Shown piece after piece: positions 1 through 64,000 of a stretch of 64,000 nucleotides of DNA. Below the pieces are notes generated by a model that worked only from the letters and a program-made list of their open reading frames with translations, was not told the DNA's origin and searched no databases. How positions within the stretch are numbered: position 1 is the first letter of the stretch; the number at the start of each line of letters is the position of its first letter. Both the position numbers and the translations under genes were made by a program. The stretch comes from an uncultured Dokdonia sp. (lineage in GTDB: Bacteria; Bacteroidota; Bacteroidia; Flavobacteriales; Flavobacteriaceae), in contig NZ_CALEMI010000157.1 of assembly GCF_937910895.1 (NCBI RefSeq), positions 1 through 64,000 on the forward strand, given 5' to 3'.

Positions 1-1
1 C

Positions 2-883
2 AAAGACTCAAAAGGACTCTCTATCCCTTACAACTTTTACAACGGAGCTTTAAAGACGGATGATCATACATCACCAGAAGCCGTAGATTCTAATGCGAAG
101 CTGAAGAAGTTTGCAGATCATCTATCTGTACTTTCTCAGTCTGAAGATGTATCTGTGCATTTTGATATGGAGCGACTTTCTCAAGATCTAGAAAAAGGAA
201 TGTACTTTGATTCTAGTATTCCTCAAGGATACGGAGTGGGAAGTAGTGGCGCATTAGTAGCCGCAATCTATGATAAGTATGCGACCGAGAAAATCACGGT
301 ACTAGAAAACTTAACAAGAGAAAAATTATTAAAGCTTAAAACTATTTTTGGCGCGATGGAATCTTTTTTCCACGGCAAATCTTCTGGGCTTGATCCTTTA
401 AATAGTTATTTGAGTTTACCTATCCTTATTAACAGTAAGGATCATATTGAGCCTGCGGGAATTCCATCACAAGAGCAACAAGGCAAAGGCGCGGTGTTTC
501 TTTTAGATAGTGGGATTGTTGGAGAAACAGCACCTATGGTCAATATCTTCATGGAAAGTATGAAGCAAGAAGGATTTAGAAATATGCTTAAAGATCAGTT
601 TGTAAAGCATACAGATGCGTGTGTAGACGATTTCTTAAAAGGCGATGTAAAATCATTGTTTGGCAACGTAAAGCAGCTTTCTAAAGTAGTGTTAAGCAAC
701 TTCAAACCTATGATTCCAAAAGCGTTTCATACTCTTTGGAAGCAAGGGATAGAAAGTAATGATTATTACCTTAAGCTTTGTGGTTCAGGTGGCGGCGGTT
801 ATATCTTAGGATTTACTGAAGATATTGATAAAGCAAAAAAGGCTTTAGTTGGACACAAACTAGAAGTAGTCTATAACTTTTAG
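2..883 (+). CDS. GHMP kinase, probable mevalonate kinase (5' end outside window)
   Basis: The reading frame is open from base 2, so this is the 3' part of a gene that begins just before the window. The first in-frame ATG (155) is internal. The GHMP ATP-binding motif 2 is seen as IPQGYGVGSSGAL, and the C-terminal motif 3 as KLCGSGGGGYILGF. The family phosphorylates small alcohols; in Flavobacteriaceae this protein is normally annotated as mevalonate kinase or GHMP kinase of the mevalonate route to isopentenyl diphosphate. That fits the UbiA prenyltransferase 17-59 bases downstream, which uses a polyprenyl donor. Exact substrate is inferred from family and context. About 20 N-terminal residues are probably missing. 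Soluble, no signal peptide visible in the part present. Confidence 0.85.
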   Translation, partial: KDSKGLSIPYNFYNGALKTDDHTSPEAVDSNAKLKKFADHLSVLSQSEDVSVHFDMERLSQDLEKGMYFDSSIPQGYGVGSSGALVAAIYDKYATEKITVLENLTREKLLKLKTIFGAMESFFHGKSSGLDPLNSYLSLPILINSKDHIEPAGIPSQEQQGKGAVFLLDSGIVGETAPMVNIFMESMKQEGFRNMLKDQFVKHTDACVDDFLKGDVKSLFGNVKQLSKVVLSNFKPMIPKAFHTLWKQGIESNDYYLKLCGSGGGGYILGFTEDIDKAKKALVGHKLEVVYNF

Positions 884-942
884 ATTTTCAATTACATTTT
901 ATGGGTACGCTTTCGCGAAAAAATAAACATCTAATTCTTAAG

Positions 943-1821
943 ATGTTTAGCTTGTTCTCAGTCGTGAGGGGATACAATATACTCGTGATTTTATTGGCAC
1001 AATATCTAACGGCTATTTTTATTATCGCACCCGACACCTCTCTTAGAGGTATTTTATTTGATGTTAGTTTGTTAATGTTGGTACTCGCTTCTGCAGCAAC
1101 CATTGCAGGTGGATATATCATTAATAATTTCTATGACTCCGAAAAAGACCTCATCAATAGACCTCGAAAAACACAATTAGACAGGCTTGTAAGTCAAAAC
1201 ACAAAACTGTCATTTTACTTTATCCTCAACTTTCTAGCAGTCATTTTTGCGAGTTATGTGTCTTTTAGAGCCGTGGTCTTTTTTGCGGGGTATATATTTG
1301 GAATTTGGATTTATTCTCACAAGCTTAAAAAATACCCTTTTATAGGAAATTTGACAGCGGCACTTCTAGCGATTACTCCTTTCTTTGCGATCTTTCTATA
1401 TTATAAAAACCTTGATACTGTCATCTTCGTACACGCGAGTTTTTTGTTTTTAGTCATTGCTATGCGAGAGCTTACCAAAGACTTAGAAAATCTAAAAGGA
1501 GATTTAGTACAAGGATATCATACCATCCCAGTTGTGTTTGGCGAACGCACTTCAAAATGGATGCTTACAGCACTTGCAGGTTTTACGATTATACCTATAT
1601 ATTATTTAATCAATCATTTTGAAATAGGATATATGTATGTGTACTTCTATGCGAGTGTAGTTGCCTTACTCTTTTTCTTAGGAGCTTTATGGAAATCGCA
1701 AGAAAAGCTTCATTATTTATTACTCCATAATATCTTAAAGTTTATTATTGTAGCAGGCGTATTTTGTATTGTTTTGATAGAGCCTAGTGAGTGGCTTCGG
1801 TTTGTGCCTTTTAGAATGTAA
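943..1821 (+). CDS. UbiA-family prenyltransferase
   Basis: Integral membrane prenyltransferase with many hydrophobic helices and both Asp-rich motifs of the family: NNFYDSEKDLINRPRK (NxxxDxxxD) and a second DLENLKGD. These bind the Mg-prenyl diphosphate. Relatives in Flavobacteria are often named geranylgeranylglycerol-phosphate geranylgeranyltransferase, but the acceptor cannot be told from sequence. The frame also has an ATG at 901, but the codons between 901 and 942 are largely made by a degenerate copy of the CTTTCGCGAAAG palindrome (906-920). I therefore prefer ATG 943, where the protein starts MFSLFSVVRGYN like typical members. It follows the mevalonate-type kinase on the same strand, consistent with an isoprenoid-lipid gene pair. 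Confidence 0.85.
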   Translation: MFSLFSVVRGYNILVILLAQYLTAIFIIAPDTSLRGILFDVSLLMLVLASAATIAGGYIINNFYDSEKDLINRPRKTQLDRLVSQNTKLSFYFILNFLAVIFASYVSFRAVVFFAGYIFGIWIYSHKLKKYPFIGNLTAALLAITPFFAIFLYYKNLDTVIFVHASFLFLVIAMRELTKDLENLKGDLVQGYHTIPVVFGERTSKWMLTALAGFTIIPIYYLINHFEIGYMYVYFYASVVALLFFLGALWKSQEKLHYLLLHNILKFIIVAGVFCIVLIEPSEWLRFVPFRM

Positions 1822-1832
1822 TTCAGATCAAC

Positions 1833-2597
1833 TCAAGAAGGCTTTTTTTCACTTAAATACTTCCAATAGCGTTTCGGAACGTGTTGTACGTGTAATCTCA
1901 TATTTTTTCTTGAAGCAATGTTGGTACTATTAAAATAGTTTTGCCATAATTCTTCATATTGTAATTCTTCTTGAGTGAAGTATAAGGATGCTTGAGAAGT
2001 GGTGTTGATATCTGAAGATAGTTGTAATTCGATAGTTTCTACCGTATGGAGGTCATAGTAGATGCCATACTTCCGCTTGAGGTCATAAATCAGCCATTTT
2101 TGATCTGCGTATCGTTTTTTAAAATGGGTTGAATTTAGTGGTAATACATTAAAATCAGGAGCGATAGTTGCAAAGTAGATGCCATCCTTCGTTTCGCGAA
2201 AGCGCACAAAAGCATCCATCCGATGTTTTTCTCTCCCTACCATTTTGACCACTTTACTGATGCGTAACACATCAGAATCTGCATAATTTTTTATTGACAA
2301 CCCTTCCTTAAAGCATTTTATGATGTATGATAACAATATGTCTTCAATCCCTTCTATTTCACTCAGGAACGCACGATGAATAGCGGTTGTCGTTTCGCTA
2401 CCTCCTTTTTGTTTTAATCCTTTCCAAACCCGTTGTGCTTTTTCAGGATCAGTGATCACATCTTCTGAGGTATCAAAAAAAGATAAAGCGTTATGATGTT
2501 GAGGCACAATAGAAAGCGTGTTGGGCTTTTGCTCATAAAAGTCAAAAATACAGCTAAGAAATCCTTCAAAACTACTATCATATCTATAGATTGCCAT
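1833..2597 (-). CDS. DUF4130 / TIGR03915-type putative DNA metabolism protein
   Basis: A soluble protein of 254 residues starting MAIYRYDSSFEGFLSCIFD, the usual opening of the DUF4130 family that is found next to a radical SAM protein. The middle has RFRETKDGIYFATIAPDFNVLPL and then HFKKRYADQKWLIYDLKR, a recognisable family pattern. It lies three bases after the radical SAM gene and is surely co-transcribed with it. The pair is annotated in databases as putative DNA repair/modification, but to my knowledge the biochemistry is unproved. The RFRE segment is encoded by a copy of the palindromic repeat (core around 2192-2202). The 3' end faces the UbiA gene with only 11 bases between stops. Confidence 0.8.
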   Translation of the reverse strand: MAIYRYDSSFEGFLSCIFDFYEQKPNTLSIVPQHHNALSFFDTSEDVITDPEKAQRVWKGLKQKGGSETTTAIHRAFLSEIEGIEDILLSYIIKCFKEGLSIKNYADSDVLRISKVVKMVGREKHRMDAFVRFRETKDGIYFATIAPDFNVLPLNSTHFKKRYADQKWLIYDLKRKYGIYYDLHTVETIELQLSSDINTTSQASLYFTQEELQYEELWQNYFNSTNIASRKNMRLHVQHVPKRYWKYLSEKKPS

Positions 2598-2600
2598 CGC

Positions 2601-3884
2601 TTATAGGGTCGGTAAAGCATTGGAATCAAAAAGGTTGAGTTGCGAACTATATGCCTTCCTGAATTTACTAGCGCTCTCTTGCATAATCATACTTTTAAGT
2701 TGACCAGGTGTTCTGTCTTTTGTTTCAAAATCTTTAGAGTCACACGTAATAAAATACTTAGCTCTATTCATAGCAATACCAATATTTTTAAGATGTTCCC
2801 AGTTGAGATTTCGGTATCTTCTCGCATGTATGATTTTGTGTACAGACCGCATCCCTACACCAGGAATACGTGCTAGTGTATTACGATCTGCGGTATTGAT
2901 GTTGACAGGAAATTTGTCGAGATTTCGGAGCGCCCAACCTAATTTTGGATCTACATCTGCATCAAGATTGGGATGTTCTTTAGTAAGTAATTCGCGCACA
3001 TCAAACCCATAAAATCGAAGCAACCAATCGGCTTGATATAATCTATTCTCACGTAACATAGGGACTTCAGTACCAATAGAAGGCAAACGCTTATCGTAAC
3101 TAATCGGGATATAACCAGAATAATACACCCGTTTCATTTGAAACTCTTTGTAAAAATAAGCACTGGTGTACATAATTTGCGCGTCAGTTTCTCCAGTAGC
3201 GCCAATAATCATTTGCGTGCTTTGACCTGCAGGCGCATAGATAGGTGTGCTTTTAATGATCTTCTTTTCGCTTTTGTACTGAATGATTTCATTTTTCACC
3301 TTACGCATAGGTTTTAAGAAATCTTCACGATTTTTATCAGGCGCCAAGAGTTTAAGCCCGGAAGCTGAGGGAATCTCAATATTGACGGAAAGTCTATCGG
3401 CATAGAGTCCTGCTTCTCGCATTAACTCATCACTCGCGCCTGGAATTGATTTAAGATGAATATAACCATTAAAATTTTCTTCCTCTCGCAGTTTTTTGGC
3501 GACAGCAATGAGTCGTTCCATGGTGTAATCGGCATTTTTAAAAATCCCACTGCTCAAGAAGAGCCCTTCAATATAATTTCTACGATAAAAATTAATAGTT
3601 AAATCCACTACTTCCTGCACTTTAAAAGCAGCTCTTTTAATGTCGTTACTTTTGCGCGTCACGCAATACGCACAGTCAAATATGCAATGATTGGTCAGTA
3701 ATATTTTTAACAAAGAGACACATCGACCATCTTCTGTATAGCTATGACAAATGCCCATCCCGCTACTATCGCCCAATCCCTTGTTTTTATTGGCACGTTT
3801 GCTTCCGCTGGAGGAGCAGGAAACATCATATTTGGCAGCATCAGCAAGGATGTTGAGCTTTTCTTTGATTCGGTCGAAATTCAT
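2601..3884 (-). CDS. Radical SAM protein with HhH domain, putative DNA modification/repair
   Basis: 427 residues. The radical SAM cluster motif CIFDCAYC (CxxxCxxC) lies near residue 70 and should bind a 4Fe-4S cluster and S-adenosylmethionine. The C-terminal third has a helix-hairpin-helix, NINTADRNTLARIPGVGMRSV, a non-specific DNA-binding element. This architecture matches the TIGR03916 family of putative DNA modification/repair radical SAM proteins that always pair with a DUF4130-type protein, here the next gene downstream. The true substrate is not known. A Bacteroidetes -7 box (TATTTTTG on the minus strand, 3907-3900) lies about 16 bases upstream of the ATG, implying a very short leader. 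Start chosen as the ATG at 3884 (MNFDRIKEKL). Confidence 0.85.
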   Translation of the reverse strand: MNFDRIKEKLNILADAAKYDVSCSSSGSKRANKNKGLGDSSGMGICHSYTEDGRCVSLLKILLTNHCIFDCAYCVTRKSNDIKRAAFKVQEVVDLTINFYRRNYIEGLFLSSGIFKNADYTMERLIAVAKKLREEENFNGYIHLKSIPGASDELMREAGLYADRLSVNIEIPSASGLKLLAPDKNREDFLKPMRKVKNEIIQYKSEKKIIKSTPIYAPAGQSTQMIIGATGETDAQIMYTSAYFYKEFQMKRVYYSGYIPISYDKRLPSIGTEVPMLRENRLYQADWLLRFYGFDVRELLTKEHPNLDADVDPKLGWALRNLDKFPVNINTADRNTLARIPGVGMRSVHKIIHARRYRNLNWEHLKNIGIAMNRAKYFITCDSKDFETKDRTPGQLKSMIMQESASKFRKAYSSQLNLFDSNALPTL

Positions 3885-3899
3885 AAATAGGATTTAATC

Positions 3900-3907
3900 C
3901 AAAAATA
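3900..3907 (-). promoter_or_regulatory. Probable -7 box of the radical SAM operon
   Basis: Minus-strand reading gives TATTTTTG, matching TAnnTTTG of Bacteroidetes sigma-A promoters. No clear TTTG is present at -33, so the call rests on the -7 box and its position about 16 bases before the start codon. Confidence 0.45.
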
Positions 3908-4018
3908 TGGAATATTTCTAATTATTAGAGGTGGATTGAAAAGTTTAACGTTTTTCGCGCAAGCGAACATTCCCTACACCGAGGATCAATTTTGTATTTT
4001 TAAACCAAATTCATATCA

Positions 4019-4984
4019 ATGACGCTACCCGAAAATCATCTTAAGATTGCCATGGCACAGATTGCGCCCGTTTGGCTTAATAAAGAAGCAACACTCACAA
4101 AGATTAAACAAGCGATTACCGAAGCTGCTCAAGAAGGTGCGGAGTTGATTGTATTTGGCGAAGGACTATTGCCTGGATATCCCTATTGGTTAGCGCTGAC
4201 AGGCGGTGCGGAGTGGAATAAAACGGTTGTCAAAGAATTGCACGCACATTACGCTCGTAATTGTGTTGATATTGATGCAGGAGATTTAGAGGAGGTGTGT
4301 ACGCTTTCGCGAAAGCATAACATCGCCATTTATCTAGGGATTATTGAGCGTCCACAAGATAGAGGTGGTCATAGTTTGTATGCCTCTCTCGTGTACATCA
4401 ATCAAGAGGGATCGATACAATCCGTACACCGAAAGCTACAACCTACCTACGATGAGCGATTGACATGGTCGCCTGGCGACGGACATGGATTGCAAGTACA
4501 TTCCTTGAAACAGTTTACCATCGGCGGACTAAATTGTTGGGAAAACTGGATGCCTTTGCCTCGCGCTGCGTTGTACGGACAGGGCGAAAATTTACACGTT
4601 GCTGTTTGGCCAGGAAGTGATCATAACACCAAAGATATCACCCGATTTATTGCTAGAGAATCCCGTTCTTTTGTAATTTCAGTATCTAGTCGGATGAAGG
4701 TGTCAGATTTTCCAAAAGACACCCCACATTACGACGAGTTGGTAAAAAATGCTCCAGAATTATTATCAAATGGTGGCTCTTGCATCGCAGGACCTGATGG
4801 AGAATTTATTGTGCATCCAGATATTGAAACCGAAGGAAATATCTACCATACCATTGATTTTAATCGAGTGTATGAAGAACGACAAAATTTTGATGTGGTA
4901 GGGCATTATTCACGTCCAGATGTGACGCAATTGAGTGTGAATAGGGAACGGCAGCGTACGGTTAAGTTGAGTCCCTCATCCTAA
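4019..4984 (+). CDS. Nitrilase / carbon-nitrogen hydrolase
   Basis: 321 residues of the nitrilase superfamily, with the catalytic triad visible as Glu48 (FGEGLLPGYPYW), Lys139 (HRKLQPTYDERLTW) and Cys173 (LNCWENWMPL). The PGYPYW and HRKLxPT...W patterns are those of true nitrilases (nitrile to carboxylic acid and ammonia) rather than amidases or beta-ureidopropionases. Cytoplasmic, no signal peptide. Residues 95-99 (TLSRK) are encoded by a copy of the palindromic repeat (4300-4319). The last codons run into a CCCTCATCCTAACCTTCTCCC-like stretch at 4972-4992, so the present C-terminus (LSPSS) was probably created by repeat sequence. It stands alone between a minus-strand operon and a gene-free gap; substrate unknown. 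Confidence 0.85.
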   Translation: MTLPENHLKIAMAQIAPVWLNKEATLTKIKQAITEAAQEGAELIVFGEGLLPGYPYWLALTGGAEWNKTVVKELHAHYARNCVDIDAGDLEEVCTLSRKHNIAIYLGIIERPQDRGGHSLYASLVYINQEGSIQSVHRKLQPTYDERLTWSPGDGHGLQVHSLKQFTIGGLNCWENWMPLPRAALYGQGENLHVAVWPGSDHNTKDITRFIARESRSFVISVSSRMKVSDFPKDTPHYDELVKNAPELLSNGGSCIAGPDGEFIVHPDIETEGNIYHTIDFNRVYEERQNFDVVGHYSRPDVTQLSVNRERQRTVKLSPSS

Positions 4985-5000
4985 CCTTCTCCCAAAGAAA
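4972..5000 (+). repeat. CCCTC...CTCCC-type dispersed repeat remnant
   Basis: The stretch CCCTCATCCTAACCTTCTCCC followed by AAAGAAAGAAG resembles a short dispersed repeat seen between genes in many bacteria. It overlaps the stop codon of the nitrilase. Only one copy occurs in this window, so the call relies on memory of the pattern. Confidence 0.35.
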
Positions 5001-5040
5001 GAAGCAACTGTTATGGATAAAGTTCTTGAGGCTTGGATAG

Positions 5041-5090
5041 GTTCAAAATAGAGTAGTACTCTAAAATAGAGCAATACTCTATTTTGAAAC
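5041..5090. repeat. Imperfect 50-bp inverted repeat
   Basis: The left arm GTTCAAAATAGAGTA (5041-5055) is the reverse complement of TACTCTATTTTGAAAC (5075-5090) except for one extra T. The centre repeats TACTCTAAAATAGAG. It could form a long A/T-rich hairpin between the convergent nitrilase and exbD genes and may serve as a bidirectional terminator, or be a decayed mobile repeat. Confidence 0.7.
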
Positions 5091-5140
5091 TGAAAACAAA
5101 CTCAAAGCAATAAATTGAGTTAAAATTAAAAGCTCCTCAC

Positions 5141-5213
5141 CTCTCCGAGACCTCTGCTGAGCTTGCCGAAGTAGGAGGTAGCTATATCGAGGAAAGAGAT
5201 ATAGACGGAGGAG
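5141..5213. repeat. Three-stem structured intergenic element
   Basis: Complementary segments nest as a three-way junction. The closing stem is CTCTCCG (5141-5147) with CGGAGgAG (5206-5213, one bulge). The second stem is ACCTC (5150-5154) with GAGGT (5175-5179). The third is CTATATC (5182-5188) with GATATAG (5198-5204). The loop of the second stem carries CTGAGCTTGCCGAAGT, a member of the second repeat family of this window. It lies between convergent genes, so it may be a REP-like repeat or a structured RNA end. Fold was drawn by eye. Confidence 0.5.
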
Positions 5214-5278
5214 AGATTTTCGCTAAAATTATATACAAACTAGCTACGGTCTAAAAGTTAACGACTACCGACTAATGG

Positions 5279-5893
5279 CTAAAATTTTTGATTTTTCGTC
5301 TCAGCATCTGTAATCAGGAGCGGATATAATTCTCTGATTTGTTTTAATTGTGCTTTTACCTTTTCAACGTCTCCTTTATAACGTCCTTCTTGGACTTCTT
5401 GGTTAATGGTTGTAAAGGAATATCCAAATAAACGTTGTGACTCACGATTGCGTAAAGTGTTATAGGCTTTGGCTAACTCATTTTGTAGTGCTACGTAATT
5501 TTTATACGCAGATTTTCTGTGTGCATGAATAGCAATCACAGCTTTTTCTGGATGATCTGAAGATGCGGGGTTTCGATCTCCTTGACAATAACTACAATAA
5601 AGTTCGCTAGTGGTAGCGCCTCCGTTATCTATAAAGTCAAGTGCTATGGCTGAGATTTCTTGGATGGGCGTTACTTTTTCTTTGACAAAAAAGGCACCTT
5701 GCTCATTGATGATAATAGGTAAGATGTTTTTTTCTTTAATAGGTAGCGGTTCTGGATTTTTTTCTATTGGAAGAAATCTAGCAATTCCTTTATCCTTATC
5801 AATGGTGGTAGTCACTAAGAAAAAAATAAGCAGTAAAAAGGCAATATCTGCCATAGATCCTGCATTAACTTCGGGTGCTGTTCGTTTTGACAT
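5279..5893 (-). CDS. exbD: ExbD/TolR-family biopolymer transport protein
   Basis: 204 residues with the ExbD N-terminus: short cytoplasmic start, then one membrane helix ADIAFLLLIFFLVTTTIDKDKG that carries the conserved Asp of the ExbD/TolR proton path, then a periplasmic domain. These proteins work with ExbB/TolQ and TonB to power outer-membrane transport. No exbB lies next to it in the window, and the tonB at the window end is 58 kb away, so it probably joins subunits encoded elsewhere. The C-terminal region (residues 120-204) is longer than in classic ExbD and has a CSYCQGD segment. The gene is alone, with the rRNA pseudouridine synthase diverging from it. Confidence 0.85.
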   Translation of the reverse strand: MSKRTAPEVNAGSMADIAFLLLIFFLVTTTIDKDKGIARFLPIEKNPEPLPIKEKNILPIIINEQGAFFVKEKVTPIQEISAIALDFIDNGGATTSELYCSYCQGDRNPASSDHPEKAVIAIHAHRKSAYKNYVALQNELAKAYNTLRNRESQRLFGYSFTTINQEVQEGRYKGDVEKVKAQLKQIRELYPLLITDAETKNQKF

Positions 5894-6081
5894 AACTGAT
5901 GGTTTTAAAATTAATTATTTGAATAAAAATCTACATTTGGTTGGTAGCTATTTATTGTAAATAATAAGATGTGGCTAGTATGTCTGTATTAAACTCGTAT
6001 ACCGTGAGGTAAGTTTTTCCGTTTAATTTCTACATAGCATCAAGAGATATGCCATAGAATAGGATCGCAGGTTTTTATTTG

Positions 6082-6111
6082 TTTGTATTTCGTAGTTTAA
6101 ACCTACCTTTG
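6082..6111 (+). promoter_or_regulatory. Promoter of pseudouridine synthase gene
   Basis: TTTG at 6082-6085 and TACCTTTG at 6104-6111 are 18 bp apart, a close match to the Bacteroidetes TTTG/TAnnTTTG promoter. Transcription should start near 6118. This rules out the upstream in-frame ATG at 6079, which lies inside the promoter, and supports a start at 6121 or 6130. Confidence 0.65.
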
Positions 6112-6120
6112 TACCCAAAT

Positions 6121-6993
6121 ATGAAGACCATGAGTAAAGATGCACCTAGAAGAGGGAAAGGAAAACCGAAACCAAAACCAAAGAGTAGAGCAGAGGTAGG
6201 AAAGAAAGACATGCGATCTAATGCAAAAAGTAAGCAGGAAAAAGATCCAAAGGTAAAAGCAAAACCAAATCCTCCAAGAAAGGATGATGGTACGATACGC
6301 TTAAATAAATACATCGCAAATTCAGGGATATGCTCGCGTCGAGAAGCAGATATGTATATTTCTATAGGAAATGTTACGGTGAATGGCAAGGTGGTCAATG
6401 AGATGGGTCATAAAGTACAGCTTGGAGATGATGTACGCTTTGATGGTCGTCGGATTAATCCAGAGGCAAAGGCGTATGTATTATTGAATAAACCTAAAGG
6501 ATTTGCAACCACGACGAGTAATGAGAAAGGAAACACGGTAATGGATCTTGTTGCAAACGCAACATCATCTCATATTAAGCCTATAGGAAGACTAGGTCGT
6601 AATGCTACAGGATTACTTTTATTTACAAATGACGATGAGGTACATCAGCGTTTTACAAATTCAAAAGCTGGGGTTACCAAACTATATCATGTCGAGTTGT
6701 CTAAAAATATAAAGGCAGCAGATATGGAACGTATCAATGAAGGACTTACTATAGAAGGTAAAAATATAAGTATAGAAGAGATCAGCTTTGTAGATGGAGC
6801 TCCTAAAAAAGAAGTAGGAATCAAAATAAAGCATACAGGTAATAGTGTGATCCGTACTATTTTTGAACACTTAAATTATGAAGTAGTTCGAATAGATTGC
6901 GTTATGATTGCAGGTCTTACCAAAAAAGATTTACCTCGAGGTAACTGGCGTCACCTTACAAAGCAAGAAGTCATTAATCTAAAAATGGTTTAG
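6121..6993 (+). CDS. RsuA/RluB-family rRNA pseudouridine synthase
   Basis: About 290 residues. The N-terminus is a long Lys/Arg/Pro tail rich in KPKPK, probably RNA-binding. An S4 domain follows (RLNKYIANSGICSRREADMYI), then the pseudouridine synthase domain with the catalytic Asp replaced in view as GRLGRNATGLLLFTND (the family motif is GRLDxxTxGLLLLTND). Here the usual GRLD is GRLG-R-N, so the expected Asp is not at its normal place; see findings. The protein should modify ribosomal RNA if active. I chose ATG 6121 because the promoter at 6082-6111 covers the longer start. The gene is followed 54 bases later by a glycosyltransferase set with a separate function. Confidence 0.8.
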   Translation: MKTMSKDAPRRGKGKPKPKPKSRAEVGKKDMRSNAKSKQEKDPKVKAKPNPPRKDDGTIRLNKYIANSGICSRREADMYISIGNVTVNGKVVNEMGHKVQLGDDVRFDGRRINPEAKAYVLLNKPKGFATTTSNEKGNTVMDLVANATSSHIKPIGRLGRNATGLLLFTNDDEVHQRFTNSKAGVTKLYHVELSKNIKAADMERINEGLTIEGKNISIEEISFVDGAPKKEVGIKIKHTGNSVIRTIFEHLNYEVVRIDCVMIAGLTKKDLPRGNWRHLTKQEVINLKMV

Positions 6994-7047
6994 AACCCAT
7001 CTAAGTTTTTTAGAAAAAAGTATCTTGCGAGTATCTAACCGTATTTT

Positions 7048-7767
7048 ATGTCGTATCGACTTACTATTGTAGTTCCCGTTTATAACGAAGAAGATAACCT
7101 TCAGCGTGTAGAGAAAGAATTTCTTACGTATTTTGAAATGGCTACGGTATCGTGCAAGGTATTATTTGTAAATGATGGTTCCAAAGACAATAGTCAAGAA
7201 CTCATAGAAGAAATTTGTTCTCGAGACAACCGTTTTACATATATCTCTTTTGCAAAAAATGCAGGACTAAGTGCTGCGATCAAAGCAGGATTTGATTACA
7301 CCGATACAGAACTTGTCGGATACATAGATGCCGATCTCCAGACTACGCCAGAAGATTTTAATAAATTATTGGGTGAGATGGATGACTGCGCCTTAGTGAC
7401 TGGCGTACGAGCCGATCGTAAAGATAGTTTTGTAAAAAACATGTCTTCTAAAATCGCCAACGGCATTCGTCGTGCGTTTACCCACGATGGGATGGATGAC
7501 ACGGGATGCCCTCTCAAAATAATAAAGGCAGACTATGCAAAACGCATTCCTATGTTTAGAGGATTACATCGTTTTTTACCTGCGATGATTTTACTTCAAA
7601 ACGGAAAAATAAAACAAGTGCCTGTGCGTCATTTTCCGCGTATTGCGGGAGAGGCAAAATTTGGTTTATGGAATCGGTTACTAGGACCTTTGATGGACTG
7701 TTTTGCCTATCTCTGGATGAAGAAAAAGTATATCAATTACATTGTAGAGAAAACAAGCCGTGGATAA
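7048..7767 (+). CDS. Glycosyltransferase family 2 (polyprenyl-phosphate sugar transferase type)
   Basis: 239 residues with a GT-A fold. It starts with LTIVVPVYNEEDNLQRV, has the nucleotide-sugar loop VNDGSKDNS and the metal-binding region GYIDADLQTTPEDF. It is of the ArnC/DPMS type that moves a sugar from a nucleotide donor to undecaprenyl phosphate at the cytoplasmic face. No C-terminal membrane helices are evident, unlike E. coli ArnC. It overlaps the LABN gene by 8 bases, and that gene overlaps a GT39 enzyme. The trio looks like a lipid-linked sugar is made (this gene), then used outside (GT39). Sugar identity unknown. Confidence 0.85.
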   Translation: MSYRLTIVVPVYNEEDNLQRVEKEFLTYFEMATVSCKVLFVNDGSKDNSQELIEEICSRDNRFTYISFAKNAGLSAAIKAGFDYTDTELVGYIDADLQTTPEDFNKLLGEMDDCALVTGVRADRKDSFVKNMSSKIANGIRRAFTHDGMDDTGCPLKIIKADYAKRIPMFRGLHRFLPAMILLQNGKIKQVPVRHFPRIAGEAKFGLWNRLLGPLMDCFAYLWMKKKYINYIVEKTSRG

Positions 7768-8386
7768 GTTTTCCTTCCTTGCTATTATTGCCCAACTCCT
7801 TTTTGGAGGTAGGATGTATACGCAATGGATTCTTTCTGAAAAACAAAAAAAATCAGTTACGCCACTTTTCTTTTGGTGGTTGAGTCTTTCAGGTTCTTTT
7901 TTATTATTTATTTATGGGTATTTGCGACTTGACTTTCCACTAATGCTAGGACAGGTATTGACGTATTTTATCTACATACGTAATCTGCAAATACAAGATC
8001 AATGGTCTAAAATTCCTAAATGGAGTAGACTGTTATTTTTCTTAATCCCGATTTTCATTATTGTGTATGGATATAATAATGGGGATTATGATATCAAAAA
8101 TTTATTCAATAATCCTGATATCGCACAGTGGTTATTGATCTTAGGAATTATTGCACAAGTTACCTTTACCTTGCGCTTTGTGTACCAATGGCTCTATGCT
8201 GAAAAAAAGAAAGAAGCCATCCTTCCTTTAGGTTTTTGGATTATTAGTCTTATAGGGGGTCTCATGACACTTACTTATTTTATCTTTAGACAAGATATTG
8301 TATTAATTATCTCCAATGTGATGGGTGCGATTATTTATACACGTAACATTATGTTATACAGAAAAAAACGTGATAACGCTAGTTAA
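7760..8386 (+). CDS. Tandem LABN (lipid-A biosynthesis N-terminal-like) membrane protein
   Basis: 208 residues with about six membrane helices in two similar halves. Half one has RMYTQWILSEKQKKS then PLFFWW; half two has RFVYQWLYAEKKKEA then PLGFWI. Each is an LABN domain, the three-helix unit found at the N-terminus of some LpxB proteins and as stand-alone proteins beside ArnC-type transferases. Function is not established; by position it may act as a flippase-like or scaffold component for the lipid-linked sugar. The internal duplication resembles how semi-SWEET units are doubled. It overlaps both neighbours, so the three genes are translationally coupled. Confidence 0.8.
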   Translation: MDKFSFLAIIAQLLFGGRMYTQWILSEKQKKSVTPLFFWWLSLSGSFLLFIYGYLRLDFPLMLGQVLTYFIYIRNLQIQDQWSKIPKWSRLLFFLIPIFIIVYGYNNGDYDIKNLFNNPDIAQWLLILGIIAQVTFTLRFVYQWLYAEKKKEAILPLGFWIISLIGGLMTLTYFIFRQDIVLIISNVMGAIIYTRNIMLYRKKRDNAS

Positions 8387-10007
8387 AAAACGACCTATTC
8401 TTACCATCATCCTTTTGGTGGTGGTCTTACTATTACCATTTTTAGGGGTAATGGAAGTCACGATCATGGAAGCTCGTAATTTTATTACTGCCCGTGAAAT
8501 GCTCACCGACGGTAATTGGATCCTCACGACCATGAATGGAGAAGCACGGTATCAAAAACCACCTTTGCCTACTTGGTTAACAGCGCTTTCGGCGATGGTG
8601 TTTGGGATTAAAAGTGTTTGGGGATTACGATTCCCTGCCGTACTCATGATTATGTTATTGGGAAGTATGTTGTATACGCTTTCGCGAAAGCTTACGCTAG
8701 ATAAATCCCACAGTTTTTACAATGGTTTGATCGGGATCACTTCGCTATACGTTATTCTTATCATTTTTGAAGCCCCTTGGGATATGTATGCCCATACGTT
8801 TATGCTCGTAGGGATTTATGGGATTGTACAGGTTTTTAGAACAGCAGAAACTGATTGGAAATATATACTATTAGCTGTTTTAGGAATAAGTTGTTCCGTG
8901 CTCAGTAAAGGTCCTGTGTCTGTATATGCACTGCTCTTACCGTTTTTAATTTCGTATGGAATCATATTTCGGAAATCAAATACGACCAAAAAATGGATTC
9001 AGCTCTCAGGAATTCTGGTGTTGGGGCTTGTACTAGGATTTAGTTGGTATCTCTATGTCCGCTATGCGGATCCAGAGGCATTTGCAACCATTACGTCCAA
9101 AGAAACAGGAAATTGGACCAGTTATAATGTACGTCCTATTTACTATTACTGGAGTTTCTTTACTCAAAGTGGCTTGTGGACGATTCCTGCTTTTATAGGC
9201 TTATTGTACCCGTATTTAAAAACACGTGTTTCTAACCTGAAAGTATATCAGTTTACACTGTTATGGACGCTATTGGTGGTGGTATTACTTTCCGTAATTC
9301 CAGAGAAAAAATCTAGGTATCTAATGCCAGTGTTAATTCCGCTAGCGATGAATACAGGATTTTATATAGAGTATTTGGTACGGCGGTTTAAGGAGTTAAA
9401 AGATAAACGAGAAACCATTCCTGTGTATATTGCTTTTGGGGTGATAGGACTTGCTTTTATAGGCGCTGCAGCTTCTGCTATCTATCTTTTAGTCATAGAA
9501 ACATCTATCGAAGTTCCTATGGTTAGTTATGTGTTTGCAGGGTTACTTACTGTGATAGGAATCTTATTACTCAAGAAATTATATCAGAAATCAATAGAGG
9601 GTGTTATAGTGTTGCTTATGGTTGGGCTTGTCGCTCTTGTTTTTGGATTAGGACCGTTACATATTAAAAATAAGGAAGTAAGTAAAGATCATTTTGGTTT
9701 TGATGGTTTTTTTAAAGAGGTAGGTATTGATAAAACAACACCTATCTATGCGTATAAAAATACATCACCAGAAATGGTCTGGGCTAGAGGTGAAAAGATT
9801 CTTGTTATTGAAGATTTAAGCGATTTAAAAGAAGGGGATATATTTTATATTATTGATTGTCAGGAATGTGAAGAAAGTATAGAAAATGATGAGCAGATGT
9901 CTAAATTTAAATATAACGAGCCTTATTTTATCAATTTGAACTATGAAGGATTAGAGTATAAAGATCGGAAGGCGGGGTATGTGTATAAGTTGACTAAACG
10001 AGAATAG
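8370..10007 (+). CDS. GT39/ArnT-like membrane glycosyltransferase
   Basis: About 545 residues with 10-12 membrane helices. The first periplasmic loop has EARNFITAREMLTDGNW and RYQKPPLPTWLTA, the pattern of ArnT/PMT enzymes in which an acidic residue in this loop is catalytic. Such enzymes take a sugar from an undecaprenyl-phosphate carrier and attach it to lipid A or protein at the outer face. I chose GTG 8370 (VITLVKKRP...), which overlaps the preceding gene by 17 bases; a GTG at 8325 is also in frame but gives an unlikely start. Residues from the palindromic repeat (8679-8690) encode LSRK in a loop. The stop overlaps by 14 bases with the convergent GT-C gene. Confidence 0.85.
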   Translation: MITLVKKRPILTIILLVVVLLLPFLGVMEVTIMEARNFITAREMLTDGNWILTTMNGEARYQKPPLPTWLTALSAMVFGIKSVWGLRFPAVLMIMLLGSMLYTLSRKLTLDKSHSFYNGLIGITSLYVILIIFEAPWDMYAHTFMLVGIYGIVQVFRTAETDWKYILLAVLGISCSVLSKGPVSVYALLLPFLISYGIIFRKSNTTKKWIQLSGILVLGLVLGFSWYLYVRYADPEAFATITSKETGNWTSYNVRPIYYYWSFFTQSGLWTIPAFIGLLYPYLKTRVSNLKVYQFTLLWTLLVVVLLSVIPEKKSRYLMPVLIPLAMNTGFYIEYLVRRFKELKDKRETIPVYIAFGVIGLAFIGAAASAIYLLVIETSIEVPMVSYVFAGLLTVIGILLLKKLYQKSIEGVIVLLMVGLVALVFGLGPLHIKNKEVSKDHFGFDGFFKEVGIDKTTPIYAYKNTSPEMVWARGEKILVIEDLSDLKEGDIFYIIDCQECEESIENDEQMSKFKYNEPYFINLNYEGLEYKDRKAGYVYKLTKRE

Positions 10008-11382
10008 CCTTCTCACTCTTCCTAAAAACCTCCCAAAGAAATACGCTCAAAACAATCAAGTATTCTACGGCAACCAATCCTAAGTTTTCTTTAAAACCAT
10101 CTGGACCGTAGGCTGAGTAGCTTAATATAATCGTAAAACTCCATACCAATGGAAATCGGTACTTTGTAAACACACATAGAATAAGCGGAGTGGCAACATA
10201 CCAAGGATGTACCGTGGTAGATAATAAAAAGTAAAACGAAATCCCCAGCAATATCGCCGTGATCGTCGCTTTCAACGTTTTGTTTTTCCGAAAGAACGCT
10301 AAGAGCAACAAGAATCCCACAACATAACGAGGTAATAGAGGCCCCACATCACCTATAATATTCCAACCTATAGTTTGATATCCATACCACCTGATGATGT
10401 AATAGATGCTTGCATTAAACTCAAAGGTTTTAAACCAAAGCGCAATAGACGCGCCGAAGTTTTCAGCGAAAGCACCATTGAGAAATGGAGCAAATGTGAG
10501 GGCTACTGTTCCTAAAACAACGAGATAATATAAGGCAGCGTTTTTCCATCCTTTCCATGAAAGAAATAGGTTTTGATTCGGAGGGTTATTTCGCGAAAGC
10601 AAAAATTGAAAAAGTAGCGGCAAGAATAATAAGGGTAACAATTTTATAGATATAGAAAGTGCCAATAGAACAGCGCTCCAAACCCATTTGCCTTGATGAA
10701 GCAAGTAGAGTGACCACACGACAAAAAAGAGCATCACCGATTCAAAATGAAGATTACCCGTCATCTCTATGATAATAAACGGGTTGAGCGCATACCAAAA
10801 AATAGCGTGGATAGGCATTCCCATTCTTTCGAGCAATTTTTTACCTAGGATAATTATTCCCATATCTGCCATCAGAATGAGAATTCTAAGTATCATTGTC
10901 GCATCTGAAATGCTATCATTAGAAAAGAATCCTGCAATAGCAAAACACAGTTGATTGATAGGTGGGTAGTTGGTATAATGACTCCCGTTGAGTGCTCCCA
11001 TCCCTGCATAGAGTTGGTCTGCTTGTGCAATCACATCCATCGCGCCACTTTCTACATAACTTAAAGGCGTGGTTAAGTAGGGATTGAATCCTTCTAAAAG
11101 CAGTCTTCCATCCCATATAAAGCGGTAAAAATCCTGCGATAGATTGGGAATGGCAGGAATAAAAACGAGCCTGAATACAAATGCTATAAACGCGAGTAGC
11201 CAGAAGTCAGTTTTGCCTAATTGGACTATTTTATAGAAAAAGAAAAAAAGCGCTGTGTAAAGGGTCAGTAATTTTGTAAAATCAGATCGAACGAGATCAT
11301 ACGCAAATGCCCAGTAAAAAGCGAGCGAGAATAAAGCAAAAAGTAGGGGCAGTTTATGATATTTCCAAATCTGGGTGATCAC
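9994..11382 (-). CDS. GT-C type multi-spanning mannosyltransferase-like protein
   Basis: 462 residues with about 12 hydrophobic helices and the loop YRFIWDGRLLLEGFNPYLTTP. That loop is typical of GT87/DUF2029- and MptB-like transferases that use polyprenyl-phosphate sugars. Starts with GTG at 11382, overlapping the stop of the preceding gene by four bases (GTGA), so the two are coupled. It is the last gene of a four-gene minus-strand operon with two GT2 enzymes. The dolichyl-phosphate-type GT2 at 12869-13561 probably makes its donor lipid. The repeat core near 10589-10599 encodes LLSRN. Acceptor unknown. Confidence 0.75.
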   Translation of the reverse strand: MITQIWKYHKLPLLFALFSLAFYWAFAYDLVRSDFTKLLTLYTALFFFFYKIVQLGKTDFWLLAFIAFVFRLVFIPAIPNLSQDFYRFIWDGRLLLEGFNPYLTTPLSYVESGAMDVIAQADQLYAGMGALNGSHYTNYPPINQLCFAIAGFFSNDSISDATMILRILILMADMGIIILGKKLLERMGMPIHAIFWYALNPFIIIEMTGNLHFESVMLFFVVWSLYLLHQGKWVWSAVLLALSISIKLLPLLFLPLLFQFLLSRNNPPNQNLFLSWKGWKNAALYYLVVLGTVALTFAPFLNGAFAENFGASIALWFKTFEFNASIYYIIRWYGYQTIGWNIIGDVGPLLPRYVVGFLLLLAFFRKNKTLKATITAILLGISFYFLLSTTVHPWYVATPLILCVFTKYRFPLVWSFTIILSYSAYGPDGFKENLGLVAVEYLIVLSVFLWEVFRKSEKAILV

Positions 11383-12869
11383 ACTTTGGAAGTTAATGAT
11401 TTAAAGAAAACAAAGCCAAAACCTATAAAAAGCATCAAGTGAAATGGGAACAGCCCAAAATCACCACCTTGATCTCCTACAACAAAGGCGCTATACATTC
11501 CAAAAGCAAAATACAGCATCAAGATTCCTTCCAAGATCACGTGAAGAGAGATGTTTTTTTTGAGGTATTTGTTGCCTTTCCAACTATCTTTTAGTGTGTT
11601 GATATTAAATTTTGGAGTACGTACAAAATCACTTCGTTTTCCTATATGTCCCTCGATCACAGCAATAGAGTTATGTAATGAGAAGCCCATCGCAATACTG
11701 AAAAAGGTAAAAAACATCCCGATATAACGTATAAACTGTTTTAAGCCTCCGCCGTATATATTTTTAAACATAAACCAGTAACAAACAAAAAAGATCAAGG
11801 TGCTTGCAACAAAGAAACTCATGACAATAAAATACGTTTTAAGATGCGCATATTCGTTTTTAATGTAGAGCATCGGGATGCTGAGTAACCCTACAATAAG
11901 TACATTTAAAAACATGGTACTATTTAACAAATGCAAGATGCCATGAAACTTTGTTTTCGTAGACATATTCTTGCTCTTTAAAACTCGAGAAGCCATCTTC
12001 TGGAAGTTTTCTGCACCTCCTTTATTCCATCTAAATTGTTGTGAGCGAGCGGCACTAATCACTACCGGTAACTCAGCGGGAGTTTCTACATCTTCAAGAT
12101 ATTTGAATTTCCAGTTTTTAAGTTGGGCTCTATAACTTAAATCCAGATCCTCGGTGAGTGTGTCGCCTTCCCAATTACCTGCATCTAGAATACATTGCTT
12201 GCGCCATACACCTGCGGTACCATTAAAATTGATAAAATGACCTTTGCTATTTCTACCTACTTGCTCTAAGGTAAAATGCGCATCAAGAGCAAAAGCCTGT
12301 ACCTTGGTCAGTAAAGAATAATCTCTGTTAATATGTCCCCATCGGGTTTGTACCACGCCAATATTGCGATCTATAAAATAGGGAACGGTGCGTTGCAACC
12401 AGTTAGGTTCCGGAAGAAAATCAGCATCAAAAATTGCTATAAACTCTCCTTTTGCATTTACAAGTCCTTCTTTAAGAGCACCTGCTTTAAATCCAGAACG
12501 ATCGGTGCGTGTTACGTGCTTGATGTCAAGTCCTGTCTTTTGTAATCGTTCTATATGTTCTTTTGTGGTTTGCAAAGACTCATCAGTGCTATCATCTAGT
12601 ACTTGAATCTCTAACTTATGAGCGGGATACTCAAGAAGTGCAATATTATCTAACAGGCGTTCCATGACGTACATTTCATTGTACACAGGAAGTTGTATAG
12701 TAATATAGGGTACTTGTGCAGGATCTGACAGGTCAAATTTTGGAGCATCATCCTTTTTATGTTGTGCACGCAAATAATTAAATAACAAATTAAGTTGCGA
12801 TAGGCTATATGCAAAAATAACAAGCAATGAAATGGTGTAAATCGTGATGATTATGAATTCTATGACCAT
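11379..12869 (-). CDS. Cellulose synthase-like GT2 glycosyltransferase
   Basis: 496 residues. One N-terminal helix, a GT-A domain, then four or five C-terminal helices. The processive GT2 signatures are present: DDSTDES, a DAD motif (IFDADFLPEP), TEDLDLSYRAQ and QQFRWNKGG (QxxRW). This layout matches CsbB/BcsA-like and glucomannan-type synthases that polymerise or transfer a sugar while spanning the membrane. Start and stop overlap with both neighbours (TAATG at 12867-12871, GTGA at 11379-11382), so translation is coupled along the operon. Product polysaccharide not predictable. Confidence 0.85.
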   Translation of the reverse strand: MVIEFIIITIYTISLLVIFAYSLSQLNLLFNYLRAQHKKDDAPKFDLSDPAQVPYITIQLPVYNEMYVMERLLDNIALLEYPAHKLEIQVLDDSTDESLQTTKEHIERLQKTGLDIKHVTRTDRSGFKAGALKEGLVNAKGEFIAIFDADFLPEPNWLQRTVPYFIDRNIGVVQTRWGHINRDYSLLTKVQAFALDAHFTLEQVGRNSKGHFINFNGTAGVWRKQCILDAGNWEGDTLTEDLDLSYRAQLKNWKFKYLEDVETPAELPVVISAARSQQFRWNKGGAENFQKMASRVLKSKNMSTKTKFHGILHLLNSTMFLNVLIVGLLSIPMLYIKNEYAHLKTYFIVMSFFVASTLIFFVCYWFMFKNIYGGGLKQFIRYIGMFFTFFSIAMGFSLHNSIAVIEGHIGKRSDFVRTPKFNINTLKDSWKGNKYLKKNISLHVILEGILMLYFAFGMYSAFVVGDQGGDFGLFPFHLMLFIGFGFVFFKSLTSKV

Positions 12870-13561
12870 TATTTAAAACTATATTTAAATATCCAACTTA
12901 AAATTTTAATGCCTGCAAAGATAGCACCTTTTACAGTTCCAGATACTTTAGAAACCCCAATACGATTACGGTATTTTACAGGAATTTCTGTGTATTTCAT
13001 TTTCTTTTTTAACACCTTCAGTTGCATTTCTACTGTCCAACCATAGGTTTTATCTTCCATTTCTAGTGCGAGTAAACTAGCGTACTTTATAGCTCTGAAA
13101 GGGCCTAAATCTGTAAATCGAGCATTAAAAAATAGACGCATTAACGAGGTTGCTAGCCAATTTCCAAATATTTGTGGAACGGTCATGGAACCGCTTTCGC
13201 GAAAGCGTTTATCTCTCGCCCCAATCACCAGATCACAATCATCTTCAATAATGGGTATTATAAGCAATGATAACTGCTCTGGATAATCACTATAATCACC
13301 ATCTAAAAAAACAACAATATCAGTAGTGTCTGAAGCATTTGCTATATACTCCATTCCTTTTAAACAGGCATTTCCGTAGCCAGGTGTGTTTTCTCTTAAT
13401 ACAGTGGCGCCAGCATTTTTTGCAACCGTATCTGTTTGGTCGGTAGAGGCGTTACTTACCACAATCACCTCGTGTACGCTATCAGGAATATCTTTAATAA
13501 CCAGACCTATAGAATCTTGCTCATTGTAAGCAGGAATAATAACTTTGATAATAGGATTCAT
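12869..13561 (-). CDS. Dolichyl-phosphate mannosyltransferase-like GT2
   Basis: 230 residues, soluble GT-A enzyme. Motifs: IIPAYNEQDSIG at the start, VSNASTDQT for the nucleotide, FLDGDYSDYPEQL for the metal. Such enzymes load a sugar on a polyprenyl phosphate. It sits directly upstream of a processive GT2 and a GT-C enzyme, an order that fits donor synthesis followed by use at the membrane. The KRFRES segment (residues about 119-124) comes from a palindromic repeat with core 13194-13205. Its stop overlaps the next start by one base. Confidence 0.85.
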   Translation of the reverse strand: MNPIIKVIIPAYNEQDSIGLVIKDIPDSVHEVIVVSNASTDQTDTVAKNAGATVLRENTPGYGNACLKGMEYIANASDTTDIVVFLDGDYSDYPEQLSLLIIPIIEDDCDLVIGARDKRFRESGSMTVPQIFGNWLATSLMRLFFNARFTDLGPFRAIKYASLLALEMEDKTYGWTVEMQLKVLKKKMKYTEIPVKYRNRIGVSKVSGTVKGAIFAGIKILSWIFKYSFK

Positions 13562-13575
13562 AATAGGTAGCAGAT

Positions 13576-14058
13576 CTAATATAGCTTTACATCAGGATTG
13601 TCATGTCTAAAACTGCGAATACTAGTCCACATTCCTTTATAAACATCTTGTATGTATTTCTCGACTCTAACCAATTTATTTTTTTGGTATACGAGGCTAA
13701 ATCCGTTTTTCTTGTTGTTTTGGTATTGTGTTTTACGTTTTTCTTGGGTTGCAAGATCGTAAAAAATCCACCAATTCTCGGCGATTCCTTTGTTATAATG
13801 ACCTTCTCTTTTTAAAGAACCATTTTTAGTATAGTAATACCAATATTTTGATTTTTGATTTCCTTTGTAATGCCCTTTGGAAGCCAGTTGTCCGTTTTCG
13901 TAATACTGATACCAGTAGTTGGCTTTTTCTCCAGAAATAATCCATCCTTCTGCTTTAAGTGTCCCATTGGGATGGTATTCCTTATTATACATTTTTACAG
14001 AACCCTTATCGGAAGGTGGCGTTAGGCATAAAAATAAAATAAGTAATTGTGAAAGCAT
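13576..14058 (-). CDS. MORN-like repeat protein (YwqK-type)
   Basis: 160 residues. A short hydrophobic N-terminus (MLSQLLILFLCLTPPSDKG) looks like a signal peptide. Four or five repeats of about 23 residues follow, with the pattern Y-x-NGxLxxEGxY/GxxxxYWxYY. These MORN-like repeats are annotated in databases as YwqK-family antitoxins, but there is no toxin gene here and the role in Bacteroidetes is unknown. It is first in the operon with three glycosyltransferases, 14 bases before the next gene, so it may be an envelope protein of the same pathway. Confidence 0.7.
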   Translation of the reverse strand: MLSQLLILFLCLTPPSDKGSVKMYNKEYHPNGTLKAEGWIISGEKANYWYQYYENGQLASKGHYKGNQKSKYWYYYTKNGSLKREGHYNKGIAENWWIFYDLATQEKRKTQYQNNKKNGFSLVYQKNKLVRVEKYIQDVYKGMWTSIRSFRHDNPDVKLY

Positions 14059-14215
14059 AAATCTATATTAAAGTCGCTTAGACGAAAGTGAAGTGTATTG
14101 CTAACAGACAACACGCGTTTTTGTTAGCGAGTGGGTAAAAGAAAAGACAGATATATCCAAGAAAGTATATTTAAAATCGATGCTGATGCTTATTTTTACG
14201 TAAATCCAAAGCAAT

Positions 14216-15334
14216 ATGAGTTTAAGTTATTGGGAACATCAAACATGGCTATCTGCGATTGATTACACGATTGTAGGAAGTGGTATTGTAGGATTGAATG
14301 CTGCATTACGCTTACGCGAAAAATTTCCCAAGGCGCGTATTCTCATCCTAGAAAAAGGCATGTTACCACAAGGGGCTAGTACGAAAAATGCAGGATTTGC
14401 TTGCTTTGGAAGCCTCTCAGAAATTCTAGATGATTTGACATCTCATTCTGAAGAAGAGGTAGTGGCTCTTATAAAACAGCGTATCAATGGCTTGAAATTA
14501 CTCAGAGAAACCTTAGGAGATGGTACATTGGATTATCAAGAATTAGGCGGGTATGAACTTTTTACAGATCAAGATGAAGCATTGTATGAACACTGTTTGC
14601 AGCACATAGAAAAAATAAATGCATTGTTACATCCCATTTTTGGAGCCCCAGTGTATAGTACCAAAGAAAATACGTTTGGCTTTCAGCAGATTCAAAAGAA
14701 ATATATTTATAATGCGTTTGAAGGGCAAATAGATACTGGAAAAATGATAGATGGTTTATTGCAGCTTGCCCTCAGTAAAGGAATTAAAATTATGAATGGT
14801 GTGCGTGTGATTCGTTTTGAAGATCAAGAATCTCACGTAGAAGTGATTACCGATACATTTTCTTTACAAACCCATCAATTATTGATTGCCACTAATGGGT
14901 TTGCTTCTCAACTTGGTTTTCCAGAAGTAAAACCCGCAAGAGCACAAGTCTTGATCACAAAACCGATCCCTGATTTAAAAATTGAAGGAACGTTTCATTT
15001 GGATAAAGGATACTACTATTTTAGAAATATTAACAACCGAATTCTTTTTGGCGGCGGACGAAATCTAGACTTCAAAACCGAAGAAACTACAGATTTAGGA
15101 CAAACCGAGATAGTTCAAAGAGAACTAGAACGATTATTAAAGGAGGTGATTTTACCCAACACTTTTTTTGAAATTGATAGACGATGGAGTGGCATTATGG
15201 GTGTTGGCTCTCAAAAGAAACCCATCCTAAAATCTATTTCTATCCGAATACATGCCGGCGTCCGCTTAGGAGGCATGGGAGTCGCTATTGGCAGTCAGGT
15301 GGGCAGGGATTTGGCAGATTTGGCAAACAGATGA
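14216..15334 (+). CDS. FAD-dependent amino acid oxidase-like oxidoreductase (DAO family)
   Basis: 372 residues. The N-terminal dinucleotide-binding motif is DYTIVGSGIVGLNAALRLREKFP (GxGxxG), followed by the acidic ribose-binding ILEKG. The C-terminal FAD contact is GVRLGGMGVAIGSQVGRDLAD. Members oxidise amines or amino acids such as glycine or sarcosine. ATG 14216 gives a complete domain. The last 13 codons, SQVGRDLADL..., are copied twice more downstream at roughly 139-base spacing, each ending in a stop (see the repeat entry). The gene is not obviously in an operon. Substrate unknown. Confidence 0.85.
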   Translation: MSLSYWEHQTWLSAIDYTIVGSGIVGLNAALRLREKFPKARILILEKGMLPQGASTKNAGFACFGSLSEILDDLTSHSEEEVVALIKQRINGLKLLRETLGDGTLDYQELGGYELFTDQDEALYEHCLQHIEKINALLHPIFGAPVYSTKENTFGFQQIQKKYIYNAFEGQIDTGKMIDGLLQLALSKGIKIMNGVRVIRFEDQESHVEVITDTFSLQTHQLLIATNGFASQLGFPEVKPARAQVLITKPIPDLKIEGTFHLDKGYYYFRNINNRILFGGGRNLDFKTEETTDLGQTEIVQRELERLLKEVILPNTFFEIDRRWSGIMGVGSQKKPILKSISIRIHAGVRLGGMGVAIGSQVGRDLADLANR

Positions 15335-15616
15335 TTTTAGTTTGCTTTTATCCCATTACGGGAGTGGTTGTAATTTTAAAAAAGTAGCTTTTTGCACTTT
15401 TTTATAAATTACTTTCCGTCATAGTGTTATGGTCAGGTGGGTAAGGATTTAGCCGATTTAGTGAATGATTGATTGTTGTTTTTAAATAACCCATTATTGG
15501 GGGTAGTTATTCTTTTGTTTTTGTAATTTTTGGGACAAAAAGAAAAGAATTTTCTGTTACTTGGTTTCAAAGTCAGGTGGGGAAGGACTTGGCGGATTTG
15601 GTAGAAGGATGATTCG
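15295..15616 (+). repeat. Decayed tandem repeat (about 139 bp) of the oxidoreductase 3' end
   Basis: The segment TCAGGTGGG-AGGATTTGGC-GATTT begins at 15295 (within the gene), 15433 and 15573, spacings of 138 and 140 bases. Translated in frame the copies read QVGRDLADLANR-stop, QVGKDLADLVND-stop and QVGKDLADLVEG-stop. The spacers after copies one and two also share CCCATTA..GGG followed by GTGGTTGT or GTAGTTAT. Copies two and three have no start codon, so they are remnants rather than genes. They fill most of the 300-base gap before the GreA-like gene. Confidence 0.75.
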
Positions 15617-15635
15617 ATAATTAAGAAATTTATTT

Positions 15636-16097
15636 GTGATAGATAAACAAAAATTAAAAATACATTTACTTGAGAGATGCGTTGTGCAACTTTCAACGCG
15701 CCGCGCCGCGGTAGATAACATACTCGCTAATGTAGCGATATCACTAAAGGAAGAGACCAAAAGTTCGGCTGGGGATAAACATGAAACGGGGAGAGCCATG
15801 CTTCAGTTAGAACGAGAAAATGCAGGAAAACAACTCGCCGAAATAGAAAAACTAGAGGCAATTCTTCAACGTATTTCTTCAGACATATCTCCAGACCCTG
15901 TTCATTTAGGGAGTGTTGTGATGACAAGTCAGGCAAATTATTTTATCAGCATCCCTGTTGGAGAGATCAAAACAGAAGCGGGAGTTTTTTATGCAATTGG
16001 CATAGGATCTCCCATTGGACAATTGTTATTGGGAAAACGGGAAGGAGATGAGGTACGCTTTCGCGAAAGCGTACTTAACATTACCAACATTTATTAA
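15636..16097 (+). CDS. GreA/GreB C-terminal domain-like protein
   Basis: 153 residues from a GTG start at 15636. The N-terminal half is helical and could form the coiled coil of Gre factors. The C-terminal half has AIGIGSPIGQLLLGKREGDEVRF, close to the GreA/GreB FKBP-like RNA-polymerase-binding domain (SPLGRALLGKxxGDEV). Flavobacterial homologues are often mislabelled 3-oxoacyl-ACP synthase. The acidic tip residues of real GreA are not obvious, so it may bind RNA polymerase or ribosomes without cleavage activity. Residues VRFRESVL are made by a perfect 22-bp palindromic repeat copy (16053-16074), eight residues before the stop. Confidence 0.75.
   Translation: MIDKQKLKIHLLERCVVQLSTRRAAVDNILANVAISLKEETKSSAGDKHETGRAMLQLERENAGKQLAEIEKLEAILQRISSDISPDPVHLGSVVMTSQANYFISIPVGEIKTEAGVFYAIGIGSPIGQLLLGKREGDEVRFRESVLNITNIY
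16053..16074. repeat. Palindromic repeat, perfect 22-bp copy inside a gene
   Basis: Core CTTTCGCGAAAG at 16058-16069 with five matching bases on each side. It lies inside the 3' end of the GreA-like gene and encodes VRFRESVL. It shows that the repeat can be fully extended even when translated. Confidence 0.9.
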
Positions 16098-16112
16098 GGA
16101 ATCTGTAAATAC

Positions 16113-16153
16113 AAATCCGCATCATGTCCTCCTAAAAACATAGATGCGGATTT
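16113..16153 (+). terminator. Long-loop hairpin after the GreA-like gene
   Basis: AAATCCGCATC (16113-16123) pairs perfectly with GATGCGGATTT (16143-16153) around a 19-base loop and ends in TTTT. It starts 16 bases after the stop codon, the right place for an intrinsic terminator. The rest of the gap up to 16414 is A/T-rich and shows nothing I can name. Confidence 0.6.
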
Positions 16154-16414
16154 TCCAACAAACCAACCAAACTATTTTGTAACCTATTTTTCTATTTTAA
16201 TTTGTATGCTTTCTATGATGAATCTACGTACTAATTGCTTGTTTACTTTTACCAAAGTTAGATGAGTCTTAAAGAAATTAAAACATACAATGAGCCAAGT
16301 ATCCATTTGAATGAGTGAAGTGTTTTTTAGGGTCTTATTTGAAAATGAATAGACACTAAATTATGCGTATTTTATATTTTAAAGTATTTTCGTGTCAACT
16401 AACTAACGAAATAA

Positions 16415-17095
16415 ATGACCATCAACACCTTTTTAATAGGTTTAGGAATCGCTGTGTTCTTGGGCTTCTTTATTCACTACTTCATTAAATTTATAAAACA
16501 TAAATCTTTATACCCTTTTATGCCGTTTAAGTATAATTTTAGACGTCGTAGAGTCACCTTTGCAAAAACGCTCCAGTTATTATCGGATCGTAATGCAAAG
16601 ACTATTATAGAAACAGGAACCTCTAGAAAGGGACTAACTGCAACACGAGGAGATGGCGCAGGTACATTTGTTTTTGGTAAATGGGCGATTCAGAACAATG
16701 CAAAACTGTCTTCTGTAGATATCAATGAAGATGCGGTAAAAGAGTGTAGAGTAGAGGTAAAAAATCAAAATCTTGAAGAGGTTGTTACTGTTATCCTAGA
16801 TGATTCGTTACATTTTCTAGCTAATTACAAGGATAAAGTCGATTTTTTATACCTAGATAGTTACGACTATTCTAGAACAGACACTGCTATACAAGTCGCA
16901 AGTCAAGAACATCACTTAAAAGAATTTCAAGCCATTGAGTCTAGGCTGCATAAAGATAGCATTGTCCTTATTGATGATTGTGGATTGCCTGGTGGCGGGA
17001 AAGGAAAAACAGTAGTTTCTTACATGGAGCAGAAAGGCTGGAACGTCTTGATAGATGCCTATCAAATATTATTGGTTCATCAAGATAGTCTTTAA
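16415..17095 (+). CDS. Membrane-anchored class I SAM-dependent methyltransferase
   Basis: 226 residues. An N-terminal helix (FLIGLGIAVFLGFFIHYFIKF) should anchor it. The SAM-binding region is ETGTSRKGLTATRGDGAG, then SVDINEDAVKECR for the ribose, and a CmcI/MT24-like FLYLDSYDYSRTDT and LIDDCGLPGGGKG. These are the motifs of the methyltransferase family 24 group, which often modifies sugars or lipids. Target unknown. The last 27 bases overlap the convergent ABC ATPase gene on the other strand. Confidence 0.7.
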   Translation: MTINTFLIGLGIAVFLGFFIHYFIKFIKHKSLYPFMPFKYNFRRRRVTFAKTLQLLSDRNAKTIIETGTSRKGLTATRGDGAGTFVFGKWAIQNNAKLSSVDINEDAVKECRVEVKNQNLEEVVTVILDDSLHFLANYKDKVDFLYLDSYDYSRTDTAIQVASQEHHLKEFQAIESRLHKDSIVLIDDCGLPGGGKGKTVVSYMEQKGWNVLIDAYQILLVHQDSL

Positions 17096-18031
17096 ATCGA
17101 TTTGTACACGGGTGTCAGGAAGCAGTTCTCTTGAGGATTGAAAGAAAATAACCGTGTCTTTATAGGTGCTTTCTACCAAATAATAACCGCCTCTAAAATA
17201 ACTGTTTATCACAGTCACACAAATTCCTTGATCTACAACTGCTAATTGATGGGGATATATCAAAGTAGTCATTTTTTTGTCTGTAACTGTGTGATCAAAC
17301 CAATATGCTGGAACTTCATTTACTTCTCCAAAAAGAGAGGCAATGTAATGTGTTTGCGGGTTTTTATAAAGGTTTATAGTCGTATCATTTGCAATCACTT
17401 TCCCTTCTTTAATGACAATGGTTTGATCCATGTAGGATAGGATGTCAGTACTATCGTGCGTAGCCACAATACAGGTAATATGTTGTTTTTTTAAATATGA
17501 AAAGAGTTTTCTGCGAAGTTTATTTTTTCTAAAATTATCGATATGAGAAAAAGGCTCGTCGAGTAATAAGATTTCGGGTTCGTTGGCAAGAGACTGTGCT
17601 AATGCGACTCGTTGTTTTTGACCTCCAGAGAGTGTTTTTACATGCGCTTTCGCGAAAGCGGTCATTTCCACAACCTCCAATAATTCTTGGGTGCGTTGCT
17701 CACTTTCTTCTGGATATAAACGAGACAGGAATTTTTTGATATTTTCTTCTACCGAAATATAAGGCATTAAATCAAAGTCCTGCGAGAGATACTTTATGAA
17801 AGACATCCCTGGAACGAGATGATCTTTTGGCCCTGTGATTGGAGTGTTATTCCAGAAAATAGTCCCTGCATCTGTATCATAAAGTCCATAAATGAGCTTA
17901 AGCAAAGTCGTTTTGCCACAGCCACTCTCCCCTATAATAGCGACGTGTTTTCCTTGATCAATCTCAATGTTGAGGTTTCTTAAGGAGAAACGATCAGAAA
18001 TAGCATAAGATACATTTGAAATAGTAAGCAT
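17069..18031 (-). CDS. ABC transporter ATP-binding protein
   Basis: 320 residues. Walker A GESGCGKTTLLK, Q-loop region, signature LSGGQKQRVALAQ, Walker B EILLLDEPFSHID and switch His (VATHDST) are all present, so the ATPase should be active. About 90 C-terminal residues form a TOBE-like domain, as in importers of the polyamine/iron/thiamine type. No permease or binding protein is near, so the partner is elsewhere. MTAFAKAH in the helical domain is encoded by a repeat copy (core 17647-17658). The gene diverges from the metallophosphoesterase. Confidence 0.85.
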   Translation of the reverse strand: MLTISNVSYAISDRFSLRNLNIEIDQGKHVAIIGESGCGKTTLLKLIYGLYDTDAGTIFWNNTPITGPKDHLVPGMSFIKYLSQDFDLMPYISVEENIKKFLSRLYPEESEQRTQELLEVVEMTAFAKAHVKTLSGGQKQRVALAQSLANEPEILLLDEPFSHIDNFRKNKLRRKLFSYLKKQHITCIVATHDSTDILSYMDQTIVIKEGKVIANDTTINLYKNPQTHYIASLFGEVNEVPAYWFDHTVTDKKMTTLIYPHQLAVVDQGICVTVINSYFRGGYYLVESTYKDTVIFFQSSRELLPDTRVQIDLKTILMNQ

Positions 18032-18141
18032 GTGATGACAAAGGTACTATTTGTACGATTAAAAAGAGGCGCAAATTTTAAGAATACCTACTGTTTTGGT
18101 TAAATAAAAGTAAAAAGATAGCAAGCTCTTTATAGACGCCT

Positions 18142-18149
18142 TATTTTTG
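18142..18149 (+). promoter_or_regulatory. Probable -7 box of the metallophosphoesterase gene
   Basis: TATTTTTG matches TAnnTTTG and ends 15 bases before the ATG at 18164. No good TTTG lies at the proper distance upstream. Confidence 0.4.
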
Positions 18150-18163
18150 TTAAAATTTCTATA

Positions 18164-19390
18164 ATGATTCGTTTCATTTTATTTATAGCAATAGTCATTG
18201 CTCTTGATATTTACGCCTACCAAGCATTCCGATTTCTAGTCAGAGGACGAGTAGGAATTATATTGTATTTTCTTATTACAGCATTAGTTATAGGAGGGTT
18301 GTTTTGGCAATTTTCAACAGGTGACAGACGCCAGTGGTCTGCTACGACACAGTTTTTTATAGTGACTTTTATTATTATGATTGTCTCTAAGATTGTGCTC
18401 ATAGCAGTTATGTTTGGAGAAGATGGTTTTCGTTCTTTAGAAGGATTGTATTATAAACTATCAGGTAAAAACACTTCGTATACATTACCATCACGGCGTA
18501 AATTTATAAGTCAGATTGCATTGGGGCTAGCTGCGATACCATTTGCCTCTATTCTTTATGGAGTGGTCAAAGGACGTTATAACTTTAAAGTATTAAAGTA
18601 CACCTTGCATTTTGAAGATTTGCCAGATGCTTTTGATAGCTATCGTATTACTCAGATAAGTGATATTCATAGTGGGAGTTTTGACAATAAAGAGAAGGTA
18701 GCCTATGCAATTGATCTTATCAACGAACAAGCAAGTGATACCATTTTATTTACAGGGGATATGGTCAATAATGAGGCAAAAGAGATGGAGCCTTATATGG
18801 ATATGTTCAGTAAACTAAGAGCGAGAGATGGTAAGTATTCTGTGCTGGGAAATCATGATTACGGGGATTATGTGTCTTGGGAAACCGAAGAACTCAAAGA
18901 AGCCAATCTAGATCGGCTTAAAGAAATACAAAAAGAAATAGGATTTGATTTAATTCTTAATGACAGTCGTTTCATAGAAAAAGAAGGACAACGTATTGCA
19001 TTAGTGGGTGTCGAAAATTGGGGAGCTGGAGGATTTAAAAAAGCAGGAGATCTTAACAAGGCAATGACAGCTATTTCATCTGAAGATTTTAAGATCTTAC
19101 TAAGCCATGACCCCTCGCATTGGGCAAATGAAGTAATTGAGCACAAAGACCATTTTCATTTGACGTTGAGTGGTCATACACATGGAATGCAATTTGGAAT
19201 AGAGATTCCAGGGTGGATTAAATGGAGTCCTGTAAAATGGAGATACAAACATTGGGCAGGGATTTACAAAGAAAAGGGGCAATATATAAATGTAAATAGA
19301 GGCTTCGGGTATTTGGCATTTCCAGGAAGAGTTGGGATATGGCCAGAAATTACGGTAATAGAGCTTAAAAAAGGCTCAGCAACAGCATAG
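18164..19390 (+). CDS. Membrane-bound calcineurin-like metallophosphoesterase
   Basis: 408 residues. Three or four N-terminal helices are followed by a phosphoesterase domain with all metal-binding motifs: QISDIHSGSF, LFTGDMVNN, VLGNHDYGDY, LSHDPSHW and LSGHTHGMQFG. It resembles YkuE/YaeI enzymes, membrane-linked phosphodiesterases that act on phospholipid or UDP-linked substrates. Actual substrate unknown. It is followed by a separate small thioredoxin-fold gene with its own -7 box. Confidence 0.85.
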   Translation: MIRFILFIAIVIALDIYAYQAFRFLVRGRVGIILYFLITALVIGGLFWQFSTGDRRQWSATTQFFIVTFIIMIVSKIVLIAVMFGEDGFRSLEGLYYKLSGKNTSYTLPSRRKFISQIALGLAAIPFASILYGVVKGRYNFKVLKYTLHFEDLPDAFDSYRITQISDIHSGSFDNKEKVAYAIDLINEQASDTILFTGDMVNNEAKEMEPYMDMFSKLRARDGKYSVLGNHDYGDYVSWETEELKEANLDRLKEIQKEIGFDLILNDSRFIEKEGQRIALVGVENWGAGGFKKAGDLNKAMTAISSEDFKILLSHDPSHWANEVIEHKDHFHLTLSGHTHGMQFGIEIPGWIKWSPVKWRYKHWAGIYKEKGQYINVNRGFGYLAFPGRVGIWPEITVIELKKGSATA

Positions 19391-19404
19391 TGAAGATAAA
19401 ATAG

Positions 19405-19412
19405 TATATTTG
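19405..19412 (+). promoter_or_regulatory. Probable -7 box of the thioredoxin-like gene
   Basis: TATATTTG matches TAnnTTTG. It lies 44 bases before the ATG at 19457. The -33 box is not clear. Confidence 0.4.
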
Positions 19413-19456
19413 ATAAGGATATTCCCCCATTCATTACGCATTAAATCGTAAAGGTT

Positions 19457-19756
19457 ATGTCAAAATTTGGTGAATTAATAGACTTAAACGTTCCCGTTTT
19501 ATTGGATTTTTATACCGAGTGGAATGAAGACTCTGTATCTATGCATCCAGTGCTCAGAGATGTGGCAGCCGCCATAGGAGACAAAGGAAAAGTAATCAAA
19601 ATTGATGTCGATAAGAATAACAAGCTTGCAGAGGCTCTACGCATCAAATCATTACCTACACTTATTATCTATAAAAACGGCGAAATGAAATGGCGCCAGA
19701 GTGGAGAGCAGGATGCCAATACCTTAATAGGCATTATGCAGGAATATACTACCTAA
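19457..19756 (+). CDS. Thioredoxin-fold protein lacking the active-site cysteines
   Basis: 99 residues with a full thioredoxin fold pattern: VPVLLDFYTEW, the helix, KVIKIDVDKNNKLAEALRIKSLPTLIIYKNGE (with the cis-Pro of SLPT) and the last helix. The normal WCGPC is WNEDS (residues 22-26), and the protein has no cysteine at all. It cannot act as a disulfide reductase, so a binding or chaperone-like role is more likely. Related cysteine-poor thioredoxins occur in Flavobacteria under the plain name thioredoxin family protein. No partner gene is evident. Confidence 0.85.
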   Translation: MSKFGELIDLNVPVLLDFYTEWNEDSVSMHPVLRDVAAAIGDKGKVIKIDVDKNNKLAEALRIKSLPTLIIYKNGEMKWRQSGEQDANTLIGIMQEYTT

Positions 19757-19766
19757 ATAAGGATAG

Positions 19767-20432
19767 TTACAATATCTTAAATAGAAACTCTTTTTCTAAA
19801 AAGTAATCGATCACTTTAGGTAACGCATACTTCATATTTTTTGAAGCTTTTACACTGTCGTGAAAAACGATTAAGTCACCACTTCTTGTATTTTTTATCA
19901 CATTATTTAAACACTGTTCTGGTGTAACTGAAGCTTCCCAATCATACGCAACTGTACGATACATAATAATCTCATATCCTTTTTTGCGTAACCGTTTTGC
20001 CTGTTTTCTTTTTATCTTTCCATACGGAGGTCTAAAAAGCGGAAAATTTGGAATATCCCCTGATGTCTTTTTTAGAACATCGGTCATCGTTTTTTCAGCG
20101 AGTTCTGTGCTGGAGATATACGTTTTTGTAGGACATTCCCATCCTTTTAGGTGATGCTGTGTGTGGTTTCCTATACGATGTCCGTCACGTGTAATTTGCT
20201 CAAAAATATGTGGATGCTTTTGGACATTATCGCCAATACAAAAAAAGGTGGCTTTAATATGTTTTTCTTTAAGAATATCTAAAACCCATTCTGTTACTTC
20301 TGGAATGGGACCGTCATCAAAAGTAAGATAGATCACTTTTTCCTCAGAAGGTTTATCCCATACATACCAGTACGGGTGCATCCATTTTATAAACGAAGGC
20401 ACCCGCACAGGAAGTGGGATAAAAAGACCCAT
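19767..20432 (-). CDS. Polysaccharide deacetylase (NodB/CE4 family)
   Basis: 221 residues with the CE4 motifs YLTFDDGPIPEV (catalytic base and metal Asp), HRIGNHTQHH (metal His pair, HTxxH) and FRPPYGK (motif 3). DLIVFHDS near the end supplies the last catalytic His. These enzymes remove N-acetyl groups from chitin-like or peptidoglycan sugars. There is no classic signal peptide, only a short hydrophobic start, so it may act inside or be membrane-associated. It lies five bases after the DUF2723 gene and is probably its operon partner. Confidence 0.85.
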   Translation of the reverse strand: MGLFIPLPVRVPSFIKWMHPYWYVWDKPSEEKVIYLTFDDGPIPEVTEWVLDILKEKHIKATFFCIGDNVQKHPHIFEQITRDGHRIGNHTQHHLKGWECPTKTYISSTELAEKTMTDVLKKTSGDIPNFPLFRPPYGKIKRKQAKRLRKKGYEIIMYRTVAYDWEASVTPEQCLNNVIKNTRSGDLIVFHDSVKASKNMKYALPKVIDYFLEKEFLFKIL

Positions 20433-20437
20433 ATTAT

Positions 20438-23400
20438 TTATTGTATAGTATCACTTTCTGTAGAATCTGTTGGAATAGGAATAGATTCGCTATTCAATAG
20501 GTTTTCACCATTTAATAAAGTTTCTATACTTTCAGTATCTTCTGCTTCATCGTCATCATAGAAGAAATCAAATCTGCGTAAGAAATTATTGAACTCCTTT
20601 GCTTTTTCTTCTACCATTTCTTCATCTTGATTTATGATGAGTAAATCAATAAGACTTCTATACTTCTCTATATTAGTAATAATAGATTCTGCATATTCAT
20701 ACTGTTGGTTTTCAGAAAGACCGCTAAAATACGTTAGTTGTTCTTGGTACTTTGTGGCCAATTGCTCCCAAAGATCTCGTGCTTTTTGAGTTTCTCCGAT
20801 CTCATAATATCCGCTAACATAAGGTTCTAGTAAAGTGTAAAACTCAAAAATATCTACAGGCATTTTTTCCATCGCCAGATCCATAAGCTCTTTTGCTTTT
20901 TCTGGCTGATTCTCTATGATAAGTTGTTCTACAACACGAGCTATATTGCCTCTGTACGTAATGGCGTTAGAACGTGTCTCACGATCGTGATACATATCTG
21001 GATCACCACTATTACCCCAGTACCAATTTTTGATAATGTCATAGGACTTATCTGTATCTATACGTCCCATATCATACGGATTACGTGGGTCTACAGGCGT
21101 ATTAATAGGAATCAATTTGAAACAAACTCCATCCAATTGTAAATAATCCTTCATCCACAAATAATCATCATCTCCAAAACTACCTCCTGTAAAATAAATA
21201 GGACGCTCCCAATTGTTAGAGGCGAGAATATCCATCATGAGAAGTCTGTTTTTATACAAAATATCTCCAGAGAGTTCAATATCAATATATGGCACGACTT
21301 GATCTGCGTCTTTTGCAGGGATGATATTATTTTTGAGAACTGTTTCTTTGTTTATAGGAATTCTTATTTTTTTACTAGGAAATGTATTTACAAGTTTTCC
21401 GTTTTTAAGTTGTTCTTGTGTTCTTGGATCATCACTTGCAATCCAATTTAACCAAGTAGCTATAGGCATGATATCATCATCTTCTTTAATTGGAGCATAA
21501 AAGATGGCGTCACGACTACCATAACGGTATTTTTCATGCGTAAGTGTGCTAGGCACAGGATCGCTTTGATACGCTTTACGTTTCATTTGATCCATATACC
21601 AGTCTGTATTAATAAGACTTGTGTTAACGACGCGTACATCTGTGCGATAGCCTTCAATTTCTTGGACGTACCAAAGCGCAAATGTATCGTTATCACCGAT
21701 GGTAAATAAAATAGCATTTTCATCTACCGAGTCTAGATATTTTCGAGCCATAGCAAGGGCTGTTTTACGTCCAGAACGGTCATGGTCATCCCAGTTTTCT
21801 TTCGCTAGTAAAACAGGAGCTGCAAATAAGCAAATCACCAGAGCAACAGGGAGTGCTACTTTAGGTTTGATAAAATCTTTAAGCATATCAAATAATGCAT
21901 ACGCTCCAAAACCAATCCATATCGCAAAGACATAAAAAGAACCTACAAGGGCATAGTCACGCTCTCTTGGCTCAAAAGGACGTTCATTAAGGTATACTTT
22001 GAGTGCAAGACCTGTGAATAAGAAAAAAACAAGGAGCACGACAAAGTTTTTCCAATCTTTACTTACGTGAAATAATAACCCCAACAACCCTAATAATAAA
22101 GGTAGGAAGTAATAGGTGTTGCGAGCTTTGTTTTTTAAGACGTCTGAAGGTAAATTATCCTGAGGTGCTAAAACAAGACTATCTATCCAATCTACACCAC
22201 TAATCCAGTTTCCGTTAAAGTCATCTCCTTGTCCTTGGATATCATTTTGACGCCCTGTAAAATTCCACATGAAGTAACGCCAATACATATACCCAAATTG
22301 ATAGCTAAACATATAGGAGATATTATCAAAAAAAGATGGTTTTTCTACGTCAAGATAGTATTGCCCAATTTCACTTTTTAAGAAGGCATTGTATCCATCA
22401 TAATCTACTTTTCCTTGTGCGTAATCTAGTTTAAACTGTGTGACAATTTCTTGTAGTTCTGGATTTCCAGCATAGTCTGCTTTGATACCAAATTTAAGAG
22501 GTCCCGTATATTGCATATAATTGGCATTGTGCTCAGGACTCCACATACGTGGTAAGAATGCTTTGTGAGCATCGTCAAGATTTTGTCCTGCATTACGCCA
22601 TTCATTTACGACAATATACTTTCCTGATTTCTCATCTTTTTCATATTTTTTCTTTTCGTCTACATACGGATTGTCTGGATCTAGTCCTGAATAATCTGAT
22701 GTAAATTGAGGTCCATAAAAAAGATGCGTTTCTGGATATTGCTCACGATTGTAATAAGCTAATAATTCACGCGCATTATTCGGATTGTTTTCATTAATGG
22801 TCGTTCCGGCATTTGCTCTTATAGGTAGCATTAACCAACTTGAAAACCCAATAAATATAAATAGGACACAAAGTAAAATAGTATTTAAAGCAGGTTTGTT
22901 ATGCTTTCGCGAAAGCGTAAACCCATAGTAAAAAAGTCCTGCGAGTAATAGGGCTGCGATGACAGTACCACTATTAAAAGGAAGTCCTATCGTATTCACG
23001 AAGAATACTTCTAAGTGTCCGAAGATTGCTAATGTGTAAGGTAATAGGAATTTAAAAATAAATAAGAGTACAGCAACCACTACAACAAGGGCAACAATAA
23101 AATTTTTGGCTGTAACCTTTTCTGTATTTTTAAAATAATATAAAAGTCCGATGGCAGGAATAGTAAGCAATCCCATAAAGTGAATACCAAAAGATTGCCC
23201 TACAATAAAGGCGATAAGAATCAACCATCTGTTGCCACGTGGTTTGTGCATATCACGCTCCCACAGAAGTCCTAAATAAAAGAGAACAGAAAGAATAAAA
23301 GCAGCTGGGGCATATACTTCAGCCTCTACGGCATTAAACCAAAAACTATCTGTAAAACTAAAAGCAAGAGCACCAATGGCTGCACTTCCAAGAACAGCAT

Positions 23401-23758
23401 ATTGTTTTGTTGTTGTGATTATTTCGTCATTAATCTGTAATAGTTTACGGATTAATAATGTTATGGACCAAAACATAAAAAGGATGGTAAAGGCACTTGT
23501 CAAGCAAGAAAGGTAGTTTACAGCCAGTGCGATGTAGGTGCTATCTGGCGCAAAAATAGAAACAAACGCTCCTAAAATTTGATAAAGAGGAGCTCCAGGT
23601 GGATGTCCGATCTCTAATTTTGATGAAGTAGAGATGTATTCTCCAGCATCCCAAAAACTAGCTGTAGGCTCCACAGTGAGTGAATATACAAGTAATGCGA
23701 TGGCAAAAACGCTCCATCCTATTATTTTATTCCACTTCTCAAAGTTGAATTCTGTCAT
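20438..23758 (-). CDS. DUF2723 membrane protein, GT117-like protein O-glycosyltransferase
   Basis: 1106 residues. The N-terminus has the DUF2723 loop FWDAGEYISTSSKLEIGHPPGAPLYQ, where the Asp-Glu and His-Pro-Pro pattern recalls protein O-mannosyltransferases. Some ten membrane helices follow to about residue 660. A large outer domain comes next (NDTFALWYVQEIEGYRTDVRVVNTSLINTDWY), and the C-terminal 150 residues are helical and TPR-like. Family members in Bacteroidetes are classified as GT117 and are thought to start protein O-glycosylation. FTLSRKHNK is encoded by a repeat copy (core 22904-22915). The C-terminus ends in an acidic tail. Co-transcribed with the deacetylase. Confidence 0.85.
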   Translation of the reverse strand: MTEFNFEKWNKIIGWSVFAIALLVYSLTVEPTASFWDAGEYISTSSKLEIGHPPGAPLYQILGAFVSIFAPDSTYIALAVNYLSCLTSAFTILFMFWSITLLIRKLLQINDEIITTTKQYAVLGSAAIGALAFSFTDSFWFNAVEAEVYAPAAFILSVLFYLGLLWERDMHKPRGNRWLILIAFIVGQSFGIHFMGLLTIPAIGLLYYFKNTEKVTAKNFIVALVVVVAVLLFIFKFLLPYTLAIFGHLEVFFVNTIGLPFNSGTVIAALLLAGLFYYGFTLSRKHNKPALNTILLCVLFIFIGFSSWLMLPIRANAGTTINENNPNNARELLAYYNREQYPETHLFYGPQFTSDYSGLDPDNPYVDEKKKYEKDEKSGKYIVVNEWRNAGQNLDDAHKAFLPRMWSPEHNANYMQYTGPLKFGIKADYAGNPELQEIVTQFKLDYAQGKVDYDGYNAFLKSEIGQYYLDVEKPSFFDNISYMFSYQFGYMYWRYFMWNFTGRQNDIQGQGDDFNGNWISGVDWIDSLVLAPQDNLPSDVLKNKARNTYYFLPLLLGLLGLLFHVSKDWKNFVVLLVFFLFTGLALKVYLNERPFEPRERDYALVGSFYVFAIWIGFGAYALFDMLKDFIKPKVALPVALVICLFAAPVLLAKENWDDHDRSGRKTALAMARKYLDSVDENAILFTIGDNDTFALWYVQEIEGYRTDVRVVNTSLINTDWYMDQMKRKAYQSDPVPSTLTHEKYRYGSRDAIFYAPIKEDDDIMPIATWLNWIASDDPRTQEQLKNGKLVNTFPSKKIRIPINKETVLKNNIIPAKDADQVVPYIDIELSGDILYKNRLLMMDILASNNWERPIYFTGGSFGDDDYLWMKDYLQLDGVCFKLIPINTPVDPRNPYDMGRIDTDKSYDIIKNWYWGNSGDPDMYHDRETRSNAITYRGNIARVVEQLIIENQPEKAKELMDLAMEKMPVDIFEFYTLLEPYVSGYYEIGETQKARDLWEQLATKYQEQLTYFSGLSENQQYEYAESIITNIEKYRSLIDLLIINQDEEMVEEKAKEFNNFLRRFDFFYDDDEAEDTESIETLLNGENLLNSESIPIPTDSTESDTIQ

Positions 23759-23859
23759 GTTTTTATTTTTTGCAATGTCGCGAAGTTAAGAATATCAGGC
23801 AACTTCAGCGTTAATTTTTTCTAAACGTAAAGAAATATTATAATATTTTTAAAAATAAG

Positions 23860-23890
23860 TTTGCATACCCAAAAGTTTGGTTTAAATTTG
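23860..23890 (+). promoter_or_regulatory. Promoter of tRNA-Gln
   Basis: TTTG (23860-23863), 19 bp, TAAATTTG (23883-23890): an exact fit to the Bacteroidetes consensus. The tRNA begins 18 bases after the -7 box. Confidence 0.75.
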
Positions 23891-23908
23891 CACCCGCTAT
23901 TAAGATAG

Positions 23909-23981
23909 TGGCCCATGGTGTAACTGGCAACACGTCTGGTTTTGGTCCAGAAGAGTCTAGGTTCGAGCCCTAGTGGGCCAA
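23909..23981 (+). tRNA. tRNA-Gln (anticodon TTG)
   Basis: The acceptor arms TGGCCCA (23909-23915) and TGGGCCA (23974-23980) pair, leaving A as the discriminator. The anticodon stem TCTGG/CCAGA holds the loop TTTTGGT, giving TTG in positions 34-36. The T-arm has GGTTCGAGCCC. CCA is not encoded. It is a single tRNA with its own promoter and terminator. Confidence 0.95.
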
Positions 23982-23990
23982 CTATAATTA

Positions 23991-24021
23991 AAAAATCCTA
24001 ATCTGTATGATTAGGATTTTT
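23991..24021 (+). terminator. Intrinsic terminator of tRNA-Gln
   Basis: AAAAATCCTAAT (23991-24002) pairs with ATTAGGATTTTT (24010-24021) around a seven-base loop and runs into T residues. It begins ten bases after the tRNA. Confidence 0.85.
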
Positions 24022-24056
24022 TTGTTTTATACAAAAAGGGTGTCAGTTAAGTTATG

Positions 24057-24078
24057 GTATGCTTTCGCGAAAGCATAC
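24057..24078. repeat. Palindromic repeat, intergenic copy
   Basis: Perfect 22-bp palindrome, core CTTTCGCGAAAG at 24062-24073, outer arms GTATG/CATAC. It lies between the tRNA terminator and the 3' end of the minus-strand stress-protein gene. Confidence 0.95.
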
Positions 24079-24094
24079 AAAGAAACACTTGTTT

Positions 24095-24931
24095 TTAAAT
24101 CTTAAAAGTAATGACAGGACGTTGTGCATGATTGACAAGCCCTTCACTTAGGGAGCCATTTAAAAAATGAGCAAGACCACTCCTGCCGTGAGTTCCTATC
24201 CCGACAAGCCCTGACTCAATAGTGTCTGCAAAATGAAGAATCCCTTTTTCGACAGACTCATCATTATATATATTGAGTGTGTAATCTGTGCATTCAGGTT
24301 CTTTAGCCATAAAGGCTTTCATCTTTTCTTCTATCTCATGAGTTGTATGGAAATTGTTTGGGGTATTTATATACAGCATGTGTAGTTTTACCTGATTGTT
24401 TTTTGCAAATTCAAAAGCTTGTTTAAAGGAGGTGTGATTTTCTTCTTTAAAATTAGTAGCATATACAAACTTTTTGACAACAAAGTTTTCGTGACGTCTT
24501 TTAATAACAAGCACAGGCACCTTAGAGTTTCGGACTACTTTTTCTGTATTGGATCCAATAAGTAATTCTTGAAGGCCCGTAGCTCCATGTGACCCCATGA
24601 CAACTAAATCAGTTTGATATTTTTCAGTATACTCCATGATACCCTCAAAAGCTCCATCAAACTCTGCGGTTTCATATACATTAATACCGTCTAAAAAAGG
24701 AGCATTCATCATATTTTCAAACTTCTGATGTGCTAATTTCATAAAAAATATAGCTTCAGGGAGATCGCTTTTTGAACCCCCAGTAGCTCCATCTACAAGC
24801 TGCATAGGAAGCTCGAGCATGTGTAATAGATTAATTTCACTACCATACTTTCTAGCAAGGTCGGCAGCAACGCGTAATGCATTTTCTGCTTGCTCTGAAA
24901 AATCTGTTGGAACGAGTATTTTTTTGATCAT
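24095..24931 (-). CDS. Universal stress protein, two UspA domains
   Basis: 278 residues made of two UspA domains in tandem. Domain one starts KKILVPTDFSEQAENAL and ends VMGSHGATGLQELLIGSNTEKVVRNSKVPVLVIK, with the GxxG-9x-GS ATP-binding pattern. Domain two ends GIGTHGRSGLAHFLNGSLSEGLVNHAQRPVITFK. It is a cytoplasmic stress protein. It diverges from the rimP operon and stands alone on its strand. Confidence 0.9.
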   Translation of the reverse strand: MIKKILVPTDFSEQAENALRVAADLARKYGSEINLLHMLELPMQLVDGATGGSKSDLPEAIFFMKLAHQKFENMMNAPFLDGINVYETAEFDGAFEGIMEYTEKYQTDLVVMGSHGATGLQELLIGSNTEKVVRNSKVPVLVIKRRHENFVVKKFVYATNFKEENHTSFKQAFEFAKNNQVKLHMLYINTPNNFHTTHEIEEKMKAFMAKEPECTDYTLNIYNDESVEKGILHFADTIESGLVGIGTHGRSGLAHFLNGSLSEGLVNHAQRPVITFKI

Positions 24932-25034
24932 AGGGATGGGGTTTTAATGAGTAACTCTGCCAGAAATAGTAATAGTTTTCAATTTACAAAATAATATGCA
25001 GTTTGATAGGCTTTTATAAATGGATAATTTGTCT

Positions 25035-25042
25035 TACATTTG
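25035..25042 (+). promoter_or_regulatory. Probable -7 box of rimP-nusA-infB
   Basis: TACATTTG matches TAnnTTTG. Transcription would begin near 25049, giving a leader of about 52 bases that contains the terminator hairpin at 25066-25090. A TTTT at 25012 is the only -33-like element at a suitable distance. Confidence 0.55.
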
Positions 25043-25065
25043 CACTATTGAAAGAAACGAGTATA

Positions 25066-25090
25066 GAGGGGACAGCGGTCCCCTCTTTTT
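25066..25090 (+). terminator. Leader terminator/attenuator before rimP
   Basis: GAGGGGAC (25066-25073), loop AGCG, GTCCCCTC (25078-25085), then TTTTT. A perfect eight-base G/C-rich stem with a T tail on the plus strand, ten bases before the rimP ATG. No plus-strand gene ends before it: the nearest upstream gene is divergent. It therefore lies in the operon's own leader and looks like an attenuator, perhaps answering to NusA, encoded by the second gene. Confidence 0.75.
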
Positions 25091-25100
25091 ATAGGCAAAG

Positions 25101-25562
25101 ATGTTGAGAGAAAAAGTAACCCAACTTATTCAAGAAGCAATGGAAGAAAATCCATCTCTTTTCTTAATAAGTTTAGATATACAAGGTAATAACGAAATCA
25201 AAGTTACAATAGACGGTGATGAAGGTGTTACTGTTCAAGATTGTATCGCTGTAAGTAGAAAAGTAGAGCACAATCTAGATAGAGAAGAAGATTTTTCTTT
25301 GGAAGTGATGTCTGTAGGAGCTACAACACCTTTACAACAAATTAGGCAGTATAAAAAAAATATAGGACGTTCTCTTGAAATAAAAACAACAACAGGTTTA
25401 AAAATAGAAGGAATTCTTGAAGAGGCTACAGATGAAACTGTAACTTTAACTTGGAAAGCAAGAGAGCCAAAACCTGTTGGTAAAGGAAAAGTAACTGTTC
25501 AAAAAACAGAAGCGATCCCCTATGGAAATATAGTGGAAGCAAAAGTGATGATTAAATTTTAA
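25101..25562 (+). CDS. rimP: Ribosome maturation factor RimP
   Basis: 153 residues, the usual size for RimP, which helps 30S subunit assembly. The N-terminal domain contains [26 protein letters not shown] and then [25 protein letters not shown] (the conserved SSPGxxRPL region, here changed). The C-terminal SH3-like part reads [17 protein letters not shown]. First gene of rimP-nusA-infB, an order conserved in most bacteria. Expression may be set by the leader terminator at 25066-25090. Confidence 0.95.
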
Positions 25563-25574
25563 CAATATGTTGAT

Positions 25575-26807
25575 ATGGAGAATTTAGCGTTAATCGATTC
25601 TTTTTCGGAATTTAAGGACGATAAATTAATAGATCGTGTAACCCTTATGGCTATCTTAGAAGATGTCTTTAGGAGTACATTAAAAAGACGTTTTGGAAGT
25701 GATGATAATTTTGATATTATTATAAATCCTGATAAAGGAGATCTTGAAATCTGGCGTAACCGTGTTGTGGTAGCAGATGGAGAGGTAGAAGATGATAATG
25801 CAGAAATATCACTTACAAATGCTCGTAAAATCGAAGAAGATTTTGAAGTAGGTGAAGATGTATCTGAAGAAGTAAAGCTTATTGATTTAGGACGTCGTTC
25901 TATTTTGGCATTACGCCAGAACTTGATAAGTAAAATTCATGAACATGACAATACAAACATTTACAAGCAATTTAAAGAGCTTGAAGGTGAGTTGTATACG
26001 GCAGAGGTGCATCATATAAGACATAGAGCTATTATCTTGCTTGACGATGAAGGAAACGAAATTATCCTCCCTAAGGATCGTCAGATTCCATCAGACTTCT
26101 TTAGAAAAGGAGAAAATGTGAGAGGTGTTATTGAAAGCGTAGAGCTAAAAGGTAATAAGCCTTCAATTATTATGTCACGTACGTCACCTATATTTTTGGA
26201 GAAATTATTTGAATCAGAGATACCAGAAGTATTTGATGGTTTGATTACGATAAAAAAAGTAGTCCGAATTCCAGGTGAAAAAGCAAAAGTAGCCGTAGAT
26301 TCGTATGACGATCGTATAGATCCTGTTGGAGCTTGTGTTGGAATGAAAGGATCTCGTATTCACGGGATTGTGAGAGAACTCGGTAATGAAAATATAGATG
26401 TGATTAATTACACAAGTAATATAAACCTCTATATAAGTCGTGCACTAAGTCCAGCAAGAATTACTAGTTTAAAGCTAGATGATGAGAATAAAACGGCTCA
26501 AGTATATCTTAAGCCAGAAGAAGTGAGTAAAGCAATTGGTCGTGGAGGACATAATATTCGTCTAGCAGGTCAATTGACAGGATATGAGATTGATGTATAT
26601 CGTGAAGGTGTAGAAGAAGATGTAGAGCTTACAGAATTTTCTGATGAGATCGAGGGATGGATTATTGAGGCATTTGCAAAAATTGGATTTGATACTGCTA
26701 GAAGTATTTTAGAACAAGATGTAGATGATTTGGTAAGACGTACAGACTTAGAAGAAGAAACTGTTCTTGACGTGATGCGCATTCTCAAAGAAGAATTTGA
26801 AGAATAA
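25575..26807 (+). CDS. nusA: Transcription termination/antitermination factor NusA
   Basis: 410 residues in NusA order: the RNA-polymerase-binding N-terminal domain, an S1 domain around residues 135-200, and two KH domains including VGACVGMKGSRIHGIVREL and KAIGRGGHNIRLAGQLTG. A short acidic C-terminus follows. It binds RNA polymerase and nascent RNA and controls pausing and termination. It sits 12 bases after rimP. Because a strong hairpin terminator lies in the operon leader, NusA could regulate its own synthesis. Confidence 0.97.
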   Translation: MENLALIDSFSEFKDDKLIDRVTLMAILEDVFRSTLKRRFGSDDNFDIIINPDKGDLEIWRNRVVVADGEVEDDNAEISLTNARKIEEDFEVGEDVSEEVKLIDLGRRSILALRQNLISKIHEHDNTNIYKQFKELEGELYTAEVHHIRHRAIILLDDEGNEIILPKDRQIPSDFFRKGENVRGVIESVELKGNKPSIIMSRTSPIFLEKLFESEIPEVFDGLITIKKVVRIPGEKAKVAVDSYDDRIDPVGACVGMKGSRIHGIVRELGNENIDVINYTSNINLYISRALSPARITSLKLDDENKTAQVYLKPEEVSKAIGRGGHNIRLAGQLTGYEIDVYREGVEEDVELTEFSDEIEGWIIEAFAKIGFDTARSILEQDVDDLVRRTDLEEETVLDVMRILKEEFEE

Positions 26808-26865
26808 TAAAGCTTACCTCGCAACAACAATAATGAGGTAAGGAAAGAATAAATTAAAGTAGTTT

Positions 26866-29664
26866 ATGGCAGCAGCAACAATGCGATTAAATAAGGTGTT
26901 AAGAGAACTCAATATTTCTCTAGATCGTGCCGTGGAGTATCTAAATTCTAAGGATATCGATATAGAGGCACGTCCGACTACAAAGATCTCACTTGAGGTT
27001 TATAATGTACTTTCGGATGAGTTTCAAACAGACGCTAATAAAAAAGTGGCTTCTAAGGAAGTTGCTGTAGAAAAACTTAAGGAAAAGGAGGCACTTCGTG
27101 TTGCTCGTGAAGTAGAGATTGAAGCAAAACAAGAAGCTAAGAAACCTGAAGTTGTAAAAGCGAAAGCAAACCTTAGTGGTCCGAAGCAAGTAGGAAAAAT
27201 AGATCTTGATAAGCCTAAACAAGCACAACCAGAAGTTAAAAAAGAAGAGCCTAAAAAAGAGGAAGTTGTCGAAACTAAACCCAAAGAGTCTCCTATAGAA
27301 GCAGTAGAACCACTTAAAGTAGAATCTGCCCCTGTAGAGCCTACAAAAGAAAAAGTAGTAGAAAAATCTGTTGCTGAAAAAGATACTACTCCTGCCAAAA
27401 AAGAAATTACTTCTGCCAAAAAAGAAGCTATTAAGAAAGAAACTCCTAAAGCTCAAGTAGCTGATGATACTCCACCTAAATTAGGCGATGAGGTTCTTAA
27501 GACTGACTATAAAAAATTAGACGGTCCTAACTTTACGGGGCAAAAAATTGATCTTACTCAATTTAAAAAACCAGAAAAGAAAAAGAAAGAAAGCGCAGAA
27601 GATGCCAAGAAAAAACGTCGTAGGCGTATTGCAAAACCTGGAGGAAACACTGGTTCTGGAGGATCTAGACAGAGTCAAGGAAGTAATAATCGCAGTAGCG
27701 GTGGTAATCGTGGTGGTAATGCCAATAAACGAAAGCCAACTACAGCCAAAGTAGAGCCTACAGAAGAAGAAGTACAAAAACAAATTAGAGAGACACTTGA
27801 AAAACTTCAAGGAAAGTCCAATAAAGGTAAAGGTGCAAAATATCGAAGAGATAAAAGAGATCAACACCGTCAGAAATCAGAAGGAGAACTAGCCGCTCAA
27901 GAATTAGATAGCAAAATTCTTAAGGTAACAGAGTTTGTTACAGTAAGTGAAGTTGCCATTATGATGGATGTTCCAGTAACAAGTATTATATCTGCTTGTA
28001 TGTCTTTAGGAATGATGGTAACGATGAATCAGCGCTTAGATGCTGAAACTCTTACTATTGTAGCGGAAGAGTTCGGGTATACTGTAGAGTTTGTAACTGC
28101 AGACCTTGAAGAAGCTATTTTAGAGGCAGCAGATGCTCCAGAAGATTTATTAGAAAGAGCTCCTATTGTAACCGTAATGGGTCACGTAGATCACGGTAAA
28201 ACGTCATTGCTAGATTATGTGCGTAATGAAAATGTAATTGCAGGTGAGAGTGGAGGAATTACTCAGCACATAGGTGCCTATGGAGTGACCTTGAATAACG
28301 GTCAAAAAATAGCATTTTTAGATACACCAGGTCACGAAGCATTTACAGCGATGCGTGCTCGTGGTGCTCAAGTAACAGATATTGCAGTTATTGTTGTCGC
28401 AGCCGATGACGATATCATGCCACAAACCAAAGAAGCAATCGCACACGCACAAGCTGCAAGTGTACCTATTATCTTCGCTATAAATAAAGTAGATTTACCT
28501 ACTTCAAATCCTGAAAAGATAAAAGAAGGATTGGCAGCTATGAACTTATTAGTAGAAGATTGGGGAGGAAAAATCCAATCCCAAGATATTTCAGCTAAGA
28601 CAGGTCAAGGAGTCAAAGAATTACTTGAAAAAGTATTGTTAGAAGCGGAGCTATTAGAGCTTAAGGCAAATCCAGAGAAAAATGCTGTTGGTACCGTTGT
28701 AGAGGCATTCCTTGATAAAGGACGTGGATATATATCTACAGTACTTGTACAAGGAGGAACATTGCGTGTTGGAGATTATCTTCTTGCTGGGACATGTTCT
28801 GGTAAGGTGAAGGCAATGCACGATGAGCGCGGTAAGAAAATTAAAGCGGCTGGTCCGTCTACACCAGTATCTGTATTAGGTCTGGATGGAGCTCCACAAG
28901 CGGGAGATAAGTTTAATGTAATGGATGATGAGCGTGAAGCAAAAGATATTGCTTCTAAGCGTACACAATTACAACGTGAGCAAAACGTACGTACACAACG
29001 TCATATTACCTTAGACGAGATTGGACGACGTATTGCACTTGGAGACTTCAAAGAGCTTAATATTATCCTTAAAGGGGATGTAGATGGTTCTGTGGAGGCA
29101 CTTACAGATAGTTTCCAAAAACTATCTACAGAAGAGATTGCAGTAAATATTATACATAAAGGAGTAGGAGCCATTACAGAAAGTGATGTGTTGTTAGCTT
29201 CGGCGTCAGATGCGATTATTATAGGATTTAATGTAAGACCAGCAGGAAATGCCAGACAAGTAGCAGATAAGGAAGAAATCGATATTCGTATGTATTCAAT
29301 TATATACGATGCGATTAATGATCTTAAAGATGCAATGGAAGGAATGCTATCTCCAGAGATGCGTGAAGAAATCACAGGTACAGCAGAGATTCGAGAAACC
29401 TTTAAGATTTCTAAAGTGGGAACCATTGCAGGTTGTATGGTAACAAGCGGTAAAATCTTTAGAAACTCTAACATCCGTATCATACGCGACGCAGTCGTTG
29501 TCTATACAGGTGAACTTTCTACTTTAAAGCGTTTTAAAGACGATGTAAAAGAAGTAAGCAAAGGATATGATTGTGGTATGCAAATCAAAAACTACAATGA
29601 TATCAGGATTGATGATGTTATAGAAGCTTACCAAGAAGTAGCAGTAAAGAAAAAACTCAAGTAA
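26866..29664 (+). CDS. infB: Translation initiation factor IF-2
   Basis: 932 residues. The N-terminus has the IF-2 helical domain ([21 protein letters not shown]), then some 250 residues of Lys/Glu/Pro/Ala-rich linker with a Gly/Ser/Asn-rich stretch. The GTPase domain has [17 protein letters not shown] (P-loop), DTPGHEAF and NKVD. Domains that bind fMet-tRNA follow. Last gene of the operon, 58 bases after nusA, with a terminator behind it. The linker gives long false reading frames on the opposite strand. Confidence 0.97.
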
Positions 29665-29686
29665 AAAGCATTCATTACTATCATAA

Positions 29687-29723
29687 AAAAAGACCATCTA
29701 ACTTTTATATTAGATGGTCTTTT
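29687..29723. terminator. Bidirectional terminator between infB and the SPOR gene
   Basis: AAAAGACCATCTAA pairs with TTAGATGGTCTTTT around an eight-base loop. A run of A on the left and T on the right makes it work for both convergent genes. Confidence 0.85.
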
Positions 29724-29755
29724 CATTTGGTATAACTTGTTGTTTTTAGCTTATG

Positions 29756-30148
29756 CTAGCGTTTGGAGTCTGGTTTGAAAATCAAGGCGTTGGGAAATTC
29801 TTTTTTAACGGTAATTAGTGCTCTGTCTGCCTCCAATCTATTTCTGTAATTACCTATCCACACTTTGTAATTGGGAGTTTCATATTCTATAGAAGATGAC
29901 CAGGTACCTACTTTATTTCTAAATTTCCTAAGAGCGACTTCTGCTTGACTCAAATTCCCTGAATACACTTGTATTTTATATCTGTCTGCAAGTTTATTGT
30001 TCTTGGTGAGTTTTGATTTCAGCGTGAGTAATTTTGGAATTTTTTTATCCTGTGAAATTTGAACTGTTGCTGTTTGCGCTTTCGCGAAAGCGTAAAAAGT
30101 CAGAAAAACAAGGACAGTAAGTAGTTTAGTATTAGAGTGTATTCTCAT
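29756..30148 (-). CDS. Small secreted SPOR-domain protein
   Basis: 130 residues. A signal peptide ([18 protein letters not shown], cleavage probably after AKA) leads to a SPOR-like domain: YKIQVYSGNLSQAEVALRKF and then YKVWIGNYRNRLEADRALITVKKEFPNALIF. SPOR domains bind peptidoglycan stripped of peptides at division sites. The end of the signal peptide (FAKA) is encoded by a palindromic repeat copy, core 30079-30090. A -7 box, TAACTTTG, lies on the minus strand at 30178-30171. Confidence 0.8.
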   Translation of the reverse strand: MRIHSNTKLLTVLVFLTFYAFAKAQTATVQISQDKKIPKLLTLKSKLTKNNKLADRYKIQVYSGNLSQAEVALRKFRNKVGTWSSSIEYETPNYKVWIGNYRNRLEADRALITVKKEFPNALIFKPDSKR

Positions 30149-30170
30149 CTTTAAAAAATAATTTATGGGA

Positions 30171-30178
30171 CAAAGTTA
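30171..30178 (-). promoter_or_regulatory. Probable -7 box of the SPOR gene
   Basis: Minus-strand TAACTTTG matches TAnnTTTG, 22 bases upstream of the start codon. No clear -33 box. Confidence 0.4.
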
Positions 30179-30274
30179 AATGAATTAACGAAAAACAGAA
30201 TCAATTGTTATTTAGAATTGTTATAAATTGTAAACTAGCGCTTTTTGCATTCTTTACAAATGACTTCTAAGTAT

Positions 30275-30282
30275 TATTTTTG
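30275..30282 (+). promoter_or_regulatory. Probable -7 box of the act-cox operon
   Basis: TATTTTTG matches TAnnTTTG and would give a leader of about 85 bases before the ATG at 30375. The only upstream TTTG (30244-30247) is 27 bases away, longer than usual, with a TTTA at 30253 in better register. Confidence 0.45.
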
Positions 30283-30374
30283 CATTCAGTTTGAAGCGCT
30301 CGGTTAACAGTTTATTAACGGCAGTTATATTCTAAGAATCGTGCCAAATTTTTGAAGCTAATTCAATACCAATT

Positions 30375-31667
30375 ATGATACAGGTGAATCGCCGTAACTC
30401 ATTTTCGAGAATTATCACATTATGTGCAGCATTTCTGCTCACTTTTTCTTCTTCCCTTTTTGCTCAAATAGACGCCTCTACTGGGGATGCAGATGCTGGG
30501 AAAGCATTGTTTAAAACAAATTGTGCTGCTTGTCATAAGTTATATAAGCCTATGACAGGACCCGCGCTTTATGGAGTTGTTGAAAAGTACGAACAAGATT
30601 TCGAGTGGTTAGGAAAATGGATCAGAAACTCGCAAGAACTTATAGCCACAGGAGATCCTAGAGCTGTAAAAGTCTACGAGGAGAATGGAAAGAAAGTCAT
30701 GAACGCTTTTGAGGGGCTTTCAGATGCAGATATTAGTAATATTCTAGCGTATACACAGACTGAGGTTGTAGCGCCTCTGCCTCCACCTCCAGGAGAAATC
30801 GGAGAGACAGTGCCTGGCGGTGTTTCTAATGAAATTATTCTTGCGATTCTAGGATTTGTCTTGTTGTTACTCGTAGCAGTATTGTACATTGTAAATAATA
30901 CTCTTAAAAGATTTGCGCAAGCACAAGGAATCGAGGTTCAAGAAGAAGAAACTCGCAAGCCACTTTGGAAAGCCTTTGTAGAAAATCAATTCTTAGTATT
31001 GGTTAGTGTGATATTCCTTCTTTTAGGAAGTGCTTACTTTGCTTATGGGTGGATGTCTCAAGTAGGTGTTGACCAAGGATACGCTCCTGTACAGCCTATT
31101 CATTACTCGCATAGAATTCACGCAGGAGAAAATGCGATAGATTGTAAGTATTGTCACTCTTCTGCAAGAGTGAGTAAACATTCTGGAATTCCTTCTCTTA
31201 ATATCTGTATGAATTGTCACAAATCTATTGGTGAAGTGGCTGCAGAGACGCAAGCAGAGGGTGTTAATGAATATGGTGTAGACTACAATAAAGAAATTCA
31301 AAAACTATACGCAGCAGTAGGTTGGGATGAAGCAACACAAGCGTATACAGGAGAGACAAAGCCTGTAGAGTGGATTCGTATTCACAATCTACCAGACTTT
31401 GCCTATTTTAATCACTCACAACACGTAAGTGTTGCAGGTGTAGAGTGTCAGACATGTCACGGTCCTGTAGAGGAGATGGAGATTATGTACCAATATTCAC
31501 CATTAACTATGGGATGGTGTATTAACTGTCACCGTGAAACCAATGTAAAGGTAGAAGGAAACGCGTATTATGAAAAAATACACGAACAGCTTTCTAAGAA
31601 ATATGGAGTTGAGAATCTTACGGCAGCCCAAATGGGAGGTCTTGAGTGTGGTAAGTGTCATTATTAA
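30375..31667 (+). CDS. actA: Alternative complex III ActA, multiheme cytochrome c with extra N-terminal heme domain
   Basis: 430 residues. A signal peptide ends near FAQ31. Six CxxCH heme motifs begin at Cys50, 257, 278, 358, 382 and 425. The first sits in a separate mono-heme cytochrome c domain. Two membrane helices follow (about 155-178 and 205-225), and the last five motifs form the pentaheme domain known for ActA. It is part of the complex that oxidises menaquinol and passes electrons to the terminal oxidase. It heads actABCDEF-coxBA. That the mono-heme domain is an N-terminal fusion is what the sequence shows; its role in electron exit is inferred. Confidence 0.92.
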   Translation: MIQVNRRNSFSRIITLCAAFLLTFSSSLFAQIDASTGDADAGKALFKTNCAACHKLYKPMTGPALYGVVEKYEQDFEWLGKWIRNSQELIATGDPRAVKVYEENGKKVMNAFEGLSDADISNILAYTQTEVVAPLPPPPGEIGETVPGGVSNEIILAILGFVLLLLVAVLYIVNNTLKRFAQAQGIEVQEEETRKPLWKAFVENQFLVLVSVIFLLLGSAYFAYGWMSQVGVDQGYAPVQPIHYSHRIHAGENAIDCKYCHSSARVSKHSGIPSLNICMNCHKSIGEVAAETQAEGVNEYGVDYNKEIQKLYAAVGWDEATQAYTGETKPVEWIRIHNLPDFAYFNHSQHVSVAGVECQTCHGPVEEMEIMYQYSPLTMGWCINCHRETNVKVEGNAYYEKIHEQLSKKYGVENLTAAQMGGLECGKCHY

Positions 31668-31703
31668 TAATACACTTTTTTAAATAAAGTATAATATCAA
31701 GGT

Positions 31704-31722
31704 CACTGAGCATAGCAAAGTG
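31704..31722 (+). repeat. CACTGAGC...AAGTG repeat, intergenic copy
   Basis: CACTGAGCATAGCAAAGTG lies in the 77-base gap between actA and actB. It belongs to the same loose family as copies at 5157-5172 and 49610-49628 and can form a weak hairpin with CACT/AGTG ends. Confidence 0.5.
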
Positions 31723-31744
31723 CAAATAGTATAAAATCAATTAT

Positions 31745-34700
31745 ATGTCATCAAACAAGAAATACTGGAAAAGTGTCGACGATCTTAACGGAAGTCCGTT
31801 CGTTGAAACACTAAGACAGAATGAGTTTGTAGAAGAAATTCCGACAGATGAGTTTTTAGGTGATAAAGAAACCTTAGAAGCTTCTCAAACAACACGTCGT
31901 GACTTCTTGAAGTATGTAGGTTTCTCTACAGCAGCAGCATCACTTGCTGCCTGTGAAGGACCTGTTATAAAATCCATTCCTTATGTAGTGCAGCCAGAGC
32001 AAATTATACCTGGTGTTGCAGATTATTATGCCTCTACGATTGCAGATGGGTTTGATTTTGCAAGTGTGCTTGTAAAAACTCGTGAGGGAAGGCCTATAAA
32101 GATTGAAAATAATAAACTTGCAAAAGCAGGGTATGGTGCAAATGCACGTGTACACGCTTCTGTGTTGTCTATGTATGATCAAAATCGTGCGCAAGGTCCA
32201 ACAGCTTCTGGTGACGCAGTCTCTTGGAGTGATATTGATGCAGGCGTTATGTCACAATTAAACAGTGGTAAGAAAACTGTTTTGTTAACACAAACATTTG
32301 CAAGTCCTTCTACGGAAAAACTAATTGCTGAGTTTGTTGAAAAATATCCAAATGTTTCTCACGTTGCGTATGATTCAATAGGAGAGCAATTTGCGCTTGA
32401 TGCTTTTGAAGTAAAGTATGGAATGCGTGTCCTAGCAGATTATGACTTCTCAAAAGCAGAAGTGATCGTGTCTGTAGGAGCAGATTTCTTAGGAGATTGG
32501 AATGGTGGAGGCTATGATGCTGGTTATGCTAAAGGACGTGTGCCTGTAAATGGCAAAATGTCTCGTCATATTCAGTTTGAGGCAAATATGTCTCTATCTG
32601 GAGCTAATGCAGATATGCGTATACCTGTAACGCCGTCTCAGCAAAAGGTGATATTAAGTGCTTTGGCTGGTGGCTCTACGGCAAATCTTCCTGAGAATGT
32701 GAAGAATGCGGTAAATACAGCAAAAAATGAATTAAAAGCAGCGGGAAGTAAAGGAGTTGTTGTCACAGGATTACAAGATGTGCCTTCACAAACAAAAGCT
32801 TTAGAGATCAATGCAAATAGTGAGGTGATTGATGTTGCGGCACCAAAAATGACACGTTCTGGTGATGTGCGCAAAGTAAATCAGCTTATTAAAGATATGA
32901 ATGCTGGTCGTGTAGGAATGTTGGTAATGGCAGGAGTAAATCCTTCATATACACTTCCAAATGCAACTGAATTTGATGCGGGTCTTGCTAAAGTAGCGGT
33001 ATCTGTAGCGTGTTCTATGCGTGCAGATGAGACAGCATCAATAGCAACGCATATAGCCCCAGTTCCTCATTATCTGGAAGCATGGGGTGATGTACAAATC
33101 AAATTAGGTGAGGTAAGTATTACGCAACCAACAATACGTCCTTTATTTGATACAAGACAATTCCAGGACAGCCTATTAAAGTGGATGGGAAGTGATCAAT
33201 CCTATTATGATTACTTGAAAGCTACGATGATCAATGCGGGTATTTCTTTTAATAAAGCGGTACACGATGGGGTTGTGATGACTAATGCTTTCGCGAAAGC
33301 GGTTTCAACAAATACAAATACTTCTATAACAGAAGATGCAGGTCTTTCTAATGCTACACTTCAAGAAGGTGGCTACGAATTGACCTTATATACAAAAACA
33401 TCTATGGGAGATGGTAATCAAGCAAGCAATCCTTGGTTACAAGAAATGCCAGATCCTATTACCAGAGCGACTTGGGATAATTACATTACCATGTCTGAAG
33501 CAGATGCTAAGAAAGAAGGACTGTGGTTAGATAGAAGCTCGTTTTTTACAGAGGCGCGTCATGATGCCAATGGAGGTTTGAATGGTACGCTTGTAAATAT
33601 AACAGTAAATGGCGTTGTAGTTGAAAATGTACCAGTAATGGTACAACCAGGACAAGCAAACGGATCTATAGGTCTTGCGCTTGGATATGGAAGAACAACT
33701 TCAATACAAGAAGAAATGCAAACGGGAGTAAATGCATACCCGCTCATGCAAAACTTTAAAACTACACAAAATGTGAGTATTCAAAAAGTAGCAGGTGTTC
33801 ATGAGTTTGCAGTGATACAATTACATAATACCTTAATGGGTCGTGGAGATATTCTTAGAGAAACTTCGCTGGAAATATTCAATACAAAAGATAAGAAGTA
33901 TTGGAATCCTATACCTGAGGTAACAAAAAATCATATCGAGTACGAAGTAACTTCTCCTGAGGTTGATTTATGGGAAGAGTTTGATCGTTCTATTGGACAT
34001 CATTTTAATCTTGCGATTGATTTGAATTCTTGTACGGGATGTGGGGCTTGTGTTATTGCTTGTCATGCAGAAAATAACGTTCCTGTAGTTGGAAAATCTG
34101 AAGTACGTCGTAGCCGTGATATGCATTGGTTACGTATTGATAGATACTATTCTTCTCAAGATTCCTTTGAGCTGGATGATACTAAGAAGAATGATTTTAA
34201 TGGTCTTTCTGGAGATAATGGTTCTTTAGGTGGATTTGGTGAGATGGAAGATCCAGCGGCAAACCCTCAAGTGGCTTTCCAGCCAGTAATGTGTCAACAC
34301 TGTAATCACGCTCCTTGTGAGACTGTTTGTCCAGTAGCGGCTACATCGCACAGTCGTCAAGGTCAAAACCACATGGCTTATAATCGTTGTGTAGGTACAC
34401 GTTATTGTGCAAATAACTGCCCATATAAAGTACGTCGTTTTAACTGGTTCTTATATAATGGTAATGATGAGTTTGATTACCACATGAACAATGATTTGGG
34501 ACGTATGGTCATTAATCCAGATGTGACAGTACGTTCTCGTGGAGTGATGGAAAAATGTTCTATGTGTATACAAATGACACAAAAAACAATTCTTGATGCA
34601 AAACGTGATGGTCGTCAGATTAAAGACGGAGAATTTGCTACAGCTTGTTCAAACGCGTGTACAAGTGGTGCATTAGCTTTTGGAGATGTAAATGATACAT

Positions 34701-34816
34701 CTAGCGATATATATCATAAATCAAAAGACGATAGAATGTATCACTTATTGGAGAGTGTAGGAACAAAACCAAATGTGTTCTACCAAACGAAAGTAAGAAA
34801 TACAAAAGAAGCTTAA
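31745..34816 (+). CDS. actB: Alternative complex III ActB, iron-sulfur / molybdopterin-like subunit
   Basis: 1023 residues. A twin-arginine-type signal (TTRRDFLKYVGFSTAAASLAAC) near residue 50 ends in a Cys that may be lipidated. A molybdopterin-oxidoreductase-like region follows and normally binds no cofactor in this complex. The C-terminal part has ferredoxin motifs: CTGCGACVIACHAEN, CQHCNHAPCETVCP, CVGTRYCANNCPYK and CSMC...CSNAC, enough for three or four clusters. TNAFAKAVS is encoded by a palindromic repeat (core 33288-33299). Works with ActA and ActC at the periplasmic side. Confidence 0.95.
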   Translation: MSSNKKYWKSVDDLNGSPFVETLRQNEFVEEIPTDEFLGDKETLEASQTTRRDFLKYVGFSTAAASLAACEGPVIKSIPYVVQPEQIIPGVADYYASTIADGFDFASVLVKTREGRPIKIENNKLAKAGYGANARVHASVLSMYDQNRAQGPTASGDAVSWSDIDAGVMSQLNSGKKTVLLTQTFASPSTEKLIAEFVEKYPNVSHVAYDSIGEQFALDAFEVKYGMRVLADYDFSKAEVIVSVGADFLGDWNGGGYDAGYAKGRVPVNGKMSRHIQFEANMSLSGANADMRIPVTPSQQKVILSALAGGSTANLPENVKNAVNTAKNELKAAGSKGVVVTGLQDVPSQTKALEINANSEVIDVAAPKMTRSGDVRKVNQLIKDMNAGRVGMLVMAGVNPSYTLPNATEFDAGLAKVAVSVACSMRADETASIATHIAPVPHYLEAWGDVQIKLGEVSITQPTIRPLFDTRQFQDSLLKWMGSDQSYYDYLKATMINAGISFNKAVHDGVVMTNAFAKAVSTNTNTSITEDAGLSNATLQEGGYELTLYTKTSMGDGNQASNPWLQEMPDPITRATWDNYITMSEADAKKEGLWLDRSSFFTEARHDANGGLNGTLVNITVNGVVVENVPVMVQPGQANGSIGLALGYGRTTSIQEEMQTGVNAYPLMQNFKTTQNVSIQKVAGVHEFAVIQLHNTLMGRGDILRETSLEIFNTKDKKYWNPIPEVTKNHIEYEVTSPEVDLWEEFDRSIGHHFNLAIDLNSCTGCGACVIACHAENNVPVVGKSEVRRSRDMHWLRIDRYYSSQDSFELDDTKKNDFNGLSGDNGSLGGFGEMEDPAANPQVAFQPVMCQHCNHAPCETVCPVAATSHSRQGQNHMAYNRCVGTRYCANNCPYKVRRFNWFLYNGNDEFDYHMNNDLGRMVINPDVTVRSRGVMEKCSMCIQMTQKTILDAKRDGRQIKDGEFATACSNACTSGALAFGDVNDTSSDIYHKSKDDRMYHLLESVGTKPNVFYQTKVRNTKEA

Positions 34817-34851
34817 CAACAACTAATCTAAAGAACTAATTATATAGGATT

Positions 34852-36603
34852 ATGGCGCATTACGAAGCACCTATACGAAGACCACTAGTTACCGGAGATA
34901 AGACCTATCACGATGTAACCCTAGACGTTGCAGCTCCTGTAGAGGGACGTGCTAATAAATCTTGGTGGATTGTCTTTTCTATTGCATTGGCTGCATTTCT
35001 GTGGGGAATAGGCTGTATTATTTATACCATTTCAAATGGTATTGGTAGTTGGGGTCTTAATAAAACTGTAGGATGGGCTTGGGATATTACCAACTTTGTA
35101 TGGTGGGTAGGTATTGGTCACGCAGGGACACTAATTTCGGCGGTATTATTACTTTTCCGTCAGAAATGGCGTATGGCTATTAACCGTTCTGCGGAGGCAA
35201 TGACCATTTTTTCTGTAGTACAAGCAGGATTATTCCCAATCATTCACATGGGACGTCCTTGGTTAGCATACTGGGTATTACCTATACCTAACCAATTTGG
35301 TTCTCTATGGGTTAACTTTAACTCACCGCTTCTTTGGGATGTATTTGCAATATCAACATATCTGTCGGTTTCTTTAGTATTCTGGTGGACGGGATTACTT
35401 CCTGATTTTGCGATGATACGTGATCGTGCGGTAAAGCCTTTCCAAAAGAAAATATATAGTTTATTATCTTTCGGTTGGTCAGGACGCGCAAAAGATTGGC
35501 AACGATTTGAAGAGGTTTCATTGGTTCTTGCAGGTCTTGCAACACCATTGGTACTTTCTGTACACACCATTGTATCCTTTGACTTTGCTACATCGGTAAT
35601 TCCTGGATGGCATACTACTATTTTCCCTCCTTACTTTGTGGCAGGTGCGGTATTCTCAGGATTTGCGATGGTAAATACATTACTTATTGTAATGCGTAAA
35701 GTATCAAATTTAGAAAACTACATTACACTACAGCATATAGAATTGATGAACATAGTCATTATGATTACTGGTTCTATCGTAGGTGTGGCTTATATTACAG
35801 AGTTGTTTATGTCTTGGTATTCAGGCGTAGAGTACGAGCAGTATGCATTTTTAAATCGTGCGACAGGACCTTATGCTTGGGCATATTGGGCGATGATGAC
35901 GTGTAATGTGTTCTCCCCACAGTTTATGTGGTTCCCTAAGCTAAGAAGAAGTATTATGTTCTCTTTTGTGATATCTATTGTAGTAAACATAGGAATGTGG
36001 TTTGAGCGTTTTGTAATTATTGTAACTTCATTACATCGTGATTACCTTCCATCTTCTTGGACAATGTTCTCTCCTACATTTGTGGATATAGGGATCTTTA
36101 TAGGAACGATAGGTTTCTTCTTTGTATTATTTTTACTATATGCACGTACATTCCCGGTGATTGCACAAGCAGAAGTAAAAACAATTATGAAATCTTCTGG
36201 AGAGCGTTATAAGAAATTAAGAGAGTCTGGACAATCATTAGTAGGTACAGGAGCAGATCCGCGTACATCTGGTGGTCCAGTTAAAATAAATTTAGGTGAG
36301 CCTGTTGTCATAAAGGCAGTTCCAGTAGTAGAAACTACTCCTGCAGGAACTGTTGAGGATCTTGTAGGATCATTAGGAGTTTTTGATCCAAATACACAAA
36401 CAGCAGATGATCTTAAAAAGATCAATGGTATCGGTCCAAAAATGGAAGAAAAGCTCAATGAGCTTGGAATATTCACTTTTGCTCAAGTAGCAAGAATGAC
36501 GCAGAGAGATTATGACCTTTTAGATAGTATTACAGGTTCTTTCCCAGGACGTGCAGAGCGCGATGATTGGGCAGGACAGGCAGCAAAACTTAACAACAAC
36601 TAG
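34852..36603 (+). CDS. actC: Alternative complex III ActC (NrfD-like) with C-terminal HhH domain
   Basis: 583 residues. The first 440 or so are an NrfD-like quinol-binding membrane protein with ten helices (WWIVFSIALAAFLWGIGC to GIFIGTIGFFFVLFLLYA). Family members normally end soon after. Here about 140 more residues follow: a flexible Gly/Pro/Val linker, then a helix-hairpin-helix-like domain, LKKINGIGPKMEEKLNELGIFTFAQVARM (around 524). Such domains also end some NuoE-type and ribosomal fusions. Function of the tail is unknown. ActC should take electrons from menaquinol. The next gene starts one base after the stop. Confidence 0.93.
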   Translation: MAHYEAPIRRPLVTGDKTYHDVTLDVAAPVEGRANKSWWIVFSIALAAFLWGIGCIIYTISNGIGSWGLNKTVGWAWDITNFVWWVGIGHAGTLISAVLLLFRQKWRMAINRSAEAMTIFSVVQAGLFPIIHMGRPWLAYWVLPIPNQFGSLWVNFNSPLLWDVFAISTYLSVSLVFWWTGLLPDFAMIRDRAVKPFQKKIYSLLSFGWSGRAKDWQRFEEVSLVLAGLATPLVLSVHTIVSFDFATSVIPGWHTTIFPPYFVAGAVFSGFAMVNTLLIVMRKVSNLENYITLQHIELMNIVIMITGSIVGVAYITELFMSWYSGVEYEQYAFLNRATGPYAWAYWAMMTCNVFSPQFMWFPKLRRSIMFSFVISIVVNIGMWFERFVIIVTSLHRDYLPSSWTMFSPTFVDIGIFIGTIGFFFVLFLLYARTFPVIAQAEVKTIMKSSGERYKKLRESGQSLVGTGADPRTSGGPVKINLGEPVVIKAVPVVETTPAGTVEDLVGSLGVFDPNTQTADDLKKINGIGPKMEEKLNELGIFTFAQVARMTQRDYDLLDSITGSFPGRAERDDWAGQAAKLNNN

Positions 36604-36604
36604 T

Positions 36605-37141
36605 ATGAGTACGGGATCACACGTTATACACGCACTTTATACAGATGACGACGTTTTAATGAACGCCGTTAAGGAGACAAGAAAAAAACACTTACATATT
36701 AATGAAGTGTACACTCCGTTTCCTGTGCATGGACTTGATAAAGCAATGGGATTAGCTCCTACAAGATTAGCAATTACGGCATTTATGTATGGTTGTGTTG
36801 GTCTTACAGTAGCTATAGTAATGATGAATTTTATTATGATTGAAGATTGGCCTCAAGATATTGGAGGTAAGCCAAGCTTTAGTTATATTGAGAATATGCC
36901 AGCATTTGTTCCAATCATGTTTGAGCTTACCGTATTTTTTGCGGCGCATTTAATGGTTATTACTTTTTACATGCGTAGTAGGCTCTGGCCATTTAAGAAA
37001 GCTGAAAACCCTGATGTTCGTACAACAGATGATCATTTTCTTATGGAAATAGATGCCTCAGGACACGATCTTCAAGAACTTGCAAATTTTTTAGTAGGGA
37101 CTGGAGCGACAGAAATTAATTTAGTAGCAAACGAAGAATAA
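36605..37141 (+). CDS. actD: Alternative complex III ActD (DUF3341)
   Basis: 178 residues from the ATG at 36605, one base after the actC stop. A longer frame from 36551 lies inside actC and is rejected. The protein has an N-terminal soluble part with HVIHALYTDDDVLMNAVKETRK and two helices (AITAFMYGCVGLTVAIVMMNF and FVPIMFELTVFFAAHLMVI), the DUF3341 layout. It is a peripheral membrane subunit of the complex and follows actC in all known act operons. Confidence 0.93.
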   Translation: MSTGSHVIHALYTDDDVLMNAVKETRKKHLHINEVYTPFPVHGLDKAMGLAPTRLAITAFMYGCVGLTVAIVMMNFIMIEDWPQDIGGKPSFSYIENMPAFVPIMFELTVFFAAHLMVITFYMRSRLWPFKKAENPDVRTTDDHFLMEIDASGHDLQELANFLVGTGATEINLVANEE

Positions 37142-37150
37142 GGATACGCA

Positions 37151-37852
37151 ATGAAGAATATATTCAAAATAGCTATCGTACTTATTGCCATGATAAGTTT
37201 AGGTTCTTGTAAGAAAGATAGTAAACGTAACTATCAATACATGCCTAATATGTATGAATCGGTAGGATATGAAACGTATGGTAATTACGAGGTATTTGAA
37301 ACAGTAACTGGAGGTTCATCTGCGATGAAACCAGCAACTGGATCAATAGCACGTGGTTGGATGCCTTATGAGATAGAAAATACAAATGAAGGGAAAGCTT
37401 TCGCGAAAGCAAACCTTAAAAATAAACTTCCTTTTACAGAAGAAACAGAAGCAAAAGGCAAAGAACTTTATGAGATTTATTGTGGTATTTGTCACGGGAA
37501 AAAAGGCGACGGTAACGGTAAACTTGTAGAGCGTGAAAAAATATTAGGTGTACCAGCCTATAATGATGCAGGAAGAGCAATAACTGAAGGAAGCGTTTAT
37601 CACGTTATGTACTACGGTATTAATTCTATGGGATCTTATGCTTCTCAAATGACAGAAGAAGAACTGTGGATGGTAGATCATTACGTAATGCTGTTAAAAG
37701 CTCAACTAGATGGCGAAGAACCACCTGCTTATGATGTGGTTGAAATTGTAGTAGAAGTAGAAGAAGCACATAAAGAAGGTGATCATAGTAAAGAAGAGCA
37801 AGGAGCTGGTGAAGATCACAACGTCGAAGAAAATCACGGCGCAGAGCACTAA
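37151..37852 (+). CDS. actE: Alternative complex III ActE, mono-heme cytochrome c lipoprotein
   Basis: 233 residues. The signal peptide ends in a lipobox (MISLGSC), so the protein should be a lipoprotein. One heme motif, CGICH, followed by GKKGDGNGK, and a later Met ligand candidate in SMGSYASQM. The last 40 residues are rich in Glu and His (EEAHKEGDHSKEEQ...GAEH). GKAFAKANL is encoded by a palindromic repeat copy, core 37398-37409. It carries electrons within the complex. Confidence 0.93.
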   Translation: MKNIFKIAIVLIAMISLGSCKKDSKRNYQYMPNMYESVGYETYGNYEVFETVTGGSSAMKPATGSIARGWMPYEIENTNEGKAFAKANLKNKLPFTEETEAKGKELYEIYCGICHGKKGDGNGKLVEREKILGVPAYNDAGRAITEGSVYHVMYYGINSMGSYASQMTEEELWMVDHYVMLLKAQLDGEEPPAYDVVEIVVEVEEAHKEGDHSKEEQGAGEDHNVEENHGAEH

Positions 37853-37885
37853 ACAAACTAACTGAAAAAGCGATACTAAAAAGAT

Positions 37886-39253
37886 ATGTATACATTATCT
37901 AAAAACTTACGACTCACGGCTTTTATTTTTATGGCTGTTGGTGCAATATTGTTTACAGTAGACTATTTTAATTTACCAAAAACAACAGCCGATGTTGAAG
38001 CGCTAGAAGCAGCTCACGGCGGAGGGCACGGAGAAGCAACTACTGGAAGTCATGAATTAGTGACTTCTCATGATGCAACGAATGCTCATGAATCAGATCA
38101 CGGAGAAGCTGGAGGTCACGAAATGTCTCAAGAAGAACATCTTGAACATACACTAGTTCAATACCAAAATAAACCTTGGTCTGCTATTTATATTGCAGCG
38201 TTCTTCTTCTTTATGATAGCACTTGCATGTTTGGCATTTTATGCGATACAATATGCCTCACAAGCAGGGTGGTCACCTTTGGTACTCCGAGTTATGGAAG
38301 GTATTACAGGATATTTACTTCTTGGAAGTATTATTATGTTTGTATTGTTAGCGTTCTCAGGATTTCATATAAATCACTTATTTCACTGGATGGATCCAGA
38401 ATTAGTGAAAGTAGGAGGTGATCATTATGATAAACTCATTGCAGGGAAATCAGGATATTTGAACGTTCCTTTCTTCTTAGGAAGAGCAGCATTCTTTATC
38501 TTAGGATGGAATATTTATAGATACTTTGCTTTAAAGTTTAGTAAAAATCAAGACGAAGCAACTGATAATAAATGGCATAAGAAATCATTTAAAGCAGCTG
38601 CAGGATTTTTAGTATTCTTTATTTACACAGAATCTATTATGTCTTGGGACTGGATTATGTCATTAGACCCACATTGGTTTAGTACATTATTTGGATGGTA
38701 TGTATTTGCAGGAATGATGGTATGTGCAATCACAACGATCGCTCTAGTTACTATATACCTTAAGTCTATTGGATATTTGGAAAAAGTGAATGACAGTCAT
38801 ATTCATGATTTGGCTAAGTTTATGTTCGCATTTAGTATTTTCTGGACATATCTTTGGTTCTCACAATTCATGCTTATATGGTATTCAAACATTCCAGAAG
38901 AAGTCACCTATTTCATTACAAGAATAGAGGATTATAACTTACCATTCTTTGCCATGGTTGCTATGAACTTTGTTTTCCCATTATTATTATTAATGAATAG
39001 CGATTACAAGCGTATTAACTGGTTTGTAGTAATGGCAGGTATTGTTATTTTACTTGGTCATTACGTAGATATATTCAACATGGTTATGCCAGCTACCGTA
39101 GGAAAGTCTTGGTCATTTGGTTTTGTTGAAATAGGAGCATTATTATTCTTCCTTGGACTGTTTATATTTATAGTATTTACATCACTTACAAAACGTCCAT
39201 TAGAACCTAAGCGTAATCCGCTTATTGAAGAAAGTAAACATTTTCACTATTAG
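37886..39253 (+). CDS. actF: Alternative complex III ActF (quinol:cytochrome c oxidoreductase membrane subunit)
   Basis: 455 residues, ten helices, homologous to the C half of ActC/NrfD-like proteins without a soluble domain. Helices begin with LTAFIFMAVGAILFTVDYF. A loop of about 55 residues (37-92) after the first helix is unusually rich in His, Gly and Glu (AAHGGGHGEATTGSHE...GGHEMSQEEHLEHT) and faces the same side as the His-rich tail of ActE. The rest matches ActF well. Last act gene before coxB. Confidence 0.92.
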   Translation: MYTLSKNLRLTAFIFMAVGAILFTVDYFNLPKTTADVEALEAAHGGGHGEATTGSHELVTSHDATNAHESDHGEAGGHEMSQEEHLEHTLVQYQNKPWSAIYIAAFFFFMIALACLAFYAIQYASQAGWSPLVLRVMEGITGYLLLGSIIMFVLLAFSGFHINHLFHWMDPELVKVGGDHYDKLIAGKSGYLNVPFFLGRAAFFILGWNIYRYFALKFSKNQDEATDNKWHKKSFKAAAGFLVFFIYTESIMSWDWIMSLDPHWFSTLFGWYVFAGMMVCAITTIALVTIYLKSIGYLEKVNDSHIHDLAKFMFAFSIFWTYLWFSQFMLIWYSNIPEEVTYFITRIEDYNLPFFAMVAMNFVFPLLLLMNSDYKRINWFVVMAGIVILLGHYVDIFNMVMPATVGKSWSFGFVEIGALLFFLGLFIFIVFTSLTKRPLEPKRNPLIEESKHFHY

Positions 39254-39280
39254 GAATTAGATAAAAGAAGTTAGAAAGCA

Positions 39281-40351
39281 ATGACAGGTTTATTAGCACT
39301 CATCGTAGTAATTCTATTTGTAGTTACAATTTGGCAAATGTCAAAGATCTTTAAGTTGTCCCAACTTAAGGGAAATAGTGAAAACGGACAAATAGCAAAT
39401 GATAAGGACAATCGTATCAACGGTAAGTTGATGATTATGTTCCTCATATTCTTATATTTTATAACTATCTATTGTTTCTGGAATTATAGTAAGTATTACT
39501 TGCCTGAGGCATCTTCAGAACATGGATCTAGTTATGACACACTAATGTTTATATCTCTTGCGCTTATTATGTTAGTGCAAGTCATTACACAAGCATTACT
39601 CCATTACTTTGCTTATAAGTATCAAGGAAAGAAAGGAAATCGTGCATTATTCTATGCAGACAATGATAAGTTAGAATTTATTTGGACTATTATTCCAGTA
39701 ATCGTTCTTGCAGGTCTTATTATTTACGGTCTATTCACGTGGTCTGACATCATGAACTTTGAAGAAGAGGAAGATGCTATTGTTATTGAGCTGTACGCAA
39801 AACGATTTGCATGGGAAGCTCGTTATGCTGGAGCAGACAATACATTAGGGAATGCTAATGTACGTTTCATCGAAGGAGCAAATACTGTAGGGGTTGATTT
39901 AAGCGATCAAGATGCTATGGATGATGTAATCACTTCAGAATTACACTTACCAGTAGGACGTCAAGTGATCTTTAAATTAAGATCGCAAGATGTATTGCAC
40001 TCTGCGTATATGCCTCACTTCCGTGCACAAATGAATGTGGTACCAGGAATGATCACACAATTTTCTTTTACCCCTTCTAAAACTACTGCAGAAATCCGCG
40101 AAACGGAATATATGAAAGACAAAATGCAGGTAATTAAGGAGATAAGAAGAGAAAAAAATAAAGAATCTATTGATGCTGGTAACGGTCCAATAGATGAATA
40201 TGACGAATTCGATTATTACTTGCTATGTAATAAGATTTGTGGCGCCTCACACTATAATATGCAAATGAAAATTGTTGTAGAAACCCAAGAAGAGTATGAT
40301 GCTTGGATGGCTCAACAAGAAACATTTGGAAAGAAAATAGCAGGCAAATAA
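39281..40351 (+). CDS. coxB: Cytochrome c oxidase subunit II (CuA)
   Basis: 356 residues. An N-terminal helix, then two more around LIMFLIFLYFITIYCFW and ALIMLVQVITQALL, then the cupredoxin domain. The CuA ligands are seen as Cys316, Cys320, His324 and Met327 in CNKICGASHYNM, with the first His in VLHSAYMPHFR. An EVRY-like acidic patch for cytochrome docking is not obvious. It receives electrons from complex III and passes them to CoxA. Cotranscribed with act genes, typical of an ACIII-oxidase supercomplex. Confidence 0.95.
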   Translation: MTGLLALIVVILFVVTIWQMSKIFKLSQLKGNSENGQIANDKDNRINGKLMIMFLIFLYFITIYCFWNYSKYYLPEASSEHGSSYDTLMFISLALIMLVQVITQALLHYFAYKYQGKKGNRALFYADNDKLEFIWTIIPVIVLAGLIIYGLFTWSDIMNFEEEEDAIVIELYAKRFAWEARYAGADNTLGNANVRFIEGANTVGVDLSDQDAMDDVITSELHLPVGRQVIFKLRSQDVLHSAYMPHFRAQMNVVPGMITQFSFTPSKTTAEIRETEYMKDKMQVIKEIRREKNKESIDAGNGPIDEYDEFDYYLLCNKICGASHYNMQMKIVVETQEEYDAWMAQQETFGKKIAGK

Positions 40352-40389
40352 AAAAAAGAAAAAGAAAAATTAACTAAAGTATTAAGATT

Positions 40390-42216
40390 ATGTCAGCACA
40401 AGTAGCAGGGTTAGATCACGCACATGACGATCATGGACATCATCACCATAAAGAAACATTTGTAACAAAGTACATCTTTAGTACAGATCATAAAATGATC
40501 TCAAAACAGTACTTAATTACTGGTTTGATTATGGGTATTATTGGAATAGCAATGTCATTGTTATTCCGTTTACAATTAGCTTGGCCAGATCATCAATTTA
40601 CAATTTATGAAGTATTATTAGGAGATTGGGGAAAAGATGGAGTAATGGATCCCAACATATATCTTGCTCTTATTACCATACACGGTACCATCATGGTATT
40701 TTTTGTACTAACAGCAGGTTTGAGTGGTACATTTAGTAACTTATTGATTCCATTACAGATTGGAGCTAGAGACATGGCATCTGGATTTTTAAATATGGTG
40801 TCTTTCTGGTTATTCTTCGTTTCTTCTGTAATTATGGTACTCTCTTTATTTGTAGAGTCTGGACCAGCAGCAGCAGGATGGACGATTTATCCTCCATTAA
40901 GTGCGCTTCCTAACAGCATTGCTGCATCAGGGATGGGAATGACACTTTGGTTAGTGTCTATGGCCATTTTTATTGCATCATCACTTTTAGGATCACTTAA
41001 CTATGTAGTTACTGTATTGAACTTACGTACTAAAGGAATGACCATGACACGTCTTCCTCTTACTATATGGGCATTTTTTGTAACAGCTATTATTGGTATT
41101 GTTTCTTTCCCAGTACTACTGTCTGCAGCATTAATGTTGATCATGGATAGAAGTTTTGGAACGTCGTTCTTCCTTTCAGATATTTATATAGGAGGAGAAG
41201 TATTACATAATTCTGGAGGATCTCCCGTTTTATTTGAACACCTTTTCTGGTTCCTAGGACACCCTGAAGTATATATCGTACTATTACCAGCTTTAGGAAT
41301 CACATCAGAGATTATAGCGACAAATTCCCGTAAACCTATCTTTGGATATCGAGCGATGGTTGCTTCCATTTTAGCGATTGCTTTCTTATCCACGATTGTA
41401 TGGGGTCACCACATGTTTATCTCTGGAATGAATCCATTTTTAGGATCTGTATTTACATTCACAACCCTATTGATTGCAATTCCTTCGGCAGTAAAAGCAT
41501 TTAATTACATAACAACACTCTGGAAAGGAAACCTTCAGTTTAATCCCGGAATGCTATTCTCTATCGGATTAGTATCTACTTTTATCTCTGGAGGATTAAC
41601 AGGAATTATACTTGGAGACAGTACACTAGATATTAACGTACACGATACCTACTTTGTAGTAGCGCACTTCCACTTAGTAATGGGTATCTCTGCACTCTAT
41701 GGATTATTTGCAGGGGTTTATCATTGGTTCCCTAAAATGTTTGAAGGAAGAATGATGAATAAAAACTTAGGATATGTTCACTTCTGGGTAACGGTAATTG
41801 GAGCATACGGAATTTTCTTCCCAATGCACTTTATCGGTATGGCGGGTCTTCCAAGACGTTACTATACAAATACAGCTTTCCCTTATTTTGATGATCTTAC
41901 AGATGTAAATGTGGCAATTACCATATTTGCGTTTATCACTGGGGCAGCACAATTAGTGTTCTTGTATAACTTCATTCACTCTATGTTTTACGGAAAAATG
42001 GGACCTAAAAATCCTTGGAAATCCAATACATTAGAATGGACTGCAGAAGTAAAGCATATTCACGGAAACTGGGATGGTCCTATTCCAGAAGTACACAGAT
42101 GGTCGTATGACTACAGTAAATTGAACAAGGATGAATCTGATTATGTGATTCCTGGTCAGGATTATGTACCTCAGCATTTACCACTTCAAGAAAATGAAGA
42201 GGAAATGCATCACTAA
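40390..42216 (+). CDS. coxA: Cytochrome c oxidase subunit I
   Basis: 608 residues, twelve or more helices. The heme-copper center motifs are present: GHPEVYIVLLPALG with the His-Tyr pair of the type A oxidases, HHMF (VWGHHMFISGM) for CuB, and HDTYFVVAHFHLVMG for the hemes. The N-terminus has DHAHDDHGHHHH (residues 9-20), a His-rich tail. It reduces oxygen to water and pumps protons. Last gene of the respiratory operon, with a perfect terminator 25 bases later. No coxC lies in the window. Confidence 0.95.
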   Translation: MSAQVAGLDHAHDDHGHHHHKETFVTKYIFSTDHKMISKQYLITGLIMGIIGIAMSLLFRLQLAWPDHQFTIYEVLLGDWGKDGVMDPNIYLALITIHGTIMVFFVLTAGLSGTFSNLLIPLQIGARDMASGFLNMVSFWLFFVSSVIMVLSLFVESGPAAAGWTIYPPLSALPNSIAASGMGMTLWLVSMAIFIASSLLGSLNYVVTVLNLRTKGMTMTRLPLTIWAFFVTAIIGIVSFPVLLSAALMLIMDRSFGTSFFLSDIYIGGEVLHNSGGSPVLFEHLFWFLGHPEVYIVLLPALGITSEIIATNSRKPIFGYRAMVASILAIAFLSTIVWGHHMFISGMNPFLGSVFTFTTLLIAIPSAVKAFNYITTLWKGNLQFNPGMLFSIGLVSTFISGGLTGIILGDSTLDINVHDTYFVVAHFHLVMGISALYGLFAGVYHWFPKMFEGRMMNKNLGYVHFWVTVIGAYGIFFPMHFIGMAGLPRRYYTNTAFPYFDDLTDVNVAITIFAFITGAAQLVFLYNFIHSMFYGKMGPKNPWKSNTLEWTAEVKHIHGNWDGPIPEVHRWSYDYSKLNKDESDYVIPGQDYVPQHLPLQENEEEMHH

Positions 42217-42240
42217 ATAGTGAGTTAATAGATATTTTTA

Positions 42241-42268
42241 AAACCCATTCTCATCAGAATGGGTTTTT
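42241..42268 (+). terminator. Terminator of the act-cox operon
   Basis: AAACCCATTCT (42241-42251) pairs with AGAATGGGTTT (42256-42266) around CATC, followed by T residues: an 11-base perfect stem. Confidence 0.9.
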
Positions 42269-42384
42269 GTCTTTTAATAAACCTCAAGCAATTAGTGATA
42301 TAAATGTAAAATAAGAAAAGACTTTTGTTAATTTATTTTATTTGAGTATATTTAAATTACTGCTAATCAAATATTTAATCATAT

Positions 42385-42876
42385 ATGAAAAATTTTATGA
42401 TTCTTTCTGTCTTTATTGTTGCATTTTTAAGCTGCGACAAAGATGACAGTCAACTAAAAGTAGATTCTTCAAATCTTAAATTAGAAACCATAACATCAGT
42501 TAAAATTGGAAATGACATTGATAATAATGTAACTCTTGATTATTCTAATAGTGACATTTTAAGCACTTTCGCTATTTTTTCAATAAAAAATAAATTAGAC
42601 TTACAGCCTCAATCTATGGAGGTAATAGATGTTGACTCACAAAAATATTTACGTATTTATAGTAAAGATGAGAAAGTGTCAACCATTGCGCTTATCAAAG
42701 ATGAAAATGGACACTATAGAACAGGTGAAACCATCTGTACGTCTTCTCAGTGTTCTTCTTCGGGAGGATGTCTTCCTAACGGACAGTATTGTACTAAATG
42801 TATTCCAAATCCAAATTCGCCATTAAAAGGAGATTGTACTAGAACGACTTCGTCTGGAGGTGAGCCAAACACTTAA
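42385..42876 (+). CDS. Small Cys-rich lipoprotein of unknown function
   Basis: 163 residues. A signal peptide ends in LSC at residues 16-18, so it should be a lipoprotein. The middle has no known domain. The C-terminal part has six cysteines between 118 and 151 (TICTSSQCSSSGGC...YCTKC...GDC), perhaps three disulfides or a metal site, and ends in a Ser/Gly/Thr tail. It is bracketed by two similar terminators (42241-42268 and 42896-42925), and base composition is more A/T-rich than its neighbours. It could be a recent insertion. I do not recognise the family. Confidence 0.75.
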   Translation: MKNFMILSVFIVAFLSCDKDDSQLKVDSSNLKLETITSVKIGNDIDNNVTLDYSNSDILSTFAIFSIKNKLDLQPQSMEVIDVDSQKYLRIYSKDEKVSTIALIKDENGHYRTGETICTSSQCSSSGGCLPNGQYCTKCIPNPNSPLKGDCTRTTSSGGEPNT

Positions 42877-42895
42877 AAAACAAAAACTAACAAAA

Positions 42896-42925
42896 AAAAC
42901 CATTCTCAACAGGATGGGTTTTTTG
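42896..42925 (+). terminator. Terminator after the Cys-rich lipoprotein
   Basis: AACCATTCT, loop CAAC, AGGATGGGTTTTTT. It closely resembles the act-cox terminator (ATTCTCATCAGAATGGGTTTTT) but has mismatches, so the two may be a duplicated pair. Confidence 0.8.
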
Positions 42926-42964
42926 TTTTTAACTGTTATCAAAGCAAAGTTGTGGGATACTTTT

Positions 42965-42984
42965 TATGCTTTCGCGAAAGCGTA
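42965..42984. repeat. Palindromic repeat, upstream of ruvB
   Basis: TATGCTTTCGCGAAAGCGTA; core 42969-42980. It ends 13 bases before the -7 box of ruvB and covers the region where the -33 box would lie. The ATG inside it begins a false longer ruvB frame. Confidence 0.9.
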
Positions 42985-42997
42985 CTCTCACAATCCT

Positions 42998-43005
42998 TAT
43001 ATTTG
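42998..43005 (+). promoter_or_regulatory. Probable -7 box of ruvB
   Basis: TATATTTG matches TAnnTTTG; the RuvB ATG is 27 bases downstream. The -33 region is taken up by the palindromic repeat. Confidence 0.5.
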
Positions 43006-43031
43006 TGTACTACGTATTATTGAATCGTGCT

Positions 43032-44054
43032 ATGAATGAAAACTTAGATCCAACTAGCGATAAATTCTCCCATGAAGACATGGATGTAGAACGTGCATTG
43101 CGTCCGCTATCCTTTGATGATTTTGCAGGTCAGGATCAGGTGTTAGAAAACCTTAAAATTTTTGTACAAGCTGCAAATTTAAGAGGAGAAGCCTTGGATC
43201 ATACCCTTTTTCACGGTCCTCCAGGTTTAGGGAAGACGACATTAGCAAATATTCTTGCAAATGAGTTAGATGTTAATATTAAAATCACATCAGGTCCTGT
43301 ACTAGACAAACCAGGTGATTTAGCAGGATTGTTGACCAATCTCGATGAAAGAGATGTCTTGTTTATCGATGAGATTCATCGTTTAAGTCCTATTGTCGAA
43401 GAGTATTTATACTCCGCGATGGAAGACTATCGCATCGATATTATGATTGAAACAGGACCCAATGCACGTTCTGTACAAATTGATTTAAGCCCGTTTACAT
43501 TAGTGGGGGCAACTACGCGTTCAGGTTTACTAACAGCTCCTATGCGAGCTCGTTTTGGAATCTCTTCACGATTACAATATTACACCACAGAATTACTTAC
43601 CACTATTGTACAGCGTAGTTCTCAAATTCTAGGCGTTCCTATATCTATGGAAGCTGCCATAGAGATTGCAGGTAGAAGTAGAGGAACCCCTCGTATAGCA
43701 AATGCACTGTTACGTCGTGTACGTGATTTTGCTCAAATAAAAGGGAACGGAAGTATTGATATAGCCATTGCAAAGTATAGTCTGGAAGCACTAAACGTAG
43801 ATGCACACGGACTGGATGAAATGGACAATAAAATCCTAGCCACGATCATTGATAAATTTAAAGGAGGTCCTGTAGGTATTACTACATTAGCAACTGCGGT
43901 TTCAGAAAGTGCAGAAACTATAGAAGAAGTATATGAACCTTTCCTAATACAGCAAGGATTTATTATGCGTACTCCTAGAGGGAGAGAAGTGACAGAAGAA
44001 GCCTATCGTCATTTAGGAAGAACAAAAGGGCCTGTTCAAGGAGGCTTGTTTTAA
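43032..44054 (+). CDS. ruvB: Holliday junction helicase motor subunit RuvB
   Basis: 340 residues, the normal RuvB length. ATP-binding motifs are [15 protein letters not shown] (Walker A), [11 protein letters not shown] (Walker B) and [18 protein letters not shown] (sensor and arginine finger region). The C-terminus has the winged-helix with [22 protein letters not shown]. With RuvA it moves Holliday junctions. An in-frame ATG at 42966 lies inside the palindrome and upstream of the promoter box, so I use ATG 43032. ruvA is 11 kb downstream, as in many Flavobacteria. Confidence 0.97.
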
Positions 44055-44060
44055 ACAGGA

Positions 44061-44078
44061 TGTGGTTACAAAACCACA
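44061..44078. other. Short hairpin after ruvB
   Basis: TGTGGTT (44061-44067) pairs with AACCACA (44072-44078) around ACAA, seven bases after the ruvB stop. There is no strong T tail, so termination is uncertain. Confidence 0.35.
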
Positions 44079-44140
44079 ACAGTATTTTATAAAAATTCTT
44101 CAGTACGCACGATAACTAAAAAGATAATAACAACCACATT

Positions 44141-45469
44141 GTGAAAGAAAAAACAATCCCCACAGTTTCTTTTTTTAGCTTTCTTAAACATGCCAATAAA
44201 ATTGTAAAGAATCCCTTGCCGTTTCATAACAAAAATTTTGAAGCAAAAGGAGATACCTTCCGATTAAGATTAGGGGCAAGAAATTCCGTTGTATTTTCTA
44301 GGAATCCTGAATTTGCGTTGTATGCATTGCAAAAAAATCAACGTAATTATACAAAGTCTCAAATTCAAACCAAAGACCTTTCTAAATACGTTGGAAAAGG
44401 ATTACTTACTTCAGAAGGAGAACTTTGGAAAAAACAGCGACGTTTAATCCAGCCAGCATTTCATAAAAAGCAATTAGAACAATTGTTAGATACTGTTTTG
44501 GAGGCTATTCAGATAGAAATTCGTCATATTACACCCAATACCCCTATTGATATCTTTCCTATTTTAAATGATCTTGCTTTCCAGACGGTTGTAAAAGCAT
44601 TATTTCGTACGGAAATAGATATAAAGGTGATCAAACGCCTTCAATACATTACCGAGGCTGCACAGCAAATGCTAGTTAAAGAACTTCGGCAGCCCTTTAA
44701 AGCCTTATATTTTAAATATGGAGGACCTATTAGAAAGCATATTGATCTTACGATAGAGGCGAGAGAGATACTTAAAGGATTAGTTCAACAACGTAGAGCG
44801 AGTGGCGATAGGCAGCATGATTTGTTAGATATGCTTTTGGATGCCCGTTATGAAGATGGTACTGCCATGGAAGAATCGCAATTGCTGGACGAGATATTAA
44901 TTCTCTTTGTAGCTGGGCACGAGACGACTTCAAATGCGCTCACATTTACCTTACAACTTTTAGCGAAGCATCCAGACATTCAAGAAAAGGTGTATGAAGA
45001 GTGCGCTTTCGCGAAAGCGAACACAGACTCATTACTATCCTTTATTAAACATTGTGAATACACAAAGCAAGTCCTAGAAGAAGCTATGCGACTTTATCCG
45101 CCCGCCTATTTTATAGACCGAGTGAATATAGAAGAAGATGAATTTGATGGTATGACCATTCCTAAAGCATCTAATTTACTTTTTTCTGTCATCGAAATCC
45201 ATAAACACATCGATTTTTGGGAAGATCCTGAAACATTTAATCCTGATCGTTTTGCAGATAATGCAGGGATGAAGCATAAGGCCTATTTTCCCTTTGGCGC
45301 AGGACCCAGAATGTGTATAGGGAATAATTTTGCGATGTATGAGATGGTACTAGCTGTCACAGAGATTATACAGCAGTATAAAATAAAGAAGAAAGAGACG
45401 CCTATAGAAATCAAACCTTTGATTACCTTAAAACCCCAAAATGCGATTTTAGAATGTATACCTCGCTAG
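44141..45469 (+). CDS. Cytochrome P450
   Basis: 442 residues from a GTG start. The P450 landmarks are all present: oxygen-binding I-helix [11 protein letters not shown]-helix EEAMRLYPP (ExxR), PERF-type PDRF and the heme-thiolate loop [16 protein letters not shown] with Cys392. Sequence style is that of class I bacterial or CYP102-like fatty-acid hydroxylases without a reductase domain; substrate unknown. ECAFAKANT is encoded by a palindromic repeat (core 45006-45017). It lies between ruvB and queG, which usually neighbour each other, so it may have been inserted. The queG gene starts four bases after its stop. Confidence 0.92.
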
Positions 45470-45473
45470 TCAC

Positions 45474-46400
45474 GTGATAGAAAACCGAGTAAAACATACC
45501 GCTTTTATTAAAGCCGAAGCAAAACGTTTGGGATTTATGTCTTGCGGTATTTCAAAAGCTGGTTTTTTGGAAGAAGAAGCACCACGCCTAGAACAATGGC
45601 TCAAAGCAAATATGCATGGCGAGATGCAGTACATGGAAAATCATTTTGACAAACGATTAGATCCAACTAAACTTGTAGAAGGTTCTAAAAGCGTGATCTC
45701 TCTATTATTAAATTACTATCCGAGTGAGACTCAGAATAAAGACTCCTATAAGATTTCTAAATATGCGTATGGTACCGATTATCATTTTGTCATAAAGGAT
45801 AAGCTTAAAGAATTACTTTATAGTATCCAGACAGAAATAGGAGAGGTGCATGGTCGTGCCTTTGTAGATAGTGCGCCTGTGCTTGATAAGGCATGGGCAG
45901 TAAAAAGCGGATTAGGATGGATGGGAAAACACAGTAATGTGCTTTCTAAAAAAGCAGGCTCTTTTTATTTTATCGCAGAGCTGATCATAGATCTTGATTT
46001 AGAATATGATACTCCTGTGACTGATCACTGTGGGAGTTGCACTGCCTGTATTGATGCCTGTCCAACACAAGCTATTGTGGAGCCTTATAAGGTAGACGGC
46101 AGTAAGTGTATTAGTTATTTTACTATAGAATTAAAAGAAGCGATCCCTACGTCTGTAAAAGGATCCTTTGATGATTGGATGTTTGGTTGTGATGTCTGTC
46201 AAGATGTATGCCCATGGAATCGCTTTAGCACTTCACATAAAGAACCTTTATTCGATCCCAATCCCAAACTGCTTTCCTATACTAAGAAAGATTGGGAAGA
46301 GATTACTCAAGAAGTATTTTCTGAAATCTTCAAAAAGTCGGCGGTAAAGCGCACAAAGTATTCGGGGTTGCAACGTAATATCCAGTTTCTGAAAAAATAA
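45474..46400 (+). CDS. queG: Epoxyqueuosine reductase QueG
   Basis: 308 residues from a GTG. Two 4Fe-4S motifs are clear: [17 protein letters not shown] and [13 protein letters not shown]. The cobalamin-binding N-terminal part has [15 protein letters not shown] and [24 protein letters not shown]. It carries out the last step of queuosine synthesis in tRNA. GTG is chosen because it gives the known N-terminus; a later ATG would cut the domain. Length is normal for short QueG proteins. Confidence 0.95.
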
Positions 46401-46559
46401 TATCTTTTTTTGATGAGTTTAGGTATCGTTTTTACGCAATCGTTTTCGTTGGGTATTTCTCAATATTAGTATAAAATTTCAGAAAAAATGCGGATATTAC
46501 TACGATAAAAATGCACATTTTGTAATAAATAACATTCTTCCTTTCTTAAAATTAGCAGT

Positions 46560-48227
46560 ATGTTTAAAAATATTAAAAAGCCACAACTTTCTTTCTGGCA
46601 AATATGGAATATGAACGTTGGTTTCTTCGGAATTCAATTTAGTTTTGGATTGCAACAAACTGCTGTAAATCCTATATTTTCATTTCTAGGTGCCGACCAT
46701 GCAGAATTGCCTTTGCTTAATTTAGCAGGGCCTGTAACAGGACTTTTAATTCAACCTATTATTGGTGCGATAAGTGATAAAACTTGGTTGCCTAAATGGG
46801 GAGGAAGAAGAAAACCATTCTTTTTGATTGGTGCCATATTAGGAAGTTTATGCTTATTAGCATTTCCTTTTAGTCCTGGATTATGGTTTGCTGTTGGTTT
46901 GCTATGGGTGCTAGATGCCGCCAATAATACGGCTATGGAGCCTTACAGAGCTTTTGTAGGAGATAAATTAAATGACAATCAGCTGACGTTTGGATACCAA
47001 ATGCAAAGTTTATTTGTAGGAGCAGGAATTACGATCGCTAACTTCTCACTTTTCTTATTTCAGGATTGGTTTAGTGTTCCTGCATTAGAAACAGCAAGCT
47101 TATGTACTACTACCACAGAAACTATATCTGCCATCCCAAAATGGGTGTATTATTCCTTTTTCTTAGGCGCCTTTGCTTCGGTAGCAACCATTGCTTGGTC
47201 TGTTTGGAAAACACCAGAAATACCTCCAAGTGATGAGGAGTTAGAAAAGATTAATGAATTTAATAAAGATAAACCCTCACCTTTAATTCAAATTTTTAGT
47301 GTTCTTATTGTGATTTTAATACTACCTATAGCTTTAGGATTAGCACTAGGATATTTGTTCCCATACTTGTTTAGTAATATCAATTTACTGGTTATTATCA
47401 TGTTAGTGATTGCATTTATTTGGTTGTATTATTTGTACAAACTAATAAAAAAGAATCCAAAAAATAGTTCAATACAAAAGCTTGGCGATTTATTAAATCC
47501 ATTTTTAGAATCTGCAGAAGCTATAGGAGATATGCCTAAAATGATGTGGAAATTAGCCGCAGTATACTTCTTTCAGTGGTATGCTTTGTTTGTGTATTGG
47601 CAGTTTATTACACCTATGATACGCACAAGTCTATACGGACAAACTCCTGAGGATACAACACGCTATAAAGGTATTATAGAAGCCTGTGAAGCAGGTAATA
47701 CAATAAGCACTATTGATACATCTTTTGCTCAAAATTTTCAGCAAATATCAGAACAGGCACTTGCTCAGACAGGACTTATGAACGGTTCTTATAATTTGGT
47801 GACTATGCTTGTAGCATTAGCCTTAGTGCCTTTTGCTAAAAAATATGGCTCTCGCAATGTGTATGTTGTAAGCCTTGTGTTTGCAGGAATTGCAATGCTG
47901 AGTATGCCATTTATAAAAGATGAGTATGCTTTATTAGTTCCTATGATATTATTTGGAATAGGATGGGCAGCTATGATGGGAATTCCGTATGCCATGGTAT
48001 CCAAGGTAATTCCAGAAGATCGTCGTGGCGTTTATATGGGAATTGTCAATATGATGATTGTAATCCCGATGCTGATACAAACAGTTACATTTGGTCCCAT
48101 TATTGAAAACCTTTTAGGAGATAATGCGGTTAATGCCATTCTGTTTGGAGGTGTATTTTTTATGATAGCAGCAGTGTTAGCATTACGCCTTAAGCGATCC
48201 GTGTCACAAGCGGTAACAGAATTGTAA
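46560..48227 (+). CDS. MFS disaccharide transporter, SLC45-like
   Basis: 555 residues, twelve helices. QPIIGAISDKTWLPKWGGRRKPFFLIGA resembles the R-x-G-R-R loop after helix two or three of SLC45/GPH sucrose-type carriers. A long central loop follows. It heads a cluster with a second MFS protein, trehalase and a sugar kinase, so it probably imports trehalose or a like disaccharide. In Flavobacteria such carriers sit in sugar-utilisation loci in place of PTS or ABC systems. Confidence 0.85.
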   Translation: MFKNIKKPQLSFWQIWNMNVGFFGIQFSFGLQQTAVNPIFSFLGADHAELPLLNLAGPVTGLLIQPIIGAISDKTWLPKWGGRRKPFFLIGAILGSLCLLAFPFSPGLWFAVGLLWVLDAANNTAMEPYRAFVGDKLNDNQLTFGYQMQSLFVGAGITIANFSLFLFQDWFSVPALETASLCTTTTETISAIPKWVYYSFFLGAFASVATIAWSVWKTPEIPPSDEELEKINEFNKDKPSPLIQIFSVLIVILILPIALGLALGYLFPYLFSNINLLVIIMLVIAFIWLYYLYKLIKKNPKNSSIQKLGDLLNPFLESAEAIGDMPKMMWKLAAVYFFQWYALFVYWQFITPMIRTSLYGQTPEDTTRYKGIIEACEAGNTISTIDTSFAQNFQQISEQALAQTGLMNGSYNLVTMLVALALVPFAKKYGSRNVYVVSLVFAGIAMLSMPFIKDEYALLVPMILFGIGWAAMMGIPYAMVSKVIPEDRRGVYMGIVNMMIVIPMLIQTVTFGPIIENLLGDNAVNAILFGGVFFMIAAVLALRLKRSVSQAVTEL

Positions 48228-48255
48228 TAACAAACTTCTTTATACATATAAGAAT

Positions 48256-49482
48256 ATGAAACATCTTGGAATTAAGTTATCACTGTTTCTTAATTACTTT
48301 GTCTTTGCTATTCTCTTAAATAGTGTGGGGATCGTTATTTTAAAATCAATAAATAATTATAATGTTGCCGAAAGTGCAGCTAGTGTTTTAGAAGCTTTTA
48401 AAGATTTACCCATTGCTATCGTTTCTTTTGCTGTCGCCTCTTTTTTGCCTAGAATAGGATACAAAAAAGCAATGTTAGCAGGTTTAGCTATGGTAACTGT
48501 TGGCTGTGTACTTATGTATTTTGGTAATTCTTTCGATACTGCAAAGTTATTGTTTGCTATTGTTGGAGCTGCTTTTGCTCTTATTAAAGTATCTGTATAT
48601 TCTGTCATTGGTTTAGTAACAGATGACACTAAAGGTCATAATAGTTTAATGAGTTCAATAGAAGGTGTTTTTATGATAGGGATTGCACTGGCTTATTTCT
48701 TATTTCCAGCATTTAATACAGAAGGAGAGCCAGACGCTTGGTTAAATGTCTATTGGTTACTTGCCATATTATCTGCTATATCTTTTGTGATTTTATTATT
48801 TACAAAATTTGAAAACACAGAACAGATAATAGGAACAGATGCAGGAGAAGATTTTGCAGCAATGTTTAAGTTACTATTAAAAATGTTAACTATTGTTTTT
48901 GTAATCAGTGCGTTCCTTTTTGTGATGATAGAACAAGGGATTATGTCTTGGCTTCCTACATTCAATAATAAAGTATTAGGATTGTCAGAAAATATAGGGA
49001 TTATGATGGCGAGTATTCTAGCGTTATCATTAGCAGCTGGGAGATTGTTAGCAGGAGTACTTACACAAAGAATATCTTGGATATATGTTCTCTTAGGGTG
49101 CACAATAATAGCAATGCTATCTGTAGTCTTTATTTTACCAAAAACGGTAGGAATCAATGTAGAAGAAGTAACTAAGTTTAGTGATATCCCTTTGATAGCT
49201 TTTGCATTTCCATTAGTAGGACTTTTTATAGCCCCTATTTATCCACTTTTAAATTCGGTGGTATTAAGTGCATTACCTAAACGCTTACATAGTCAGATGA
49301 CAGGTCTTATTGTTATTTTTTCAGCATTAGGAGGTACCTTTGGAAGTAGAATTATAGGACATTTATTTGAAACACAAGGACCAGAAAACGCATTTTATTT
49401 TACGCTCATCCCAATGACTATGCTATTAGTATTTTATTTTATTTTAAAACGCTTAACAGAAAAGAATGCAGTTCAAGGGTAA
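48256..49482 (+). CDS. Second MFS sugar transporter
   Basis: 408 residues, twelve helices. The first loop is SFLPRIGYKKAMLAGLAMVTVGC. It lies 28 bases after the first carrier, and its end overlaps the trehalase start by 17 bases, so all three are coupled. It is a typical FHS/FucP-like MFS, perhaps for a monosaccharide. Two different carriers side by side suggest separate substrates, such as the disaccharide and glucose or fructose. Confidence 0.85.
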   Translation: MKHLGIKLSLFLNYFVFAILLNSVGIVILKSINNYNVAESAASVLEAFKDLPIAIVSFAVASFLPRIGYKKAMLAGLAMVTVGCVLMYFGNSFDTAKLLFAIVGAAFALIKVSVYSVIGLVTDDTKGHNSLMSSIEGVFMIGIALAYFLFPAFNTEGEPDAWLNVYWLLAILSAISFVILLFTKFENTEQIIGTDAGEDFAAMFKLLLKMLTIVFVISAFLFVMIEQGIMSWLPTFNNKVLGLSENIGIMMASILALSLAAGRLLAGVLTQRISWIYVLLGCTIIAMLSVVFILPKTVGINVEEVTKFSDIPLIAFAFPLVGLFIAPIYPLLNSVVLSALPKRLHSQMTGLIVIFSALGGTFGSRIIGHLFETQGPENAFYFTLIPMTMLLVFYFILKRLTEKNAVQG

Positions 49483-51340
49483 TATAGAGGATACGCTTCA
49501 ACGGTTATTAGGACAAGAAGATACCGATGGCGATAAAAAAATCACGATAGAAGATAAAGGTCCTAAAGCATTTATAATAAATCTTTTTTCTGAGAACGCT
49601 GGCGTTTATACTGAGCAAAGTCGAAGTGCGAAAGCGTATACCATAAAAGGAACCTACCACCTCTCCAACTTCCTTCAAGAACTCGCACTAGAAAAAGCAT
49701 TAGGAAAAACAGAAGCAAATATTCTATTATCCAATATAGAAGAAGCGCCTACAACGCGTATTTCTAGGATGATTAAAGACTACTTCTGGGATGATCTGAC
49801 GCGCACATTAGATGCTAAAGGACTTCGTAAAAGTCTAGGCGATGATAAGGCAACAGATACCACACAACGCCTATATGTTCCCGCAACAGATCAACAAGGA
49901 ATCGTCTATTATCAAAATCTACAACAACAGTTTCCTCAACTTGAAGTCTTGGTTCTTCCTAAGGAGATTACACCAGAGTATGTAAAATCAATTAATTCAA
50001 AACCTGGCGTATTAGCACTTGCATTACAGGATGAAAAAGGCATTCCCTTTGTCGTGCCTGGCGGTCGTTTCAATGAGATGTACGGATGGGATAGCTATTT
50101 TGAAGGTGTAGGACTACTTCTTGACAATCGAATTGATTTGGCGAAAGCCATGGTCGATAATTTCTGTTACCAGATCAAACATTATGGTAAAATCCTGAAT
50201 GCAAATAGATCCTATTACCTCACACGCACACAACCTCCTTTTTTAAGTTCATTTATCCGAGAAGTATACGAAGCAGATCCTTCTATTGGAAAAGAGTGGT
50301 TAGCAAGTGTTCTCAAAGTAGCAATCCAAGAATATGAAACGGTCTGGATGCAAGCACCGCGTCTTACGGAAAATGGTTTAAATAGGTATTATGCACAAGG
50401 TATCGGCATTCCTCCAGAAACCGAAAATGGGCATTTTGAAGATGTATTATCCGCTTTCGCGAAAGCGCACTCAGAAACAACAGAAGAGTTTATACGAAAA
50501 TACCAATCTGGCAAAATCAAAGAACCAAAACTAGACACCTATTTCACCCATGATCGAAGCTTGCGCGAAAGTGGTCACGATACCTCTTGGCGATTAGACG
50601 ACGTATGCGCAGACCTAAATACCGTAGATGTCAACAGCCTCTTGTATAAGTATGAAACTGACTTTGCTTACATAATCAATACCTATTTTGATGGAGAGTT
50701 TGAAGGGTACACAGTTGCGTACTGGAATACACTAGCTTCTAAAAGGTCAGAACGTATGCATACCTTGATGTGGAATGAAGAGCGAGGGCAATATTTTGAT
50801 TACAATATTCAAACAAAAGAGCAAACTTATTTTGAAAGCGCTTCCAATTACTTCCCGCTTTGGGCAGGGCTTGTAGTAGCAAAGGACGTCCAAAAAATCG
50901 TACATTCCCTAATGCAAGAGCTAAAGGAAAAAGGAGGGATTGCAGGAAGTTCTAGAAAGATGAATGCACAAGTTCCTAAAGACGCTGTGCAAAGACAATG
51001 GGATTATCCCAATGGATGGGCACCCCACCAAATGATGATTTGGCGCGGACTTAAAAACTATGATTTTGAAGCAGAAATGCAAGAACTTATCTACAGATGG
51101 TTATGGATGATTACCAGAAATGCTGTCGATTATAATGGAACCATTCCTGAAAAGTATGATGTGGTCGCATGTACACACAAAGTATACGCCGAGTATGGCA
51201 ATGTAGGAACTGAGTTTGATTACATCACCACCAGTGGTTTTGGGTGGATGAATGCTTCTTATCAATATGGATTATCACTTTTAACACCTGATTTGAGAAA
51301 GAAACTAGATACATTAATTGATCCAGACACATTGTTTTAG
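49466..51340 (+). CDS. Cytoplasmic trehalase (GH37)
   Basis: 624 residues, no signal peptide. GH37 signatures are PGGRFNEMYGWDSYF (around 198) and QWDYPNGWAPHQ (around 511). The catalytic acid is Asp372 in LRESGHDTSWR. It splits trehalose into two glucoses. The first 60 residues are longer than in E. coli TreF: they have an EF-hand-like DTDGDKKITIED at 17-28 and an inserted ENAGVYTEQSRSAKAYT encoded by repeat sequence (49592-49640). A second repeat copy (core 50454-50465) encodes LSAFAKAHS. Coupled with the carriers and the kinase. Confidence 0.93.
   Translation: MQFKGNIEDTLQRLLGQEDTDGDKKITIEDKGPKAFIINLFSENAGVYTEQSRSAKAYTIKGTYHLSNFLQELALEKALGKTEANILLSNIEEAPTTRISRMIKDYFWDDLTRTLDAKGLRKSLGDDKATDTTQRLYVPATDQQGIVYYQNLQQQFPQLEVLVLPKEITPEYVKSINSKPGVLALALQDEKGIPFVVPGGRFNEMYGWDSYFEGVGLLLDNRIDLAKAMVDNFCYQIKHYGKILNANRSYYLTRTQPPFLSSFIREVYEADPSIGKEWLASVLKVAIQEYETVWMQAPRLTENGLNRYYAQGIGIPPETENGHFEDVLSAFAKAHSETTEEFIRKYQSGKIKEPKLDTYFTHDRSLRESGHDTSWRLDDVCADLNTVDVNSLLYKYETDFAYIINTYFDGEFEGYTVAYWNTLASKRSERMHTLMWNEERGQYFDYNIQTKEQTYFESASNYFPLWAGLVVAKDVQKIVHSLMQELKEKGGIAGSSRKMNAQVPKDAVQRQWDYPNGWAPHQMMIWRGLKNYDFEAEMQELIYRWLWMITRNAVDYNGTIPEKYDVVACTHKVYAEYGNVGTEFDYITTSGFGWMNASYQYGLSLLTPDLRKKLDTLIDPDTLF
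49592..49640 (+). repeat. Composite repeat inside trehalase
   Basis: TACTGAGCAAAGTCGAAGTG (49609-49628), a member of the CTGAGC repeat family, lies next to GCGAAAGCGTATA, half of the palindromic repeat. AACGCTGGCG stands on the left where the other half would be. It looks as if one repeat was inserted in the other, all in frame. Confidence 0.5.
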
Positions 51341-51388
51341 TAGTTTTGACTAATAAGGGTAAGCAATAATAAACGATCGTATAAATAC

Positions 51389-52336
51389 GTGGAAAATATA
51401 AAAAACATTGGTGTCTTTTGCGTAGGAGAAACACTCATCGATTTTATAGGGCATCAAGAAGAGGCTTCTATAGATGAGACAAAAGATTATCATCGGTATC
51501 TAGGAGGTTCTCCTACAAATGTAGCTATGAATATGGCGCGCTTAGGCGTAAACGTATGCTTGGCAAGTACCATAGGAAAGGATGGTTTTGGAATGTATAT
51601 TTTAGATAAACTAAAAGAAAATAGAGTCACGACAACCTACGTGCGTCAAGATGCTATACAACCTACCTCTGTCATATTTGTCTCAAAAACAACAGGAACA
51701 CCAGACTTTATACCGTTTCGGAAGGCAGATACCATGATTACCGAAAACCAGATTCCTACAGAAGCACTAGAGAAAACAAGTATCTTTCATACAACAGCTT
51801 TTGCATTAAGTAAAAGTCCGTCACGTAATACGATTTTAGCCAAAGCAAAAGAAGCATACGAATTAGGTGTCACACTGAGTATTGATATTAATTATTCTCC
51901 ACGTATATGGCCAAATCGATTAAAGGCTATGGAGACCATCAAAACATATTGCCAGTATGACCCTCTAATAAAAATTAGTGAGGATGATATAGAGCGTCTT
52001 TTTGAACAACGTCTTTCCCATGAAGAAATCTTTACATTTTTTCATGATCATCTTAATGTAAGCACCGTGTGTTTAACATTGGGCAGTAAAGGAGTTACGC
52101 TTTCGCGAAAGCATAAAAAACCCATTACCCTTCCAGCTGAAAAAGTAGAATATATTATGGATGCTACAGGCGCAGGAGATGCCTTCTGGAGCGGTTTCCT
52201 ATTTGCGCATTTGAAAGAGTTTCCTGTAGAAAGGTGCTTAAAAATCGCATTAACGCTAGCTGCTATTAAGCTACAGAATGTAGGGAGATTACCACAAAAT
52301 ATGGACGTCCTTTCAGAACTCTTGAGAATTACTTAG
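51389..52336 (+). CDS. PfkB-family carbohydrate kinase (fructokinase-like)
   Basis: 315 residues from GTG. PfkB signature 1 is YLGGSPTNVAMNMARLG; signature 2 and the catalytic base are DATGAGDAFWSGFLFA. It adds phosphate to a sugar, fructose most likely by family. It is the last gene of the trehalose cluster, 48 bases after trehalase. VTLSRKHKK is encoded by a palindromic repeat copy (52100-52111). Confidence 0.88.
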   Translation: MENIKNIGVFCVGETLIDFIGHQEEASIDETKDYHRYLGGSPTNVAMNMARLGVNVCLASTIGKDGFGMYILDKLKENRVTTTYVRQDAIQPTSVIFVSKTTGTPDFIPFRKADTMITENQIPTEALEKTSIFHTTAFALSKSPSRNTILAKAKEAYELGVTLSIDINYSPRIWPNRLKAMETIKTYCQYDPLIKISEDDIERLFEQRLSHEEIFTFFHDHLNVSTVCLTLGSKGVTLSRKHKKPITLPAEKVEYIMDATGAGDAFWSGFLFAHLKEFPVERCLKIALTLAAIKLQNVGRLPQNMDVLSELLRIT

Positions 52337-52405
52337 CCTCTTGTCTGTAATTAAGCATTTACGAGCCATCAGAATACCTTATTTTTACACGTCAATGACC
52401 AACCT

Positions 52406-54688
52406 ATGAAGAAGTATAACAACAAACGTCGAGAAGCACTTATTTACCACGCTAAACCAATGCCAGGTAAAATAGCAGTGGTCCCTACAAAAAAATATGC
52501 CACCCAAAGAGATCTTGCATTAGCCTATTCTCCAGGAGTTGCAGAACCCTGTTTAGAAATTGCCAAAGATGTAGAAAATGTATATAAGTATACCGCAAAA
52601 GGAAATCTTGTAGCAGTTATCTCAAATGGAACGGCGGTATTAGGATTAGGAGATATAGGAGCAGAAGCCTCAAAACCTGTGATGGAAGGTAAGGGGCTTC
52701 TTTTTAAAATCTTTGCGGGAATAGATGTGTTTGATATTGAAGTAGGTACAAAAGATGTAGATGCGTTTGTAGAAACCGTAAAAAATATAGCCCCTACATT
52801 TGGAGGCATTAATTTAGAAGATATTGCTGCACCAGAAGCCTTTGAAATAGAACGAAGACTAAAAGAAGAGCTTAATATTCCTGTGATGCATGACGATCAG
52901 CATGGAACAGCGATTATATCTGCCGCGGCTTTACTCAATGCACTTGAGGTTGCAAAAAAGAAAATAGAAGACGTTCGTATTGTTGTCTCAGGCGCTGGTA
53001 GTGCCGCGATCTCTTGTATGAATCTGTATCAACAATTAGGGGTGCAATTATCCAATGTCGTCATGTTTGATAGTGGAGGCGTATTACATAAAGACCGTAC
53101 AGATATAAGTCCTGAACAAGTAAAGTTTGTGACAGCTACATTTTATGAAAACCTAGCAGAAGCCATGAAAGATGCCGATGTGTTTTTAGGCTTATCTGTA
53201 GGTGATATTGTTACTGGAAAAATGGTACAATCTATGGCTAAAAACCCCATTGTTTTTGCCATGGCAAATCCAACGCCAGAGATAGATTATGACACGGCAA
53301 TTGCGTCTCGCGATGATATTATTATGGCAACAGGACGCTCAGACCATCCTAATCAAGTGAACAATGTGTTAGGATTTCCTTTCATTTTTAGGGGAGCGTT
53401 AGACGTGCGTGCCACTACAATCAACGAAGAGATGAAAATGGCGGCAGTAAAGGCTTTGGCACAATTGGCTAAAGAGCCTGTTCCTGAACAGGTAAATATC
53501 GCTTATGGAGAAACACGATTTACATTTGGAAAAGATTATATCATTCCTAAACCATTTGATCCTAGATTAATTACGACCATCCCACCAGCCGTTGCACAAG
53601 CCGCGATGGATAGTGGTGTCGCTTTACGCCCAATTACCGATTGGCAACGTTACGAAGGAGAATTATTAGATAGGCTCGGATCTGATAATAAAATTGTACG
53701 ATTACTATTAGAAAGAGCACGTCTGGATCCTAAACGTATTGTTTTTGCAGAGTCAGATCAGTTGGATGTTTTAAAAGCGGCTCAGATCGTGCATGATGAT
53801 GGTATTGCAATCCCTGTGTTATTAGGAAATAGAGAAGTGATTCTGGAATTAAAAGAAGAACTTGATTTTGATGCAGATGTTGAGATTATCGATCCAAAAT
53901 CTGACGAGCAACTAGAACAGGTAAATAAGTATGCAAATTTATATTGGCAGTCTCGTAAGCGTAAAGGAATCACACTTTTTGATGCTAAAAAGCTATTAAG
54001 ACAACGCGATTATTTTGCAGCTATGATGGTGAGTCAAGGAGATGCTCACGGGATGCTTTCTGGCCATAGTAGAAGTTATCCTTCGGTAATAAAACCTCTA
54101 TTAGAAGTTATAGGCCCCGCAAAAGGCGTGCAAAAAGTAGCCGCTTGTAACCTAATGATCACATCACGTGGTCCTTTGTTTTTGGCAGATACTTCTATAA
54201 ATATAGAACCTACGTCAATAGAGCTTGCTAAGATCGCTCAGATGACAGCAACCACGGTAAAAATGTTTGGACTAGAGCCTGTTGTTGCGATGGTTAGTTA
54301 TGCAAATTTTGGCTCTTCTAGCAATGAGAAAGCGAGAAAAGTAGGTGAGGCGGTAGCCTATCTACACAGGCATTATCCAGATCTTATTGTAGATGGAGAG
54401 GTGCAAGCAGATTTTGCACTCAATAAGGATATGCTAGAAAGTAAATTTCCGTTCTCAAAACTTGCAGGTAAAAAAGTAAATACGCTGGTGTTTTCAAACA
54501 TAGATAGCGCAAATATCATGTATAAGATGGTTAAAGAGTTAGAAAAAGCAGACAATATTGGTCCTATTATGCTCGGAATGCGTAAACCTGTACATGTGCT
54601 ACAATTAGGTGCTAGTGTAGATGAAATTGTGAGCATGGCAGCAATCGCTGTAATTGATGCTCAAAAGAAAGAAAAACAAGGAATGTAA
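52406..54688 (+). CDS. maeB: NADP-dependent malic enzyme with phosphotransacetylase domain
   Basis: 760 residues, MaeB type. Residues up to about 430 are the malic enzyme domain: AYSPGVAEPC, MHDDQHGTAIISAAALLNA, and the nucleotide site VVSGAGSAAISC. Residues about 430-760 resemble phosphate acetyltransferase (RLDPKRIVFAESDQLDVLKAA) and regulate the enzyme by acetyl-CoA. It changes malate to pyruvate with NADPH. Gene order maeB-ruvA-sprA is conserved in Flavobacteria. Confidence 0.96.
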   Translation: MKKYNNKRREALIYHAKPMPGKIAVVPTKKYATQRDLALAYSPGVAEPCLEIAKDVENVYKYTAKGNLVAVISNGTAVLGLGDIGAEASKPVMEGKGLLFKIFAGIDVFDIEVGTKDVDAFVETVKNIAPTFGGINLEDIAAPEAFEIERRLKEELNIPVMHDDQHGTAIISAAALLNALEVAKKKIEDVRIVVSGAGSAAISCMNLYQQLGVQLSNVVMFDSGGVLHKDRTDISPEQVKFVTATFYENLAEAMKDADVFLGLSVGDIVTGKMVQSMAKNPIVFAMANPTPEIDYDTAIASRDDIIMATGRSDHPNQVNNVLGFPFIFRGALDVRATTINEEMKMAAVKALAQLAKEPVPEQVNIAYGETRFTFGKDYIIPKPFDPRLITTIPPAVAQAAMDSGVALRPITDWQRYEGELLDRLGSDNKIVRLLLERARLDPKRIVFAESDQLDVLKAAQIVHDDGIAIPVLLGNREVILELKEELDFDADVEIIDPKSDEQLEQVNKYANLYWQSRKRKGITLFDAKKLLRQRDYFAAMMVSQGDAHGMLSGHSRSYPSVIKPLLEVIGPAKGVQKVAACNLMITSRGPLFLADTSINIEPTSIELAKIAQMTATTVKMFGLEPVVAMVSYANFGSSSNEKARKVGEAVAYLHRHYPDLIVDGEVQADFALNKDMLESKFPFSKLAGKKVNTLVFSNIDSANIMYKMVKELEKADNIGPIMLGMRKPVHVLQLGASVDEIVSMAAIAVIDAQKKEKQGM

Positions 54689-54704
54689 ATAGATTATTTT
54701 TAAA

Positions 54705-54724
54705 TACGCTTTCGCGAAAGCGTA
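54705..54724. repeat. Palindromic repeat, upstream of ruvA
   Basis: TACGCTTTCGCGAAAGCGTA, a perfect 20-bp palindrome 16 bases after the maeB stop and 77 bases before the ruvA start. Confidence 0.95.
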
Positions 54725-54801
54725 CCCACAGAGAATCTATCAATAAATACCCCTTGGTAAAGATATTTTCTTACATTTACGGGCTTAACACCAGAAAAAA
54801 G

Positions 54802-55383
54802 ATGATTACTCATATAAGGGGTAGGCTTATCGAAAAAAACCCAACCTATGTTGTCGTAGACTGCAATGGAGTGGGGTATTTTATAAATATATCTCTTCAT
54901 ACCTTTTCTGCACTCCCTAAAGAAGAAGCAATATCCATATACACACACCTCCAAGTAAAAGAAGATAGTCACACGCTATTCGGATTTATGGACGTGATGG
55001 AACGTGAGATTTTTAGATTGTTGATTTCTGTATCTGGAATTGGATCTAGTACCGCTAGAACGATGTTATCTTCACTACATCCTGATCAGATAAAACAAGC
55101 GATCGCATCTGGCGATGTAGTTACTATTCAAGGAATCAAAGGAATAGGAGTGAAAACAGCACAACGTGTTATTTTAGATTTAAAAGATAAAATCTTAAAA
55201 GTGTTTGATTTAGATGTCAATTCTGCTGTGCAAAGCAATACACAGAAAGAAGAAGCGTTATCAGCATTAGAAACATTAGGTTTTGCAAGGAAACAATCAG
55301 AAAGAGTTTGTATGCAAATCCTTAAGGAAAAGCCAGACGCGAGTGTAGAGACCATTATAAAGGAAGCATTAAAAAAACTATAA
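54802..55383 (+). CDS. ruvA: Holliday junction DNA-binding subunit RuvA
   Basis: 193 residues from ATG 54802 (MITHIRGRLIEKNPTYVVVDCNGVGY), the standard RuvA start. A longer in-frame ATG at 54754 is rejected. Two helix-hairpin-helix motifs are seen: LISVSGIGSSTARTMLS and IQGIKGIGVKTAQRVILDLKD. The C-terminal domain III (ALETLGFARKQSERVCMQIL) contacts RuvB. It forms tetramers on four-way junctions. sprA follows seven bases after the stop. Confidence 0.97.
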   Translation: MITHIRGRLIEKNPTYVVVDCNGVGYFINISLHTFSALPKEEAISIYTHLQVKEDSHTLFGFMDVMEREIFRLLISVSGIGSSTARTMLSSLHPDQIKQAIASGDVVTIQGIKGIGVKTAQRVILDLKDKILKVFDLDVNSAVQSNTQKEEALSALETLGFARKQSERVCMQILKEKPDASVETIIKEALKKL

Positions 55384-55390
55384 AGCCATT

Positions 55391-58300
55391 TTGGGGACAA
55401 AATTTTACTTAAAATTACATATACCTTTCGTCGTTGTCGTGAGTTTGCTCTTCTTAGGAACATCTTCATTACTAGCACAAGAGGATAACCAGCCAACAGC
55501 ACAAGATTCTATCACTACATTTTCTTTTGGAAATTTATCTTTGCCCAATCCTGATAGTATTGTCTTAAAATACACCTATGATCCAGAAACAGATAGGTAT
55601 GTGTATACAGAGCAATTAGGATCTTTCAATATCAATTATCCACTCATTTTAACTCCTGAAGAATATTTTCGTCGCCTTAGAAATGAGCAGATGAAACAAT
55701 ATTTTGATGAGAAAGTAGCTGCACTCGATGGTCGAACAGAAGATGGAAAAGATGCTCAAAAAAGTTTGATTCCTACATTGTATGTAAAGTCTGATCTCTT
55801 TGAAACCATTTTTGGAGGTAATGAAATAGAATTTACCCCACAAGGATCTGTAGAGATGGATTTAGGGATTCTATTTACAAAACAAGATAACCCTGCCTTT
55901 TCACCCCGTAATAGAAGTAACTTAACCTTTGATTTTGATCAACGTATTAGTTTGAGTTTATTAGGAAAAGTAGGAGAACGTTTACAGGTAACGGCAAATT
56001 ATGACACAGAATCTACTTTTGATTTTCAAAATCAAATTAAATTAGAGTATACCCCTACCGAAGATGATATTATTCAAAAAATAGAAGTTGGTAATGTCAC
56101 AATGCCTCTTAATAGTTCTCTGATACAAGGATCTCAAAGTTTATTTGGGGTAAAAACAGAATTACAATTTGGAAAAACAAGCATAACAGCTGTATTTGCA
56201 GAAAACAGATCACAACCTCAAACAGTAACATCAGAAGGTGGGGCAACCGTTCAGGATTTTGAAGTAGCAGCGCTAGATTATGATGAGAATAGACACTTTT
56301 TCTTAGCGCACTATTTTAGAGATAACTATGACGAATCTTTAAGAAATTATCCATTTATAAATAATAATATTCAAATTACACGTTTGGAAATTTGGATTAC
56401 CAATAGGCAAAACCAAACGCAAGATGCTCGTAATATTGTTGCTATTCAAGATATTGGAGAAGCAGATCCTACCAATATAGGATTAGATTTTCCTCCTCCA
56501 GGATTTTTAAATAATCCAGCAAGCTCTTTTCCAGATAACAGAAATAATGATTTTAATCCTAGAGGAATTACAGATCCTAGTGTACAATCGGTACTCAATA
56601 CTGCTATTAGAGATGTAGCGACTGTAGAACAAGGATTTGGAGGCGTTCAAGTAAGTGATGGTGTTGATTATGTGTTATTAGAAAATGCACGTAAACTTCA
56701 ACCTAATCAATACACATTATACCCACAATTAGGATATATTTCTTTAAGTCAACGATTAAATAATGATGAGGTGCTTGGTGTTGCTTTCCAATATACAGTA
56801 GGAGGTCAAGTATTTCAAGTTGGAGAATTTGCAAATGATGGAATAGAAGCAACTAATGGAAGTCGTCCAGATGATGATGCTGATGGAATTCCTGATATTG
56901 CTGATGCAGATAGTCCAGTAGTGAGGCCCGATCAAGATAATGATGGTATCGCCGATAATGCTGATGCCGACGTAAATGGTGATGGTGTTCTTAACGGACA
57001 AGATGCCGATGGGAACGGAATTTTAGATTCAGTGATTCCCGCAGGGCAAGCAGGTAGTCCGCAAAACCTTGTAGTTAAAATGCTGAAAAGTAATTTAACA
57101 AATGTAGAAGAACCTGTCTGGGATTTGATGATGAAAAACATCTATCCCTTAGGTGCTTTTCAATTAGAGCAAGAAGGGTTTCGTATGAATATTGTGTATT
57201 CAGATCCTTCTCCTTTAAACTTTATAACCCCAGTTCCTGGCGCTACGTTACCTACCTTATTTAATGGACAGGTTGATTTTGTAGAAGGCGACAACACAGA
57301 TTTAGGGCCTTTGGAATCTAATACACTATTACGATTATTTAATTTAGATCGATTAACTTCTTTTGGAGACCCGCAGGTAGGAGGAGATGGTTTCTTTGAT
57401 TTTGTGCCAGGTACTACCGTGCATGTTCAAAACGGAAGTATTGTTTTTACTACAGTAGAGCCTTTTGGAGAACATCTGTTTGACTTGCTGAGTGTAGATG
57501 ATGATATGGAAAATTATGAGGATGTCAACACATTTAATCCTCATCAAGCAGAGTATGTATATGAAACCTTATATAACTCAACCAAAACAATAGCTCGTGA
57601 TAATGCTGAGAAAAATAAATTCCTTCTAAAAGGACGTTATAAATCCACACAAGAACAAGGAATCCCTTTAGGAGCCTTTAATGTTCCTCAAGGGTCAGTA
57701 ACGGTAACTGCTGGAGGTAGAGTCCTTGTAGAAGGGTTAGATTATACGGTAAATTATCAGTTAGGACGTGTGATTATTTTAGATAAGTCACTAGAAGCTT
57801 CTGGAATTCCAATCTCTGCTTCGGTAGAAAACAATGCCGTTTTTGGACAGCAGAATAAGCGTTTTACGGGTCTTAATGTAGAGCATCGTTTTAGTGAAGA
57901 CTTTATTATTGGAGGTACATTTTTGAACTTAAATGAACGACCTCTAACACAAAAAGCAACTTATAGTTTTGAGCCTATAAATAATACCATATTTGGTATT
58001 AATGCAAGTTACGCTACAGAAGTCCCTTTCTTAACGAGATTGGTGAATAAACTTCCAAATATTGATACGGATGCTCCTTCCAACTTTTCTATTAGAGGAG
58101 AAGCCGCATTTTTATCTCCGGGACAACCTAAAGGAACTGATTTTAATGGAGAAGCTACTTCATATATAGAAGATTTTGAAGCATCACAAACAGCTATCGA
58201 CGTCAGTAGTCCTTTACAGTGGTTCTTAGCTTCTGCACCCATCGGTTTTGGAGGAGAGTTCCCCAATAATGATCTTTCAGTAGGTTTTAAAAGAGCAAGA

Positions 58301-61300
58301 TTAGCTTGGTATACGATTGACCCTGTATTTTATAACTCACAACGTCCAGATGGAATTTCTGATACAGATCTTTCATTACCAGAAACGCGTCGTGTTTTTA
58401 GAGATGAAATTTTTCCACAACAAGATATTGTTGCAGGTCAAACACAAGCGTTATTTACACTTGATTTAGCTTATTTTCCTGATGAAAGAGGACCTTATAA
58501 CTATAGTACAGATGCACAAGACCAGCAATTAAGTAATCCACAAGAAAATTTTGGGGGGATTATGAGACAATTGACCTCTACAGATTTTGAACAGGCCAAT
58601 GTCGAATTTGTCGAATTTTGGGTGTTAGATCCGTTTTTTGCTAATAATGACACGACCAATCCAGGAGGTAAATTAACAATAAATCTAGGTAGTATATCAG
58701 AAGATATTCTTAAAGATGGTCGTAAGCAATATGAGAACGGGCTTCCAGAAGTTGGGTTTCCACAACCTGGATTTGATGATGCAACAACTTCTACCAATTG
58801 GGGTAAAGTGCCTACCAATCAATCACTGGTATATGCTTTTGATACAGATGGTGCTGCGCGTGCCAATCAAGACATTGGATATGATGGTTTAAATGATTTA
58901 GAAGAAGCAAATATGTATCCTGGATTTGCAGGCCTTCCAGATCCCGCGGGAGATAACTATGATTATTTCTTAAACGCGCAAGGAAATGTTATTGAGCGTT
59001 ATAAAAGCTTTAATAACTTACAAGGTAATTCACCTGTAGAGGTAACGCAAACCAATAGAGGATCTACTACGTTTCCAGATATAGAAGATGTCAATCGTGA
59101 CAATACTATGAATACGATAGATGCCTATTATGAATATGAATTAGACATTAATCCAGGAAGTCTTAATGTCGAAACAAACGAATTTGTTACAGACGTACGT
59201 GAACTTACCGTAACGACTCAAGATGGATCTTCATTGCCTACACGTTGGGTACAATTTAGAGTTCCTATTAATCAGGCAACAAATGTTGTTGGAGGGATTT
59301 CTGACTTCAGAGCCATACGTTTTATGCGTATGTATATGAGTGATTGGCAAAATGATATTGTACTACGTTTTGGAACCTTAGATTTAGTTCGTGGAGATTT
59401 TAGAAGATATTTATTGACATTAGATCCAGACGAAACAACAGAGCAAGATCAGGGAGATAACACACTGTTTGAAGTTGCTGCTGTGAATATAGAAGCAAAT
59501 GAAACGCGTTCTCCAGTACCTTATAACTTGCCACCAGGAGTACAGAGAGAACGATTAAATAACAACAATAATAATATTCGTCAAAACGAGCAGTCACTTT
59601 CTATTCGTGTCAATAACCTTGAAGAACAGGATGCCCGCGGAGTGTATAAGTTCTATAATTTGGATATGAGGCAGTATAGAAATCTGCGTATGTTTATGCA
59701 CGCAGAAGCCTTGGTTGAAGATGGTAGTGACGGCTTAAATAATGATAATATTGTTGGTTTTGTACGTATGGGTACAGACCTTAATAGCAACTTCTATCAG
59801 ATAGAATTAGGGTTAGAGCCAACTCCTTTTGGAGTATCTCAAGTAGACAGAGAAGCGATATGGCCTTCTGTAAATGAAATGAATCTAGATTTACAGTTGT
59901 TGCAGACGATTAAAGCAAAAGTAGTTTCTGGTGATGTAGATAATGATCCAGATGCTATTACTTATTTTGATCAAAATGGCGAGCGTATACTAAATGCAGC
60001 TGAGGTCTGTTATGTGCCAGGCGAACTACGTATAGGAATAAAAGGACTTCCTAGTTTTGGTGATATTAGAACCTTATTGTTAGGTGTAAAAAACGGAAAT
60101 CCAACTACAAGTATAGATGTAGGATGTTCTCCTGGAGAGATAGGTGGAGAAGTATGGTTTAATGAATTACGTCTTTCAGAATTAAGTAATGAAGGAGGTT
60201 GGGCAGCTGTTATAAATGCAGATGGGAATATAGCCGATTTTGCAACAGTATCTGCGACAACTAGACAAAGTACTGTAGGATTCGGGAGCATAGAGCAAGG
60301 CCCAGCAGAGCGAAGTCTAGAAGATGTTTTTCAATATGATGTGGTGACTAATGTAAATGTTGGACAGTTATTGCCTAAAAAATGGGGGATTCAATTGCCA
60401 TTTAATTATGCAGTAGGAGAAGAAGTGATCACACCAAAATTTGATCCTCAATTTTTAGATCTAGAACTAGAGAATAGACTTGATAATGCATTGACTCAAG
60501 AAGAGAGAGATGATATAGAAGGTGCTGCTATTGATTACACCAGAAGAAAAAGTATTAACTTTATTGGAGTACGTAAAGAACGTACGGGAGATAAAAAACC
60601 AATGCCTTATGATGTAGAGAATCTAACATTCTCATATTCATATAGCCAGATAGATCATAAAGATTTTGAGATTGAGCAATCCAGAGATCAGAATGTACGC
60701 TTAGGCGGTGTTTATAATTTTGATTTTCCAAGTAAACCTGTAGAGCCTTTTAAGGAGAATGATTCCCTTTTTACAGGGAAGTATTGGAAGTTTCTTAAAG
60801 ATTTTAATTTTAATTATTTACCATCCAATGTATCTGTGAGTTCTAATATTGTGCGACAGTACAATGAGCAGAAATTTAGAGATCTCGTAGGAAATGACAG
60901 TGACATAAGTCTTCCTAGACTTTTTCAACGTAATTATCTATTTGATTGGCAATACAGTGTGAATTTGCCGATTACAAATAGTCTTAGGGTTAATTATGAT
61001 GTAAGCCATAATCGTATTGTTCGTAATTATCTGGATAGGGATGGGAATCCAGATTTTCTGGATGAAAATGGAGACGAAATAGAAGGCTTTGGAGTTTATA
61101 ATGGATTCTTTGATATAGGACAACCCAATACACATTTTGGAACCTTACAATTAAACTATGATCTTCCTTTTGATAAGTTCCCGTTCTTAGAGTGGATTTC
61201 AAATACCACATATTCTTATACGGCTAGTTATACTTGGCAAAGAGGATCACAACAATTCCAAACCCTAGAGGGTATTCCAGATTTAGGAAACTCTGTAGAG

Positions 61301-62875
61301 AACAGAAATACCCATGCTATTAATAGTACCTTAGAGATGGATAAGCTTTATAAATACATAGGGCTTACCAAGAAAACAAAAGGAGGGAAGAGTGTAAAAG
61401 ATAGGCTAGGAAACTTACCATCTCCTGAAGATGAAGAAAACTCAAAAGGGACATCCCTTACTGGTAGAGGTCCAAATTCAAATTCAAGTACATTAAGTGG
61501 TAGTGATAAAGCACTCAATACAGGTGTTGGGCTTTTAACAGCATTAAAAAGAGTACAGATCAACTATCAAGAAGATAATGGTCTCTTTTTGCCAGGATAC
61601 TTACCTTCTATAGGTTTTACAGGGAGTTTAAGACCTACAGCAGGATTTATTTTTGGAAGTCAGGCAGAAGTGAGAGAATTGGCTGCTCGTAATGGATGGT
61701 TAACTTTATTTCAAGATTTCAACCAGCAATACAGAGAGATCGAAAGTAGAAACTTAGGGATACAGGCGCGTATAGGGCTGTTAAAGGATTTAGATATAGA
61801 CCTTAACTTCAATCGTATTTTCCAAGAAAACTATGCTGAAAATTACCGAGTAAGTCCTGAAACACTTCAATATGAATCGCTAACGGGAAATAATTTTGGA
61901 AACTTTAATATCTCAACCATACTTATAGGTACTGCTTTTAATAAGAGTACATCAGATATTTCAGAAACATTCAATACATTTAGATCAAATCGTCTTCAAG
62001 TTGCAGATCGTCTGGCAACAAATTTTTATGGAACAACAGAATTTGAAAGAGATGAAAATGGATTCCCAGAAGGCTTCGGACGAACCAACCAATCGGTATT
62101 ATTACCAGCGTTTTTAGCTGCATATACAGGCAAGGACGTTTCAAAAACAAAAACAGGTCCCTTTAGAGATATCCCACTTCCTAATTGGAATCTTAAATAC
62201 ACGGGATTAATGCGTCTTAAGTGGTTTAAAGATCGATTTAAGAGATTCTCTATGCAACATGGCTATACTGCTGGTTATACCGTTAATCAGTTCAATACCA
62301 ATCTTGCTTTTAACAGAGATACCGATTTTGATCCTGAAACAGCACAAATAGATCAGGCAGGAAACTTTTTAAATCCAACATTGTTTGGAAGTGTAACTCT
62401 TACAGAGCAATTTACACCATTACTTCGCTTGGATTTTGAAATGAAAAACTCTGTTAAGATCCTCGCAGAAGTAAAACGAGATAGAGCTTTAGGATTAAGT
62501 TTTGACAATAATATCCTTACAGAAATAAAAGGAGACGAGTATGTTTTAGGATTAGGATATCGGATCAAAGACTTAACGTTTGTGACTAATTTTGGAGGTA
62601 GAAGAAAAGTATTAAAAAGTGACCTTAACTTTAAAGCAGACCTTTCATTACGACGTAATGAGACCATTATCAGATATCTTGATATAGATAATAGTCAGAC
62701 TACAGCTGGTCAAGATATATATGGATTGCAATTTACAGTAGATTACGCCTTAAGTAAAAACTTGACCGCACTATTCTTTTATGACCATACATTTTCTACA
62801 TTTGCAATATCGACAGCATTTCCACAAACAACAATTAGATCAGGATTTACATTACGATATAATTTTGGAAACTAG
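55391..62875 (+). CDS. sprA: Gliding motility / type IX secretion translocon protein SprA
   Basis: 2494 residues, the size of SprA, the very large outer-membrane beta-barrel that forms the translocon of the type IX secretion system. Starts with TTG (55391); no in-frame ATG follows the last upstream stop before a signal peptide of about 30 residues ending SLLAQ. The body has the SprA repeats with long beta-rich regions. An acidic insert at residues about 494-549 (DDDADGIPDIADADSP...DQDNDGIADNADADVNGDG) has the form of thrombospondin type 3 calcium-binding repeats. The last strand ends TLRYNFGN. No palindromic repeat lies in its 7.5 kb. Confidence 0.96.
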   Translation: MGTKFYLKLHIPFVVVVSLLFLGTSSLLAQEDNQPTAQDSITTFSFGNLSLPNPDSIVLKYTYDPETDRYVYTEQLGSFNINYPLILTPEEYFRRLRNEQMKQYFDEKVAALDGRTEDGKDAQKSLIPTLYVKSDLFETIFGGNEIEFTPQGSVEMDLGILFTKQDNPAFSPRNRSNLTFDFDQRISLSLLGKVGERLQVTANYDTESTFDFQNQIKLEYTPTEDDIIQKIEVGNVTMPLNSSLIQGSQSLFGVKTELQFGKTSITAVFAENRSQPQTVTSEGGATVQDFEVAALDYDENRHFFLAHYFRDNYDESLRNYPFINNNIQITRLEIWITNRQNQTQDARNIVAIQDIGEADPTNIGLDFPPPGFLNNPASSFPDNRNNDFNPRGITDPSVQSVLNTAIRDVATVEQGFGGVQVSDGVDYVLLENARKLQPNQYTLYPQLGYISLSQRLNNDEVLGVAFQYTVGGQVFQVGEFANDGIEATNGSRPDDDADGIPDIADADSPVVRPDQDNDGIADNADADVNGDGVLNGQDADGNGILDSVIPAGQAGSPQNLVVKMLKSNLTNVEEPVWDLMMKNIYPLGAFQLEQEGFRMNIVYSDPSPLNFITPVPGATLPTLFNGQVDFVEGDNTDLGPLESNTLLRLFNLDRLTSFGDPQVGGDGFFDFVPGTTVHVQNGSIVFTTVEPFGEHLFDLLSVDDDMENYEDVNTFNPHQAEYVYETLYNSTKTIARDNAEKNKFLLKGRYKSTQEQGIPLGAFNVPQGSVTVTAGGRVLVEGLDYTVNYQLGRVIILDKSLEASGIPISASVENNAVFGQQNKRFTGLNVEHRFSEDFIIGGTFLNLNERPLTQKATYSFEPINNTIFGINASYATEVPFLTRLVNKLPNIDTDAPSNFSIRGEAAFLSPGQPKGTDFNGEATSYIEDFEASQTAIDVSSPLQWFLASAPIGFGGEFPNNDLSVGFKRARLAWYTIDPVFYNSQRPDGISDTDLSLPETRRVFRDEIFPQQDIVAGQTQALFTLDLAYFPDERGPYNYSTDAQDQQLSNPQENFGGIMRQLTSTDFEQANVEFVEFWVLDPFFANNDTTNPGGKLTINLGSISEDILKDGRKQYENGLPEVGFPQPGFDDATTSTNWGKVPTNQSLVYAFDTDGAARANQDIGYDGLNDLEEANMYPGFAGLPDPAGDNYDYFLNAQGNVIERYKSFNNLQGNSPVEVTQTNRGSTTFPDIEDVNRDNTMNTIDAYYEYELDINPGSLNVETNEFVTDVRELTVTTQDGSSLPTRWVQFRVPINQATNVVGGISDFRAIRFMRMYMSDWQNDIVLRFGTLDLVRGDFRRYLLTLDPDETTEQDQGDNTLFEVAAVNIEANETRSPVPYNLPPGVQRERLNNNNNNIRQNEQSLSIRVNNLEEQDARGVYKFYNLDMRQYRNLRMFMHAEALVEDGSDGLNNDNIVGFVRMGTDLNSNFYQIELGLEPTPFGVSQVDREAIWPSVNEMNLDLQLLQTIKAKVVSGDVDNDPDAITYFDQNGERILNAAEVCYVPGELRIGIKGLPSFGDIRTLLLGVKNGNPTTSIDVGCSPGEIGGEVWFNELRLSELSNEGGWAAVINADGNIADFATVSATTRQSTVGFGSIEQGPAERSLEDVFQYDVVTNVNVGQLLPKKWGIQLPFNYAVGEEVITPKFDPQFLDLELENRLDNALTQEERDDIEGAAIDYTRRKSINFIGVRKERTGDKKPMPYDVENLTFSYSYSQIDHKDFEIEQSRDQNVRLGGVYNFDFPSKPVEPFKENDSLFTGKYWKFLKDFNFNYLPSNVSVSSNIVRQYNEQKFRDLVGNDSDISLPRLFQRNYLFDWQYSVNLPITNSLRVNYDVSHNRIVRNYLDRDGNPDFLDENGDEIEGFGVYNGFFDIGQPNTHFGTLQLNYDLPFDKFPFLEWISNTTYSYTASYTWQRGSQQFQTLEGIPDLGNSVENRNTHAINSTLEMDKLYKYIGLTKKTKGGKSVKDRLGNLPSPEDEENSKGTSLTGRGPNSNSSTLSGSDKALNTGVGLLTALKRVQINYQEDNGLFLPGYLPSIGFTGSLRPTAGFIFGSQAEVRELAARNGWLTLFQDFNQQYREIESRNLGIQARIGLLKDLDIDLNFNRIFQENYAENYRVSPETLQYESLTGNNFGNFNISTILIGTAFNKSTSDISETFNTFRSNRLQVADRLATNFYGTTEFERDENGFPEGFGRTNQSVLLPAFLAAYTGKDVSKTKTGPFRDIPLPNWNLKYTGLMRLKWFKDRFKRFSMQHGYTAGYTVNQFNTNLAFNRDTDFDPETAQIDQAGNFLNPTLFGSVTLTEQFTPLLRLDFEMKNSVKILAEVKRDRALGLSFDNNILTEIKGDEYVLGLGYRIKDLTFVTNFGGRRKVLKSDLNFKADLSLRRNETIIRYLDIDNSQTTAGQDIYGLQFTVDYALSKNLTALFFYDHTFSTFAISTAFPQTTIRSGFTLRYNFGN

Positions 62876-62898
62876 AATACGATGATATATGTATTTTA

Positions 62899-62918
62899 AC
62901 CGCTTTCGCGAAAGCATA
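62899..62918. repeat. Palindromic repeat, upstream of gcvH
   Basis: Core CTTTCGCGAAAG at 62903-62914 with partly matched arms, 27 bases after the sprA stop and 33 bases before the gcvH start. Confidence 0.9.
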
Positions 62919-62950
62919 AAAAAATAGCACAAACACATAAAAATAAACTA

Positions 62951-63331
62951 ATGAGCATACCAGCAGAATTAAAGTACACAAGCGATCACGAGTGGGTACG
63001 TATCGAAGGAGATATTGCTACCGTAGGTATTACACATTTTGCCCAAGGAGAATTGGGAGATATTGTATATGTTGAAGTAGAAACAGTAGATGAAACTCTT
63101 GATAAAGATGAAGTTTTTGGAACTGTAGAAGCAGTAAAAACAGTGTCTGATCTTTTTCTTCCATTAACGGGAGAGATTATAGCATTTAATGAAGCACTAG
63201 AAGACGATCCAGAATTGGTAAATAAAGACCCTTATGGAGAAGGTTGGATGATTAAATTAAAGATAGCTAACACAGATGAAATTGCAGATTTACTAGACTC
63301 AGAACAATATGCATCTGAAATCGGAGCATAG
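62951..63331 (+). CDS. gcvH: Glycine cleavage system H protein
   Basis: 126 residues, the normal size. The lipoyl lysine is in VFGTVEAVKTVSDLFLPL. It shuttles the aminomethyl group between P, T and L proteins in glycine cleavage. No gcvP or gcvT is present here. The next gene overlaps its end by 23 bases. Confidence 0.97.
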   Translation: MSIPAELKYTSDHEWVRIEGDIATVGITHFAQGELGDIVYVEVETVDETLDKDEVFGTVEAVKTVSDLFLPLTGEIIAFNEALEDDPELVNKDPYGEGWMIKLKIANTDEIADLLDSEQYASEIGA

Positions 63332-63731
63332 GGTTATATTTACAATCGCTGTTTTTTATACCATAGCTCTTACAGCAGGATCTTTAATGCGTCCAATACA
63401 TATTGTTGATGATCCTATGTCAAATATAGATAAGCTCTTGCATGCAGGAGCTTATTTTGGTTTAACAGCATTATGGGTTCTTTGGGTACTCTTTAAACGC
63501 TCAAGCAAAACAAATACTACTAGTTCTAAAAAGTTGTGGCAAATTTTTCTAGGTATCGGCATAATAGTTGTAATGTATGGTGTATTGATGGAGGTGTTGC
63601 AAGGAACGCTCACATCTTACAGAACCCCTGATGTATGGGATATTTTGGCAAATACCACAGGTAGTGTTCTTGCATTAGTAGCTTGTCTACTGTATATTAA
63701 CAAATCTAAGATGCTAAAATCAGGTTTTTAG
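63309..63731 (+). CDS. VanZ-like membrane protein
   Basis: 140 residues with about four helices. VanZ family pattern: DKLLHAGAYFGLTALW and then GVLMEVLQGTLTSYRTPDVWDILANTTGSVLA. Function of the family is not clear; some members give teicoplanin resistance. The start overlaps gcvH by 23 bases; no better start is seen. Its position between gcvH and tonB is common in Flavobacteria. Confidence 0.85.
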   Translation: MHLKSEHRVIFTIAVFYTIALTAGSLMRPIHIVDDPMSNIDKLLHAGAYFGLTALWVLWVLFKRSSKTNTTSSKKLWQIFLGIGIIVVMYGVLMEVLQGTLTSYRTPDVWDILANTTGSVLALVACLLYINKSKMLKSGF

Positions 63732-63784
63732 TTTTATTTTAGGAATTTATTTCGTTATTTTAGCTTCTTTAATACTCACAATTT

Positions 63785-64000
63785 ATGGAAAACAAGAAAA
63801 ATCCAAAAGCTGACCTTAGCAAACGTAGTTTACTATTTTTTCAGTTAGGTCTCGTAGCTGTTCTTTTGACTACTTATTTGGTGATCGAAAAGAAAACTTA
63901 CGAAAAGAGCGATATGAACTTAGCACTTTTAAGTGCAGACGATGATGATGAAGATATTCCAATCGTAGAGCTTAATACACCACCACCTCCACCACCACCT
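63785..64000 (+). CDS. tonB: TonB energy transducer, N-terminus (cut by window end)
   Basis: 72 residues are seen. A short Lys-rich start (MENKKNPKADLSKR), one helix (LLFFQLGLVAVLLTTYLVI), an acidic stretch (ADDDDEDIP) and then the run of Pro that begins the TonB linker. The C-terminal domain lies beyond the window. It passes energy from ExbB/ExbD to outer-membrane receptors. ATG 63785 lies in an A/T-rich gap after VanZ. Confidence 0.85.
   Translation, partial: MENKKNPKADLSKRSLLFFQLGLVAVLLTTYLVIEKKTYEKSDMNLALLSADDDDEDIPIVELNTPPPPPPP

Follow-up and report, generated by a model that had tools for sequence, protein, structure and literature searches.

A dispersed hairpin followed by copies of host gene 3' ends in Dokdonia

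Background

Elements that integrate through tyrosine recombinases at att sites in the 3' ends of tRNA or other genes restore the end of the gene that they enter and move the old end to their far side. Target-primed elements have a precise 3' end and a variable 5' end. BOX, ERIC and similar families are short structured repeats that lie near genes and are sometimes modular; we know of no BOX/ERIC-type unit that includes a copy of a host gene end. Ready loss is expected of direct repeats that flank a palindrome. The R boxes of integrons have the sequences RYYYAAC and GTTRRRY. Integron attC sites are described as being known by structure more than by sequence (PMC2727003).

The arrangement described here lies behind a FAD-dependent oxidoreductase (DAO) gene of an uncultured Dokdonia sp. 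(the window, a 64,000-nt stretch of contig NZ_CALEMI010000157.1). A hairpin belonging to a dispersed family (H) follows the stop codon and is itself followed by a copy of the gene's end (E), twice in succession. We could match no known mobile element or RNA family to this arrangement. It formally resembles integration at gene 3' ends, and the H family fails the tests tried for integron cassettes, REP sequences, retroelements, IS91-like elements and classical transposons. A literature search of partial coverage, and thus weak as evidence, found no description of hairpins followed by gene-end copies in this way.

Results and Discussion

The DAO locus

The last 41 nt of the DAO gene, from GTCAGG to the stop codon, recur twice downstream (Table 1). 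The three in-register copies start at 15294, 15432 and 15572 (spacing 138 and 140 nt), and the two extra copies match the gene end at 30/41 and 33/41 positions. When the 366-nt downstream region is shuffled 1000 times with only base composition preserved, ungapped matches reach at most 25/41; elsewhere in the window, the best match on either strand is 23/41. The repeat described in the earlier note is thus real, and a chance origin of the copies is ruled out. Readthrough translation of the copies is also ruled out, as the two spacings are not both multiples of 3. Read by eye, the gene ends with QVGRDLADLANR before its stop, and the copies read as given in Table 1.

Table 1. Features at the 3' end of the DAO gene (window coordinates)
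Feature	Position	Strand	Basis
Host gene, FAD-dependent oxidoreductase (DAO), 372 aa	14216..15334	+	ORF; Pfam PF01266, E-value 7.2e-35
E1, last 41 nt of DAO including stop TGA; part duplicated downstream	15294..15334	+	Repeat family D1
Small hairpin TCCC-ATTAC-GGGA directly 5' of H1	15351..15363	+	Fold; sequence
H1, hairpin of the dispersed family (model span)	15363..15426	+	Model R1, 58.8 bits
12-nt tail from the CCGT foot of H1 to E2; overlaps the model span	15420..15431	+	Family median 13 nt
E2, first extra gene-end copy (QVGKDLADLVND, stop)	15432..15472	+	D1; 30/41 identical
Small hairpin CCCA-TTAT-TGGG directly 5' of H2	15490..15501	+	Fold; sequence
H2, second hairpin of the family (model span)	15502..15564	+	Model R1, 73 bits
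13-nt tail from the foot of H2 to E3; overlaps the model span	15559..15571	+	Sequence
E3, last gene-end copy (QVGKDLADLVEG, stop)	15572..15612	+	D1; 33/41 identical
Next gene, GreA/GreB C-terminal-like	15636..16097	+	23.4 bits, under the Pfam cut-off of 26.9

The spacers between the copies had also been noted to share sequence. Each contains one hairpin of the same family; what had been missed is that these hairpins also lie behind other genes, most of which have their own end duplicated. A search of the window's own genome with the DAO region finds part of the second spacer on other contigs, and several of these recurrences have constant feet, differing stems and the end of the local gene repeated alongside. 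The H1 stem type is also present at the DAO locus of two other genomes (G002 and G013), and a stem similar to that of H2 is found behind another gene group. The earlier note had named the finding of these units as a repeat dispersed at unrelated loci as something that would refute its reading. The outcome is divided: the hairpin spacer is dispersed, and the gene-end copies are locus-specific.

E3 is read as the native DAO end in its native context. Its post-stop similarity (0.40) is at background level, and 23 nt separate its stop from the next gene (assuming a GTG start); in G017, which has no H at DAO, 22 nt lie between the DAO stop and the same next gene. This GreA/GreB-like gene is found 3' of DAO in 11/11 Dokdonia regions compared. 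The boundary of the E1 copy falls within approximately 2 nt of the same place in four Dokdonia species, and H is present at 3/80 DAO loci taken from named genomes, all three in Dokdonia. At the DAO loci of G013 and G015, an extra ORF with no Pfam match lies between the H array and the GreA-like gene (L027 9673-10125 and L029 8154-8603). A small C/G hairpin is often found directly 5' of H, both in the window (Table 1) and at several loci from other genera. By eye, it includes or adjoins the basal-helix G's, such that a switch between two pairings is possible.

Structure of the hairpin

H is approximately 60 nt long. Between its feet, GGGTGGTTGTT first and AACTTTCCGTT last, lie an AT-rich stem, modelled with 16 pairs, and a short loop. 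It was searched for both with a pattern and with a covariance model (R1) built from 18 hairpins. In a profile of 99 H, sequence conservation is limited to the feet, GGGTGGTTGTT and AACTTTCCGTT(A/T)C. Among 130 distinct H, in an alignment fitted to model R1, 94.6% of stem cells are paired, with a covariation score of 0.565, compared with 0.151 for shuffled and at most 0.165 for slid alignments; double changes occur in 15 of the 16 stem pairs. The first 18 H, aligned without structure, give a score of 0.552 (0.181 when shuffled). The basal helix GGUGG/CCGUU covaries also, from G-C to A-U in 8 and from G-C to C-G in 8, and the two wobble pairs within it persist in 124 and 129 of the 130 H. On the opposite strand, these conserved G.U pairs would become A.C mismatches. 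The folded form is therefore likely to be the sense strand, and the pairs suggest that a sense-strand transcript (or single strand) is what is recognized. These alignments show H to be base-paired, with feet that are conserved and a stem that undergoes compensating changes. No known RNA family accounts for it: in Rfam scans of the window (gathering threshold) and of seven loci (E-values up to 1), only tRNA reached the gathering score.

Distribution of H

At least 171 H are present in the genus Dokdonia, 138 of which were read in 72 loci (75 clusters); of these, 99 were used in the profile, 106 in the cross-gene test and 84 in the boundary list. They occur in at least 8 of 18 Dokdonia genomes, with none among the matches listed in the other 10. 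Numbers per genome are at least 28 in G000, 37 in G002 (D. pacifica DSM 25597), 8 in G003 (D. sinensis SH27), 5 in G010, 14 in G011, 18 in G013, 56 in G015 and 5 in G017. Arrays of H stand at contig ends in G015 (C7, C16, C24, C26, C27 and C31), G000 (C8) and G017 (C2), so that the real arrays may exceed their assembled length; H arrays probably contribute to assembly breaks.

In the Flavobacteriaceae, H matches, some of them weak, are found in at least 13/299 genomes and at least 10/236 genera. Two of the 13 are Dokdonia, and hairpins are readable at 7 of the other 11; in G093, G211, G295 and G300 the core pattern found no hairpin at the match, and these four are unconfirmed. Among 395 Bacteroidia genomes searched with stricter filters, the window's own genome is alone among the matches listed. 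IMG/VR gave 0 matches to the exact pattern GGTGGTTGTTN{22,50}AACTTTCCGTT in a search from which near-identical records are possibly absent, and phage carriage of H was rejected on this result.

Several host genes are shared between genera. H is found behind a TPM-domain gene ending GGGASGGW in G029, G091 and G301 (two other genera; the Dokdonia TPM-domain gene belongs to PF04536), and G259 has copies of the TPM gene end at a contig start. In G173, H lies behind a gene whose end (...YKLIC) matches that of a D. pacifica response regulator (PF00072). The use of the same host genes in other genera suggests either preferred sites or horizontal spread. In G095 and G079, H lies behind tRNA-Gln genes. 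The G095 locus (L246, 1546-1956) has the tRNA-Gln gene and one complete H, then approximately nine tandem 45-bp units in which the H feet are kept and the stem is lost. At L246 and L247, the bases just 5' of H resemble, by eye, the 3' end of tRNA-Gln in reverse complement.

Anatomy of the unit

Of the 75 clusters, 69 are far enough from the start of their locus to be testable. In 65 of these, the end of a sense ORF (80 codons or more) lies 0-80 nt (median 25 nt) upstream of the first H, a situation found at 6.4% of random positions, coding positions included; an antisense ORF ends within 80 nt downstream of H in 9 clusters. A gene-end copy with a score of at least 36 lies behind the first H in 55/69 clusters, compared with 1.6% of mismatched loci (a control that contains some orthologous pairs), and the other 14 have no copy at this score. 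Across 84 H, the tail between the CCGT foot and the start of the copy has a median length of 13 nt (quartiles 11.75 and 15), and the repeated part begins anywhere from 24 to 174 nt before the gene end. No conserved motif was seen in the tail or at the start of the copy in the 99-H profile and the 84-H boundary list. Orthologous loci have the copy boundary at approximately the same position.

Similarity in the stretch from stop to H is high for inner copies (median 0.92, n=40) and lower for last copies (median 0.54, n=33; p 0.002 against inner copies; background 0.42), which as a group still exceed the background (p 8e-13). Twenty-two of the 33 last copies score below 0.8 and 11 score at least 0.8. 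On these scores, about two thirds of the most distal copies are followed by unrelated sequence, and most last copies have the look of the native gene end. In the G010 gene with a VWA domain (PF13519), the stop of the last copy abuts a possible start codon (TAAATG). At four loci (L095, L101, L110 and L127), an H is seen by eye to be fused, at the tail distance typical of the family, into another H's stem (joined-H tails of 68-71 nt), which fits a one-sided event.

Two loci have additional features. At L128 of G015 (619-1572), an Abi_alpha ORF (PF14337) is flanked by two H units, with 4 nt separating its stop from the second H; it is possible that this is a cargo gene of a unit. The host gene there is fatty-acid-desaturase-like, and its ortholog in L133 belongs to PF00487. 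At L137 of G003 (around 1527), H stands behind an intrinsic-terminator-like sequence, 162 nt past the nearest ORF end, and the terminator-like sequence is partly repeated behind H.

Evolution of the copies

The 68 H-bearing genes fall into 30 groups, 19 of which are common to at least two genomes. When H are compared between genes, 41 of 5268 pairs are at least 0.8 identical, versus 2.7 expected under a null in which 14 nt of the arm are shuffled and the loop is kept. By this measure, H types recur behind different genes.

Differences between gene and copy at codon positions 1/2/3 number 50/47/231 (89 pairs), and those between copies 37/27/136 (59 pairs); these counts come from the 68 clusters whose ORF has 80 codons or more, 52 of which have a detectable copy, and the pairs are not independent. 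Copies outside the ORF thus change mainly at synonymous positions. The coding look that had been remarked on in the DAO copies is supported: the copies evolve like coding sequence, with changes mainly at third codon positions. The description of the DAO repeat as decayed holds only in part, as the copies largely follow the gene's own synonymous changes.

At equal sites, the gene end and last copy of one genome are closer to each other than orthologous pairs are in 29/32 comparisons, with 1 opposite and 2 ties, after the omission of 9/41 pairs for register shift. The test includes 15 gene groups with several pairs per group; its list is without the TPM, desaturase and L103/L134 groups, and FabH gave no pair. 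This result indicates that gene ends are homogenized while boundaries and H are inherited, and that the copies evolve in concert with their own gene. At the VWA locus, G000, G002, G010, G011 and G017 keep H and nearly the same copy boundary, and their stems are altered yet still pairing (by eye). H is absent from this locus in G004, G007, G008, G012, G014 and G015; the last of these has H elsewhere, and H was presumably lost from its VWA locus. This comparison covers 15/16 loci scanned, with G001, G003, G005 and G016 left unread because the search pattern did not pick up their gene end.

Enzyme candidates

Several enzyme families were searched for in the 18 Dokdonia genomes. A REP/RAYT origin was rejected because the Y1 transposase (PF01797; 4/18) does not track H and is absent from G002 (37 H) and G015 (56 H). 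Derivation from a retroelement or group II intron was rejected because RVT_1 (PF00078; 7/18) is absent from these same two H-richest genomes; a reverse transcriptase may have been lost or be very distant. An IS91- or Helitron-like origin was rejected on the Y2 transposase (Y2_Tnp, PF04986; 1/18), and an IS110-like origin because Transposase_20 (5/18) does not track H. Integron cassettes were rejected on the H feet, which are not R boxes, and on the integron integrase (TIGR02249), matches to which exceed the cut-off in 0/18 genomes. Other tyrosine recombinases give TIGR02249 matches below the cut-off in 18/18 Dokdonia genomes and 14/14 controls, and it may be that a tyrosine recombinase other than IntI is the enzyme. 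No free donor molecule was seen in the material searched.

Comparison with described systems

H resembles integron attC sites in having conserved feet and a variable, covarying stem, and H units resemble cassettes in that they follow stops in the sense orientation, form tandem arrays and, at L128, include a foreign gene. They differ in their feet, in the lack of an integrase over the cut-off and in their repeated payload, which is the neighbouring gene's own end. Like REP, REPIN and BIME sequences (RAYT/TnpA-REP), H are short dispersed intergenic palindromes with a conserved foot; however, H arrays carry host gene-end copies at nearly fixed spacing and may have different stems within one array, and Y1 is lacking in the two richest genomes. 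Gene-end copies also set H apart from BOX and ERIC, and H is below Rfam gathering in the scanned set.

There is also a formal likeness to elements that integrate at gene 3' ends, and the suggestion in the earlier note of att-like integration fits the arrangement: its right edge is nearly fixed, similar units stand behind genes of 30 groups, and the native-looking end is mostly distal. The ORF ends in the first copy and the native-looking end is displaced, as seen in the 23 nt behind the last DAO copy (22 nt in G017) and in the 22/33 last copies without strong post-stop similarity; two H loci of other genera lie behind tRNA-Gln genes. The differences are that the direct repeats at DAO enclose only approximately 100 bp containing H and no integrase (at L128, the Abi_alpha ORF between two H is a possible cargo gene), and that many unrelated gene ends share one hairpin. 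An analogy with CRISPR can also be drawn, in that an array is built unit by unit with one component that varies and another that repeats, but what repeats in H arrays is the end of the host gene itself, which is coding-like and locus-specific. Classical transposons differ in making target duplications of constant length; the repeat in H units starts anywhere from 24 to 174 nt before the gene end.

Proposed model

Our preferred reading, which is a tentative one, is that the DAO locus may consist of two tandem copies of a dispersed, non-autonomous unit. Such a unit would comprise E (the last part of the host gene with its stop), a short 3' UTR, the approximately 60-nt H and a further 13 nt or so; we infer the mechanism, and no enzyme for it was found. 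A unit would enter the 3' end of a gene by a one-sided event. Its right edge would be set by H, approximately 13 nt past the hairpin foot, and its left edge by homology of E to the resident gene, such that the end of the ORF would be re-created and the old end pushed downstream. The donor could be DNA or cDNA that was copied from a gene end and is capped by the hairpin, for example from another strain. Direct repeats around the hairpin would then recombine, changing the number of units and homogenizing E, and this recombination would put any copy back in coding position often enough to produce coding-like evolution. Recombination of an H-capped unit would be the simplest account of the H-set right edge, the variable left edge, the native-looking distal end and the shared H types. 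Against this reading, the entry step is unobserved and orthologous loci share the insertion by descent. The negative results for enzyme, donor molecule, tail motif and IMG/VR also count against it, as do the 14 clusters without a copy, the last copies with strong post-stop similarity and the recent amplifications of whole units.

The main rival is plain tandem duplication, in which replication stalls at a 3'-UTR hairpin, the new strand slips back into the gene end and the E-UTR-H block is doubled; decay of the distal unit follows, the E copies stay alike through recombination and no mobile element is needed. Such hairpin-driven duplication probably occurs in some arrays, as there are recent whole-unit amplifications in L096 (149-bp unit), L112, L127 and L143, and seven of the 11 last copies with strong post-stop similarity have an H-like foot (for example at L054, L097 and L138). 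It is rather unlikely to be the general explanation. Alone, it does not produce the DAO array of G002, in which E is nearly identical (95% over 78 columns) and H unrelated; it also leaves unexplained why one H type stands behind different genes, the likeness of most last copies stops at the stop codon, and direct repeats around H persist across species. An enzyme supplied in trans (a transposase or retroelement) could instead insert UTR, H and tail at or just after stops with a long, variable target duplication (24-174 nt). The nearly fixed right and variable left edges, the recurrence of H types behind different genes and the patchy occurrence of H agree with this idea, which we nevertheless consider improbable: RVT_1, Y1_Tnp, Y2_Tnp and Transposase_20 do not track H, and a duplication made at one locus should begin as identical copies, yet the copies differ mostly synonymously.

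It is more doubtful than probable, by a wide measure, that H is simply a regulatory or stabilizing RNA of the host 3' UTR under selection, with the gene-end copies a side effect of repeat instability. Strong covariation of H and the retention of H with changed, still pairing stems in five genomes at the VWA locus would be expected of such an RNA, but the six sister genomes without H at that gene would not, and neither the gene-end copy some 13 nt past H nor the similar H behind the same genes in other genera is explained. Finally, the earlier note had proposed a shrunken array of paralogues or repeated gene replacement. Copies in coding register with mostly synonymous changes would suit either, as an account of the DAO locus by itself. 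There is, however, exactly one match to this oxidoreductase in each of the 18 Dokdonia genomes, and the pattern recurs at unrelated genes, with a dispersed family in which genes of 30 groups share the hairpin. Paralogue remnants and replacement of the whole gene are thus extremely unlikely, and replacement can be retained at most for the 3' end.

The recombining H-capped unit may belong to a novel class of mobile units that carry the host gene's own 3' end as their payload and leave the ORF intact. In this tentative proposal, H would act as RNA or single-stranded DNA to define the end of the copy and write it into the same gene of other cells, and the stack of gene ends would perhaps be upheld by recombination.

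Conclusions

Even on modest readings, H is a structured element of at least 8/18 Dokdonia genomes for which the partly covered literature yielded no earlier description. Its edge at approximately 13 nt and its covarying hairpin make the enzyme that recognizes it directly searchable. If the proposed model is true, these genomes would harbour a genomic parasite or module that avoids damage to its host, because any gene receiving a unit also has its end rebuilt. Past gene ends would then be recorded next to the gene, and non-coding copies would be held coding-like by recombination.
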